A DNA stretch of 45,251 bases from a virus. The stretch spans positions 1 to 45,251 of the IMG/VR virus record IMGVR_UViG_3300036770_000646. One strand, 5' to 3'. The translations under genes and the position numbers were made by a program. Each line of letters starts with the position of its first letter. Position 1 is the first letter of the stretch. The notes beneath the pieces are model-generated. The model made no database searches and was not told the DNA's origin. It saw nothing but the letters and a program-made list of their open reading frames with translations. Positions 1 through 45,251 of this stretch are shown here, one piece after another.

Positions 1-127
1 ATCATTAAGAATCGACTCCAGGTAATCGTCCACCTCAGACTCATCCAATGCAGCATATGCACTGGTCTTGTCTTGCGTGTCACCCATTACCTGAAGCGAG
101 TAGTAAAGGGAGGTCTGCGGAGATTGC
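1..127. repeat. 127-bp exact terminal repeat (contig overlap), left copy
   Basis: Bases 1-127 are identical to 45125-45251. The nrdA reading frame runs unbroken from one copy into the other, so the repeat is an assembly overlap of a circular or circularly permuted molecule, not a biological end placed here. Exactly 127 bases is a common largest k-mer size of de Bruijn assemblers, which supports this. The unique genome is therefore 45,124 bp. Confidence 0.95.
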
Positions 128-1356
128 AGCCACTCTTCAATAAACGCTTCGTCATAGGTGATCACATCAGACCAACTATTGAAGCTGTAACCGTGAAGAA
201 GTCCCGTGCTGTTCAGCATCTGCATGATGCCGTCAGCAACTCGTTTGTAATCCTCCCAGCCGACTTCACTGGCAACCTCAACGTCGCCATAGTCGTAGCT
301 CTGCACACCAAAGGTGCCGGAGTCACGGTCAACATGACGTGAGATGGGAGGGGCGATCTCAGGACAGGTGGTAAACCCATCGAGATCGGTATAGCGGTAG
401 CTGCAGGAAGCCGTAGGGGCAATGGCAAAAGCCCGCTCCATCCGGTTGACCTTGGCCACTTGGGCTGCAGCAATAATCCCAGCCCGCAATTCGTGGGCCA
501 GGACAGACGCAGGAGTGTGAGCATGCGGCTCCTTGGCATTCATAGCCTCCAGAGCCTTACCAAACTCTTTGTACGTCACACCGGAGCGACGGAGCAGGTT
601 AGCCAGTCCGAGCATTCCCAGACCGACCTGGCGATCCGTCTCCGCAGGGAGGTACTCTCTGCTATCTCCAACGCCTGTTTTGGCATGGAGGGCGCACAGC
701 TCGGACATTCCGTTGACAAATGCACTTTGAATGTCATTGAGTTCGCATGCGCCAAGGTTGACATGTTGCAGTAGACAGGTTCCCCGTGAGGGCAGGTACA
801 CTTCCAGGCAAACGTTTCCCCGGATTCGATTTCCATTTCGATCGACCTTTGTTTTGTTCAGCCAGATGTCGCCTTGCCGGATACCCTGCAGGAGTGCATC
901 TTTTACTTGTTGCGTCGCTTCGTTCCACCAATGCGGGTTAATATTGACGCAACGCTTGATCCAAGGTAGATCAGCCCGGCTAGCAGTAATAAACTCCAGC
1001 ACATCGGGATGATTAAGATCAAGATGAGCAACCACGGCTCCATTTTTGTACACCCCGCCTCTGCGAAGAATTTCGTTAAGGGTTGAATAGATCTTGGCAA
1101 ACGACACGGGGCCAGAGGCCACAAGACCTTTGCCATTCTCTGCACCTTTTGGACGAAGCTTGCTGAGATGAACAGCAACGCCCGCTCCATAGCGGAGAGC
1201 ATGGCTAACAAAACGCCATGATGCCTCGATTCCGTTTGGTCCTTCCATCTCATCCTCCACCACGAACACGGTGCAGGAGACGGGTAAACGAGAGGTGGGG
1301 TCGTCAATCCAAGACTGCACCCGCCCAGTGCGGGCGATGAGTTCTTTAGTGGACAT
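1..1356 (-). CDS. nrdA: Ribonucleotide reductase class I large (alpha) subunit, cut by the contig junction
   Basis: This protein reduces ribonucleotides to deoxyribonucleotides with the NrdB partner. The ATG is at 1356-1354. The frame is open to base 1 and, in the circular molecule, ends at 45095 (461 aa in total). Visible residues fit class I alpha: C28 in VSCTVF, the N181-V-C183-L-E185 active site (E. coli N437, C439, E441), C194 as the partner of C28, an APTASCS loop near residue 305, the radical-transfer pair Y418-Y419, and a C-terminal redox pair C457-N-C459. There is no N-terminal ATP-cone, so allosteric activity control by that domain is absent. It is short compared with E. coli NrdA (761 aa), as expected for compact cyanopodovirus enzymes. 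These were once annotated as class II and were later reassigned to class I because a beta subunit sits next door, as it does here. MazG-like and DUF3310 genes lie just upstream. Confidence 0.93.
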   Translation of the reverse strand, partial: MSTKELIARTGRVQSWIDDPTSRLPVSCTVFVVEDEMEGPNGIEASWRFVSHALRYGAGVAVHLSKLRPKGAENGKGLVASGPVSFAKIYSTLNEILRRGGVYKNGAVVAHLDLNHPDVLEFITASRADLPWIKRCVNINPHWWNEATQQVKDALLQGIRQGDIWLNKTKVDRNGNRIRGNVCLEVYLPSRGTCLLQHVNLGACELNDIQSAFVNGMSELCALHAKTGVGDSREYLPAETDRQVGLGMLGLANLLRRSGVTYKEFGKALEAMNAKEPHAHTPASVLAHELRAGIIAAAQVAKVNRMERAFAIAPTASCSYRYTDLDGFTTCPEIAPPISRHVDRDSGTFGVQSYDYGDVEVASEVGWEDYKRVADGIMQMLNSTGLLHGYSFNSWSDVITYDEAFIEEWLQSPQTSLYYSLQVMGDTQDKTSAYAALDESEVDDYLESILND

Positions 1357-1357
1357 T

Positions 1358-1762
1358 TTAGACAAGACTAATAAGTGAAGGTTCAAAGTAATTAGGCCCT
1401 TTGAGGATCTTTCCATCCTCACGACGTATGGGCTGACCGTCGTCTCCAAGCTTGCTCATGTTGCTAGCGTGAACTTGGTTGTAAGCAACCTGAAGATCCC
1501 AGCCAAATGCTGCTGCCATCTGGTGGCAAACGTAGACAAGATCAGCCAACTCCTTGAGCATGTGCTCACGGGCTCGCTTGTTGTTGATGTCTTCGCGAAG
1601 ATCTAGATATGCATGAGCAAGTTCAAGGTGCTCTTCATCGATCAAAGTCTGCTGCAGCTTCAACGAGGTAGTCGTCAGACCAATCGGCAGCTGATACGCT
1701 TCGCGGAACTGGTTTGCCCGTGTTTGGTATTGATCGTAGGGAGCGCAGGTGGTCAAGCTCAT
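1358..1762 (-). CDS. MazG-like nucleoside triphosphate pyrophosphohydrolase
   Basis: This is an all-alpha NTP pyrophosphohydrolase of the MazG/PRA-PH type, 134 aa. The metal-binding signature is visible: EExxE at residues 43-47 (EEHLE) followed 24 residues later by ExxD at 71-74 (ELAD). Family members hydrolyse nucleoside triphosphates to monophosphates. In cyanophages they are thought to shape nucleotide pools or host stress signalling, but the substrate here is unknown. The gene ends one base before the nrdA start, so it is probably cotranscribed and translationally linked with RNR. Its first 43 codons overlap the end of the DUF3310 gene in another frame. The ATG at 1762 is the first in frame, but residues 1-20 are outside the conserved core and a later start cannot be excluded. 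Confidence 0.8.
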   Translation of the reverse strand: MSLTTCAPYDQYQTRANQFREAYQLPIGLTTTSLKLQQTLIDEEHLELAHAYLDLREDINNKRAREHMLKELADLVYVCHQMAAAFGWDLQVAYNQVHASNMSKLGDDGQPIRREDGKILKGPNYFEPSLISLV

Positions 1763-1940
1763 TCGTTAGATAGTGGATTGCTTTTTCAAGGTCTTGCTCG
1801 GCAGACTCTTTGTAGCCTGCACGGCAAATGTATTTGATGGCATTGCCAAGGTGGAAGTTGAGGCCCTGGTCACGGATAAAGTCCCAGACTTGGATTAGTC
1901 CTCGTCGGTAGTAACTTGGGCCGATTTGGGGGCTGGCCAT
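1635..1940 (-). CDS. DUF3310-like small phage protein
   Basis: A 101-aa protein whose residues 9-66 match the DUF3310 pattern: YYRRGLIQVWDFI, then LNFHLGNAIKYICRAGYK and a LEKAIHYL helix. Some phage members are loosely called nucleotide kinases, but no biochemical role is secure. The conserved part ends near residue 68. The remaining 33 residues overlap the MazG-like gene by 128 bases in a different frame and look unconserved, so the functional protein may be shorter or the overlap may reflect a past frame change. It overlaps the upstream small gene by 46 bases and belongs to the DUF3310-MazG-NrdA-NrdB run. Confidence 0.72.
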   Translation of the reverse strand: MASPQIGPSYYRRGLIQVWDFIRDQGLNFHLGNAIKYICRAGYKESAEQDLEKAIHYLTNELDHLRSLRSIPNTGKPVPRSVSAADWSDDYLVEAAADFDR

Positions 1941-2146
1941 TTTTTAACTAGATTAGAAAGTGAGTTGCCAAGAACAAAGCACTGATGCTGCAATGCAAGG
2001 AAGATAGTAATGATGTCTTCCTTGGATGAATCAGGGTGCCTTAGCGCGTCTTCAATTTGCCTGAGCTTGAACTTCTGCTCCATTGTCATTTCGACTATTG
2101 GTGCAGGGAGGGCTCCAGAATCGGATGGAATTGGACTGAAAGTCAT
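1895..2146 (-). CDS. Conserved small cyanopodovirus-type protein
   Basis: An 83-aa protein from the ATG at 2146. Its conserved-looking core is MEQKFKLRQIEDAL, then EDIITIFLALQHQCFVLGN and SLSNLVKKW, helical and similar to small proteins next to the exonuclease gene in other cyanopodoviruses. The first 32 codons overlap the 3' end of the exonuclease gene, so the true start may be a later ATG before EQKF. Function unknown. Confidence 0.6.
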   Translation of the reverse strand: MTFSPIPSDSGALPAPIVEMTMEQKFKLRQIEDALRHPDSSKEDIITIFLALQHQCFVLGNSLSNLVKKWPAPKSAQVTTDED

Positions 2147-2822
2147 AGTCAGTGTGTTGGAGGATTTTTGCCAAGCGGGCATTAGTCAAAGCAGTATCTT
2201 CACCAAGACCCTTTTCGGCAAATGCATCAACAACTGTTTGCCAACTAGGACCATTCTTTTCTAAAAGGGCTGCAGCGCGTTTGATTCCAATTCCTGGAAC
2301 GCCTGCATAACCATCTGTCTGATCTCCACTCATTGTCTGAATAAGATGCCAAAGGTCACCTTCCTCTTTGGTGATAGTGATGACTTCGTTGGTGAAGTCG
2401 TACAGCTCTCCAGGGATCTGCTTCATGTCTTTGTCGGGTGAGCAGATAATGTGACCGGATTCCTTGGTGGCATAGATGCCAATGGCATCATCAGCCTCCA
2501 GCGTTGGCATGACCACTACTGGGTAATCTTCAGACAGGGCGTTGATGACTCTCCTGTAACCACACGGCTTCTTCCGATTGCGGTGGCCTTTGTATTCAGG
2601 ATCGATAGTCTTACGGAAGTTAGTACTATCGCTAAAAAACAAAATAGAATCATCATAGCAACCAAGATCAGAGGCAATTCGGTACAGCTCTTGTTGAGTC
2701 ATCCGCATTGCATCACTGAAGTTTGATGTAACTAGAATTACATCATTGCCCCAGTCGATCTCAGACTCATTTGCGGCACAGCACTTGTAGACAAGGAAGT
2801 CTGCGTCAATAAGCAAACTCAT
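2052..2822 (-). CDS. 5'-3' exonuclease (T7 gp6-like, FEN/PIN nuclease fold)
   Basis: In T7 this enzyme removes RNA primers and degrades DNA during replication and recombination. The 256-aa sequence shows the acidic metal-binding set: D6 and D8 in LLIDADFLVY, LEADDAIG, SPDKDMKQI, and GDQTDGYAGVPGIG with the helix-hairpin-helix that follows (GIKRAAALLEK). It follows the polymerase block as gene 6 follows gene 5 in T7. It overlaps the upstream 69-aa gene by ATGA coupling. The last 30 residues look divergent and are overlapped by the next gene. Confidence 0.88.
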   Translation of the reverse strand: MSLLIDADFLVYKCCAANESEIDWGNDVILVTSNFSDAMRMTQQELYRIASDLGCYDDSILFFSDSTNFRKTIDPEYKGHRNRKKPCGYRRVINALSEDYPVVVMPTLEADDAIGIYATKESGHIICSPDKDMKQIPGELYDFTNEVITITKEEGDLWHLIQTMSGDQTDGYAGVPGIGIKRAAALLEKNGPSWQTVVDAFAEKGLGEDTALTNARLAKILQHTDYDFQSNSIRFWSPPCTNSRNDNGAEVQAQAN

Positions 2823-3028
2823 CGATCACCTAGCAATTCGATGATTGATTTTTCTGCAAAACCCTGAAGGGATAAAAGAGCCCTGAATTGCTCAGCCCAT
2901 CCAAAGAGAGTCATGTCTGTTGCATCAAACTCGATGGTGTATTTATTCGATTTTGGGTAATCCTCAAGGTCTCCATTGCTGGATTCAATAATCATTGTGA
3001 CCTTGGTGTAAAAGGGGTTAGTTGTCAT
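2819..3028 (-). CDS. Small hypothetical protein between nuclease genes
   Basis: A 69-aa acidic protein whose stop overlaps the exonuclease start as ATGA, so it is coupled to it. An internal ATG at codon 12 is an alternative start. The segment YTIEFDATDMTLFGWAEQFR resembles small proteins beside gp6 in cyanopodoviruses. No catalytic motif is visible. Function unknown. Confidence 0.6.
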   Translation of the reverse strand: MTTNPFYTKVTMIIESSNGDLEDYPKSNKYTIEFDATDMTLFGWAEQFRALLSLQGFAEKSIIELLGDR

Positions 3029-3042
3029 AAATGTGTGGTGGA

Positions 3043-3186
3043 CTATTTTCCTTGGCCACGTCGAAGCTTGCGACCATGCGAAGGGAGAGAACGTGTCCCG
3101 TCTCCTTGCCTCGTGTGCTTAAATTTTGCACGTGATTCAAACTGCTTCTTGGCCAGCTGTGTTTTGGATTTGGTCTTGGGTGGCAT
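3043..3186 (-). CDS. Small highly basic protein
   Basis: A 47-aa ORF starting MPPKTKSKTQLAKKQFESRA and ending GRKLRRGQGK, very rich in Lys and Arg, so a nucleic-acid-binding role is possible but only inferred. It overlaps the endonuclease VII-like gene by 50 bases and lies in the otherwise empty space before the 69-aa gene. A GTCCAC box precedes the ATG. No family recognised. Confidence 0.45.
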   Translation of the reverse strand: MPPKTKSKTQLAKKQFESRAKFKHTRQGDGTRSLPSHGRKLRRGQGK

Positions 3187-3613
3187 ATCTGCTAGTGGAC
3201 AAATAGGTTAAAGCTTTTAGTACTCGTTCTGGATCATCACCAAAGCAACCAAGGCCACGGTTACATCGATCACATATATACCCTCTGAACGAATCAGTGG
3301 TATGGCAGTGATCAAGGATCCATGTAGTTGTGTGGTTTCCGCATATTGGGCAGGAGCCTGGTGGAGGTGGGGGAAATAGTTTCCTTAGCTTGCTCCTTAA
3401 CTGACTCATCTCTGCCCTACAGGTTTTGCATGTATTCCTGATGCCTCCGCCTGTTTGGTAAACATCGAAACTACTTAGAGCTTTAACCTCATTACACTTA
3501 ATGCACCTCTGCCCAGTTACTGCCTGACTTAGCGTCAGCGGAAACGGGGCAGCGCATGTTGTAATATTCCCCAGCAGATTGAGCTGAATAAAGGAGGATT
3601 CCTTTGAGCACAT
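3137..3613 (-). CDS. Recombination endonuclease VII-like zinc nuclease
   Basis: This protein resembles T4 endonuclease VII, which resolves branched DNA. The frame shows a zinc ribbon (CIKC ... CKTC), then CPICG, the nuclease signature LDHCHTTDSFRGYICDRCNRG and a C-terminal FGDDPERVLKALTYL helix. The only ATG in frame, at 3613, lies 116 bases inside the polymerase gene, giving 36 residues that merely mirror polymerase coding. Relatives normally begin just before the first CxxC, which here lies at the polymerase stop. The real start may be a rare codon, or the domain may be made by frameshifting from the polymerase. The genome also encodes a gp3-like resolvase at 7243-7590. Confidence 0.75.
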   Translation of the reverse strand: MCSKESSFIQLNLLGNITTCAAPFPLTLSQAVTGQRCIKCNEVKALSSFDVYQTGGGIRNTCKTCRAEMSQLRSKLRKLFPPPPPGSCPICGNHTTTWILDHCHTTDSFRGYICDRCNRGLGCFGDDPERVLKALTYLSTSRYATQDQIQNTAGQEAV

Positions 3614-4769
3614 CTACATTGGAAGGCTCTGTCTCAAACTGAAGTTCGTCGTGAATGAATGCCAGTTGATGAGCAGAGATAGAGTTGGTTTTAATATGGT
3701 TGTTAGCGATTACCATCCACCGCTTGGCAATGACGCCTGCTGAGGATTGCAGCAAATAGTTCAGGGCTTTGTGCCCCGACTCAACGCCGATATGGCGACC
3801 GTCGATGCTGCGAATGTAACCTCGTTTAGCAGCTGCTTTAGTAGCGTTGACGAGCTTCTCAAGACCAGGAATGGCATCCATATAAGCCTGGCGAATTTCT
3901 CGCCCCTTCTTGATCGCCTGGTCCTTGGAAAGGCCTTGATCGTAGGAGAGCCCAATCTTTTGATCGCCAGCACCATAAAGGAATGCGTAGGTAACGGTTT
4001 TCACTAAACGTCGGCTGATGCCGATCTTGTCTGCGTTCTCCTGGTGAATGTCACCGTTGAGAAGAACATCTGCGTAGCGGCCTCCATCGTATCTAGCCAG
4101 ATAGTGGGCAAGCATTCGCAATTCAATCCCTGCGAGGTCAGCACCAACCATGCACAGGTCCGGGCTAGCGCAGAATAACTTTCTAAATTCAGCGTCACTT
4201 GGTACTTGACCTAGATTCGGCTTTCGATGAGCACATCGATGGGTGTTGGTTGCCACTGAACAGTGGTGGTGTATTCGATTGTCTTTGACAAGCTTTAGCC
4301 AGGCGTTAACACCTTCGGACAACAAGCCAAGCTGTTTGGTTAGTTCCAAGCAGCGGAAGAACTTCAGAGCGATTGGTGTACCAATATCATTGAGAACAAC
4401 TTCGTCAATGGTTGGCTTACCTTTCTCCGTGAACTCGGTTGGTTTCCACTTGTAAAAGGTCTGCATAACCCAGGCAATGTGATCCCTGGATGTTGGGTTC
4501 AGATCCTTTATACGTGTGAACTCACACCCCTCAACATATCCTGAAGTTCGGTTAGCTCGCTTTGGAGTAAACGGACCGCCTGAGACAAACGGGTGCAACG
4601 ATCTAAGATCATTTGCAAGTCGATCAAGCTCTCGTCTAAGTTGATTTTCAAGTTCGTAAGCGTTGCGCTCGTCGAAGTACCAGCCATGAAGCTCCTGTTG
4701 GGTGAGAATTTCTGCAACCTGATGTTCTAGCTTGATGTAGTCAGGAAGTTCTTGACAAAGTAGGACCAT
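3498..4769 (-). CDS. T7-type (family A) DNA polymerase, polymerase domain ORF
   Basis: The replicative polymerase core, 423 aa. Motif A has D211 in VGADLAGIELRML, motif B is KTVTYAFLYGAGDQKIG (257-273), and motif C is HDE at 373-375. The C-terminus SGSNWAEVH mirrors the T7 ending GPNWAICH, so the 3' end is intact. The exonuclease domain sits in a separate upstream ORF (4727-5248) that overlaps this one by 43 bases in another frame. T7 gp5 carries both in one chain. The apparent break is near 4740-4765, where homology passes from VQDVNVTTKLWSYF in one frame to QELPDYIKLEHQVAEI in the -1 frame. The ATG at 4769 has no clear ribosome binding site. Either two polypeptides associate, a -1 frameshift joins them, or one base is wrong. 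Confidence 0.9.
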   Translation of the reverse strand: MVLLCQELPDYIKLEHQVAEILTQQELHGWYFDERNAYELENQLRRELDRLANDLRSLHPFVSGGPFTPKRANRTSGYVEGCEFTRIKDLNPTSRDHIAWVMQTFYKWKPTEFTEKGKPTIDEVVLNDIGTPIALKFFRCLELTKQLGLLSEGVNAWLKLVKDNRIHHHCSVATNTHRCAHRKPNLGQVPSDAEFRKLFCASPDLCMVGADLAGIELRMLAHYLARYDGGRYADVLLNGDIHQENADKIGISRRLVKTVTYAFLYGAGDQKIGLSYDQGLSKDQAIKKGREIRQAYMDAIPGLEKLVNATKAAAKRGYIRSIDGRHIGVESGHKALNYLLQSSAGVIAKRWMVIANNHIKTNSISAHQLAFIHDELQFETEPSNVDVLKGILLYSAQSAGEYYNMRCPVSADAKSGSNWAEVH

Positions 4770-5248
4770 AATTTAGTTGTAACGTTGACATCTTGAACCA
4801 TGTAGTCCTCCATGTCCTGCGACCACTCTTTCCAGTCAGTGTTCTTGGCAAAGCCACCTTTGTATTCGCCAAGGCGGTAGCCCCAGGATTCCAAAGAATG
4901 TCTGCCATAGAGCTGTGCAGGCATCTGTGGCCAGTTACGCTTACCGTCTAACTTCAACATGTCAGCGTGATAGATCCGGCTAAGGATCAACGTGTCGAGA
5001 GTTTGGGCTGATGTTTGGAAGAACGGATACAGCTTTTTGATGACTGGAAGGTCATAACCAATGGAGTTGTGGCCAATCAAAAGATCAGCCTCCATTAAGT
5101 GTGTGATGCCAGCGGTGATCGACTGCTTAGAACCTGTGTCGTTAAAGACAAAGACGTCTTTGGTCTCTAGATCCTTATAAGCTAAACAGTGGATGCAAGA
5201 AACGTCGTCATAAAGTCCATTGGTCTCAATGTCGAAGACGACTTTCAT
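4727..5248 (-). CDS. T7-type DNA polymerase, 3'-5' exonuclease domain ORF
   Basis: A 173-aa DnaQ-like proofreading domain corresponding to the N-terminus of T7 gp5. Exo I is FDIETNG with D6 and E8, Exo II is IGHNSIGYDLPVI, and Exo III is YMVQDVNVT near the end. It stops about 15 codons after Exo III, just where the polymerase domain should begin, and overlaps the polymerase ORF by 43 bases. The start overlaps the stop of the small gene upstream as ATGA. All three metal-binding motifs look intact, so this is a working domain rather than a decayed remnant. Confidence 0.88.
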   Translation of the reverse strand: MKVVFDIETNGLYDDVSCIHCLAYKDLETKDVFVFNDTGSKQSITAGITHLMEADLLIGHNSIGYDLPVIKKLYPFFQTSAQTLDTLILSRIYHADMLKLDGKRNWPQMPAQLYGRHSLESWGYRLGEYKGGFAKNTDWKEWSQDMEDYMVQDVNVTTKLWSYFVKNFLTTSS

Positions 5249-5412
5249 TTACCAGACCAAGAAAAGGTCTTATCAATAAATTGTGCTTTCTCTATGGCTT
5301 CGGGAGTGGGAGGATTAGGTGCTTTTAAGATCAAGCCAGTAGGGAAATGTAGGTAGCGTTGACCGCTAGAAGTCGGTGGTAGGGTCGAAGTCGTCGGCGG
5401 CTTCACTTTCAT
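5245..5412 (-). CDS. Small proline-rich hypothetical protein between gp4 and gp5 genes
   Basis: A 55-aa ORF from the ATG at 5412, rich in Pro, Thr and Ser (MKVKPPTTSTLPPTSSGQ). It fills the gap between the helicase and exonuclease-domain genes, overlapping the helicase by 47 bases and the exonuclease ORF by ATGA. The tight coupling supports it as real. No family recognised. Confidence 0.5.
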   Translation of the reverse strand: MKVKPPTTSTLPPTSSGQRYLHFPTGLILKAPNPPTPEAIEKAQFIDKTFSWSGK

Positions 5413-6955
5413 AGAATTTACATGTGGACAGGTCGTAGTCAAGATGGCAAGCTACTCCGACTTCTCCGCTATAGCGATTTTTAAGTACTCGCACAGTCGT
5501 TGAAGATGATCCTCGATCCGCCTGCTGGTTCCGTTCAAGCGCAATAACTCCATCTGACAATTGAGCAATTGCTGCCGAACCTCGTAGTTGCCCGAGAGTG
5601 ACTCGTGCTCCTTCTTCATGGTTTTGATCTGAATTGGTACGCCGCAAATGCGACACAAGGAACATGGCTACACCAGTTCGTTCAACCAGAGACCTAAGGT
5701 TGGTCATTGTCTGGTCAATCATTTTCCGTTCGTCACCGTCAAGACCACTCAACAAAATGGATAAGTGATCGACGAAGATTACTTTTGCGTCAAGGCCACA
5801 GGCCAGGTATTCGATTCGGTTGTAAATTAGGTTAGGATCGAAAGAACCAAAACCATCAAACAGAAACAGGTTCCACTTAGCAAGAGTGTCGCTATAGACT
5901 CGTTCAAGTTCGGATCTCTCATGTTCTCCAATGTGAAAGGCTTGCCCGGAGGCAACAGACATCAGTCCGAGAGCTGTGCGGCGATTTGACTCTTCGAGAG
6001 CCAAGTATCCAACTCGTTCACCGGAACTAAGAAGGTGAGTTGCCAACTCTCTACAGAAGCTGGATTTACCAATGCCAGATCCTGCAGTAATTGTAACAAG
6101 CTCGCCGTATCTGATCCCGTGAAGTTTATTTTGTAGTCCGGCGAAAGGGTACTCATGATTGCAAGGGGGGCTAGGAGTGGTGACGAGATCTAAAAGGGTT
6201 TTCCCATCAACGATCCCATCTGGACGGAAAGGTTTCGCATCCCAAATAGCGCGACAAATCGCCTCAGGGTCATTGGCAGAGAGGGCGTCTGACGCATCTT
6301 TGTAATTACCCTGGATCGATGCAATCTTGCACTTGCCAGGTGGCAATACGCTTGCTGCATCCTTCGCCGCTTGACGGCCTGCATCGTCATTGTCGAAGAA
6401 CAGGACAATCTCCGCATAACCCTGGAGCCAGGGGAGAGACCGTTGAATCGACTTTTTTGCCGAACCGGAACCGCTAGGTATTGAAACCATCGGCCACCCC
6501 GACATAGCTTCGTAACATGAAGCCGCATCGAGTTCGCCTTCTGTAATGACGACTCGTTTTCCAGTGGCTGGAAATAGATGTTGTCCAAAGAGGGCGTTGG
6601 CTTGTTGTCCTTCATAAAAGAAGTCCTTTGTTTTTGTCCTAGTTTTGACACCACGAAGAATGCCTGATTCGTCGAAGTAGTGAAACCTTAGGCATTCACC
6701 ATCTCGATAGATCTTGTACTTCTCACAAACTTTTTCACTGATGTTCCGCTTGTTGAGTCGTTGGGCAGAGCCTTGGAGTTGCACAGCTTTGACAGTGAAG
6801 GTTGTTTGTTCAGTGGAACCGTCTCCAGAGACGTAATTGTGACACTTGTGGCAAAAGGTGTGGCCATCGGTGTACAGCGCATTGGCATCCGATGAGCCGC
6901 AGTTATTGCACGGCAAGTGCCTGACAAACTCGCTCTCTGATTTCTCGGTATGCAT
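5366..6955 (-). CDS. DNA primase-helicase (T7 gp4-like)
   Basis: This bifunctional replisome protein primes and unwinds DNA at the fork. The 529 residues show, in order, a zinc ribbon with C16, C19, C35 and C38; a TOPRIM primase core with E139 in VVITEGELDA and the FFDNDDAG acidic motif at 187-193; and a RecA-like hexameric helicase core with Walker A GSGIGKSS at 292-299. After these come ALEES, a VIFVDHLSIL Walker B, FLVSHLRR and an LRGSAAIAQLSDGV motif near residue 460. The acidic C-terminal tail (ADDFDPTTDF) matches the T7 gp4 tail that contacts polymerase and SSB. Length is close to T7 gp4 (566 aa). The first 17 codons overlap the small gene upstream. Confidence 0.95.
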   Translation of the reverse strand: MHTEKSESEFVRHLPCNNCGSSDANALYTDGHTFCHKCHNYVSGDGSTEQTTFTVKAVQLQGSAQRLNKRNISEKVCEKYKIYRDGECLRFHYFDESGILRGVKTRTKTKDFFYEGQQANALFGQHLFPATGKRVVITEGELDAASCYEAMSGWPMVSIPSGSGSAKKSIQRSLPWLQGYAEIVLFFDNDDAGRQAAKDAASVLPPGKCKIASIQGNYKDASDALSANDPEAICRAIWDAKPFRPDGIVDGKTLLDLVTTPSPPCNHEYPFAGLQNKLHGIRYGELVTITAGSGIGKSSFCRELATHLLSSGERVGYLALEESNRRTALGLMSVASGQAFHIGEHERSELERVYSDTLAKWNLFLFDGFGSFDPNLIYNRIEYLACGLDAKVIFVDHLSILLSGLDGDERKMIDQTMTNLRSLVERTGVAMFLVSHLRRTNSDQNHEEGARVTLGQLRGSAAIAQLSDGVIALERNQQADRGSSSTTVRVLKNRYSGEVGVACHLDYDLSTCKFYESEAADDFDPTTDF

Positions 6956-7115
6956 TAGCTTGGTTGTCGTGGTACTTCAGCCAATCATCGATTGACATCA
7001 AGAAGCCAGCGATGATGTTGGCTGCATACTTGTCGTTGTCAGAGTCGACATCAGCCAGGATGTCACTGAATTGCTCTGCATAAAATTCTGCAGAACCATA
7101 TTCAAGAGTGCTCAT
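6903..7115 (-). CDS. Small acidic hypothetical protein upstream of primase-helicase
   Basis: A 70-aa acidic, mostly helical protein (FYAEQFSDILADVDSDNDKY). Its start overlaps the stop of the 47-aa gene as ATGA and its end overlaps the primase gene by 53 bases, so it lies inside a tightly packed translational chain. No motif recognised. Confidence 0.6.
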   Translation of the reverse strand: MSTLEYGSAEFYAEQFSDILADVDSDNDKYAANIIAGFLMSIDDWLKYHDNQANAYREIRERVCQALAVQ

Positions 7116-7255
7116 TTGTGAAGTTGGTGGATAAGAGTTTCATAGTCATCCAACGCATCCTCAAAGCCCTCGATAACATCCTGGGGAGAGGAGTGTTTAT
7201 CGAGAGCCATAATGAGGTTGAACGCCAGATCTTTAATGACGGCTAGGTCAACCAT
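7112..7255 (-). CDS. 47-aa acidic hypothetical protein
   Basis: A short ORF (MVDLAVIKDLAFNLIMALDK ... HQLHK) that overlaps the endonuclease I stop by 13 bases and the next gene by ATGA. The coupling on both sides and a fully coding fit in the gap support it. Helical and acidic. Function unknown. Confidence 0.55.
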   Translation of the reverse strand: MVDLAVIKDLAFNLIMALDKHSSPQDVIEGFEDALDDYETLIHQLHK

Positions 7256-7590
7256 TCGATTGGGATGGAGTGATAGGCACACCACTTGAAGTTGTTTTTC
7301 TCACACCAAGCGGCATACGTGGTTTTAGATCTTTTTTCGATCTTGTTATAAGGGGCTTGAAATACGAACCTAATATCCAGATCTGGGTTGGCCTTTTTGA
7401 CGGCAACCATCTTCCTGCGGTCTTCAGGGGTAAGATGACCCTTGGTCTCCAAATAGACACCGTTGGGAAGCAAGAAATCTGGAGTGTAATTACATTGGAG
7501 TATGTATGGGACTTTTGTTGATTCGTACTCAAAGGAAACACCCAACTCATTGAGGAGTTGAGCGACTTTCTCTTCAAGTTTGGATCGCAT
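7243..7590 (-). CDS. Endonuclease I, Holliday-junction resolvase (T7 gp3-like)
   Basis: This enzyme cleaves branched and cruciform DNA and, in T7, helps break down host DNA and debranch replication intermediates. The 115-aa protein has the PD-(D/E)XK set: E6/E7 near the N-terminus, D38 in NYTPDF, and E48-T-K50 in YLETKG. It is shorter than T7 gp3 (149 aa). The ATG overlaps the stop of the ssDNA-binding protein gene as TAATG, matching the T7 order gene 2.5 then gene 3. Confidence 0.92.
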   Translation of the reverse strand: MRSKLEEKVAQLLNELGVSFEYESTKVPYILQCNYTPDFLLPNGVYLETKGHLTPEDRRKMVAVKKANPDLDIRFVFQAPYNKIEKRSKTTYAAWCEKNNFKWCAYHSIPIEWLT

Positions 7591-8150
7591 TAAAACTCGT
7601 CGTCGTCGTCAACGGGAGTCGTAACGGAAACATTGGGTTCGCCAACCTTGAAACCTTTGGTTTGACCAAACAAGGCAGCAGCTTCCGTATCGTCGTAGTC
7701 GCCTCGATCCACAGCAGCACCACCAGCACAGCTGATGACTTGAACAGCCTTGAGCACCAGGCGGGTGCCGACACTGTCAGGGGTGGTGTAGGGCTTCTGG
7801 ACGAAAGCAAGCTTTACCATGCTGCCGCTGTAGAGCGGGATCTCCTCTTTGATCGGAGTACCCTCTGAATCAACAATGGGGACAACCACATCAGGTTTCC
7901 AGCTAAAGCGGACCTGATACTGACCGTCACTCACACTTTCCCAGGGCTCAACCTTGACGGTTGCACGGTTGGGGTTTTTATGTTTGGACTTTGCCCACTT
8001 GAGAAGCTCTTCACGATCTTGCTCAAGACGATCAACGATCTTTTCAGGGACAATAGCCTGCAGACCACGCTTACCAAACTTGCTTTCCTTGAAGAAGTTT
8101 TGATACCCCTCAAGAACAACAGGTTCAGTGACAATTGTGGGATTGGACAT
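7590..8150 (-). CDS. Single-stranded DNA-binding protein (T7 gp2.5-like)
   Basis: The protein coats ssDNA at the fork and recruits polymerase and helicase. It is 186 aa and predicted to be OB-fold-like, with a strongly acidic C-terminal tail (VDDDDEF) typical of gp2.5 and used for protein contacts. The start overlaps the RNA polymerase stop as TAATG. Identification rests on the tail, the length and the position between RNA polymerase and endonuclease I. Sequence likeness to T7 itself is weak. Confidence 0.85.
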   Translation of the reverse strand: MSNPTIVTEPVVLEGYQNFFKESKFGKRGLQAIVPEKIVDRLEQDREELLKWAKSKHKNPNRATVKVEPWESVSDGQYQVRFSWKPDVVVPIVDSEGTPIKEEIPLYSGSMVKLAFVQKPYTTPDSVGTRLVLKAVQVISCAGGAAVDRGDYDDTEAAALFGQTKGFKVGEPNVSVTTPVDDDDEF

Positions 8151-10489
8151 TAACAGAAGAAATAGGTGGAATTAATCACGGCCTCTGGCTCCAGATCTCC
8201 AATAATTGGAGGCTCTGTTACCGCACCGATCTGAGCTGCAAAGTCACGCAGATAATCGTGCTCTGCAAAGATATGCATGTAGGTTTCACGAACCACTGTC
8301 GACAGTTGCGACATGTCCGTGGCACGACACAACACGGAGTCGTGGATCACACTGAATGGTGCATCAAACCTGATGAAAGACAAATGTAAGATGGATGCAT
8401 CCAGTGAATGAATGAGGTTGGGAGCTGTTGCTGCTTTGTGCCTGTTGATGTCCACCTCATTGGTGTCACCATCAGCAACAAGCAGGTCACAGGATCCAAG
8501 CAGCTGGAGTTGGATGCGAACCTTGTTGGGTTTCATCAGCTTTTGATTGACGACAAACCCACTGGGTGTTGTCCAGGTCAGCTTGGTTTTGCCTGCCTTG
8601 ATGGCAGCAGAGACCTCATCTTCAATCCAACGCATCACCTTCATGGGACCAGGAACCACACGTTCCATCGCCTCACGAACAGCTCTGACTGTCTGCGTGA
8701 GATCGTCTTTCTCGATCTCCACATCTTTATCCTTCAACGCTTCACGGATGTACCCACGATTGGAGTACGGCTTGGCGTTGTAAGGGACAGTCATCACCAC
8801 CCGCTTGACGGTTTTGCGATCCATATAGGGCTGGATCGATTCAGGGCAGTGGGGCTTGGCTTCCTCAGCAACAACCTTGTAGGCGTCCTGAGGGCAATCA
8901 CTAGGGAGGACGTTGACCAGACGTGCAGTGCTGGCATCCCTCGCCAACCCCGCCAAGATCTGAAGACCTGAGCAGGTGGCATCGGTGGCGATGCAGAGCC
9001 CTGTGAAGGAGCGGGTGCAGGCCAGCAAGCAGGCATGCATCTCCTCACAGGCAGCAAGGAATTGCCAAGGCTCTTCCGCTGCTTCCCAGTCACCAATGTT
9101 TGCTAGTGGATCGGTTGCGACCCTAGAGATCAGGGCATGGTTGTTGTCCGCCCAATCCAGGCGATCCTGGAGGGTGCTCTTGTCGAGCCCATAGGTGGTG
9201 GCGACTTGAAACTTCAACCAGTCCTCTGACTCGGGGGTCAAGAAGGCCTCCTCTGCAAAGCGCAGCAGGCTCTTGCCAAAGTCCGTGTCCTGGGGCGTGA
9301 GGAAAGCGGGAATGGGGTAAGCCCTTCCCCGATAGTCCGTGCTCCATGGCAAAAAGAAGCGGTCCTTGGTGGCAAACAAGCCCGCCACTTCCATGGTCAT
9401 GCGGGTGCGGCAGCTCTTGCGAAAGACCTGCGCTTGTTGGTTCATGGCCTCAGCTGTACGACGCCTGTAGTCCTTGCGACTGTCGTAGTTCTCAGCGATG
9501 TCTGAGGGTTTCGGAGGCTTGGGCACCTCGTAGATGGGGATGAACTTCCCCACCTGGATGCCTCGCTCCATCAGCTGGAGGGCCACGCCATAGGTGAAGG
9601 GGTTGACCTTGTAGGCCACCTTCTGCAGGTGGTTGAGGAATGCATAGATTCCCTCCCCCTGTACACATCCCTGATCACCCCTGCGGACCATTTGGTGGCC
9701 GCGCATCACCTCGTTGAGCAGGTAGCCCCCTGGCTTGGCAGGCGACCAATCGTTGGGCTCGATCAGCATGGGCCAGGCCAATGGGGCAAAGCCTTCCGCA
9801 TCGCCCATGATCTGGTCCTTGACGGCGTAGAACTCCGGGGTGGGAACGATGCAGTTCTGGCGCTTGCCATGGTGCATCTCCACCACCTTGGTGAACCAGC
9901 CCGACACCTGACACAGGCAGTCCAGCAACCAGCCGCCCAGCTTGGTGCGAACGGTGCGAGACCAGTGCTGCCACTCTTTTTCATAGCGGTTCATCAACGT
10001 CTTGGTGGTGGCCAAGCGTTGACGGGTGCCTGAGGATTGATGCCAGTAGTTCTCTTTGATCCGCTGCAAAAGGTTGGGATCCGTCTTTTCATACCAGCGC
10101 ATCTGACACTCTTGTTCGATAGCAGCACCGATACAAGAGATGACCTCCGTAACAAGATTGGAGTTAGCTTTGTGGCTAAAGATCTTATCGAAGGCAATCT
10201 TTAAGGCGATGGCTGCCATGGAATAGGTGTCCAATTCCAACAGGTAAGCATTGATCTCAGCGAACAAAAGACCGTTGTCGCCCTTCTGAATGCGAGCAAA
10301 TGCTGTCTCATCGATATAACTAACCAGCTTGGGAAGCATCGCCTGGATGCAAGTCACCCCGTAAATCGAGGCGCTGGCATAACTCTTTTGTTCTAGTTCA
10401 AATGTATTGGACCAGAGCCGTTGGGTGCCCTGGCGGATGGCGCGACGCTCCAATTCGACCTGTTGCTCGATCTGAGCGGGGGTTGCCAT
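8150..10489 (-). CDS. Single-subunit T7-type DNA-directed RNA polymerase
   Basis: This enzyme transcribes middle and late phage genes. The 779-aa chain is a little shorter than T7 gp1 (883 aa). Catalytic landmarks are present: D503 in ATDATCSGLQ (T7 D537), the O-helix DRKTVKRVVMTVPYNAK with R558, K562 and Y570 (T7 R627, K631, Y639), and D717 in VIHDSV (T7 D812). The aromatic C-terminus YFFC corresponds to the T7 FAFA foot. The specificity-loop region lies around residues 620-680. It begins a new unit after a terminator and intergenic gap and heads the replication operon. Bases about 8,800-9,980 look richer in G+C than the genes downstream. Confidence 0.97.
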   Translation of the reverse strand: MATPAQIEQQVELERRAIRQGTQRLWSNTFELEQKSYASASIYGVTCIQAMLPKLVSYIDETAFARIQKGDNGLLFAEINAYLLELDTYSMAAIALKIAFDKIFSHKANSNLVTEVISCIGAAIEQECQMRWYEKTDPNLLQRIKENYWHQSSGTRQRLATTKTLMNRYEKEWQHWSRTVRTKLGGWLLDCLCQVSGWFTKVVEMHHGKRQNCIVPTPEFYAVKDQIMGDAEGFAPLAWPMLIEPNDWSPAKPGGYLLNEVMRGHQMVRRGDQGCVQGEGIYAFLNHLQKVAYKVNPFTYGVALQLMERGIQVGKFIPIYEVPKPPKPSDIAENYDSRKDYRRRTAEAMNQQAQVFRKSCRTRMTMEVAGLFATKDRFFLPWSTDYRGRAYPIPAFLTPQDTDFGKSLLRFAEEAFLTPESEDWLKFQVATTYGLDKSTLQDRLDWADNNHALISRVATDPLANIGDWEAAEEPWQFLAACEEMHACLLACTRSFTGLCIATDATCSGLQILAGLARDASTARLVNVLPSDCPQDAYKVVAEEAKPHCPESIQPYMDRKTVKRVVMTVPYNAKPYSNRGYIREALKDKDVEIEKDDLTQTVRAVREAMERVVPGPMKVMRWIEDEVSAAIKAGKTKLTWTTPSGFVVNQKLMKPNKVRIQLQLLGSCDLLVADGDTNEVDINRHKAATAPNLIHSLDASILHLSFIRFDAPFSVIHDSVLCRATDMSQLSTVVRETYMHIFAEHDYLRDFAAQIGAVTEPPIIGDLEPEAVINSTYFFC

Positions 10490-10551
10490 AGGCGGTGAGA
10501 TAGCGAGTTAGAACCGTGATTTAGACCTGTTCTTTAGTGGATACCAGACCA

Positions 10552-10581
10552 CAAAAGAAAAGCCAGGCCTTGCGACCTGGC
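10552..10581 (-). terminator. Rho-independent terminator between integrase and RNA polymerase genes
   Basis: Read on the minus strand, GCCAGG-TCGCAAGG-CCTGGC (stem 10581-10562) is followed by TTTTCTTTT. It lies downstream of the integrase and tRNA fragment and before the RNA polymerase gene, so it should limit read-through from the early/integrase unit. Confidence 0.75.
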
Positions 10582-10610
10582 GTGTTCACTAGCGGATTTC
10601 AGTCGCCCGT

Positions 10611-10651
10611 GAACCTGAAACTAGCGCGTCTACCAATTCCGCCACATCCGC
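10611..10651 (-). other. attP: tRNA-Leu 5'-half fragment, probable phage attachment site (attP core)
   Basis: The minus strand carries 41 bases that read as the 5' half of a cyanobacterial tRNA-Leu: acceptor strand GCGGATG, the D-arm GGCGGAATTGGTAGACGC, and the anticodon arm start GCTAGTTTCAGG. The tRNA likeness stops after the anticodon loop, so this is not a working tRNA. It lies 85 bases downstream of the integrase stop. The cyanophage P-SSP7 has a comparable 42-bp tRNA-Leu match next to its int gene. Short inverted elements (GTTCAC ... GTGAAC, 10585-10614) flank the distal side. Confidence 0.78.
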
Positions 10652-10735
10652 GTGGGGATTCCAGCGATGAGACTCATTGCGAATCTCGCCGCTTGGGTGG
10701 TGGAAGCCTATCAGATGGCCCCCTGGTAGTCGCGT

Positions 10736-11596
10736 TTAGATGGCCAAAATGGCCTCCTCCCGCGCCTGGTCCGACACTTTGGCATACCGCAGCGTCGTCT
10801 CCACACGCTTGTGACCCATCAGGTCCATGATCGTGCGAACCGGCACCCCCGCGTCGTTGCACCACGTCGCAAAGCTGTGACGCAATGTGTGGAAGCAGTA
10901 GGTCTCATCCTTGCGGATGTAGTTGCGGGCCTTGTTGTACGCCCGCAGCAGCTGGTCGCCGCCCGTCCACTCATCGCCAAACAGCTTGACGCTGGGGGTG
11001 GCGTATTGCAGCCGATCCGAGACCAATCCCCGGATGCGCTCGTGGATCGGAATGACCCGATAGTTCCGCGCCTTGGTGGTGAAACCAGGGCGCCCGCCCA
11101 CGTGGATCTGCCAGGTGGCAAGGTCGATGTCCATCGCCTGCACCGTCAGCAGCTCCGCCCGCCGCATGCCCGTGTAGGCCGCAGCCACAATGATGTGGGC
11201 GAGATCTTGTCGATCAAAGGGGTCCAACGCTGCTTGATGCAGCTGCTCCACCTCGTCTTTGGTGTACCAGCGGAAGCGGTGTTCGTTCTCTTTGCGCCGC
11301 CGAAACTTCGGGGCACCGGAGATCAAACCATCAAAGGCCAGGTGATTGAGCACTGTCGATACAGCACTGACAATCCTGTTGATCGTGGCATCGGATTTGC
11401 CCTCATCTTCCAGTTCAATGCACACCTGTGTGACCACCGGTTGACTGATCTTGGAGATGGGGAAACTACGGCCACGCAAGCGTGTAAAATGCCCTGAGTT
11501 GATCAAGGCTGTCTTGCGTCCATTGCCATGCCTCCACGTATCACGCGTGGCGAACGTGTAGTCGAGTGCTTGGCCCCAAGTGGTGAGTTTATCCAT
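10736..11596 (-). CDS. int: Tyrosine site-specific recombinase / phage integrase
   Basis: This enzyme catalyses integration at a host tRNA-Leu site if the adjacent fragment is attP. The 286-aa protein has a SAM-like core-binding N-terminal half (to about residue 100) and a full catalytic domain: R145 in TGMRRAE, probably K175, H236-x-x-R239 in HTLRHSFATW, H262 in LMGHKRVETTLRY and nucleophile Y271. Nothing looks broken. The start overlaps the MarR-like gene by 8 bases. It is G+C rich relative to the replication genes. Cyanopodovirus integrases are known, although stable lysogens of this group have rarely been shown. Confidence 0.95.
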   Translation of the reverse strand: MDKLTTWGQALDYTFATRDTWRHGNGRKTALINSGHFTRLRGRSFPISKISQPVVTQVCIELEDEGKSDATINRIVSAVSTVLNHLAFDGLISGAPKFRRRKENEHRFRWYTKDEVEQLHQAALDPFDRQDLAHIIVAAAYTGMRRAELLTVQAMDIDLATWQIHVGGRPGFTTKARNYRVIPIHERIRGLVSDRLQYATPSVKLFGDEWTGGDQLLRAYNKARNYIRKDETYCFHTLRHSFATWCNDAGVPVRTIMDLMGHKRVETTLRYAKVSDQAREEAILAI

Positions 11597-11942
11597 AGAG
11601 GATGTCTTTCATCTGTTGGGCTAACAGTTCACCCTCACGAGTCAGGGTGAGAATCTTACGTCGGGTGTTGGTTGGATCGTCCTCCTTTTTGATGAGGTTG
11701 AAGCCAGCTTTGCCAAGGCGGTGTGTCTTGGAAAGCCAGTCAGTTGTCCTGGAACCTGATGCTGTGGAAAGACCAAGGTCTTCCTCAAGTGCTTGCTTGT
11801 GGCAGCCGTTGTGGCTAGCAACGTATGCAAAAGCAGCAACAACTTGACCGGGAACTTCTCGATCCATGACCCTGAGTAAGTTCATGGCTTTAAGGAACCG
11901 ACGCATGTCGTCGTCGGTGCACCTTCTCTTGAGTGGATCCAT
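11589..11942 (-). CDS. MarR-like winged-helix transcriptional regulator
   Basis: A 117-aa DNA-binding protein from the ATG at 11942. Residues about 32-115 follow a MarR layout: an AFAYVASHNG helix, the recognition region KQALEEDLGLSTASGSRTT, then a wing KEDDPTNTRRKILTLTREG and a C-terminal helix. An upstream in-frame ATG at 12008 would add 22 residues unlike the family. It is translationally coupled to integrase (8-base overlap), suggesting that it controls the early or lysogeny module. Confidence 0.75.
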   Translation of the reverse strand: MDPLKRRCTDDDMRRFLKAMNLLRVMDREVPGQVVAAFAYVASHNGCHKQALEEDLGLSTASGSRTTDWLSKTHRLGKAGFNLIKKEDDPTNTRRKILTLTREGELLAQQMKDILYG

Positions 11943-12093
11943 GGTGACGCCAGTGAGGGCGATTGAGTTCCATCTCAAGTATACCAAAGCGGACATGCAG
12001 CGAGACACTGGTAAGCCAAGCGTCGTAACGGCAAATCCGCTGTAAACCGAAATAAACCGGGCCGAACGAAAATAGCTGCACGGAAGTTGTAGT

Positions 12094-12234
12094 TCAGATG
12101 TACTGTCGGTCTACAACGTACACGTCGTCCTTGCGTTGCTCGTTCAGCAGCTGAAGCAGTTCGTCGTAAAACTTATGGTATGCAGGAATTGCATCACGCA
12201 GTTGTTTGTAGAAGGACCGCTTGGTGTTAGTCAT
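12094..12234 (-). CDS. 46-aa early hypothetical protein
   Basis: A short ORF starting MTNTKRSFYKQLRDAIPAYH and ending VYVVDRQYI, helical and charged. Its ATG overlaps the stop of the preceding gene by 8 bases. No family recognised. The 151 bases between its stop and the MarR start hold no convincing gene. Confidence 0.5.
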   Translation of the reverse strand: MTNTKRSFYKQLRDAIPAYHKFYDELLQLLNEQRKDDVYVVDRQYI

Positions 12235-12532
12235 GTTCAGAGGCGAGGTGGTGGATGGACTCGTGGTCGACAACCGTGAACTCGATGTCGGGGGTCAACA
12301 ACAGTTCGCGGATCTTGGATTGCGCTGCCGTGCGTCGTTGGTACGTGAATTCCTGCACTTTCTTGGTTTTGACATTCGTTGTACGAATGACACACGCAAC
12401 GGAGCTGGGCAATTCCCAATTCGCAACCTTCCACGTCATCAGCTCCTCAAACGTGTGAGGAATGAACATGTCATCGGGTGCTTCGTGGTACTCATCCCAA
12501 TTGTTTGGTAAGTAAGGCTTTCTACCACTCAT
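12227..12532 (-). CDS. Early hypothetical protein, 101 aa
   Basis: A soluble protein (MSGRKPYLPNNWDEYHEAPD ...) with a central basic stretch VKTKKVQEFTYQRRTAAQ. It is part of the compact minus-strand early series with overlaps at both ends (11 bases upstream, 8 downstream). No motif or family recognised. Confidence 0.6.
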   Translation of the reverse strand: MSGRKPYLPNNWDEYHEAPDDMFIPHTFEELMTWKVANWELPSSVACVIRTTNVKTKKVQEFTYQRRTAAQSKIRELLLTPDIEFTVVDHESIHHLASEHD

Positions 12533-12665
12533 CTTTGCGGCGAACGTTAAGGAGTTGTTGTTGATGCTGACCTGCTAATTCCAGTGCTGCCCAGGCAGCC
12601 TGCTCGACCGTTGTCGCATACAACAAGTACGTCCCACCACTGAGTGTGACCTCAAACAAGGTCAT
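12522..12665 (-). CDS. 47-aa early hypothetical protein
   Basis: An ORF starting MTLFEVTLSGGTYLLYATTV and ending NVRRKDEW. The start overlaps the previous stop as ATGA, and the end overlaps the next gene by 11 bases. The pattern (beta strands then EQAAWAALELAG helix) resembles small phage proteins that carry residue-level accessory domains, but no function can be assigned. Confidence 0.5.
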   Translation of the reverse strand: MTLFEVTLSGGTYLLYATTVEQAAWAALELAGQHQQQLLNVRRKDEW

Positions 12666-12892
12666 GCTGCGTAATAACGAGGGGCGATGGCTTCTCCAAG
12701 ACGCTGTCGCTGTACAACGATGCGGCCTTGGTTTTCCAGGCGCTGTACAACGTGCTTGGTGCCCCAGTTGTGGTGGGATTTGAGGGTGTTGCGATCAATC
12801 TGAAACAGACGCTGTCCAGGGTGCTCTTTGATGTAATCAAGCACCACACGATCAAGAGACTTGAGGGCGAGACGGGCGATGATGTTGAGCAT
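12662..12892 (-). CDS. Small winged-helix-like protein
   Basis: A 76-aa basic protein. VVLDYIKEHPGQRLFQI, then SHHNWGTKHVVQRLENQG and RIVVQRQRLGEAIAPRYYA, look like helix, recognition helix and wing of a small winged-helix DNA-binding protein. This is fold-pattern inference only. It overlaps the next gene by ATGA. Confidence 0.55.
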   Translation of the reverse strand: MLNIIARLALKSLDRVVLDYIKEHPGQRLFQIDRNTLKSHHNWGTKHVVQRLENQGRIVVQRQRLGEAIAPRYYAA

Positions 12893-12970
12893 GATCAGAA
12901 TGAGGGACGGGAATTAGGTTGGTGGAATCCCTCAGGAAGCCAACTGCAAAGAGATGGCTACGGGAGAGAA

Positions 12971-13189
12971 TCACTGCAGTTCAAAGGCAGTCACAATCCA
13001 GAAGTCTTTATCCAATGCATTGATACGCATTGCACAAGCATTGGCATCAGCTTCTTCTCGGAACACTGCTTCTACATCACCCATAAAAGATGAAACGACG
13101 TACACCTTGGGTGAGATAGCGTTGCTGCATTGTTTGGCGATGTCGTTGATGTCCACGGCTGGGTAAATAGTGTAGGCGTTGAAGCTCAT
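12971..13189 (-). CDS. Early hypothetical protein, 72 aa
   Basis: An alpha/beta-looking protein (MSFNAYTIYPAVDINDIAKQ ... FWIVTAFELQ). It is coupled to the preceding gene through the overlap at 13189. A 78-base gap to the next gene contains no clear signal. No family recognised. Confidence 0.55.
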   Translation of the reverse strand: MSFNAYTIYPAVDINDIAKQCSNAISPKVYVVSSFMGDVEAVFREEADANACAMRINALDKDFWIVTAFELQ

Positions 13190-13407
13190 CAGATCACATC
13201 AGTAGACTCATAATCGAGAAGATCCAGATCCTGGGGATACGGATCAGGTGGCAGGTCGACATGCAAAACCTGCTCACCTTTGCCACAGGAACCTTCAGCT
13301 GCAGCCCACGCATGTTGATAAGAACGTGCGTAAACAAAGCCAGTTCCAGTGATGCGTTGGCTTGTACCCATGGGAATGCCATAGGTGATCACATAGGTTT
13401 GTGTCAT
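13189..13407 (-). CDS. Early hypothetical protein, 72 aa
   Basis: It starts at the ATG at 13407, which overlaps the upstream stop as ATGA. The N-terminus MTQTYVITYGIPMGTSQR and the acidic C-terminus (PYPQDLDLLDYESTDVI) show no known motif. It is one of several small early genes that may act on host takeover. That role is inferred from position only. Confidence 0.55.
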   Translation of the reverse strand: MTQTYVITYGIPMGTSQRITGTGFVYARSYQHAWAAAEGSCGKGEQVLHVDLPPDPYPQDLDLLDYESTDVI

Positions 13408-13628
13408 CAATAACCCTCCACTTCTGTGTAAACGACACCTTCACTAGAGATGCCAAAGAACTCAACGAGTTCATCACATTGGAGGGACTCAATGAGTACA
13501 TCGTCATCAGCTTCCAATGGGATGCTGACAACAAAGGCATTAGGATCCAGTTCCGATTGTGTGTATGCAAGATCTGCATCGAGGAGATCTTCCTCGTACT
13601 CTTTATCAACGTGAATGATGAGTTTCAT
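13407..13628 (-). CDS. Small strongly acidic early protein
   Basis: A 73-aa protein (MKLIIHVDKEYEEDLLDADL ...) with many Asp and Glu, including EADDDVLIES. Such acidic early phage proteins can act as DNA mimics or bind host enzymes, but nothing specific is visible. The ATG at 13628 is preferred to an upstream in-frame start whose extension is hydrophobic and unlike the rest. Confidence 0.55.
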   Translation of the reverse strand: MKLIIHVDKEYEEDLLDADLAYTQSELDPNAFVVSIPLEADDDVLIESLQCDELVEFFGISSEGVVYTEVEGY

Positions 13629-13746
13629 GGCAGGTGATACCTTGTTGGTGATTGAGTGGGGTAAGTGATGAACAATTAGGAGTAGGCAATACGTAGAAAG
13701 CACTACACCAAACAGTGAGCGATGCAGTTAGAACAATCCAATTCAT
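13606..13746 (-). CDS. 46-aa peptide with a hydrophobic N-terminus (doubtful)
   Basis: An ORF starting MNWIVLTASLTVWCSAFYVL, with one membrane-like segment and a polar tail. It overlaps the acidic gene by 23 bases and fills part of the 223-base gap before the terminator at 13805. It may be a small membrane peptide or chance. Confidence 0.35.
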   Translation of the reverse strand: MNWIVLTASLTVWCSAFYVLPTPNCSSLTPLNHQQGITCHETHHSR

Positions 13747-13804
13747 GGTGATTCCACGTGCAATGAGTGCGTCCTTGTGCTGTCGTAACGGAAACCTTGG
13801 GCAC

Positions 13805-13832
13805 AAAAAATGAGGGGATTGGTTACCCCTCA
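13805..13832 (-). terminator. Rho-independent terminator
   Basis: On the minus strand TGAGGGG-TAACCAAT-CCCCTCA is followed by TTTTTT. It lies just after the stop of the 233-aa gene and separates the promoter-proximal early genes from the rest. Confidence 0.85.
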
Positions 13833-13851
13833 GTGTTTGTTTGTGCACAGG

Positions 13852-14553
13852 TTAGGCAGCAGTTACATACTTTGAGCCAGTCCCATGAGCATGTACAAAC
13901 ACATCAGCCCTGGCACCATCGCAAAGCTTACAAGTAATACACTGCGCCGCACTATTTGCCACAGTAGCTGGACATTGTTTGGCATAGTTTGGTGTTGCAA
14001 CTTTGGAAACAACAGTGAATGTTTTCCAGCCAAGATCACTGGCACGTAGATAGTCATTGAATCCGTCACAAGATGCTTGGAAAATACCTACAAAAGGAGC
14101 AGCAAACTTACTGCGCCATTGATGTGTGTAACCTGTGTGGCCTTGGGCAAACTTATTGAGACGAACAACAACATCAGGATTGATGATGCTAGGGTCACCA
14201 TATGCACCCCAACGAATACGTCTGTCGCGAAGGATTAAAGACAACTCGTAATAACTCCAACGCTTACGATAAGCGCCACGTTTGTAAGCCTTCCAGATAC
14301 TGTTAGGGCCCTGGCCTACGTTGACATAGCAAGATCTAGAACCGTCAGCTTGTTTGCGATGTGGACAGTTGCCGCAGATCGTGACATCCTTGCCAGTCTG
14401 TACAGCTTCCACAGGATTAATATCATCACGCAAGATCCATACTTGCGCCATGTTGCCAGTCTTACGATTGCTACTCTCAAGTGTAAGAATAGCCACGTAA
14501 GGTTGACCGTCAATGGGAGATTCCCCACGGTCAATGATAAAACCTTTGGTCAT
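13852..14553 (-). CDS. Conserved Cys-rich phage protein of unknown function
   Basis: A 233-aa soluble protein, the largest in the promoter-proximal early block. Seen: NRKTGNMAQVWILRDDINP, then a paired-cysteine motif CGNCPHRK ... SCYVNVGQGP, a RIRWGAYGDPSII segment, and a C-terminal metal-site-like set CPATVANSAAQCITCKLCDG. The pattern resembles a widespread uncharacterised phage family (I recall it as DUF7227-like, not verified). The Cys spacing suggests a metal or Fe-S centre, but no enzyme class is assigned. A good AAGGAG site precedes the ATG, as does one copy of the repeated TGTACACTCACA box. A strong terminator follows, so it may be expressed very early. Confidence 0.75.
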   Translation of the reverse strand: MTKGFIIDRGESPIDGQPYVAILTLESSNRKTGNMAQVWILRDDINPVEAVQTGKDVTICGNCPHRKQADGSRSCYVNVGQGPNSIWKAYKRGAYRKRWSYYELSLILRDRRIRWGAYGDPSIINPDVVVRLNKFAQGHTGYTHQWRSKFAAPFVGIFQASCDGFNDYLRASDLGWKTFTVVSKVATPNYAKQCPATVANSAAQCITCKLCDGARADVFVHAHGTGSKYVTAA

Positions 14554-14575
14554 GGTGGACTCCTTGAGTAATGTT

Positions 14576-14587
14576 TGTGAGTGGACA
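14576..14587 (-). repeat. TGTACACTCACA box, copy a (one mismatch)
   Basis: Minus-strand TGTCCACTCACA, 23 bases upstream of the ATG of the 233-aa gene. It is one of four similarly oriented boxes in 14.5-15.3 kb, each placed upstream of an early gene or at the promoter. Confidence 0.55.
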
Positions 14588-14589
14588 AA

Positions 14590-14799
14590 TCAAGCTAAAT
14601 AGTTTGATCCTGCAGCTATGTTTAGAGTGAGGTCAGAGAATGCTTCAATGAAACCTTCTAACAATTGACGCTCACTTTCATCGCTCAAACTATGCTCAGT
14701 GAATGCATCAGTTCGCAGTGCAAACTTAAGTGCTTTCAAAATGGGAATGAATTCATCAGGAAAGACATCAACTTTGATGGCTGTACTGTGCTCTGTCAT
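14590..14799 (-). CDS. Small acidic early protein, 69 aa
   Basis: A helical acidic protein (MTEHSTAIKVDVFPDEFIPI ... NIAAGSNYLA). A TGTACACTCACA box ends 11 bases before its ATG. No motif recognised. It sits between the 56-aa and 233-aa genes in the first early unit. Confidence 0.6.
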   Translation of the reverse strand: MTEHSTAIKVDVFPDEFIPILKALKFALRTDAFTEHSLSDESERQLLEGFIEAFSDLTLNIAAGSNYLA

Positions 14800-14809
14800 G
14801 GTGTTAGTT

Positions 14810-14821
14810 TGTGAGTGTACA
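14810..14821 (-). repeat. TGTACACTCACA box, copy b
   Basis: An exact copy on the minus strand, immediately upstream of the 69-aa gene. The flank ATTACC-TGTACACTCACAAAC also resembles copy d. Confidence 0.6.
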
Positions 14822-14826
14822 GGTAA

Positions 14827-14997
14827 TCAAGACTGAAATTCATCAGTCAAGTAGTCAAGATTCTCACGCAATTCAGTGATGTTCATGCCACGAAGAATCA
14901 TGCTGAGAACATCATGTTCACCGTATCTGTCGCCAAGTTCAAGAATGGCAATACGGATCTCTTGTGCAGTTAATGATGTAGCAAAAGTGCTAGTCAT
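14827..14997 (-). CDS. 56-aa first early protein
   Basis: A short ORF starting MTSTFATSLTAQEIRIAILE and ending NLDYLTDEFQS, acidic and helical. A strong AAGGAGG ribosome binding site lies 7 bases before the ATG, which decides the start. It is the first minus-strand gene after the control region. Function unknown. Confidence 0.65.
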   Translation of the reverse strand: MTSTFATSLTAQEIRIAILELGDRYGEHDVLSMILRGMNITELRENLDYLTDEFQS

Positions 14998-15087
14998 GGT
15001 GCCTCCTTAAGTGTGGAGAGGGTACAAGAATCCCTCAGAAAGCCATCAGGATTGATGGCTAGTTGAGAGAATCAGTCACAACATGTC

Positions 15088-15099
15088 TGTGAGTGTACA
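15088..15099 (-). repeat. TGTACACTCACA box, copy c
   Basis: An exact minus-strand copy preceded by GCCATAATG, which gives a CATAAT -10-like hexamer. It lies 91 bases upstream of the 56-aa gene. Confidence 0.6.
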
Positions 15100-15214
15100 C
15101 ATTATGGCTGGCCGGTTCAGTGTGCCCTAACCCAACGCCCAAGAATCCCGCTCGATTGGTGCGCTGGCGGCAGTGACCTACTACGCCTGTTCAGCCGGTT
15201 ATTTAGTTGTCGAT

Positions 15215-15226
15215 TGTGAGTGTACA
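15215..15226 (-). repeat. TGTACACTCACA box, copy d
   Basis: An exact minus-strand copy that contains the TACACT -10 hexamer of the promoter at 15219-15247. Confidence 0.6.
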
Positions 15227-15247
15227 GGTTATGGGCCAACCTGTCAA
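15219..15247 (-). promoter_or_regulatory. Sigma70-like early promoter
   Basis: The minus strand has a perfect TTGACA (15247-15242), a 17-base spacer and TACACT (15224-15219), pointing into the early genes. It is the best host-type promoter I see in the window and the likely entry point for host RNA polymerase. Confidence 0.65.
15224..15244. promoter_or_regulatory. Operator-like inverted repeat overlapping the early promoter
   Basis: ACAGGTT (15224-15230) and AACCTGT (15238-15244) form a perfect 7-base inverted repeat with a 7-base spacer, filling the space between the -35 and -10 boxes. A dimeric repressor bound here would block the promoter. The RHH gene at 15770 and the MarR-like gene are candidate binders. 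Half-sites recur at 15383 and 13848. Confidence 0.55.
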
Positions 15248-15580
15248 GCCGTTTGTGGGTAGCTCCTATCACCCGGAGGGATCGGAAGCTAGCGGGCGGA
15301 GGGGATCACGTAAGGGTCGCTTCCTAGAGGAAGGGCTTGGCTTGCCTTCGCGGCAGCTTCCCTTGGCCTCATGTGCACCAATGTACAGGTTAACCGTGGC
15401 AGATCCACATCAGCTGTGCCGGTCTGCCGATTGACACATAGGGGCAGACAGATCGCACCATATATAAATAAAGATGGCTTATTGAGAACTGGTCGCAATA
15501 AGGTGAGAATCGAGCGCCAGACAGGGCCGAACCTAGGTTGATCCGTCAGATACTCAATCTAACGCGGCCTTTTCCCCAGG

Positions 15581-15595
15581 ATTGGGCACCCCACA
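15581..15595 (+). promoter_or_regulatory. Possible phage RNA polymerase promoter (Syn5-like motif)
   Basis: ATTGGGCACCCCACA shares its first 11 bases with the promoter reported for the related cyanophage Syn5 RNA polymerase (ATTGGGCACCCGTAA, from memory). It points rightward toward the lone plus-strand RHH gene, against the direction of nearly all other genes. Confidence 0.45.
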
Positions 15596-15769
15596 CGGGG
15601 GTAAGTGGGTCCGTGGGACGACGTATACAGGCTTGAGAAATTTTTGTCGGAAAGTGAGCCAGATTTGCTGCACTCTGAGACCAACTCACATCACTGTGAT
15701 ACGTTATTGAGGTGGGGCCGCGTGCTTGCAACACCGACCCCGTGACCAACTCAACCAAGGATTGAGCTG

Positions 15770-15952
15770 ATGACCCAAGTCTTACGAGCCCAGGCCAACC
15801 TGCAAGCTCTTTCAACATTTGCGACACGCAAACCAGTCCGTGTGACCGCCACATTGTCGTGGTCGACCTACCAACAGCTGGTTATTAGAAGCACCGAAGA
15901 GGGCCGAAGCGTCAGCAACCTGATGGCCTACATATTAGAGAGCCATCTATAG
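15770..15952 (+). CDS. Ribbon-helix-helix (CopG/Arc-like) DNA-binding protein
   Basis: The only convincing plus-strand gene, 60 aa. The C-terminal 38 residues fit an RHH fold: a beta strand RVTATLSWST with conserved spacing, helix A YQQLVIRSTEEG, the turn RSVSN and helix B LMAYILESHL. Similar short RHH proteins occur in picocyanobacteria and their phages. The start has an AAGGA site about 10 bases upstream. It is divergent from the early operon promoter and convergent with the 94-aa gene at 15980. A short AGGCC/GGCCT hairpin follows the stop. Position suggests a repressor or switch protein for the control region. This is inference. Confidence 0.75.
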   Translation: MTQVLRAQANLQALSTFATRKPVRVTATLSWSTYQQLVIRSTEEGRSVSNLMAYILESHL

Positions 15953-15979
15953 GCCCCAGGAAGGCCTCTAAAATTACAC

Positions 15980-16264
15980 TTAGAAGCCAGTGTACCAAGG
16001 AGCAGTTAAACGCATCTCAGGGAGGCTTGTAGAGCCCTCTGAGAGCGTTTCTGTGTAAATAGGAGTTACATAGTCAGGTTCAACCTTCTTGACTTCAGCA
16101 TGAAACTGTTCAATAGCGGTGTCTAAATCGGTTTTAATCCGATTATCTATCACCCACTGCTCAATCCAGACAAGCAGACCAAGCAGCAGGTGATCAAACC
16201 AAGGGATGCCTTGTTTCCACGTCACATACAGTGTGTGGAACTCATTCAGTTTTAGTTCCCTCAT
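15980..16264 (-). CDS. Hypothetical protein with a hydrophobic segment, 94 aa
   Basis: From the ATG at 16264, the sequence has WFDHLLLGLLVWIEQWVI (about 23-40), a possible membrane or amphipathic helix, then a coiled helical stretch and a polar C-terminus. It overlaps the upstream gene by 23 bases and is last in the thyX-led series. Function unknown. Confidence 0.55.
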   Translation of the reverse strand: MRELKLNEFHTLYVTWKQGIPWFDHLLLGLLVWIEQWVIDNRIKTDLDTAIEQFHAEVKKVEPDYVTPIYTETLSEGSTSLPEMRLTAPWYTGF

Positions 16265-16484
16265 CAAATTGCTCCAGCTCGGCGGCGATGCTGAGGAGAT
16301 GCTGGTGAATAGCGTGGTGCGCGGCAAACACACCCGCGTCTGCATCGGTTTCTCCTAGCGGTTTTTCCAATTGGAGTTGCTGAGCAACGGAACGCAGGAC
16401 AGCAGCAGCCGTAAGGTGGTCTTCGATTGGTGCAAACTGGTAGGCATCCAGCACAGCTTGTGCAGCAGGAGAAAGATCAGTCAT
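16242..16484 (-). CDS. Conserved Synechococcus/cyanophage-type small protein (MTDLSPAA family)
   Basis: An 80-aa helical protein starting MTDLSPAAQAVLDAYQFAPI and ending ELEQFDEGTKTE. Small proteins with this N-terminus are frequent in Synechococcus genomes and their phages (recognised from memory). The ATG at 16484 overlaps the upstream stop by 8 bases, supporting this start over one 14 codons earlier. Function unknown. Confidence 0.65.
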   Translation of the reverse strand: MTDLSPAAQAVLDAYQFAPIEDHLTAAAVLRSVAQQLQLEKPLGETDADAGVFAAHHAIHQHLLSIAAELEQFDEGTKTE

Positions 16485-16818
16485 CGAGTTGCTCCAGTGC
16501 GCGGCGGATGGGACTATCGGGTGCAATGTCCATAACGTTCTCCCATTCAGCTAGCTCAGCCAGCGCCTGCTCCTTCAAGCTCGGCTGCTTGGGGCGGCGG
16601 GCGGCGCGAATCTTATCGGCAAGCGATTTGCTGTCTAAAAAGCTCACCTCAGTCAGGCACGCCTCCAGCTCCTGATCTGCACCCCATTGGGCAGCACACT
16701 TGCAGAGGTAAACCTCATCACCAGCAAACCCTCCAGGGATCTCACCACCGTAATACTCAATCATCCATGTTTTGATCAAATCCAACGGTGGATTAATCGG
16801 GTGTTGTTCTTCAGTCAT
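16477..16818 (-). CDS. Conserved Synechococcus/cyanophage-type protein (MTEE-HPI-PP family)
   Basis: A 113-aa protein from the ATG at 16818, with the family-like blocks MTEEQHPINPPLDLI, AAQWGADQELEACL and RAARRPKQPSLKEQALAEL. These blocks recur in Synechococcus proteins of unknown role, so the gene is probably shared with hosts. It overlaps thyX by 8 bases and the next gene by 8, forming one coupled unit. Confidence 0.7.
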   Translation of the reverse strand: MTEEQHPINPPLDLIKTWMIEYYGGEIPGGFAGDEVYLCKCAAQWGADQELEACLTEVSFLDSKSLADKIRAARRPKQPSLKEQALAELAEWENVMDIAPDSPIRRALEQLDD

Positions 16819-17455
16819 CACTCCACATAGCCTCACAAACATTAGGAAGGTGTTGATACAGCAGGTCTTGGACTTGACCAGCTATCTGTGCATGCTCTCT
16901 TTGTGTCCCATGGGCTGTCCTGAGGTCGCAGTAATGCAACCAAGACCTGATAGTGCCATTCATGTACAGCCTGGACGGAGATGCCATAGGAAGGACATCC
17001 CTGGCACACTCTTTAGCAACACCAGTGGACACCATCTCTCGATAGAGATCCTCAGCCTCTGCAAAGTGCTGATGAATGCGGCGGATGAACTGTTGTTTCT
17101 TTTCTGTGTCTAGATCATCGATGCTGTTCTGACGGTTGGTTGGGTCTTGCCTACGAAGGGACGGAACAATGGGAGTACCAATGGTGGTGACATCGGCATA
17201 GCGTTGGCTGAACTCCTGAAAGGAGAACGACCTGTGCCTAAGAATCTGAGCTGCTATAGCTCTGGTGGTATTGATCTCCACACACAGGTTCACCATTTCA
17301 AATGGAGACCAATGGTTGTGGGTAATGAGGTACTTAATCAAACGAGCACTGGTCTCAGTGTTTGATTGATTGGCTGGATTAGACACCCTTGCCATATAGG
17401 CAATTAGTTCTTCAGCTTCAGGAGTGATGTGTACGAGGTTAACTTGGTGGATCAT
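16811..17455 (-). CDS. thyX: Flavin-dependent thymidylate synthase
   Basis: It makes dTMP from dUMP with FAD, NAD(P)H and methylenetetrahydrofolate. The ThyX signature RHRxxSxxxxSxRY is exact at residues 73-86 (RHRSFSFQEFSQRY), and 214 aa is a normal length. Conserved C-terminal PMASPSRLYMNGTIRSWLHY is also present. It complements the phage RNR and MazG-like enzymes in deoxynucleotide supply but lies far from them, beyond TerL. A palindromic AT-rich promoter-like element precedes it. No clear ribosome binding site precedes the ATG at 17455. Confidence 0.97.
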   Translation of the reverse strand: MIHQVNLVHITPEAEELIAYMARVSNPANQSNTETSARLIKYLITHNHWSPFEMVNLCVEINTTRAIAAQILRHRSFSFQEFSQRYADVTTIGTPIVPSLRRQDPTNRQNSIDDLDTEKKQQFIRRIHQHFAEAEDLYREMVSTGVAKECARDVLPMASPSRLYMNGTIRSWLHYCDLRTAHGTQREHAQIAGQVQDLLYQHLPNVCEAMWSDD

Positions 17456-17469
17456 TACTACTATGTATA

Positions 17470-17483
17470 CTTAGTATACTAAG
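17470..17483. promoter_or_regulatory. Palindrome CTTAGTATACTAAG upstream of thyX
   Basis: A perfect 14-base palindrome 15 bases upstream of the thyX ATG. On the minus strand it contains TATACT, a near-consensus -10 box, and GTATAC recurs 9 bases on. It may be a promoter with an overlapping operator. The rest of the 229-base gap (17456-17684) holds a 7-base ACTATGC/GCATAGT inverted repeat (17531-17563) and G/C-rich runs, with no convincing gene. Confidence 0.5.
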
Positions 17484-17684
17484 AATTCAGCAGGGAGTCC
17501 TGGATGAACGTTGGGGGAGGTTAATTAGGACTATGCGTCTCACTTCGTTCGACATGCATAGTAGTGAAGGGGTAAGAGAAACAAGGAATCTTGGTTGTCT
17601 TACCCCCTGGGGGCTTTCAGTCCACCCCTTACCGGCCCCCCTTCACATCCCTGATCACCCACCTCCCTTGATACGAGATGAGTC

Positions 17685-19430
17685 TTATTTGAGTCTTACC
17701 CAGGTTGGAGAACCAGCTCTTCCAGCTTTACCCCTAGCCTGTTGTCTTTGTTGGAGGTCGAACCCCAGCACCATGTGATTGGCTGCTGCTTGAGGGTCAT
17801 CAGCCCAGCTATCAAGCAGGTCTTGCCAGTCTTCCTGCTTGCGTTGTTTGACGACCTCCATCGCTGAGATGCCCATGGCGTCGGTGAAGTACTTCACGCC
17901 CTGAGCTAGGGAGTCCAATCTGTCGTCGTGTTTGACAGCACCCTTTTCCCGGCACATGCGGGACATCTGGTAGAAGAGCATGTAAAGGATGCGGTCTTCT
18001 GGAGGGGCGTCTTTGTTGGAGTTGTAGTCCCACTCCACCACCTTCCGGTCCACGATCAGGCGGTGCTGGTTCATCACAGGCTCCAGGGCATCGATGATGC
18101 GGTCTTCTTTGCGGACATTGGCCCGCACCTCTTCGACATCGATGGCTTGTTTGGTCTGCTGCAGGTGCTTCTTGAACAGCTCAGCCACGATGCCATCACC
18201 AAAGTTGGTCTCGATCAGCAGCTTGGTGACGTTGTAGGCCTTACAGCCCCTCAGAATGTCTAGAAGGGTGTTGTCGCTGTAGCCATCTTTGTAAGCACGG
18301 ACCTCGTGGACATAGAGGAAACCGTTGCGTTGGCTTATGTAGGTGGCAGCTGTTTCGTCTGTGCCTCGACCTGACGGGTCAACGCTGCATATCGTTTCAT
18401 CGTACGCACTCCACTCTCCCTGAAGCTGCATCGGGGAGTAGAAATAATCACCCGGTAGGCCAACTGTAGGCAGATCCTTGAGCACATTACGAGGGTCACT
18501 GCACCACACAACAGAATCCGGCGCTTGAGTCGGGTTAACAGCGGTAACGATGAGGTCTTGGAACTTAAGTGGGAACTTTTCTGCATCGCTCAGCGTGGTA
18601 TCAAGTTGGAACTGCAACATGAAGTTGCTGCGACCCATGGATGCTTCCCGTTCCAGCAGATCGTTGGAGCTAAACCGGTCTGGATCGGTAGGAGACCACT
18701 CATCAATTCCCATCTCCACGTCTTCAATCAGCTGTGGAGCCAGCAGGTTTTCGTATTGGGAGAGTTTGTCTTTGAGTGGGTAGCGTGCTGGCCAGACAAA
18801 GGGTCGGTAGTTGCGCTCAGCAAGCTTTCGATAAATGGTAAAGGTTGTCTGGGGAGTCCCCAGGTACATGATGCGGGAGTCTTTCTTAGGCGTAAGGATT
18901 GATTCAGCCTCTGTACAGAGTTGAAGGAGCTTCTCACGCATCATTTCGGTCATGGAGTTACCAGGCACCTCGATGTCATCCAAGATCATTAGGTCTGCGC
19001 GGGAACCAGTCAGCTGACCTGTGATACCCACGGACTTTACAGAGGGTGCTTGGTGAGGGCTGCAGTTCACATCAAAGGAGATGCGAGACCAACGGGCGTC
19101 ATCACTCTTAGGCTTTAGGTGAGCTAGCCAAGGAGTCTCAATGATTAGCTTCTGCAGGAAGATGGACATGTTGTCTGCCCGTTCCTTAGAAGCCGAGATA
19201 ATCATGATCTTCTTTTCTGGGTTGTTAAACAGGGTCCACAACACAAAGGCACCTGTGATCCACGACTTACCAACACCCCGAAATGCTTGGATCTGTAGTC
19301 GCTTTGGTCCGTGCTGCAGGTAGTCTGCGATGGCGTATTGAGCACGAGTAGGAGAGGGGAGATCTAACTGACCCCAGAGAGCCTGCAGAAAGAGCTTAAA
19401 ATCGTCTCTAAGGGCTGTTAAAGTATCCAT
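17685..19430 (-). CDS. Terminase large subunit (T7 gp19-like)
   Basis: The ATP-driven DNA packaging motor and nuclease, 581 aa (T7 gp19 is 586). N-terminal ATPase: Walker A FRGVGKSW at 50-57, Walker B LMILDDIE at 147-154, and an LGTPQT coupling motif at 190-195. C-terminal RNase H-like nuclease: D351 in SVDPSGRGTDET, the LIETNFGDG segment, and D in HDDRLDSLAQG near 520. It begins after a terminator, so it needs its own promoter or read-through. It follows TerS by four genes and would lie near the genome right end in T7 order. Confidence 0.97.
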   Translation of the reverse strand: MDTLTALRDDFKLFLQALWGQLDLPSPTRAQYAIADYLQHGPKRLQIQAFRGVGKSWITGAFVLWTLFNNPEKKIMIISASKERADNMSIFLQKLIIETPWLAHLKPKSDDARWSRISFDVNCSPHQAPSVKSVGITGQLTGSRADLMILDDIEVPGNSMTEMMREKLLQLCTEAESILTPKKDSRIMYLGTPQTTFTIYRKLAERNYRPFVWPARYPLKDKLSQYENLLAPQLIEDVEMGIDEWSPTDPDRFSSNDLLEREASMGRSNFMLQFQLDTTLSDAEKFPLKFQDLIVTAVNPTQAPDSVVWCSDPRNVLKDLPTVGLPGDYFYSPMQLQGEWSAYDETICSVDPSGRGTDETAATYISQRNGFLYVHEVRAYKDGYSDNTLLDILRGCKAYNVTKLLIETNFGDGIVAELFKKHLQQTKQAIDVEEVRANVRKEDRIIDALEPVMNQHRLIVDRKVVEWDYNSNKDAPPEDRILYMLFYQMSRMCREKGAVKHDDRLDSLAQGVKYFTDAMGISAMEVVKQRKQEDWQDLLDSWADDPQAAANHMVLGFDLQQRQQARGKAGRAGSPTWVRLK

Positions 19431-19441
19431 AGGTGGGTAGG

Positions 19442-19478
19442 TATATAAAAGCCCCCACAGGCGTGCTGCAGGGGCTTA
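19442..19478 (-). terminator. Rho-independent terminator upstream of terL
   Basis: On the minus strand AAGCCCC-TGCAG-CACGC-CTGTG-GGGGCTT (19478-19447, with two wobble pairs) is followed by TTTATATA. It ends the lysis/packaging unit before TerL. The G/C-rich stem makes it convincing. Confidence 0.75.
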
Positions 19479-19499
19479 GAGAGGGGTCTGAGGGAGTAA

Positions 19500-20303
19500 T
19501 TACTTCTTGCCTTTGTCCTTGATCTTCAACTCATCAAGAGTTTTCTTGATCGTGGCGTAACCAGCTTGGTTAGGCTTGACCTTTTCAGCCAGTCCTTTGT
19601 TGGCCTTAGTCCAAGCTGCATAGTTCTCCTCCATGTTCTTAGACTGACCAGGAGTTTCAGGCTTAGAAGGAAAAGTTGCTTTAGGGCTTGAAGCAGTATT
19701 ACGAACTGACGATTGACTAGAACTAGCCACAGAGCTAGTAGGTTGTGCTTGAGGAGGCTTTTTGGGCGGTGCTGGCTTCTCAAACTTGACCTGTTGGTTG
19801 CCAGGTACATAACGGCCACGCTGGCCAGACTCGGCAGCTCGTTGGCTACGTTCACGGTTGATCGCACGTCCGTAGGCATTAGTAATATTCTTAGCAGCTT
19901 CGTCTACTGCGGCGGAACCAACAGCCGTGATGGCTGCGGCTCCAAGTCCAGGACGACGAGCTTTTACCAATGCACCACCAGCAGCCCCAGGGGGCAGAGC
20001 ACGAGGAGAGGTCCCGGTTTTGGGAGGGTTGGTAGAACCACCACCAAGGGGTTTAGGCGGCATCACCCGCACACGGACGGGCTTAACACCTTGATCCACG
20101 GCAGGACCACGACGTGAAGGAGCCAGAGCGCCCCCACGGGTTGCAGGAGCAGAGGAGCCACGAGGAGAGATGGCACCACCATTGCCACCAGAAGAGCCAC
20201 CGGTAGGAGGCAGGTTGTTGCGGGAAGCTCTACGAACTTGTTGTTGTTGAGCCCGTAGCTGACGCTGACGGCTCAGCATGGAGGGACGTTTAGGCTTTGC
20301 CAT
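19500..20303 (-). CDS. Basic low-complexity protein upstream of TerL
   Basis: A 267-aa protein rich in Pro, Gly, Ser, Arg and Lys. The N-terminal half is disordered and basic (MAKPKRPSMLSRQRQLRAQQ ...). A short Ala-rich helix around 135-155 is followed by a Pro/Ser linker and a C-terminal helical basic patch (YATIKKTLDELKIKDKGKK). Similar disordered proteins occur at this position in cyanopodoviruses. A DNA-binding, packaging or virion role is plausible but not shown. Confidence 0.7.
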   Translation of the reverse strand: MAKPKRPSMLSRQRQLRAQQQQVRRASRNNLPPTGGSSGGNGGAISPRGSSAPATRGGALAPSRRGPAVDQGVKPVRVRVMPPKPLGGGSTNPPKTGTSPRALPPGAAGGALVKARRPGLGAAAITAVGSAAVDEAAKNITNAYGRAINRERSQRAAESGQRGRYVPGNQQVKFEKPAPPKKPPQAQPTSSVASSSQSSVRNTASSPKATFPSKPETPGQSKNMEENYAAWTKANKGLAEKVKPNQAGYATIKKTLDELKIKDKGKK

Positions 20304-20632
20304 TATTTAATCCAAGATAGAATAAGCTGTTCTTTGTGAGGATTTTCCCCAAAAGTTTCTCTCATCCAAGAGAGCCAGTTTTGACTTCCTTTTGCCTGAT
20401 TACACGATCTACAGCTTGGCAACAAATTGGATGTAAGGTCAGATCCTCCAAATGCTTTAGGTCGTACATGATCGAGTGTGAGTTCATTGGCGTCATAAAT
20501 TTCTCCACAGTAAACACATTGACAATTGAAGTGCTCTTTGATGGCTCTCCGCCAGAGCCGTTTTGCTTCTGGACTTGTCATGGTTATTAGGTTTTGGAGA
20601 TAGTGATCAGGCGTAGGAAGTAAGGGAGTCAT
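20303..20632 (-). CDS. HNH endonuclease
   Basis: A 109-aa classical HNH nuclease: zinc CxxC at C39/C42, catalytic LTLDHVRPKAFGG (D54-H55), N69 in LTSNLLPSC, the second zinc pair C74/C77, then NQAKG. It starts in a TAATG overlap with the smaller HNH gene. An internal ATG (codon 18) would still give the whole domain. HNH enzymes beside terminase genes often cooperate in packaging cleavage in other phages. A free-standing homing nuclease is the alternative. Confidence 0.9.
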   Translation of the reverse strand: MTPLLPTPDHYLQNLITMTSPEAKRLWRRAIKEHFNCQCVYCGEIYDANELTLDHVRPKAFGGSDLTSNLLPSCRSCNQAKGSQNWLSWMRETFGENPHKEQLILSWIK

Positions 20633-20877
20633 TACCGTTTGGCGTTCGTCTTACGTGCTCCCTTGGCACGGTTTGCTTTACGGGGGATGATTCTCAAATT
20701 GTCTTTGTTATTGTTCATGGGGTTGTTATCCACGTGGTCAACCTCATGACCAGCTGGGATGCTCCCCATGGAACGACGTGCTCGTGCTCTAGCAGCGTCT
20801 TCTTTGCGGTGAGCGCGACGGTATGCCTTCAGCTCTTCAGCACGAGCTTGATATTCTTTTTTGTAGTCTCTAGCCAT
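20632..20877 (-). CDS. Small HNH-like homing-endonuclease-type protein
   Basis: An 81-aa basic protein with a zinc-free HNH_3-like core at 43-73: GHEVDHVDNNPMNNNKDNLR, then KANRAKG. The key residues H44, D47-H48, N60 and N69 are in place. The N-terminal 40 residues are a charged, probably DNA-binding helix. It begins one base past the TerS stop (overlap at 20877). It lacks the N-terminal part of longer HNH_3 enzymes, so it may be a reduced homing nuclease. Confidence 0.8.
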   Translation of the reverse strand: MARDYKKEYQARAEELKAYRRAHRKEDAARARARRSMGSIPAGHEVDHVDNNPMNNNKDNLRIIPRKANRAKGARKTNAKR

Positions 20878-21119
20878 TACCGTCGCATCCGTTCACGAAC
20901 AAGCTCAGGGTCAACCTTGGGCATGATGGTGGCCAACTTATCCAGGGGGTTACCTTCATAAGCAACCCCGCTGATGTCGTTCTTGGCCAGCCAGTCACAC
21001 GCAGCTTTAAGGTCTGCAGTCGTTGCCTCTCCAGACTTGATACGAGCAAGGAACTCAGACGTAACAAGGTTATGGAGTTCGTTGAACTGGTCTTCTGTGG
21101 CTTTCTTTTTATTAGCCAT
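20877..21119 (-). CDS. Terminase small subunit (T7 gp18-like)
   Basis: This 80-aa DNA-recognition subunit partners with TerL in packaging. The blocks EDQFNELHNLVTSEFLARI, TTADLKAACDWLAKNDISG and GNPLDKLATIMPKVDPE match small terminases of cyanopodoviruses and other T7-like phages. It overlaps the upstream coiled-coil gene by 8 bases, as T7 gene 18 follows the lysis genes. Confidence 0.88.
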   Translation of the reverse strand: MANKKKATEDQFNELHNLVTSEFLARIKSGEATTADLKAACDWLAKNDISGVAYEGNPLDKLATIMPKVDPELVRERMRR

Positions 21120-21345
21120 GACGCAGAGCGATTTGATCTAGTTTGTTTTCGATGCGGACCATGTGGTCTTCCATCTTTTTGAGAGCAGTCGACAGCTCTT
21201 CGCGTTGGACGTACTTCTCTGCAATACGCAGTTCAACGCGATCAATACGGCTATCGACTTCACCAATACGTTGGTTTAACTTTCCATGGAGAGCAACAAC
21301 TCCTGTCAACGCTGCAATGGCAGCAGTGATAACTCCCTCAATCAT
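21112..21345 (-). CDS. Small membrane coiled-coil protein, holin or spanin candidate
   Basis: A 77-aa protein with an N-terminal hydrophobic segment (IEGVITAAIAALTGVVAL) followed by a long heptad-like helix (LNQRIGEVDSRIDRVELRIA ... KKMEDHMVRIENKLDQ). One membrane helix plus a coiled coil fits a class II/III holin or an inner-membrane spanin like T7 gp18.5. Its place between endolysin and TerS fits either. Overlaps the endolysin gene by 8 bases. Confidence 0.6.
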   Translation of the reverse strand: MIEGVITAAIAALTGVVALHGKLNQRIGEVDSRIDRVELRIAEKYVQREELSTALKKMEDHMVRIENKLDQIALRHG

Positions 21346-21904
21346 TCTGCTCCATTAAGCGGATGAGTTTTTGGGCGTAGACGGGATCGGTGGCGTATCC
21401 TTCACGCTTCAGGAGAAACGCACAGTCTTCACGACTGGTTGCACGATTAACTCCTTTGTAGCCTTTGTAATCTTTGTACCACTGGGTGACCAAATGGTTC
21501 ACACAGTCAAATGGCGTTGCAAAGTCCATAAACGCAGCCTTTATTGTCACTGGACCGTTGCCGTAGTCTTCCCAGGTGGTCTTAACAGTGCCTGGACCTT
21601 TGATGCCAAAGAAGTTGTTCTTACCGCTCAGGGCGGTGCCATACGCAGACTCAAGTGCCCATTGGGCTGCCACAACTTCAGGAAACTTGGCACCAGCTGC
21701 AGCAGCAGCAGCTTCGATGCCATCCCATGTATTAGTGAATTGCTGCTTGGGAGGTTCAGCGGGAGGAAGCCTCCATAGTTGAACCCATTCCTGAGAATCA
21801 GAAAGGCCCTCCTTACCCAAGAGTTTCTCAAGGGCTTGGAGGGCTTTGATTTGGTTGGGCAGACCTTTGTAGTACTTGGCTACGTCAGTCAGCCGGATAC
21901 TCAT
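21338..21904 (-). CDS. Endolysin, glucosaminidase (FlgJ/GH73-like)
   Basis: This enzyme cleaves the cell-wall glycan for lysis. Residues about 57-188 form a glucosaminidase domain with catalytic Glu E85 in AAQWALESAYG, followed by LSGKNNFFGIKG, the family block, and a second block YATDPVYAQKLIRL at the end. The N-terminal 50 residues look like a small helical module. T7 itself uses an amidase; glucosaminidase-type endolysins are common in marine cyanopodoviruses. No signal peptide, so a holin is needed. Confidence 0.9.
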   Translation of the reverse strand: MSIRLTDVAKYYKGLPNQIKALQALEKLLGKEGLSDSQEWVQLWRLPPAEPPKQQFTNTWDGIEAAAAAAGAKFPEVVAAQWALESAYGTALSGKNNFFGIKGPGTVKTTWEDYGNGPVTIKAAFMDFATPFDCVNHLVTQWYKDYKGYKGVNRATSREDCAFLLKREGYATDPVYAQKLIRLMEQND

Positions 21905-22098
21905 TTGAAGGTATCCTTGAGTTGTTGGAGTTTGTCGTCCTCTTTACGCAGAGGCTTCAGGGCGTTGATACCAGCAAGGATGATTTGGACAACGCTATTC
22001 GATTTCAGTTTGCTGTTGCCAACCACTTCGGAGGCAACGAACAGGCCAAGGAAAAGCAGGGTCTCATAGGAGACTTTAAGGCCAAGAATGGTAAGCAT
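21901..22098 (-). CDS. Small membrane protein upstream of endolysin, holin candidate
   Basis: A 65-aa protein with one clear N-terminal hydrophobic stretch (YETLLFLGLFVASEVVG) and a basic/polar tail with LRKEDDKLQQL. The stop overlaps the endolysin start by 4 bases (ATGA). The order membrane protein-endolysin-membrane protein suggests that one is the holin. Which one cannot be told from sequence alone. Confidence 0.6.
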   Translation of the reverse strand: MLTILGLKVSYETLLFLGLFVASEVVGNSKLKSNSVVQIILAGINALKPLRKEDDKLQQLKDTFK

Positions 22099-22128
22099 TG
22101 GTAGTTACCGGGTAAAGGGGTATGGGGA

Positions 22129-22437
22129 TCAAGCCCAGGGCAGACCTGCAGCTTTAGTCGGTTGACGCTGTTCGTCGAGCTGGGCCTGGAGAGCAGCCTC
22201 AACTTCAGCTACTTTTTCAGCGCCAAGCTTGTCTTGGAGCCAACCCACAACGACTTCAGGGGTCAGCTCGCTAAACGGAATCAGTTCGTCCTCAGGACGC
22301 TCCAGACCAATGGATCCATATGCACCAGCTGCATAGGTGTCGTCTTTGGCGTCAACGGTGTAATGCAGGGTGTAAACGTAGCCGTCTTCGACTTCGCGCT
22401 CCATTTGGGCGATGGTCCAAGTGAAGGTGGTAGACAT
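22129..22437 (-). CDS. Conserved phage protein (DUF7936-like)
   Basis: A 102-aa acidic protein with the N-terminal pattern MSTTFTWTIAQMEREVEDGY and HYTVDAKDDTYAAGAYGSIG, then a C-terminal VVVGWLQDKLGAEKVAEVEA helix. This family is widespread in cyanophages near tail-fibre and lysis genes. Its role is unknown. It is first after a strong terminator, so it opens the lysis/packaging unit. Confidence 0.8.
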   Translation of the reverse strand: MSTTFTWTIAQMEREVEDGYVYTLHYTVDAKDDTYAAGAYGSIGLERPEDELIPFSELTPEVVVGWLQDKLGAEKVAEVEAALQAQLDEQRQPTKAAGLPWA

Positions 22438-22454
22438 AAGTAAAGTGTGGATAA

Positions 22455-22485
22455 ATAAAAAAAGAGCCCACCGATTGGCGGGCTC
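22455..22485 (-). terminator. Strong rho-independent terminator after the tail-fibre gene cluster
   Basis: On the minus strand GAGCCCGCC-AATC-GGTGGGCTC (22485-22464) is followed by TTTTTTTATTTA. The nine-pair stem with one wobble makes this one of the clearest terminators in the genome. It separates virion from lysis genes. Confidence 0.9.
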
Positions 22486-22510
22486 AGGTGAGAGGGTTTA
22501 GTGAGTAGGA

Positions 22511-22747
22511 CTACTCAAGCCCAAGAGCAGCCTTGATCTCCTCAGGACTTCCCGCTGCATCAATGTCAACTTGGATGGCAGCGTATTTGTCCCGGATCTC
22601 TTGCCGCTTGGCTTCAGCTTCCACAGCATCGTTGCCGGGAATCTGCTTCATAATCACCTCGTCGTAGGGCTTGAACTCCTCAGCCCGCATGGCGCGGCGC
22701 TTGTCGTGACCAATGGCTTTGGCTTTGTCCAGGTTGATGGTGATCAT
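22511..22747 (-). CDS. Conserved cyanophage tail-fibre-associated small protein
   Basis: A 78-aa protein with the characteristic start MITINLDKAKAIGHDKRRAM, then VIMKQIPGNDAVEAEAKRQE and IRDKYA. The KAxxIxHDxRRxxRxxEF pattern occurs next to fibre genes in many cyanophages and resembles the tail-assembly chaperone (DUF4376) region. Coupled to the upstream gene by ATGA. A terminator follows. Confidence 0.72.
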   Translation of the reverse strand: MITINLDKAKAIGHDKRRAMRAEEFKPYDEVIMKQIPGNDAVEAEAKRQEIRDKYAAIQVDIDAAGSPEEIKAALGLE

Positions 22748-22995
22748 TGGGCTGCCTCCTTAGCGGCGAAATAAGCGTCGGCACCGATGCCGTAGCCGTC
22801 AGGGTTGCTGAAGTCGGCTTCCCAGGCGCCACGGAAGGTGCGGTCGCTGGGGATGTCAGTGACATCAGCCAACAGGTAAGGGATGCCTGCAGGAACGTCC
22901 TTTTGGGCAACGTCTTCAATAGGAAGTTCGCCCGTGGGAATGATGACAGCAACGCCGCTTTCGGGCGTGGGGTAGATGATGCGTTGGTTGGTCAT
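22744..22995 (-). CDS. Small tail-fibre-associated protein (RIIY family)
   Basis: An 83-aa acidic protein with N-terminus MTNQRIIYPTPESGVAVIIP, then a part rich in Pro and Asp ending FAAKEAAQ. The start (RIIY-x5-GV-x2-IIPT) is shared with the 31-aa ORF just upstream. Such proteins cluster after fibre genes in cyanophages. Function unknown; fibre assembly or capping is a guess from position. Confidence 0.68.
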   Translation of the reverse strand: MTNQRIIYPTPESGVAVIIPTGELPIEDVAQKDVPAGIPYLLADVTDIPSDRTFRGAWEADFSNPDGYGIGADAYFAAKEAAQ

Positions 22996-23087
22996 GGGGT
23001 TACCTCGTTGCGGAACAGTTTGACGGACTCTGTGGGGATGATGATGGAGACTCCGCCGGTCTCGTTTTGGTAGATGATTCGTTTCAT
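22992..23087 (-). CDS. 31-aa truncated paralogue of the RIIY protein
   Basis: A tiny ORF starting MKRIIYQNETGGVSIIIPTE and ending LFRNEVTP. It repeats the N-terminal motif of the next gene (RIIY ... GV ... IIPT) and then stops as ATGA at that gene's start. It looks like a duplicated and shortened copy that stays in the translational chain after the tail fibre. Confidence 0.55.
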   Translation of the reverse strand: MKRIIYQNETGGVSIIIPTESVKLFRNEVTP

Positions 23088-23091
23088 GGTG

Positions 23092-26000
23092 TTAGCGGAA
23101 GATGGCAACATTAATGTATTTAACATCGTATTTTGATCCGCTCCCTGGAGATTTAATTTCCATTCGCATGGATGATGTTGTTGGCGCTACTTCACCACCG
23201 CCAGAGTTTATAGCTGTCACAACAGTTGCAGTTCCATATGCTTCTCCACATGAAGCAATAGATGAATAATTTGCATCCGCTAACGCCGTCGTGAAGTTCA
23301 CCGTATAGTCGCCCGTCCCGTTATCCGTAATGCTGCTCACGTTGCCGCTGTCCCTGATTGCCACAGTACCAGTGCCGTTGAAGTTCACCCAAGCGCGGCA
23401 CCAAAAAGCAGGATAAAGAGTTGAGCCACTTGGTACGACAGCAGAGAAAGAACCGGCGTTGTTAATGCGAAATCTTTCCGTCGGGCTGCTCGCCCCATCG
23501 GCGGTAGTGGAGAACACTAGCCTGCCCGGCATGTCGTTAGCGCCAGGGGTGCCGTCTACTTCGGCAAGAATTTGAGCACAACCAAGAAAATTCGTTCCGT
23601 CATCTGCTGTAAATGTAATCCCGCCAACACCGTCATTATTTTGAACAATTCCACGAGTGCCGACTGCGCCGCCGCGTGATTTGCTAAAAATCAACTCAGA
23701 GCGGTTACCATCGTTACTCCATCGACCAGAGTTGATGTAGCCCTGGCCTGCGGTACCGTGAGCTTGTATTCCTGCATTGACAAGAGCTGTAACGCTACTA
23801 GACGTGCCAACTAACAGGCGTCCCGAGCTGTCGATGCGGGCATATTCGCTGGCTCCCGAAAGATTACGAAAACGATGAGTTGTACCGTCAAGGAAAATAT
23901 CACCGGTTCGACTTAATTCGATATTGCCGCCTTGACCACTAGCAGCACCACCTTGAAGAAGAACGGTGGTGTCACTGGAATTTGCGGCTCCGATTAACCG
24001 AAATGATCCGGGATTAGAGCTGAGACTAATGTTACCGTTAACTTCAAGTGACTCTCCAGGACTCGTAGTGCCAATCCCTACGAGGCCGGCTCCAGTAATG
24101 CGAAGTCGCTCACTTATTGGCTGCGTATTATCGGTGGAGCCGTGGGTGAAGAACGCTAAACCTGCTAGATCAGAATCGGCGCCAGTCTGCACCGAACTAA
24201 TTGCGGCAACCCGCGTATTATTCGCACCATTTCTGGCCCAACTTATGCCTGGTCCGTACTCGTTGTTTGCTACTGTTGCGCCAGTAGCGTCAAACTGAAG
24301 ACCATCACCCGTGAAGGTATTCCAGGCTGTCGATAGACCCGTGGAAGCCTTTGTGGTTAATACTGCTTGAGGCGTGGAAGTCCCCAGACCTAATCGGCCA
24401 CTGGAGTCAAATCGTGCTACCTCGCTTGTGTATTGCACAAAGCGAAGCGGCATCCGCGCTGTGGTAGACAAAAATGTATTGATGTCTGCCACGCCATTAT
24501 CAACACTAATAAACAAACTATCATTGGTAGCGGAGTCTCTTGCCAGGAACTGATTGTTTGCGGCATGAGAATGTATATTTGCTGCAACGCTTGATGTCCC
24601 TACTGATACGCGGCCATCGCTTGCGATAAACAATCGCCCAGTGCCATTAGTTGAGATGGCTACGTTGTTTGCCGAAGGTAGATAAACGCCGTTGGTGGGA
24701 GCTGTGCTGCTGGTGGGGATGAAGCTGGCAGCGGTACTGGTGCCAGTGGTTGTGGTGTTCTGGCTGCCGAAGTCCGGGCTGATCTTGGTGCCAGCAATAG
24801 CGGCAGAAGCGTTGACGTCAGCGTTGACCAGGGTGCCGTCAGCAACCATGGTGCTGGTGATGGTGCCGGTATCGCCAACAGTGACGACGTTGTTGCCGCC
24901 CTTGGTCAGTGCACCAGGAACATTGACAGCGCCTGCAGCACTGATAGAAAGTCGTTCCGTACCACCAGTCGTAAAGGACAGCTGATCAGCACCAGGGCTG
25001 AACGCACCAGTATTGGGGTCACCAGAGATGAACAAAGACGGCAACGCAGCCGTACCTGCTGTGATTCCAAGAGGACCAGTAAGGGTGTCGCCAGACTTAC
25101 TGACAAGGTTGCCAGTAGCGGTTACGCCGCCCTGCCAAGCTGTGCCGTTAAAAACACGCAGCTCATTGTTAGTGGTGTTGAAGACCAGATCACCAGTATC
25201 AAGGCTAGTGGTCGGATCAGTAGAGGAAACACGATAACGAGCTGCAAAATCATTAACCGTGTTCAGGTTGCTGGCAACGCTGTTCACGTTGGCAATCGAA
25301 CCACCAACGTTGTTCACATTGGCAATACTGCCTGCAACCGTATTGACGTTGGCAGCATTTGAAGCAACTGCAGTGACGTTGGCACTGTTTGTAGCAACAG
25401 TGGTGACATCAGAGCTGATACCAGCGACAGTCGTCACTTCCGTAGCCTTAGGAACAAGGCGGTGGAAGGTGTACGTGTGAAGCGTCGAGGTGGTCTCAAC
25501 AAGCACCCCAAAGCCAGCTGCAAGGACCGTAGAGCCACAGCCGTTGATGGTGACGGTATTGGTGCCAGCACCATTCGTGATGGTCACAATCCCTGAGGAT
25601 GGAGTCCTAGAGGTGCTGATCTCCTTGATGCTGATGATCGTCCCAGCCCCATCCGGGTTGTTGATGTCCGGGTTGGTAAGGGGGAAGCTGGTCTCGTTGG
25701 CAATGGGGACAAAGCCGCCCACGTCATCGACAAGATCAATGATCCGTGCATCGATGGCAGCCGTAGAGGCAATCCTGGAGTCGCTTGACGACCACGTATC
25801 ACCACTGAAGATGGTTTCGGTGCTGTCCTGACGGAAGTACCGAGCATCAGAAGCAGAGGTGGTAAAGAAGCTGGTGTCGTTGGGGGTCGAAGCCGAGTGC
25901 TCAGCATTGGTGACCACCGTCCCATCAGTCAACTTGGCGCTAGTGATAACACCATCAGCGATCTTGGCCGCAGTAACCGCGCTATCAGCAATTTTGGCGG

Positions 26001-26928
26001 TAGTGACATTGCTGTCAGCGATCTTTGCTGTAGTGACGTTGGAATCGGCAATCTTTGCCGTCGTCACATTACTGTCAGCGATCTTTGCAGTCGTGACATT
26101 GGCATCAAGGATCTTCACAGTTGTGACATTACCGTCTGCAATCTTTGCAGTGGTAACGTTGCTATCTGCGATCTTGGCAGTGGTTACGTTTGCGTCGAGG
26201 ATCTTTGCAGTGGTAACTGCATTGCTGGCAATGTCAGCAGCGACAATCGTCCCGTCAGCAATCTTGGCAGAAGTAACAGCTCCATCGGCAATGTCAGCGG
26301 TAGCGATAGTGCCGTCTGCAATTTTGGCAGACGTAACAGCACTGTCGGCAATCTTTGCTGTGGTTACATTGCTATCAGCAATTTTAGCGGTAGTGACGTT
26401 ACTATCAGCAATCATGCTGGTAGCGATGGTTCCTACGTCACCAGTGCTTACAAGGGTGCCACTTGCATTGGGAAGGTTCAGCGTACGATCAGCCGAAGGG
26501 TCACCACCAAGCAGGGTAACCTCATTCGCATCGTTAGTGGTTCCTTCAAAGACAATGCCTTTACCAGCAGCAAATTCGATGTTGCCACTCATCGTGCCAC
26601 CAGTCCTGTCAAGACGCCTATCAACAGTCTCTTGGGTGTTGTACAGAACCTGATTAAAGTTGTCGTTCAGATCCTGGGCACGGATGGCAGAACCAGCAAA
26701 GAAGGTTGCTTGTAGCGTATCTGCGTTGGTTTCTCGGTAGATACGGATGGCAACCCCATTACCAGGAGCACTCGTAAAAGAAACAGTTGTAGCGTTGGCA
26801 AGAGTGTATGCAGTTGTCAAGACTCCACCAAGGGTTACCTTGATGTCCGTCTCCTCAAGATATGGGAAAGTGAAGGAATAGTTTGTGGTTGAACCATTCC
26901 CTGTGTATGTGTTTTCAGTTACAGCCAT
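23092..26928 (-). CDS. Tail fibre protein (T7 gp17-like N-terminus)
   Basis: The 1278-aa receptor-binding fibre. Residues 1-105 are the T7-type attachment domain (NYSFTFPYLEETDIKVTL ... SAIRAQDLNDNFNQVLY). Residues 171-340 are 17 uninterrupted 10-residue repeats of the (D/S)-S-N-V-T-T-A-K-I-A type. Residues about 490-560 hold a second decad array (ANVNTVAGSI-like). The long C-terminal part has repeated fibre knobs with ERLRI / VGIGTTSPGE-type motifs common in phage fibres. It ends with a beta-rich domain near 1160-1278. The repeats invite length change by recombination. The gene starts 6 bases after the internal virion protein stop. Confidence 0.93.
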   Translation of the reverse strand: MAVTENTYTGNGSTTNYSFTFPYLEETDIKVTLGGVLTTAYTLANATTVSFTSAPGNGVAIRIYRETNADTLQATFFAGSAIRAQDLNDNFNQVLYNTQETVDRRLDRTGGTMSGNIEFAAGKGIVFEGTTNDANEVTLLGGDPSADRTLNLPNASGTLVSTGDVGTIATSMIADSNVTTAKIADSNVTTAKIADSAVTSAKIADGTIATADIADGAVTSAKIADGTIVAADIASNAVTTAKILDANVTTAKIADSNVTTAKIADGNVTTVKILDANVTTAKIADSNVTTAKIADSNVTTAKIADSNVTTAKIADSAVTAAKIADGVITSAKLTDGTVVTNAEHSASTPNDTSFFTTSASDARYFRQDSTETIFSGDTWSSSDSRIASTAAIDARIIDLVDDVGGFVPIANETSFPLTNPDINNPDGAGTIISIKEISTSRTPSSGIVTITNGAGTNTVTINGCGSTVLAAGFGVLVETTSTLHTYTFHRLVPKATEVTTVAGISSDVTTVATNSANVTAVASNAANVNTVAGSIANVNNVGGSIANVNSVASNLNTVNDFAARYRVSSTDPTTSLDTGDLVFNTTNNELRVFNGTAWQGGVTATGNLVSKSGDTLTGPLGITAGTAALPSLFISGDPNTGAFSPGADQLSFTTGGTERLSISAAGAVNVPGALTKGGNNVVTVGDTGTITSTMVADGTLVNADVNASAAIAGTKISPDFGSQNTTTTGTSTAASFIPTSSTAPTNGVYLPSANNVAISTNGTGRLFIASDGRVSVGTSSVAANIHSHAANNQFLARDSATNDSLFISVDNGVADINTFLSTTARMPLRFVQYTSEVARFDSSGRLGLGTSTPQAVLTTKASTGLSTAWNTFTGDGLQFDATGATVANNEYGPGISWARNGANNTRVAAISSVQTGADSDLAGLAFFTHGSTDNTQPISERLRITGAGLVGIGTTSPGESLEVNGNISLSSNPGSFRLIGAANSSDTTVLLQGGAASGQGGNIELSRTGDIFLDGTTHRFRNLSGASEYARIDSSGRLLVGTSSSVTALVNAGIQAHGTAGQGYINSGRWSNDGNRSELIFSKSRGGAVGTRGIVQNNDGVGGITFTADDGTNFLGCAQILAEVDGTPGANDMPGRLVFSTTADGASSPTERFRINNAGSFSAVVPSGSTLYPAFWCRAWVNFNGTGTVAIRDSGNVSSITDNGTGDYTVNFTTALADANYSSIASCGEAYGTATVVTAINSGGGEVAPTTSSMRMEIKSPGSGSKYDVKYINVAIFR
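25909..26418. repeat. 17 x 30-bp tandem repeats inside the tail fibre gene
   Basis: Codons 171-340 of the fibre gene consist of 17 decads, all exactly 30 bases long with no indels. Third-position differences between units show that they are diverged, not freshly amplified. They also create long open frames on the opposite strand. Confidence 0.9.
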
Positions 26929-26934
26929 TTACGC

Positions 26935-29900
26935 TCATTTGTTGGTGTTAGACAGCAGGTTACTCACATCGTTTAGAGCACCTGCTTGTTGGCGGTTAGC
27001 CCGCACTTGCTTACGTTGGCCAGTAATGACAAGATCAGGGTATGCATTCCGCATCTTGATCTCAGCAACGTCTTTTGCGTAATCAAAGATCCTCTCGATC
27101 TCGTTGTACAAAAGACTCTTTTTGATGGGTGTATTGTTGGGGTCAGTAGGAGTCTGACCGGGAATGCCTTTGTTCCTCAGACGCTGGTAGTACTTAATCT
27201 CTTCCTGCATCTGGGGGTTCTTGAACAAAGCTGCAAGCTGTTTCTCAACGTTCTGCTCTCCTATGTAGGATTGCATGATTGAACGCTGCTCAGCATTGAG
27301 CTTGTTGCCATAGCGATCCGTCGACAAGGTGTAGTTAAGGTCAAAGCCTGTATTCCTAAGGGTGCGACGGGTCTCTGAGTCGTTCGACGTGATCTGAATA
27401 GGACTGATACTGTTGAGCATCCGTGTGGGGAAGTCGTAATCACGGAGAATCTCACCACTCAGCACATCCCGCTTTACGGGGAGAGTGCCTCGTGCAATGG
27501 GGTTACGGTTCCTGATGGTGCTCCAGATATCTTTCTCAACTTCACGCATGCCAGGATTGAGGACGTTGGCAATCTCGTTCCTGAGGCTGGCAAATGGAAC
27601 ATGGTTGTTGATCATATTGGCGACCCAGACCTGATTGCGATTCACATCAAGGCTGAGTACTTCCATCAAATCACCAAGACCACTCAAGAAGGACTTGTTG
27701 GTTACGTTCTGAGCAATCAAAAACGAAGCCTTCTGAAGCTGGTTCTCAGTCCAACTTTCGCCAAGGTTCTGAACGTTGTCGCCAATGTCAGCAACCAAAG
27801 CCAAGAATGAGGCAAAGGGCTCAAGGCCGTCATAGTTGATGAACTTGTCACCAACTTTGATTGAGCGGGGACGCCATCCAGCTTGAATCCAAGCGTTGCG
27901 TAGCTCAGTATCAGCAGGACCGTTGCCAGTCAGACGACCACTGGTGTAGAGACCACCTGCAGCTGCCACAGTCATATAGCCAGTAGCGATCCGACCACGG
28001 ATCAACGCTTTGGCCTCCATGAGCTTCTCAGGAGAGGTGATGCCATAGCGCATAACCTGAGTAAGGTCATCAGGCTGGGCGCTCATTACATGACGCACCT
28101 CGTCGTTGAAGGTTGCAAGTAGAGGGGTGTGCTTAGCCACAACTCCCATGGCGTTAACACCCGTCTTCATAAATAGGAAGAACGGACGAAGCATGGGGAT
28201 TTGAGTCAGGGCACGGTCAATAGCTGCAAGCCTGGGGCCAAGAGGTGTCATCAGCGAGGCTTCATCACCAGCCATAACGGCAAACTTGTTGATGACTTCA
28301 CCCTGACGGTTGAAGACCAATTCCCTAAGCTCACCTTCATATCGTTTCACCAGATCGCTCGTAAGTTCACCACCAGTTTCATTCCACGCCTTTTCAAATG
28401 CCTGAGACTTCAGCTCCATACGACCAACAATGGTCTTGGAGAAAGCGTCAATGGCAGCCATTGCATTGGTCGGATACCGAACCCATGACTGGTTGTTGAA
28501 GTCGTGGAGAGCAGAAGTGAACCGATACATCGCCTTCTCAGCAAACGTACCTTCCCGCTCAATCACAGCACCCATAGCCTTCCAAGGCTGGGTTTCAGTA
28601 GGAGGAATGATTCGGTTGACTTGGTAAGGAACATCATCGAGATTCCTAACCAGGCTCATATGGGTATTCCTAGCAAGCTTCCAAGCCTCTCCAGCACCTT
28701 CAAACATGGCCATGGCCTGGTGCATGCCAAGCTGCATGAGTTTGGAGTCGCCTTGGGAAAGACCCCCCAGCATCACCTGTAAGGGCCTGAGAGCGACGAC
28801 AAGGTTGGTACCAGCGAATGCCCTAGCAAGGGTCTTGGGACCACTCAGGATGCTGTTGTAGAGGGTTGTCTGCAGACCATCAACAAAGGCAGATTTCTTA
28901 TTCTCGTGCCCAATGAAGCTGGACCAGTTAAAGATCTTGTCTTTGCTGTACTGGTAAAGGTTGTTCAGGGTGTTGGGGTCACCACCACTCTCAGCAAAAG
29001 CTTTCATCATCAGCTCAGCCATCTCTGGATCTTCATCCAGTACCTTGCCAAGACGGTCGATGTAGACACGGATGTTCTCAGATTGGAGAGGGCTAGCAAT
29101 AGCCTTCCCAAACTTGCCAGTCTTTAGCCATTCAAGAGCCGAACCACGGAGATAGGAAGCCTCATGCAGAGCAGTCAGCGACATCTCGTAGTTAGTCAGG
29201 AGCCGCTGCCTGAGAATGCCAGTATCAAAGTCTTCAGCAATGGAAAGAGTACCTGCTGCAAGGTCACGTAGGTACTGACCCTGTGTATTGGCAAGCATCT
29301 CGACAGCCTTGTACTCAATATCGCCAAGAGTTCCCTTCATAGAAGGATCCTTGGAGTTCTGAAGGGCTTGAGCAAAGCGAGCTGCATCATCAGGATCCAT
29401 TGCTGCATCCATCAGATCGACGTACTTAGCAGCAACTAGGTTGCCGACTTTTTCACGGTCGTAACGCAGACCTTTGACATTCTCGCCATGCCAGTCCATG
29501 CGATCCATTTCCCGCTCTAGCTCTCGATAGAGCTTCTTGAGAGCAGGATCGCCACCGCTTAGAGCATTGCGGATACGAGATTCAGTAGCTAGTACCTGAC
29601 GGCTGCCATATTTCTGGCTGCCATCAATCTCCATGTCATAGAGCTGCTTGAGGTTCTCAAAGTAACCAGTGCGAACATTGGCAGCAGTAGGAGCAACACC
29701 TTTATCTGGGATATCAAAAAAGTCGCCATGGGCAAACCGGTTGGGTTCAACCATGTCGGGGTCTTTGGTTGCATAGTCAAGGATCTCCTCCTCTTGGGGT
29801 TTGATCCGCTCTTGCTCCAACTTGTCAGCAGTGCTCTTGGCAACAGCTTGAGGGTCAACATTCTCACCTTTGGCAGCAGCCCTAGCGGCCTTCTTACCTG

Positions 29901-30663
29901 CCTTGGATGCGAGGGCAAGGTCAATGGCAACACCAAGACCAATGCCCTCCAGCATGTTCTTCAGACGCCGCTCAAGAGCTGAGTCGTCCTTGTCGGTAGT
30001 GATGACTGGAGCCCAGGGGATGACCTTCTTGATCTCATCACCAATGGTTTCCCCTTCAGAGAAGGAGCTGGTGAAGTCAGCCATGGCGCCTTTGACAGCA
30101 CCCCGTGCTACAGCACCACCTTTGGTAGTGGCAGTAGAGGTAAGGAACTGACCAGCCTTGACTGCTGGGGCAATCTTGGAGACCTTGAAGAGATTGCCAA
30201 CACCACCTGTACCAGCGGTCAGAAGACCAAATTCAAGAAGACCTCTGGTGATGTTTCCCCAGACTGTTCTGTTCATGGGTTCAGCTTCGTCAGCAACCTG
30301 AAGCCAGGTGGGCTTAAACTCCTTTTCCAGAAGTTGGCCAGTGAGGAGGCCCTCAGCGGTACCTCCAACACTTTCCACGGCATCGATACCTGCTCCAACG
30401 ACCGCAGTGCCTAGTTCCTGAACAACGTTGGGCTGAGGTTTGGCAGCGTTTTCTGCTTGTTGAGCTGACTGTGCTTGTTGTTTTTGATTGGCTGCAGCGG
30501 TTGCAGCCTTTTGCTGATCAATTTTCTGTTGCTCTTGTTGGAGCATTTGGTTGGCTTCAGCATCACGCTTAGCCTGCTCATCCTCCAGCTCAAGGAGTCG
30601 TGACTCGTTGCTGTAATAGTTAGGGTTAACAAGAGCCGCACTAGACGGCGTTGAGTAGGTCAT
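26935..30663 (-). CDS. Internal virion protein (T7 gp16-position)
   Basis: A 1242-aa inner-core protein expected to be ejected into the host at infection to extend the tail across the envelope. It begins with a Gln/Ala-rich coiled coil (about 20-75), then an Ala/Gly hydrophobic stretch, and a long mostly helical body. The position between the gp15-like and fibre genes and the size fit T7 gp16 (1318 aa). I do not see an N-terminal transglycosylase like that of T7 gp16. That activity appears to be in the gp15-position protein here. It begins in a TAATG overlap with that gene. Confidence 0.82.
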   Translation of the reverse strand: MTYSTPSSAALVNPNYYSNESRLLELEDEQAKRDAEANQMLQQEQQKIDQQKAATAAANQKQQAQSAQQAENAAKPQPNVVQELGTAVVGAGIDAVESVGGTAEGLLTGQLLEKEFKPTWLQVADEAEPMNRTVWGNITRGLLEFGLLTAGTGGVGNLFKVSKIAPAVKAGQFLTSTATTKGGAVARGAVKGAMADFTSSFSEGETIGDEIKKVIPWAPVITTDKDDSALERRLKNMLEGIGLGVAIDLALASKAGKKAARAAAKGENVDPQAVAKSTADKLEQERIKPQEEEILDYATKDPDMVEPNRFAHGDFFDIPDKGVAPTAANVRTGYFENLKQLYDMEIDGSQKYGSRQVLATESRIRNALSGGDPALKKLYRELEREMDRMDWHGENVKGLRYDREKVGNLVAAKYVDLMDAAMDPDDAARFAQALQNSKDPSMKGTLGDIEYKAVEMLANTQGQYLRDLAAGTLSIAEDFDTGILRQRLLTNYEMSLTALHEASYLRGSALEWLKTGKFGKAIASPLQSENIRVYIDRLGKVLDEDPEMAELMMKAFAESGGDPNTLNNLYQYSKDKIFNWSSFIGHENKKSAFVDGLQTTLYNSILSGPKTLARAFAGTNLVVALRPLQVMLGGLSQGDSKLMQLGMHQAMAMFEGAGEAWKLARNTHMSLVRNLDDVPYQVNRIIPPTETQPWKAMGAVIEREGTFAEKAMYRFTSALHDFNNQSWVRYPTNAMAAIDAFSKTIVGRMELKSQAFEKAWNETGGELTSDLVKRYEGELRELVFNRQGEVINKFAVMAGDEASLMTPLGPRLAAIDRALTQIPMLRPFFLFMKTGVNAMGVVAKHTPLLATFNDEVRHVMSAQPDDLTQVMRYGITSPEKLMEAKALIRGRIATGYMTVAAAGGLYTSGRLTGNGPADTELRNAWIQAGWRPRSIKVGDKFINYDGLEPFASFLALVADIGDNVQNLGESWTENQLQKASFLIAQNVTNKSFLSGLGDLMEVLSLDVNRNQVWVANMINNHVPFASLRNEIANVLNPGMREVEKDIWSTIRNRNPIARGTLPVKRDVLSGEILRDYDFPTRMLNSISPIQITSNDSETRRTLRNTGFDLNYTLSTDRYGNKLNAEQRSIMQSYIGEQNVEKQLAALFKNPQMQEEIKYYQRLRNKGIPGQTPTDPNNTPIKKSLLYNEIERIFDYAKDVAEIKMRNAYPDLVITGQRKQVRANRQQAGALNDVSNLLSNTNK

Positions 30664-33600
30664 TAGTCAACATAGATTTGCTTGGCAATTGCTGACGGAT
30701 TGCGCTTACCTTTGGTTGTTTCCTGGATGCCCGTAGGACCAGAAAGGTGTTCAATATGAACGTGGGGACCAGTAGAGCGTCCACCACCTCGTGTACCAGG
30801 GGTACCGCCAGAAAGTGCAATCATTTGCTTTGCACCAATGCGGTCACCAGGACGCACATAAACATCAGTCAAGTGGGCTAGTCGTACAACATTGCCGTCT
30901 GCTAGTCGTACATCAACAAAGCCGCCGTAGCCGCCATTGCTTTTACTAGGTGACCCAACCTGAATGACTTCCCCAGGCTGTCGCAAACTTAGCTTTGAAC
31001 CTTGTCCAACACCGTAGTCATTGCCTTCATGGGGATTCTTTCTAAAAGATTCTTGCTCACCAAACCCACTGGTTAGGGGAAGCTCTCCCAGCACCTTGCG
31101 ACCAATGGTCGACATAAGCTGAGGGTTACGCCACACAGAGCCACCTTGGGCTCCCTTACGAAGCCAGCTGGAAGCCTTAGGTCCATGCATTTTCAGCATA
31201 TTCTCAACATGGTCAGAAACTGAGCCGTTGGAATCGGCACTGAAATTGCGACCAGTACTCCGAGCTTGCGAGACAAAAGCAGGAGCTTGTACAGCCTGAT
31301 ACATCGTGGAGAGGGTATCCCCAGGACGGATGCCTGTGTCTTTGAGATAACGGACGACAGCATTGGCCATCTCCATGTAGCTCATGCCAGGCTTTACGCC
31401 ATACTTGCGCTGGTTAGCAGGAGAGAATTGGATCCATCCAAGGTATTGACCACCAGCTCCACCAAAGGTGTCAAGCCCACTCCGGTTCTGGCCACTCAAT
31501 AGCTGACCAGCAGTCTCGTAGTTGATAAATGTGGCAACTGCTTGTGGATCAACACCAAGTGAATTGGCGATATATTTCACAGCTTGCTGGGCAGCTCCAG
31601 GACCAACAAGACCAGCACTTGTCAAAGCGCGTGAAGTACGTGCCCCTGTGGGCAGGGTAAGAAGGCGCTGCAGCTCTGGAGAAAGGGTTGAGTCAGCCCA
31701 TTTCTGAGCATAAGGACGCTGACGCTTAAGATTGAAAGAGCTAAGCATCAAGTCAGCAACGTCATATTCGTTGTATGGTGTTCCGTCAGGTTTGGTCTTA
31801 CCCATGCGTTGGAGAACGCGAGTGTAAGCAAGTACGGTTGGAGAAAGACCCCTGCTGGGATCCTGCATCTGCAACGCTTCCTGTTCGGTAAGCAACCCAC
31901 GCTGTTTGGCTTGTGAAAGAGCAGCTAAACCACCAGACTCAATTTGCTTGATGGCAGATTTGTTGGCGATCTGGGCAGCAGTGACACGATTGCGAGCAGC
32001 TGCGCCGCTTGAGAAAGCAGGGAATCCAGCTTGCTCACCAAGCTTGCCATTGGTCTTGTAGTTACCACGACCATTAGCAATATCATCTTGAAGAGCCATA
32101 GATGCCTGCGTATACGCTGTGAGAGGATCCATGTTTGGATTAGCCCTCAACAAATCAGCTGCGCGTCGATCCAGGTCAGCCTGAGCGTGTAGAACAGCAA
32201 GCTCTGCAGATGGGGGGAGTACCTTATCGTTGTCTGCTTTGTTGATCAGAGTTGCAATAGCTTTGCGTGCGATGCCCTCAAACTTTTTCTTTTCGGGATC
32301 GACACGAGGTGCATTAAGTTTGTCTAGGGCTTGAGCGTCATCGATGAATTCTTTCACCACTTCTGGCATGTACTTCCCTGACTGCAGCTCAGCGACAGTA
32401 AGGCGGCGTGAGTCGCGTAGAGAAGAAAGAATATTCCGCTGCTCATCTCTAGCTCTGGCCTGAAGAGAAAAGTTTTCCTTGTACCGCTTAAAAAGTTCTG
32501 GCTCTTCAGAGGTCTGAAAAATACGCTGATAATTTAGAAGCAGACTATCAATTGCCTCAATGCTTTGAGGGGGGCCATCCATCAAGCCAACCTCAGCCCT
32601 TCTCAGCCAGGTTTGTTGGTTGACTTGCTCGTCTTCAAGTTGGTCACGGAAGACCTTGTTTTCATTGTCTCGAATCTGGCGTTCGACATCAAACCAATCC
32701 TGAGCAAACAACTCTCCATTTGTTTTACCAGGCATGAATGATGGCGAGTTTTTGACGGCCAATATGGTATCTGCCGTAACTCCTGACGAAGGAGTTTTAT
32801 GCAGCCTAAATAAAAGCGACATCAGCTCTTTTCGGGTCTCACGGGTGCCCATTCCAAGAGCACGGAGACGAGTCATAGCATTGGTAAAGATTGAAGGATC
32901 AGAAGCTACGTTCTGAACAACCTCACTGAAGATTTGATCCTGGCCTTGCTGCTGCAGTTCAGCGTTATAGATACGCATGTATTCACCCATGGTCTCAGCC
33001 TCAGCACGACGCATCTGATTGAATGCGTATTCGTTGAGGAGAGCTGGGTTCATACCCAAGAGCCCATTCTGCTGCATATAGACTTTTCTCAGCTCAGCCA
33101 GCGCAGCTGATTTCTGAGCACGGCCCTGGGCTGTAGCAGCAGTAAAAACAGTTCCATCAGCAAGAGCGATCTGAATATCGTCATTACTGTTGAGCTGGTT
33201 GTTGATCCACTCTCGATAGTTGGCTCCTGCTTGCTGAGCCAAACCTTTGGCATAGCCATACTTACGCCAACCTGAGAGCTGCTGGAAGCGGGAGACAGTC
33301 TCCAGGTCTGCACCTTGCTGCTGAGCTACAGCTGCGACACCATCAAGTTGATCGCGGGTCTTAGCAAGCTGTGCTTCTTGTTCTTTGAATGCTTCGATCT
33401 GTACTGAAGGCAGTCCATCCTCATACGCCTTACTAAGACCATCGAGCATATCTGCCTCATTCTTTTGCTTACCAATGGTGACCAGAGTGTTGCCAAGGGT
33501 CTCTGAGAAATCAGCAAGATAAGTAAGCTGCTGGAGCTTCATATTCTCAAGAGCAGTCTGCCTGAAGGCATTCATGTTTTGCTGCTCTGTCTGCATGTTC

Positions 33601-33698
33601 TGCCGTAGCAGAGGAGTTACATCCGGGGCTTGAATAGCGTTAAGGCCTTGGCCTTGTGCAAAACCCTGGAACTGCAACTGTGGTTCAACACGTTTCAT
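30663..33698 (-). CDS. Internal virion protein with lytic transglycosylase-like and M23 peptidase domains
   Basis: A 1011-aa inner-core protein in the T7 gp15 position. Residues 1-690 are long helical and Gln-rich. Residues about 704-814 resemble a soluble lytic transglycosylase, with candidate catalytic E728 in FINYETAG and a YLGWIQFSP block. Residues about 873-990 are an M23/LytM metallopeptidase: H890-x3-D894 in NPHEGNDYG, H942 in RLAHLTD, and H979-x-H981 in GPHVHIEH. So both a glycan and a peptide-bond cleaving domain sit on one ejected protein, fitting local wall opening at DNA entry. The true start is the ATG at 33698 (TTG ATG), in an ATGA overlap with the upstream gene. Confidence 0.88.
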   Translation of the reverse strand: MKRVEPQLQFQGFAQGQGLNAIQAPDVTPLLRQNMQTEQQNMNAFRQTALENMKLQQLTYLADFSETLGNTLVTIGKQKNEADMLDGLSKAYEDGLPSVQIEAFKEQEAQLAKTRDQLDGVAAVAQQQGADLETVSRFQQLSGWRKYGYAKGLAQQAGANYREWINNQLNSNDDIQIALADGTVFTAATAQGRAQKSAALAELRKVYMQQNGLLGMNPALLNEYAFNQMRRAEAETMGEYMRIYNAELQQQGQDQIFSEVVQNVASDPSIFTNAMTRLRALGMGTRETRKELMSLLFRLHKTPSSGVTADTILAVKNSPSFMPGKTNGELFAQDWFDVERQIRDNENKVFRDQLEDEQVNQQTWLRRAEVGLMDGPPQSIEAIDSLLLNYQRIFQTSEEPELFKRYKENFSLQARARDEQRNILSSLRDSRRLTVAELQSGKYMPEVVKEFIDDAQALDKLNAPRVDPEKKKFEGIARKAIATLINKADNDKVLPPSAELAVLHAQADLDRRAADLLRANPNMDPLTAYTQASMALQDDIANGRGNYKTNGKLGEQAGFPAFSSGAAARNRVTAAQIANKSAIKQIESGGLAALSQAKQRGLLTEQEALQMQDPSRGLSPTVLAYTRVLQRMGKTKPDGTPYNEYDVADLMLSSFNLKRQRPYAQKWADSTLSPELQRLLTLPTGARTSRALTSAGLVGPGAAQQAVKYIANSLGVDPQAVATFINYETAGQLLSGQNRSGLDTFGGAGGQYLGWIQFSPANQRKYGVKPGMSYMEMANAVVRYLKDTGIRPGDTLSTMYQAVQAPAFVSQARSTGRNFSADSNGSVSDHVENMLKMHGPKASSWLRKGAQGGSVWRNPQLMSTIGRKVLGELPLTSGFGEQESFRKNPHEGNDYGVGQGSKLSLRQPGEVIQVGSPSKSNGGYGGFVDVRLADGNVVRLAHLTDVYVRPGDRIGAKQMIALSGGTPGTRGGGRSTGPHVHIEHLSGPTGIQETTKGKRNPSAIAKQIYVD

Positions 33699-34450
33699 CA
33701 AGAAAGTCGTCCGGGTAACGAGAACGCAAGGTTGGTATTGTTAGACATGGCACTGGGGAAGGAGAAGTTAGGCTTTGAATTAAAGCTAGATCCACCAGAG
33801 CCACCAGATGCAGGCGCCTTAAGTGCTGCGAAGGTGCTAAGTCCAGACATCAGGCTATTGCCAATCATCAAAGCAGAATTAAATCCACTAGGAGCCTGAG
33901 GCATTGGGACAGCGGATTGGAGAGTAGGAGCGATAGCAACCTGCTGCCAAGCATTGAGGTTTTGGCTGAACGAATCGCGGGAGATCTGATCGAGGTTTCT
34001 TGCTGACTGAGCCTGAGCACTAGCCAAACTCTCAGCCTGGATAGCCTGGTTGCGACCAAACTGACCAAGGGTGCCAACAAGGTTTGCACGAGCAGCACTC
34101 CTGCCATAACGTTCAGTAGCGTTGTTAGCTCCACGGGTTTCAACAAGGTTTTGAAGAGCACCTTGCTGTTGAAAGGCTGCTTGAGCAAACAACTCATTGA
34201 GTCGAATTTGCTCGGTTGCATAAGCTCTGTTAGCAGCATCACGGTTGTAACCGAACTGCTCTTGAACCATGCCAAGTTGCCGTCCAAATATTTGCTCAGT
34301 CCGCCTGTTGGCGGTCTCAGTCATGGCGTTTTGGAAGGCGGTGTTGTAAGCAGCTTGACTGGCAGCTTCATTTTGCTGATTGAATCCACCAATCAAGCCC
34401 ATGAGAGCCTGGCCACCAGCCAAGGTTGCACTGAAGGGATCAATGATCAT
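33698..34450 (-). CDS. Internal virion protein (T7 gp14-like)
   Basis: A 250-aa Ala/Gln-rich protein with an N-terminal Gly/Ala hydrophobic segment (FSATLAGGQALMGLIGGF), long amphipathic helices, a Pro/Ser linker and a small C-terminal patch. These traits and the position before the gp15-like gene fit T7 gp14, the core protein that forms the outer-membrane pore at ejection. Coupled on both sides by ATGA overlaps. Confidence 0.78.
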   Translation of the reverse strand: MIIDPFSATLAGGQALMGLIGGFNQQNEAASQAAYNTAFQNAMTETANRRTEQIFGRQLGMVQEQFGYNRDAANRAYATEQIRLNELFAQAAFQQQGALQNLVETRGANNATERYGRSAARANLVGTLGQFGRNQAIQAESLASAQAQSARNLDQISRDSFSQNLNAWQQVAIAPTLQSAVPMPQAPSGFNSALMIGNSLMSGLSTFAALKAPASGGSGGSSFNSKPNFSFPSAMSNNTNLAFSLPGRLS

Positions 34451-34881
34451 AGTCGTACAAACTCGACAAAATAAAGATTATTTGGACCAAAGGGGATGAC
34501 CCTTAGAAACTTAAAACCCAAGTGCTTCAGCAGCTTGAGATGAAGAGTGTTTCGTATGTCTGCACAATTAAAAAGAATGGGATGATGTAAATCATCAAGC
34601 CATCGACGAGCTTCTTTACAGAATAGAAGAGGTTTCTCTTTTACTGCTGATGTACAGTGCATCCATATACAGCCATCAGCGGAAACACCTGCAAGACCAA
34701 GGTCAACACCATCATCCGTAGAAAAGACGGTGGCACCTGTAATGGAGATATCAAGAGACAAAGAGAGGGCAGGGTTTAGCCCCGCCCCTTCTTGTATCTC
34801 GCGTTTGTCTGCACTCAGTAGGTTGAGTGCTAAATGTGGTACATCAGCCAAGGTTGCTGGCCGAAATACGATCTTAGACAC
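34447..34881 (-). CDS. T7 gp13-like protein (acetyltransferase-fold internal/virion assembly protein)
   Basis: A 144-aa protein with a GTG start overlapping the gp12 gene by 8 bases. The N-terminus IVFRPATLADVPHLALNL and the C-terminal half (LHLKLLKHLGFKFLRVIPF ... NLYFVEF) follow a GNAT-like layout, as in T7 gp13/DUF2833 proteins. No acetyl-CoA P-loop is clear, so catalysis is unlikely. It sits between tail tube B and gp14, exactly as in T7. Confidence 0.75.
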   Translation of the reverse strand: MSKIVFRPATLADVPHLALNLLSADKREIQEGAGLNPALSLSLDISITGATVFSTDDGVDLGLAGVSADGCIWMHCTSAVKEKPLLFCKEARRWLDDLHHPILFNCADIRNTLHLKLLKHLGFKFLRVIPFGPNNLYFVEFVRL

Positions 34882-37795
34882 GCTTATAGAATTTGTTGTT
34901 GTAACGCCCTTCCCATGTCAAGCCAAGGATGCTGACGGGGAACGGAGTGTCACCAAGGATCGTCACACCAAGGTTTTCATTACGCTGATAAACAGGGACA
35001 ACATGAGTGGCCGTAGCCTGCATGTTGACGTTGTTGAGGGCGTAGTTATTGGGGAGAGTTACGTTGGTTACGTTGCTCCAAGTGGGAATACCAGTGATGT
35101 TGATCTGATAGGTCACAGGACCACTCAGGCCGGTAGAAACATTCAGACGGTGAATGATGAGGTCAGCCGTGTAGTCAGTGGAAGCTGTGTCACTGTCAGA
35201 CTTGGAGATGTAGAACTTGGGAAGCTCAACCTCCATGTTGTACAGGTAACCGACAATCAGATCACGTCCTCTGTAGTCTCCATTAATATCCACGTAATAG
35301 GCCCCTGCGGAGCCCTGTACGGTGGGATAAAGCACAGCGCCTACCGACTGACTGGACAGGTCGTTGGAGCCCCCTATGAAGCCTCCTAGGGCCATCACAG
35401 TGAATGTCTTACCAGTGATGTGATCAAAGGGCAGATAGACACGAGTGGTGTCGGTACCAGAGGTGTACGTCCTGTAGGGGTTGGTTTCAAACCAATCGAG
35501 ACACACGTCCGTTTTCTCACCAGTGGGGAGAGTCAGGAAGCCTTCCTCGTTGGCCTGAGTCAAGTCGTAGGACAACACCTGAACCTTGGTGCCATCAGTA
35601 ACCACCGTATAGAAGGTGCTGGCATCAAAGAATTGATCCAACAGGTTGCCAGTCAACTGCCACTTGTACCAGCTCTGAGCAGGTCGCTTTTCACCGTCCT
35701 GAAGGAACTTGTACTGGTACAGCATCGAGCTGCCCTTGGTTCCAAGAGACACGATGGAAAGGCCAGGAGAAGAGATCAGAGAATCAACAGTGCTAGGGAT
35801 TAGTTCAGGAATAGGCTTCGACTGCTCATACATGAACGGCGGCCTATCGTTGCTGATCTCAAACAACTCAAAGACTCGGGTGTAGAGAGGAGTCTTGGAA
35901 ATGAATGCTTGAGTAGTACCAAGGGGAACTGCTTTGACATCAGACTCACACTCGTAAGTACTGAGGGTGTTGATCTTGGCAGTCTTCGGGCTAAGGATAT
36001 CGGAGTCAGTGGTAAGCAGGAACTGGTCGTTCTGGCCGTAGAGAACAAGACCAACGCTCGCTTGTAGGACGTAGTTGAGGTTGACAGGCCGGGTAGAGGA
36101 AGCAGTGATGTCAATAGGATCATCATCGCTGACCGTCAGAGCAGTGCCAACAAAGAAGTTAAAGTAATCACCAGCCTTGCTCAGAACAACTGCTTCATTG
36201 GAGAGGAAGCCAAGACGATTGCGGTAGAAGAACAAACCGCTGATCGTTGAGCCAACAAAACTAGGGATGGGGTTAGTTTCGTTATCACCGACGACACGGT
36301 CTTCCCAAGTCACAGGACTGAACAGGAACGAACCATCTGTCTGCCTAACAAGCTGATGAGGCATCGTCAGCTCATCTAGCTGATAGGTGATTCCAGGAGC
36401 AGTAGTCTCCTCCCAAACACCGGGACCGTAGTTCTGGCTATTGGTGGTCTTGAACTCAACCCACATGTCATCGACATCGATGTCCTGAGAGTTGGTGACC
36501 TGAACCTTGTAGCCGTTCTTTGATTGGTTGGGAAGGCGGCTAATCGTGCTTACCTGATCTTGGAAGGCAAAGATGCCATCCTCTTGGGTGGAGCCTCTGG
36601 TCTCGATAGTGAAGGAGCTAGCATTGGAAATATAAATGCCAGGTCCAACAGCAACAGCGGTAAACCCGCCAACACCATTAATGGCTGTAGCAAGGTTAGA
36701 CGTGATGGTCTGGGTATCTGCGACACCAGCCGATGCATCTTGAGGCGTTGTGTAGCTATAGGTAGTACCGTTCAGTACAACCTGATACTTGCTGTTATAG
36801 GCAACCACTGTGACCACGACCATGGCCTGTTTTGGAAGCGCAGCAGTAGTAGCCGCCTTCATTGCAACAACCTTCTTCTTGTTGAGAACAAAGGTGTAAT
36901 CGTTGAGGGTTAGGAACTCCAGGTCTGCAGCAGTGGCATCCTTGAGATACGCATTGCTAGGGACAGTGGTGACCGCACAATTACTGAGCTGTGCGTTGTA
37001 AGTACTACGTTTGGTAGCCTCATCAGAGACGGCGTTGTTGTAGTTGGTCTGTGCTGTAGCCATGGCCGTAGAAGCCGTAGAAAGCTGACCAGCTGTGTGC
37101 GTAGCAGCAACCGTTAGAGCAGCTTGGTAGACCCTGTATCCCTGGCTAGCAAGCAATGGGTGCTCATCAGTAAGCTCAGATCCAAGGGCATAACCAGCAG
37201 GTAGTGATACAGACACGGAAACAACAGCATTGTTGTTCTTGACCGTGTAGACCCCTGCTGCATTCTTGAGGATGCCAGAAACTAAGTACTGCTCGATGTC
37301 CCCATAGGGGTAGTTGTAGTTGACATGGAACAGTGCAGTGACAGTGGAGTTCTGACCCTCTAAGGCTTCAGCGTATGCAGATTGTGCATTATTGAGTTCG
37401 GTCAGCCGTGTGGCGGTCAGGGCTCGTGCAGTGTTGTAGTCAGCAAGGGCGGTTTGAAGATTCGCCTGATTACAGCCACCAGGCACACCAGTATTACTAC
37501 CCATGTTGACTCGCTTGGGCGAGCCATCAATTAGACTCCAGACACGAAAAATGTTGTCAGCATATTGACCAACATACTTTTCTTGGTCATCCCTCAGGAT
37601 TGAAAACCAACGGCCTCCTGAGTTTGCATTGATAAGACTAGAGATAAATTTACCACCAGGCCGCTTCAAAAGACCTAGTGCATAGTCAGGATAGGCATTA
37701 ATCGAATCTCGGACCTGACCAGGAAACTTACGGGTGTCAGGCTGCTGAGAGATACCAAGAAAAAGGTTGGGAATCCGTTGGGTGACTGTACTCAT
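34874..37795 (-). CDS. Tail tubular protein B (nozzle, T7 gp12-like)
   Basis: The 973-aa distal tail nozzle protein. Typical blocks are the N-terminus RIPNLFLGISQQPDTRKFPG, YPDYALGLLKRPGG, and FFYRNRLGFLSNEAVVLSKAGDY in the beta-propeller region, followed by FLPFD-like and GRYNNKFYKRV C-terminal blocks. It is longer than T7 gp12 (794 aa), mainly because of an Ala/Thr-rich helical insert around residues 110-270. Overlaps tail tube A by ATGA. Confidence 0.93.
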   Translation of the reverse strand: MSTVTQRIPNLFLGISQQPDTRKFPGQVRDSINAYPDYALGLLKRPGGKFISSLINANSGGRWFSILRDDQEKYVGQYADNIFRVWSLIDGSPKRVNMGSNTGVPGGCNQANLQTALADYNTARALTATRLTELNNAQSAYAEALEGQNSTVTALFHVNYNYPYGDIEQYLVSGILKNAAGVYTVKNNNAVVSVSVSLPAGYALGSELTDEHPLLASQGYRVYQAALTVAATHTAGQLSTASTAMATAQTNYNNAVSDEATKRSTYNAQLSNCAVTTVPSNAYLKDATAADLEFLTLNDYTFVLNKKKVVAMKAATTAALPKQAMVVVTVVAYNSKYQVVLNGTTYSYTTPQDASAGVADTQTITSNLATAINGVGGFTAVAVGPGIYISNASSFTIETRGSTQEDGIFAFQDQVSTISRLPNQSKNGYKVQVTNSQDIDVDDMWVEFKTTNSQNYGPGVWEETTAPGITYQLDELTMPHQLVRQTDGSFLFSPVTWEDRVVGDNETNPIPSFVGSTISGLFFYRNRLGFLSNEAVVLSKAGDYFNFFVGTALTVSDDDPIDITASSTRPVNLNYVLQASVGLVLYGQNDQFLLTTDSDILSPKTAKINTLSTYECESDVKAVPLGTTQAFISKTPLYTRVFELFEISNDRPPFMYEQSKPIPELIPSTVDSLISSPGLSIVSLGTKGSSMLYQYKFLQDGEKRPAQSWYKWQLTGNLLDQFFDASTFYTVVTDGTKVQVLSYDLTQANEEGFLTLPTGEKTDVCLDWFETNPYRTYTSGTDTTRVYLPFDHITGKTFTVMALGGFIGGSNDLSSQSVGAVLYPTVQGSAGAYYVDINGDYRGRDLIVGYLYNMEVELPKFYISKSDSDTASTDYTADLIIHRLNVSTGLSGPVTYQINITGIPTWSNVTNVTLPNNYALNNVNMQATATHVVPVYQRNENLGVTILGDTPFPVSILGLTWEGRYNNKFYKRV

Positions 37796-38409
37796 CGCGC
37801 AAGAGCCTGGAACGGTTGATAGCTGGTGTAGTAGTTCTGACCATCACGGAAGCCAAACATCGTGTAGTCGCCCTGGTTGCATTCGTACTCAAGGGCATAG
37901 GCACGAGTTTGCAGTTCCTGTTCAGCCAGAAGCTTATTAATCTCTTGATCGCCAATCATCTTGGTGGCACACATCCGTGCAGCCCTTGCAGTGATGTAAG
38001 CCTGAATGGCAGGTGGTACATCAGTAAAGTCGAAGTACCACACCATGTCTGCATAGATGGGCTCTTCAAACTGGTAAGTGTGGTTCTGCTTGTCGTACAG
38101 CTTCCCTCCACGACGGACAACGTTGTAGTCGTCGAAGTGTTGAGAAGTATTAGTATCGATTTGCAGGACGTTGGTGGGATACAAGATCTCCTTGGTAACC
38201 GAGTCGGGAGTCAGTTCATAATGACGCTCAGTATTGAAGACCCAACCTTCTGCCTGAACCTGCTTATTAATCTCACGCAGGGTGTTCAGGACAATGGCTA
38301 CCTCTGGATTCTGAAGATCAAGAGTGGTGACAGGGGCCTGTCCCACAGAGCTAAGTATTTGGTTAACAGCATCCAGTTCGGTGGACACAGCATATGTAGG
38401 AAAAGGCAT
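37792..38409 (-). CDS. Tail tubular protein A (T7 gp11-like)
   Basis: A 205-aa adaptor ring protein joining portal and nozzle. Blocks such as ELDAVNQILSSVGQAPV, EVAIVLNTLREINKQVQ and GWVFNTE are characteristic of gp11, as is the C-terminal PPAIQAYITARAAR. I choose the ATG at 38409. An upstream in-frame GTG at 38421 would add four residues. A terminator just upstream separates it from the capsid gene group. Confidence 0.93.
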   Translation of the reverse strand: MPFPTYAVSTELDAVNQILSSVGQAPVTTLDLQNPEVAIVLNTLREINKQVQAEGWVFNTERHYELTPDSVTKEILYPTNVLQIDTNTSQHFDDYNVVRRGGKLYDKQNHTYQFEEPIYADMVWYFDFTDVPPAIQAYITARAARMCATKMIGDQEINKLLAEQELQTRAYALEYECNQGDYTMFGFRDGQNYYTSYQPFQALAR

Positions 38410-38428
38410 TGTACCTATCACTTAGGAA

Positions 38429-38458
38429 TAAAAAAGGGGGAGCCATTAAAGACTCCCC
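38429..38458 (-). terminator. Rho-independent terminator after the capsid gene group (T7 T-phi counterpart)
   Basis: On the minus strand GGGGAG-TCTTTAATGG-CTCCCC (38458-38437) is followed by CTTTTTTATT. It lies between the capsid-linked genes and tail tube A, matching the T7 T-phi terminator after gene 10, and should lower tail-gene dosage relative to capsid. Confidence 0.85.
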
Positions 38459-38465
38459 ACAAAGA

Positions 38466-38744
38466 TCAGACAGCAGTACGGCTAGCGTCGAGGGCCGGAG
38501 AATCGGCCTCCACACCAGTGTATGCAAAGCGAAGACCTTGGGTCTCCGAGAACACACCCGAAGCAGTGCTCGGGTTAGCACGGCTGGTACGAGCCACAGA
38601 ACGACGAACAGCGTGGTTGTCAGAGACAGCCAGGTTGCCGTTGTCAGCATAGGTCGAACCAAGAGCGCCGGTCACAGTGCGGCTAGAGAACACACAGGTT
38701 CCAGCCACACCGTTGTCACCAGCGGCGGTAGCAGCGTTTGCCAT
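38466..38744 (-). CDS. Small virion-associated hypothetical protein, 92 aa
   Basis: Ala/Ser/Thr-rich with MANAATAAGDNGVAGTCVFS at the start, no charge clustering and no membrane segment. It shares the cassette with the capsid and lies before the terminator, so high late expression is expected. A capsid decoration role is possible but unproven. Confidence 0.6.
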   Translation of the reverse strand: MANAATAAGDNGVAGTCVFSSRTVTGALGSTYADNGNLAVSDNHAVRRSVARTSRANPSTASGVFSETQGLRFAYTGVEADSPALDASRTAV

Positions 38745-38752
38745 TGATAACC

Positions 38753-39088
38753 TCAGTTAGTGTAAGAAAGTTTGGTAACGCGGAAAGTCGCGTCGTTACC
38801 ACCACCAACAAGAGTCAGGACATCGCCTAGACGATAACCATCACCACCATTGGCAACGGTGTTGGCCGCAGCAACGACACCACCGGTTTGAGTCACGGTG
38901 ACAGTTGCACCAGTACCATTGTTGCTATCAGTGGTGGTAGCAAGGGTACCGTTGGAATAACCAGTACCACCGCTAATCCGCGTCAGTTGAGCAATAGTTG
39001 CACCGGAACGGCCAAGCTCCACAGGGGGAAAGGCGCTCCAAGTTTGGTTGGTAGTTACACCAACACCTTCACCAGGATTAACAGCCAT
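38753..39088 (-). CDS. Gly/Thr-rich virion-associated protein, possible capsid decoration protein
   Basis: A 111-aa beta-rich protein. GGTGYSNGTLATTTDSNNG and GGDGYRLGDVLTLVGGGND are two copies of a motif found in phage structural proteins. It follows the capsid gene by 19 bases in the same unit. Function inferred from composition and position. Confidence 0.65.
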   Translation of the reverse strand: MAVNPGEGVGVTTNQTWSAFPPVELGRSGATIAQLTRISGGTGYSNGTLATTTDSNNGTGATVTVTQTGGVVAAANTVANGGDGYRLGDVLTLVGGGNDATFRVTKLSYTN

Positions 39089-39107
39089 TGGTAAATACCT
39101 CTAGCTA

Positions 39108-40127
39108 TCAGGAACGAGCCGACTGAAGCTCAATAGCAGCAGCAGGGTTCAGGGTGCCGCAGCCCATGGCCATACGGCCCAGGATCACATCGCCCTGGTA
39201 GATCACGGACACGTCGCCGCTGGTCACTTGCACTTGAGGACCAACAGCTTCCACCACACCAGCAGCTTCCTTACCGTAGATCAGACCACAGTGGGTCGAG
39301 AAGTCACCAGAGTAGTTGTTGTTCTCACCGTTAACGGCAGAGATGTTGCCAGCCAGGAAGGGCAGGTTGTTGGAACGCTTGATCGAAATACCAGCGATCT
39401 CATACAGGCCTTCGCCGCTGTTCAGGCTGCCTTGGCTGTTGCCATAGTCACGGTTGAGGATATTGCTATCCACTTGGCTGATCAGAGCGTAGTACTGACG
39501 CGGGGACAGCACAGCAAAGCGACCCTGACGGGGCACGTTCTTCTCATCCAGAATGCTGGCGGCCTCAAAGAAGGCATCCACCAGAGCCTGAGCGTCAAAC
39601 TCTTTGTTGGCACCCAGCTGGATCACAGAACCACCGGGCTCGGGGCCAGGGGCAGCGGTAATCGGGTGAGCTTCACGAGCAGCTTTGGCGATCTGACGGA
39701 AGATCTTCTTGTCATAAGCCTCAGCCAGAGCGTGGCCGATCTTCTTGGAGATTTCGCCACGGAGATCGTAGTGAGCCAGGGTCTCATCCAGGTCATACAC
39801 AAAGGCAGAGCTGACGAGAAGGTCATCACAAACGATGGTCTTTTCGGCCACCGGGGGATCACCACCACCCAGGATCGGGGTGCCAGGGGTGTGATAGTCC
39901 GCCGTCATACGGCCAGTAAAGATGAACTGAAGGGACTTACCATTCTTCAGGGTGCGACGCATCACAGTGTCACGAGCGATACAAGCCGACTCGTAAGCTT
40001 TGAACAGTTCGCCGCTAAAGATTTTCAGGTAAGTAGCGTACTTGGTATCATAAGCGGTACCAAGAGCAAGGGGGGTACTAGAAGTTTGGTTAATAGTACC
40101 CAGAGAGGTAACGAGAGCGTTAGCCAT
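39108..40127 (-). CDS. Major capsid protein (T7 gp10-like, HK97 fold)
   Basis: The 339-aa shell subunit (T7 gp10A is 345). Blocks such as TYLKIFSGELFKAYESACI, DTVMRRTLKNGKSLQF and GRMTADYHTPGTPI are typical, with FAVLSPRQYYALISQVD and NRDYGNSQGSL in the second half. A long upstream gap with promoter-like elements and a downstream terminator give it the independent strong expression expected for capsid. Confidence 0.97.
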   Translation of the reverse strand: MANALVTSLGTINQTSSTPLALGTAYDTKYATYLKIFSGELFKAYESACIARDTVMRRTLKNGKSLQFIFTGRMTADYHTPGTPILGGGDPPVAEKTIVCDDLLVSSAFVYDLDETLAHYDLRGEISKKIGHALAEAYDKKIFRQIAKAAREAHPITAAPGPEPGGSVIQLGANKEFDAQALVDAFFEAASILDEKNVPRQGRFAVLSPRQYYALISQVDSNILNRDYGNSQGSLNSGEGLYEIAGISIKRSNNLPFLAGNISAVNGENNNYSGDFSTHCGLIYGKEAAGVVEAVGPQVQVTSGDVSVIYQGDVILGRMAMGCGTLNPAAAIELQSARS

Positions 40128-40161
40128 TGTTAGGTAAGAGAGAAAGTTGAAAAGGACTTGC

Positions 40162-40175
40162 TCTCAGATCTGAGA
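40162..40175. promoter_or_regulatory. Palindrome TCTCAGATCTGAGA upstream of the capsid gene
   Basis: A perfect 14-base palindrome 35 bases upstream of the capsid ATG, next to AAATTTTTTCGCGC. On the capsid mRNA it could form a small 5' leader hairpin. It may instead be a protein-binding site. Confidence 0.45.
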
Positions 40176-40193
40176 AATTTTTTCGCGCTATTT

Positions 40194-40243
40194 TTAAGGG
40201 GTGTCGTCTCTCCGACTGTCAATGGCTAAAGGGTGTCCTCCGT
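40194..40243 (-). promoter_or_regulatory. Two tandem promoter-like elements upstream of the capsid gene
   Basis: Minus-strand ACGGAGGACACCCTTTA (40243-40227) and AGACGACACCCCTTAA (40209-40194) share GACACCC-YTTA and partly match the remembered Syn5 promoter core GGGCACCCGTAA. A TTGACA also lies between them. The 247-base gap 40139-40385 around them holds no convincing gene. The T7 capsid gene likewise has a strong phage promoter just upstream. Confidence 0.45.
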
Positions 40244-40385
40244 AGAGGGCCAATAGCCAACAGGAGCCAGGTCCGACTCTGAGGTGCCTGACTCCACTTC
40301 CTTCCTGCCCACGAGGCCAGCCTTAGGCCAAACCAAGAGCGTGGACAATTTCGCCGTTACTAAGCCACGGGCGCGGGCTTTGTGA

Positions 40386-40538
40386 TCACTTCTTTTTCTT
40401 GGCTGTTTTAGCTGCCTTCTTGAATTGAGCAGCTGTAGGAGCCCCAGGTGTTCCAGGCTTACGCATGGTCTCACCGCTACCTTTGGCAATACGCTCACGC
40501 TTGGCGTGAATGTTTGCATAAAGACCCGGTTTAGCCAT
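40386..40538 (-). CDS. 50-aa conserved basic phage protein
   Basis: A short ORF starting MAKPGLYANIHAKRERIAKG and ending KKAAKTAKKKK, with SGETMRKPGTPGAPTA between. This pattern is common in T7-like phages between scaffold and capsid genes. It is Lys-rich and may bind nucleic acid or help virion assembly, but the role is unknown. Confidence 0.85.
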   Translation of the reverse strand: MAKPGLYANIHAKRERIAKGSGETMRKPGTPGAPTAAQFKKAAKTAKKKK

Positions 40539-40539
40539 A

Positions 40540-40587
40540 TCAGCAGCCCTTCTTACCGCCGCCACTTTTACCGCCTTTGCCTTTCAT
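40540..40587 (-). CDS. 15-aa Gly/Lys peptide (possible micro-gene)
   Basis: An ORF encoding MKGKGGKSGGGKKGC, separated by two bases from the genes on each side, so it fits perfectly between them. Gly/Lys-rich micro-ORFs occur in related phage head operons, but expression is unproven. Confidence 0.4.
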   Translation of the reverse strand: MKGKGGKSGGGKKGC

Positions 40588-40589
40588 AA

Positions 40590-40775
40590 TCAGGGCCAAG
40601 CAGCAAGGGTGCTGGCTTGAACCTTCGTGCCACGGGGGCTCAGTTCAGTCAGCGTTTGACCAGACGGATAAGCACGCTGGAAGCCATCAGCCGCAGCAGT
40701 GTTGGTCACATATTGAGTCGTGATGCCAGACGTGGTAGCCAGATTTTTAGGATCGTAGGGAGTAGCTTTTGCCAT
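40590..40775 (-). CDS. Hypothetical protein, 61 aa
   Basis: It starts MAKATPYDPKNLATTSGITT and ends VQASTLAAWP, a soluble polar protein without charge clustering. The ATG overlaps the stop of the RlpA-like gene as ATGA. Probably a minor virion or assembly protein given the neighbours. Confidence 0.6.
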   Translation of the reverse strand: MAKATPYDPKNLATTSGITTQYVTNTAAADGFQRAYPSGQTLTELSPRGTKVQASTLAAWP

Positions 40776-41080
40776 CAGTTTAATCGTTTAAGAGTTACTT
40801 CTCCCACCCCCTCACTCAACAGTCCAATGCGCTGAGCTGCTGCCTTGCTGAGGTCAATGGATCGACCATGGACAAACGGCCCACGATCATTGATCCTGAC
40901 GACAGCACAGCGGCCAGTGCGCTTACTGCATACCTGCACCCTTGTTCCAAATGGAAGCGATGGGTGAGCTGCAGTCATTGAATTCATGTTGTACGTCTCG
41001 CCATTGGCAGTGGTCCTCCCGTGATAGGGATGGCCATACCAAGAGGCGAGAGCAGCGAGGGTCAGTGTGAATAAAGTCAT
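40775..41080 (-). CDS. RlpA-like double-psi beta-barrel protein (putative lytic transglycosylase)
   Basis: A 101-aa protein consisting almost only of an RlpA DPBB domain. A short hydrophobic start (MTLFTLTLAALA) is followed by ASWYGHPYHGRTTANGE. H39 and PFGT (AHPSLPFGTRVQV) come next, then the catalytic-type D65 in VRINDRGPF and SIDLSKAAAQRIG. Bacterial RlpA cleaves stem-less glycan at septa; E28 and D65 match its proposed active residues. The N-terminal 12 residues could export it, although the domain would then begin at once. It lies in the head gene operon, so the protein could be a virion-borne or late lysis enzyme. The SPOR domain of bacterial RlpA is absent. Confidence 0.88.
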   Translation of the reverse strand: MTLFTLTLAALASWYGHPYHGRTTANGETYNMNSMTAAHPSLPFGTRVQVCSKRTGRCAVVRINDRGPFVHGRSIDLSKAAAQRIGLLSEGVGEVTLKRLN

Positions 41081-41130
41081 TGAATCAAGGCAGAGGACTT
41101 TTATATTGCTTACTCTTCTACTTCCATTAA

Positions 41131-41337
41131 TTAAGCATTCTTGAGGAAACCAGGAAGCTCTTGGCCACCTTTGTTCTTAAGCTTCCGTTCCTGCAGACGC
41201 CTGAGCATTTCAGGAGTTGCATTGGGAATACCCTGATAGCTTTGGCCACCAGGGATATACGGTTGATTCAGATCAAAGCTTTTACCTTGAGCAATTTTGA
41301 GGTTCTGTTTCCCCTTGCCTTTAGCAAGTCGGGCCAT
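41131..41337 (-). CDS. Small basic protein after scaffold gene, 68 aa
   Basis: It begins MARLAKGKGKQNLKIAQGKS and ends GQELPGFLKNA, Lys-rich at both ends with a Pro/Gly middle. Starts in a TAATG overlap with the scaffold gene. Function unknown; assembly role inferred from position. Confidence 0.65.
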   Translation of the reverse strand: MARLAKGKGKQNLKIAQGKSFDLNQPYIPGGQSYQGIPNATPEMLRRLQERKLKNKGGQELPGFLKNA

Positions 41338-42134
41338 TAGAAATCAAGGTTAGAGCGTTCAAGTTTGTTAAACACATCCTGCCGGTAAGCAGGGTCAGAG
41401 TCGTAGCGAGGGTCGTTCATTGCACGAACAACCTCTGCCTGACTACGGAAGGCATCTGCAGCCTGTGCAGGCTTGCCCTGGATCATGTTGCCTTCAAAGC
41501 CCATTGAATCGGTGTACCGGTAGTAAAGAGCTTGAAGAGCAAGGCCAATCGAAGCCATGTTTCCAGACTCAATGACAGCATCAAAAGCTTCCACCTCTGC
41601 AGGTGAGAAGTTCTCCGCTGCCCAGGTAGTGAGTTGCTGGTAAGCAGCTTCACCACCTACGCTGTTCTGGATCTGATTGATTTGAGAGTCGCTAAGCTCC
41701 ACACTTTGAGCAGGTTCATCAGCGGGAGGCAGCTGCTGCTGCAGCCGCATGTATGCCTCTACCAGTTCAGTAGAGGACATCTGCGAGAACGCAGCTAGGG
41801 TCTCCTCACTAAGAGTACCCGTTTCGGTGTATTCAGCAGAGGCATCAAACAGAAAGTCCACGTAGGGATCTTCTGTTTCTTCTTCGTCTGTCTGGTCTTC
41901 GTCAGACTGTTCTTCTGGGTTGCTGGATTCGTCTTGATCCTTAGAGCCAAACTTCTTTTGAAGTTCAATGTAAGCTTGCTCTAGCTCTTCAGCATTACGG
42001 TATTTACCAGCGAGCAGAGCTTGTTGCTCTTGCTCCATCTGTTCGCCAATAGCATAAGCGTCAGCATCACTGGCCTCCTGAGCTTCAATAGCTTCAGGGT
42101 CAGTGCTGGGATCATACGTTAGATTGATTGCCAT
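41337..42134 (-). CDS. Capsid assembly scaffolding protein (T7 gp9-like)
   Basis: A 265-aa very acidic helical protein needed for procapsid assembly and lost on maturation. It has an acidic N-terminal half (DEDQTDEEETEDPYVDF), a Gln-rich helical middle, and a C-terminal helical part ending with the basic and hydrophobic FNKLERSNLDF, which would contact capsid. It sits between portal and capsid as in T7, and the length is close to T7 gp9 (307 aa). Confidence 0.9.
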   Translation of the reverse strand: MAINLTYDPSTDPEAIEAQEASDADAYAIGEQMEQEQQALLAGKYRNAEELEQAYIELQKKFGSKDQDESSNPEEQSDEDQTDEEETEDPYVDFLFDASAEYTETGTLSEETLAAFSQMSSTELVEAYMRLQQQLPPADEPAQSVELSDSQINQIQNSVGGEAAYQQLTTWAAENFSPAEVEAFDAVIESGNMASIGLALQALYYRYTDSMGFEGNMIQGKPAQAADAFRSQAEVVRAMNDPRYDSDPAYRQDVFNKLERSNLDF

Positions 42135-42351
42135 AGTTAGTAATAGTTTTCAAGCCGCCAAGACCAACTCGTTCAACACGATTGGGAACACCCACGGTGG
42201 GGCGACCAATCTTGTCTTTGGGGGCGTACTTGTTGGTATCAAAGGAGGTGGGTTTTGCATAACCTGACTCATCAGGCAGGGGCTGCTTCTCCACCTTGGG
42301 CTTGTTGTGGGGTACCCTCTGTGGGCGGGACGGCTTGGTATCCAAGGGCAT
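42112..42351 (-). CDS. Small Pro/Lys-rich protein between portal and scaffold
   Basis: A 79-aa ORF (MPLDTKPSRPQRVPHNKPKV ... TITNYGNQSNV) that overlaps the portal 3' end by 80 bases and the scaffold start by 23. It covers the 137-base gap between those genes. The double overlap is unusual but the composition is protein-like (KIGRPTVGVPNRVERVGLGG). Moderately likely real; function unknown. Confidence 0.5.
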   Translation of the reverse strand: MPLDTKPSRPQRVPHNKPKVEKQPLPDESGYAKPTSFDTNKYAPKDKIGRPTVGVPNRVERVGLGGLKTITNYGNQSNV

Positions 42352-43909
42352 TGTTAATAACTTCAGATGCTTGCGGGTTCTTGGTGGGATCAGCAATGGG
42401 CGAAGACAACATCTGACCTGCTTGTTTGGTCAGCTCCATACCTTGCTGAACCTGCATGTTCTGCTGCATCTCAGACTTCTGTTGATCGACACTCTTTACG
42501 AGGTTGAGAACATCAATACCTTGTGCAGCTGCAAGACGTTTGATGGCCTCATCAGGATTGATGAAACGCATCATTGCCTCAGGGCCAATGGTTTGAGCAA
42601 TGGTAGTAATGAAAGTCGTGAGCGACTCTCGATCCTGACCACGACCCAAAGCATTAATACCTGCAACAATGGTCGGTTTGACCAGATCCTTAGGGATGCG
42701 GGGAAGCTCACCAGAGCGTTGAAGAACCAGCAGTTTGCGGTTGAGATAAGGGATAAGGAATTCAGCAGTCAGCAGACTGAACAATCCACCCAGCTGCTGC
42801 TCCAGTTCAAGTTGAGTGAGGCGGACCTCTTCAGCGGTTGTACGTTCGCTTTGACGAACCGACAACACAAGGAAGGCTTCAGAGAGCCGACGCTCAAGGG
42901 TGGCCATCATGTTGGCAGCCGTAGCAAAGTCTGCGGTCTTACCAACCTGGATCACACCAATGTCATCAGGTCGCCCTTGAACGATGGCTCCGTTGCCTGC
43001 CTGGGCGATGGTCTGGGGTTTGGTCGTGCTTGAGGGTGATACCACGAAGACGACCTTTGCAGCTGCTGCAGAACCTTCTGTGAGGGCCTGAGCGAGTGCT
43101 TCAAGAGAGCGGAAGTCACCAAGGAATTCCTCCACCCTGCCCCGTCCATAGTTCTCACCATCAACGGTGTTGAACCTTAGGACCAGGAACGGGCTGGCTT
43201 CTTTGGGAGCTTTGCCTTCGGTACCAGGGATGCGCTTATCAAACGCTTCCTGATGCCAAAGCCAACGGTTGTTGTCAAGACGAACATGGGTGTAGACCTC
43301 AACATCACCATCAGTCATGGTTCCATTGCCACCAATATCACCGGGGTGATTGGGCTTGGGGTCCATGTCTAAAAAGTTCTGAGGCAGGAGACTGCGATTA
43401 ATCAGCTCCTTAGTAACAATCTCAATGACGTTACCACTGCCATCTCGTTCAACGACATAGCGGTTCAATGGATAATGCTTGAGCCCATCCTTGCCCATGT
43501 ACAGCAGGGCGTTACCACCAACAACCAAATGCTTGATAGCTTGGTGAACAGTAACTCGATCACTAGAAGCAGCAATCGAATCCATCACCATCCGTTCAAG
43601 CTTGGCAAAGCTCAGGTCAAGTTCAGAGCGGATCTCAGCAGGCAGGTCAGTGCCCAGCTTGTCATCACGAACTTGAAGCTTGAAGAAGGTGGTTTGCGGG
43701 GGGAGCAGTGACAGCATGAGTTTTGCTGCCAACGTCACCACACACTTTGCACCAACTGACTGCCAAGGTGTTGGGAGTTTCTGCCAGGATGTACGACCCT
43801 CATCATTTTGGATGAGGTAAGGAAGGGTCAACCTAGAGCATTGAACCGCAACGTCGAGAAACTGAGCACGGTTGCGTGTCAGTTGATCGTACCTAGATCG
43901 TGCGGTCAT
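42272..43909 (-). CDS. Portal protein (T7 gp8-like head-tail connector)
   Basis: The 545-aa dodecameric portal through which DNA enters and leaves. The N-terminal block MTARSRYDQLTRNRAQFLDV, TLPYLIQNDEG and LMLSLLPPQTTFFKLQV are characteristic, as are GGNALLYMGKDGLKHYPLN and VRQSERTTAEEVRLTQLELEQ. Length matches T7 gp8 (536 aa). The Gln/Ala-rich C-terminal tail (about 480-545) is divergent and overlapped by the next small gene. Confidence 0.96.
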   Translation of the reverse strand: MTARSRYDQLTRNRAQFLDVAVQCSRLTLPYLIQNDEGRTSWQKLPTPWQSVGAKCVVTLAAKLMLSLLPPQTTFFKLQVRDDKLGTDLPAEIRSELDLSFAKLERMVMDSIAASSDRVTVHQAIKHLVVGGNALLYMGKDGLKHYPLNRYVVERDGSGNVIEIVTKELINRSLLPQNFLDMDPKPNHPGDIGGNGTMTDGDVEVYTHVRLDNNRWLWHQEAFDKRIPGTEGKAPKEASPFLVLRFNTVDGENYGRGRVEEFLGDFRSLEALAQALTEGSAAAAKVVFVVSPSSTTKPQTIAQAGNGAIVQGRPDDIGVIQVGKTADFATAANMMATLERRLSEAFLVLSVRQSERTTAEEVRLTQLELEQQLGGLFSLLTAEFLIPYLNRKLLVLQRSGELPRIPKDLVKPTIVAGINALGRGQDRESLTTFITTIAQTIGPEAMMRFINPDEAIKRLAAAQGIDVLNLVKSVDQQKSEMQQNMQVQQGMELTKQAGQMLSSPIADPTKNPQASEVINNALGYQAVPPTEGTPQQAQGGEAAPA

Positions 43910-43913
43910 TTAA

Positions 43914-44219
43914 TCAACCAATGTTTACGTTGCTATTGGAACCAGAGCCACCTGTATTCAGAGGGATACGGAGAGCCGCGATACCCTTGTTGATACCTTG
44001 AGTGGACTTACGCTTAGACATAGAACTCTTCACACCACCAGTGGTTGCGAGAGTCGAATTAACAGTTGCCGGGGGAGGCGTGAACTTGGGCTTGATTGCT
44101 TCAGCCTGAGCTTGCATAGCAGCCATCCGCTTCTCACCCTCAGCAGAGATACGAGCAGCTTCACGCTTAGCGTCTTCAGCTCGGTGCTCAGCAATACGGC
44201 TAGCGTTACCAAAACACAT
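43914..44219 (-). CDS. Minor virion/assembly protein (T7 gp7.3-position)
   Basis: A 101-aa protein from the ATG at 44219: MCFGNASRIAEHRAEDAKRE, a long helix, then a Ser/Thr/Lys-rich part with a C-terminal IAALRIPLNTGGSGSN. Helix plus basic disordered tail upstream of the portal matches the layout of T7 gp7.3, a small tail-assembly protein. That identity is inferred, not by sequence likeness. Confidence 0.65.
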   Translation of the reverse strand: MCFGNASRIAEHRAEDAKREAARISAEGEKRMAAMQAQAEAIKPKFTPPPATVNSTLATTGGVKSSMSKRKSTQGINKGIAALRIPLNTGGSGSNSNVNIG

Positions 44220-44221
44220 GA

Positions 44222-44413
44222 TTAGAGTTCCTCTTCGGAAATACGATTTGCTATCCACTCAACAATTGAACGTTGACCGCTCTTGTACATGATCATGTTG
44301 ATTGGATCATTTGGTTGTGGCAGGAACTGAGGAAAGCTATCTTCAAGTTCTGCCAACAACGCTTGAACAGTAAGCCCAAGATTAAGCGTACTGTGGGAGG
44401 TTTGGATTTGCAT
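44222..44413 (-). CDS. Small protein downstream of nrdB (Bbp19-like possible)
   Basis: A 63-aa acidic protein with DPINMIMYKSGQRSIVEWI near the end, a pattern like small portal-upstream phage proteins (Bbp19-like, from memory). It starts 32 bases inside nrdB and ends two bases before the next gene. Function unknown. Confidence 0.6.
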   Translation of the reverse strand: MQIQTSHSTLNLGLTVQALLAELEDSFPQFLPQPNDPINMIMYKSGQRSIVEWIANRISEEEL

Positions 44414-45098
44414 GTTCAAAGAACGCTGGCATACGAGCACGTTTGGTCTCGGAAAGCTCGGGAGCTTTGCCCTCGTACATCAGACGATCACTTGCATCCA
44501 GCCAAAATTTTTTGTTCAGATATTTATTGGTGTGTACCCCAGTAAGGGGTTGCATCACCCAATTAATGGTTGCTTTCCTGAGCTTATCGAGAGAAGGACT
44601 CCAATCGAGACCAAGCTCACGACATACCAGGCTATTCGTTGCCACATGGACTTGCTCATCACGACTGATATCGGCGCTTACTGTTCGGAGACCAGCGTCA
44701 CCATTAAAGCGGAAGAATGGGAGTAGAACAAAGAAAATTGCACGCTCGGCCACCATCGCTTTGAGGACCGTGTGATCTGGATGCGAGACCCAAGCATCCC
44801 TGAGTCTCTTTGCTTCCTCTTCAGCTTTTTCGTCCACCCCAATAGCGTTGGCGATGTAACCGAGAGCCATGTCGTGTTTTTCTTCGTCCCGGATATTGGA
44901 CAAAAGGAGATCCCTTGCCATTTCTGGAACTTCATGTTTCAAAGCCTCATGGATAAAGTCACCAACCGGCAGTTCCATATGACGGATAGCAAGGGCACGG
45001 AAGATTGTTTCTTCCGCACCGTCTGCCAACTTGCCAGCTGTGGTCTGGACAGGGGTCCAGGTTCGTTTACGAGTCAGGAGTTTTTGATAAGGGTTCAT
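44382..45098 (-). CDS. nrdB: Ribonucleotide reductase class I small (beta) subunit
   Basis: A 238-aa ferritin-like metal subunit that supplies the oxidant for NrdA. Candidate ligands appear in order: E42, E72-x-x-H75 (RDEEKHD), E118 and E148-x-x-H151 (DEQVH). The residue four after H75, where E. coli NrdB has radical Tyr122, is L79, so a classical tyrosyl radical is not expected. This points to an unusual subclass such as a Mn/Fe or radical-free cofactor. The ATG at 45098 overlaps the NrdA stop as ATGA. A TTG three codons upstream is less likely. It is much shorter than E. coli NrdB (376 aa), as reported for cyanopodovirus enzymes. Confidence 0.88.
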   Translation of the reverse strand: MNPYQKLLTRKRTWTPVQTTAGKLADGAEETIFRALAIRHMELPVGDFIHEALKHEVPEMARDLLLSNIRDEEKHDMALGYIANAIGVDEKAEEEAKRLRDAWVSHPDHTVLKAMVAERAIFFVLLPFFRFNGDAGLRTVSADISRDEQVHVATNSLVCRELGLDWSPSLDKLRKATINWVMQPLTGVHTNKYLNKKFWLDASDRLMYEGKAPELSETKRARMPAFFEHANPNLPQYA

Positions 45099-45251
45099 TC
45101 GCCGCAATTACACTGTGGAGCAGGATCATTAAGAATCGACTCCAGGTAATCGTCCACCTCAGACTCATCCAATGCAGCATATGCACTGGTCTTGTCTTGC
45201 GTGTCACCCATTACCTGAAGCGAGTAGTAAAGGGAGGTCTGCGGAGATTGC
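45095..45251 (-). CDS. nrdA: NrdA C-terminal end (second part of the gene at 1..1356)
   Basis: After removing the 127-base overlap, bases 45095-45124 complete nrdA with codons for PAPQCNCGE and a TGA at 45095. The terminal CNC is the redox-active cysteine pair that passes electrons from a thioredoxin- or glutaredoxin-type donor. The remainder (45125-45251) duplicates bases 1-127. Confidence 0.92.
   Translation of the reverse strand, partial: QSPQTSLYYSLQVMGDTQDKTSAYAALDESEVDDYLESILNDPAPQCNCGE
45125..45251. repeat. 127-bp exact terminal repeat (contig overlap), right copy
   Basis: Identical to bases 1-127 and lying inside nrdA. It should be removed once when the genome is circularised. Confidence 0.95.

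Follow-up and report, generated by a model that had tools for sequence, protein, structure and literature searches.

Phage protein family PHROG 2554 is related to DUF7227 and GP88 and may comprise radical-SAM-like Fe-S proteins

The gene at 13852-14553 of the window (the whole stretch of DNA analysed, a virus record of 45,251 bases taken in full) encodes a protein of an uncharacterised phage family, PHROG 2554, whose interest lies in sequence comparisons that would join three such families (phrog_2554, DUF7227 and GP88) and tie them, more distantly, to radical SAM proteins. We judge the chances to be about even that the protein is a small, non-canonical radical-SAM-like Fe-S enzyme, acting on a host or defence target soon after infection begins.

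A real open reading frame (ORF) of 233 amino acids with an ATG start was present on the minus strand (14553 to 13852), as proposed in a preliminary description that had given no strand, and the ribosome binding site, upstream box and terminator named there were all located:

13852-14553, minus strand: phrog_2554/DUF7227-related protein, predicted radical-SAM-like Fe-S protein, 233 amino acids (ORF call, profile matches and model)
14560-14565, minus strand: ribosome binding site AAGGAG, 6 nt 5' of the ATG
14575-14587, minus strand: upstream box TGTCCACTCACAA, with one mismatch relative to TGTACACTCACAA
13832-13811, minus strand: intrinsic terminator, a hairpin plus T run, TGAGGGG-8-CCCCTCA TTTTTT (folding z-score -3.8)

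The arrangement AAGGAG-N6-ATG occurred a single time in the window, at the gene's own site (0.38 expected by chance), and the terminator hairpin, with its U run in the transcript, started approximately 20 nt past the stop codon. Four boxes close to TGTACACTCACAA were found on the minus strand (14575-14587, 14809-14821, 15087-15099 and 15214-15226), standing 5' of small early ORFs. By itself the pattern was modestly more frequent than expected by chance (4 relative to 1.4 in the whole window, with 5 of 100 shuffles reaching 4); all four copies were on the same strand and inside 652 bases, and a TCCACT-type version of the box was kept at the equivalent place, 5' of the homologous gene, in near relatives. 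The box could serve as a promoter element or in some other role, and a sigma-70 scan produced promoter-like sites in numbers no higher than chance. Upstream of the early genes, the region 15020-15980 contained no convincing ORF, and is possibly a genome end or a regulatory region.

All genes of the window considered here run leftward, in the order terminase, thyX, small early genes, integrase, T7-like RNA polymerase, SSB and primase, and this arrangement is that of a T7-like cyanopodovirus. The main neighbours were as follows:

17685-19430, minus strand: large terminase subunit (context)
16811-17455, minus strand: ThyX-type thymidylate synthase (named by sequence inspection), the upstream neighbour in most close relatives
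11589-12008, minus strand: homologue of P-SSP7 pMarR (PSSP7_011), 53% identity
10736-11596, minus strand: integrase, 43% identical to the P-SSP7 integrase
8150-10489, minus strand: T7-like RNA polymerase, 56% identical to the P-SSP7 enzyme

The order terL - thyX - phrog_2554 gene - pMarR - integrase - RNA polymerase was kept in many contigs of T7-like relatives. Induction of host RNase E has been reported for P-SSP7 pMarR (PMC9692554), a homologue of which was also present in many related contigs.

The protein matched the profile of its own family, PHROG 2554 (annotated 'unknown function'), over its full length (E 1.5e-63, residues 1-230), as did 51 of 51 aligned members. By tblastn, the family was found in 148 phage records at roughly 33-42% identity, the hosts of these phages including Mycobacterium, Gordonia, Klebsiella, Roseobacter, Microcystis and Caulobacter, among others; further carriers were more than 500 viral contigs, a few plasmids and eight contigs of bacterial assemblies. 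Literature searches on DUF7227, PHROG 2554 and PF17338 returned no paper and no described activity, in keeping with the earlier suggestion of a widespread phage family lacking an assigned function, and PADLOC gave no match for the phrog_2554 family. One homologue (L104, 8565-9248) carried a single in-frame TAG in an otherwise conserved frame, which could reflect a sequencing error, a pseudogene or recoding.

The Pfam family DUF7227 (PF23872) was matched by the protein over residues 23-230 (E 9.4e-6) at 25.8 bits, which is below the gathering cut-off of 27 bits, and DUF7227 was therefore treated as a sister family of which the protein is not a member; one relative of the protein scored 27.7 bits. 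In the reverse test, the phrog_2554 family profile matched DUF7227 genes at 5e-8 to 6e-5, so that shared ancestry of the protein and DUF7227 is supported by the profiles in both search directions. DUF7227 proteins in turn matched GP88 above the cut-off (7.8e-6 and 1.4e-7), and did so again in whole-record searches. The GP88 profile of Pfam (PF17338) gave no match for the protein or its relatives, and an hhalign comparison of the phrog_2554 family with GP88 scored 33, relative to a maximum of 22 among 60 column-shuffled decoys. The relation of phrog_2554 to DUF7227 and GP88 is judged firm because of the reverse profile match, the hhalign score above the shuffles and the residues kept across 13 representatives (see below).

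Beyond GP88, two further single steps would tie phrog_2554, DUF7227 and GP88 distantly to radical SAM proteins. GP88 matched DUF5131 proteins at about 5e-5, and 11 of 11 GP88 matches in 78 mycobacterial genomes fell inside chromosomal DUF5131 genes; DUF5131 (PF07505) matched, at 1e-20, the NCBIfam model TIGR04471 (rSAM_mob_pairA, radical SAM mobile pair protein A). Direct hhalign of the phrog_2554 family against DUF5131 scored at the level of the decoys, and the radical SAM link is thus a chain of single steps. The preliminary description had listed radical-SAM, nuclease and reductase folds as candidates; the sequence evidence, running through DUF7227, GP88 and DUF5131, favours the first. Chromosomal DUF5131 proteins (L183 and L202) matched PDC-M30B and PDC-M41B, two candidate defence models of PADLOC, and a relative of the phage family may therefore act in bacterial defence.

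Cysteine clusters had been noted at both ends of the protein, and both (C60xxC63...C75 and C194...C205xxC208xxC211) were real and at least 98% conserved among 64 aligned relatives, although the first lies at residues 60-75 and not at the very end. The conserved motifs map as follows:

14326-14376, minus strand: N-terminal cysteine triad C60-G-x-C63-P-H-R ... C75-Y76 (residues 60-76), invariant in the 64-relative alignment
14194-14214, minus strand: motif R114-W-G116-A-Y-G119-D120 at the end of predicted strand 113-118, with the R and GD also in DUF7227 and GP88
13921-13974, minus strand: C-terminal four-cysteine site C194-P ... C205xxC208xxC211 (residues 194-211), with ferredoxin-like ligand spacing

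The invariant residues in 51 diverse members included C60, C63, C75-Y76, R114, G119-D120, Y142, H144, C194, C205, C211 and H223-G224, with C208 nearly invariant. When 13 representatives of phrog_2554, DUF7227 and GP88 were aligned automatically, residues K31, C75, Y76, R114, G119, D120, C194, C205, C208 and C211 were kept in all of them. In DUF7227 and GP88 the cysteine region aligned with the triad, and every family retained its final Cys-Tyr; the four-cysteine site, (nearly) invariant in phrog_2554, was also present in the DUF7227 and GP88 representatives. DUF7227 (for example, P-SSP7 PSSP7_001) is colinear with the protein over the whole domain, sharing the K, Cys-Tyr, R...GD, CP, CxxCxxC and HG, but the protein has an extra N-terminal hairpin and segment ahead of the triad, other cysteine spacing, and RWGAYGDP where DUF7227 has LWRHNxxGDLP. 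GP88 (for example, D29 gene 88) has in common the cysteine region ending in CY, the R...GD and the CP plus CxxCxxC, and differs in its CPxATxFCxxICYA-type triad and in lacking the terminal HG. DUF5131 and TIGR04471, linked through GP88, likewise have three cysteines ending in CY, but lack the C-terminal four-cysteine site and any direct profile match to the protein.

The CxxxCxxC motif of radical SAM enzymes was absent from the protein, which has C60xxC63 ... C75 instead, and for this reason the protein was not classed as a genuine radical SAM enzyme. The spacing of the triad varied by family, being CX2C plus a longer variable gap in phrog_2554, CX3CX6C in most DUF7227 proteins, CX6CX3C in GP88 and CX6CX2C in DUF5131. 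Non-canonical cysteine spacings do exist among radical SAM proteins (for example, ThiC and PhnJ). The triad of the present protein sits before its first long helix, the position at which radical SAM enzymes carry their cluster. The C-terminal site, with CP and CxxCxxC, provides the same ligands as a ferredoxin-type [4Fe-4S] cluster.

The AlphaFold model of the protein was confident (pLDDT 93.6, pTM 0.90). Its Foldseek matches in the PDB were weak (best E 0.04, none at 0.001 or better) and consisted mostly of TIM barrels, including the radical SAM proteins TYW1 and ThiH, and TM-scores of the model to radical SAM enzymes were 0.15-0.23. In a viral structure library, a DUF7227 model matched at 6e-7; behind it, with weak scores, came a radical SAM protein of a phage and GP88 models. 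A GP88 protein model (pLDDT 79) gave TIM barrel matches with probabilities up to 0.97, none at E < 0.001, and PDB sequence searches with the protein and the three family profiles returned nothing significant. A clear match to a characterised family had been named in the preliminary description as evidence against its reading; neither a PDB sequence match nor a confident fold match of that kind was found.

Based on the ferredoxin-type ligand set and the position of the triad before the first long helix, the protein is proposed to be a radical-SAM-like enzyme that carries a further, auxiliary metal site. The protein would form a partial TIM-type barrel, in which C60, C63 and C75-Tyr may hold a [4Fe-4S] cluster facing S-adenosylmethionine near R114-x-G-x-x-G-D, and in which C194-Pro with C205xxC208xxC211 would form a second site, for an auxiliary cluster or for zinc. 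The protein would be produced as infection begins, and would modify or remove a host or defence-related target. Here we infer Fe-S clusters, SAM use, enzymatic activity and an early role in takeover or counter-defence.

The main rival is zinc binding without SAM chemistry, a possible but less probable reading in which both cysteine sites bind zinc and stabilise a non-redox TIM-type protein. Such a protein would contribute to host takeover by binding, or would be a hydrolase such as a nuclease or deaminase, and would descend from the radical SAM side with the chemistry lost. The cysteine sites themselves would suit zinc just as well as Fe-S. The variable triad spacing, the lack of CxxxCxxC, and the matches of the GP88 model to TIM barrels that are not SAM enzymes (adenosine deaminase and zinc methionine synthase) are consistent with zinc, and the conserved H223-G224 next to CxxCxxC could supply the remaining zinc ligand, but GP88 lacks H223. 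Zinc alone also fits poorly with the retention, across four families, of three cysteines ending in Cys-Tyr before the first long helix, one of these families (DUF5131) matching a model that NCBI names radical SAM. That the gene is a dispensable early accessory serving metabolism instead of takeover, for example nucleotide or cofactor metabolism beside ThyX, appears improbable: ThyX is indeed the regular upstream neighbour in T7-like relatives, but elsewhere the family and its sister families are found beside ParB-like nucleases and methylases, or Lsr2.

Because the C-terminal CxxCxxC is followed by an invariant His, tRNA-guanine transglycosylase (TGT) or DpdA-like base exchange was considered, in which a TIM barrel with a CxxCxxC...H zinc site would introduce 7-deazaguanine into phage DNA or tRNA; the zinc site of TGT resembles this arrangement. 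Known phage DpdA families are divergent (PMC6884629). No TGT family was matched in Pfam or NCBIfam at E up to 1, TGT was not among the fold matches listed for the protein and GP88 models, and inspection of the window's larger ORFs revealed no queuosine-pathway gene. In addition, such an identity would leave the N-terminal triad unexplained, and GP88 lacks the His. With neither profile nor fold support, the TGT/DpdA identity was rejected as very improbable.

The promoter-proximal position noted in the preliminary description was supported, and phrog_2554, DUF7227 and GP88 occupied equivalent promoter-proximal slots. In T7-like cyanophages the slot was held by DUF7227, PSSP7_001 being the first gene of the P-SSP7 genome and the DUF7227 gene of P-SSP2 preceding gp0.7 and the RNA polymerase. 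Among cluster A mycobacteriophages, GP88 is gene 88 of D29, second from the right end, and in RhynO, which belongs to the same genus, phrog_2554 is gene 74, again second from the right end. None of 32 records carried two of the three families, which is the informative part of this count, the records having been picked for having one. Since many unrelated phages keep the group at the start of their early genes, the protein probably acts as an enzyme in the early phase of infection. In Ma-LMM01 the published early cluster comprises gp054-gp063 (PMC5780444), and the homologue, gp072, falls outside it; 'early' is thus not true of every family member.

More tentatively, and with less confidence than the proposal for the single protein, the three families could stand in for one another as branches of a single class of radical SAM enzymes that is specific to phages and has two Fe-S sites, supplied as a first early product of unrelated phages and disabling or modifying one conserved bacterial target or defence signal. 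If the proposed relations are true, three large uncharacterised phage families, each with well over a hundred phage records and between them represented in the model phages D29 and P-SSP7, would merge into a single superfamily with predicted chemistry and a common position heading early transcription, and an 'unknown early protein' would become a matter of testable Fe-S/SAM biochemistry in phages with laboratory hosts. In Streptomyces phages (L207, L208 and L210), GP88 was present twice, near both genome ends, by Lsr2-like and ParB-like nuclease genes.
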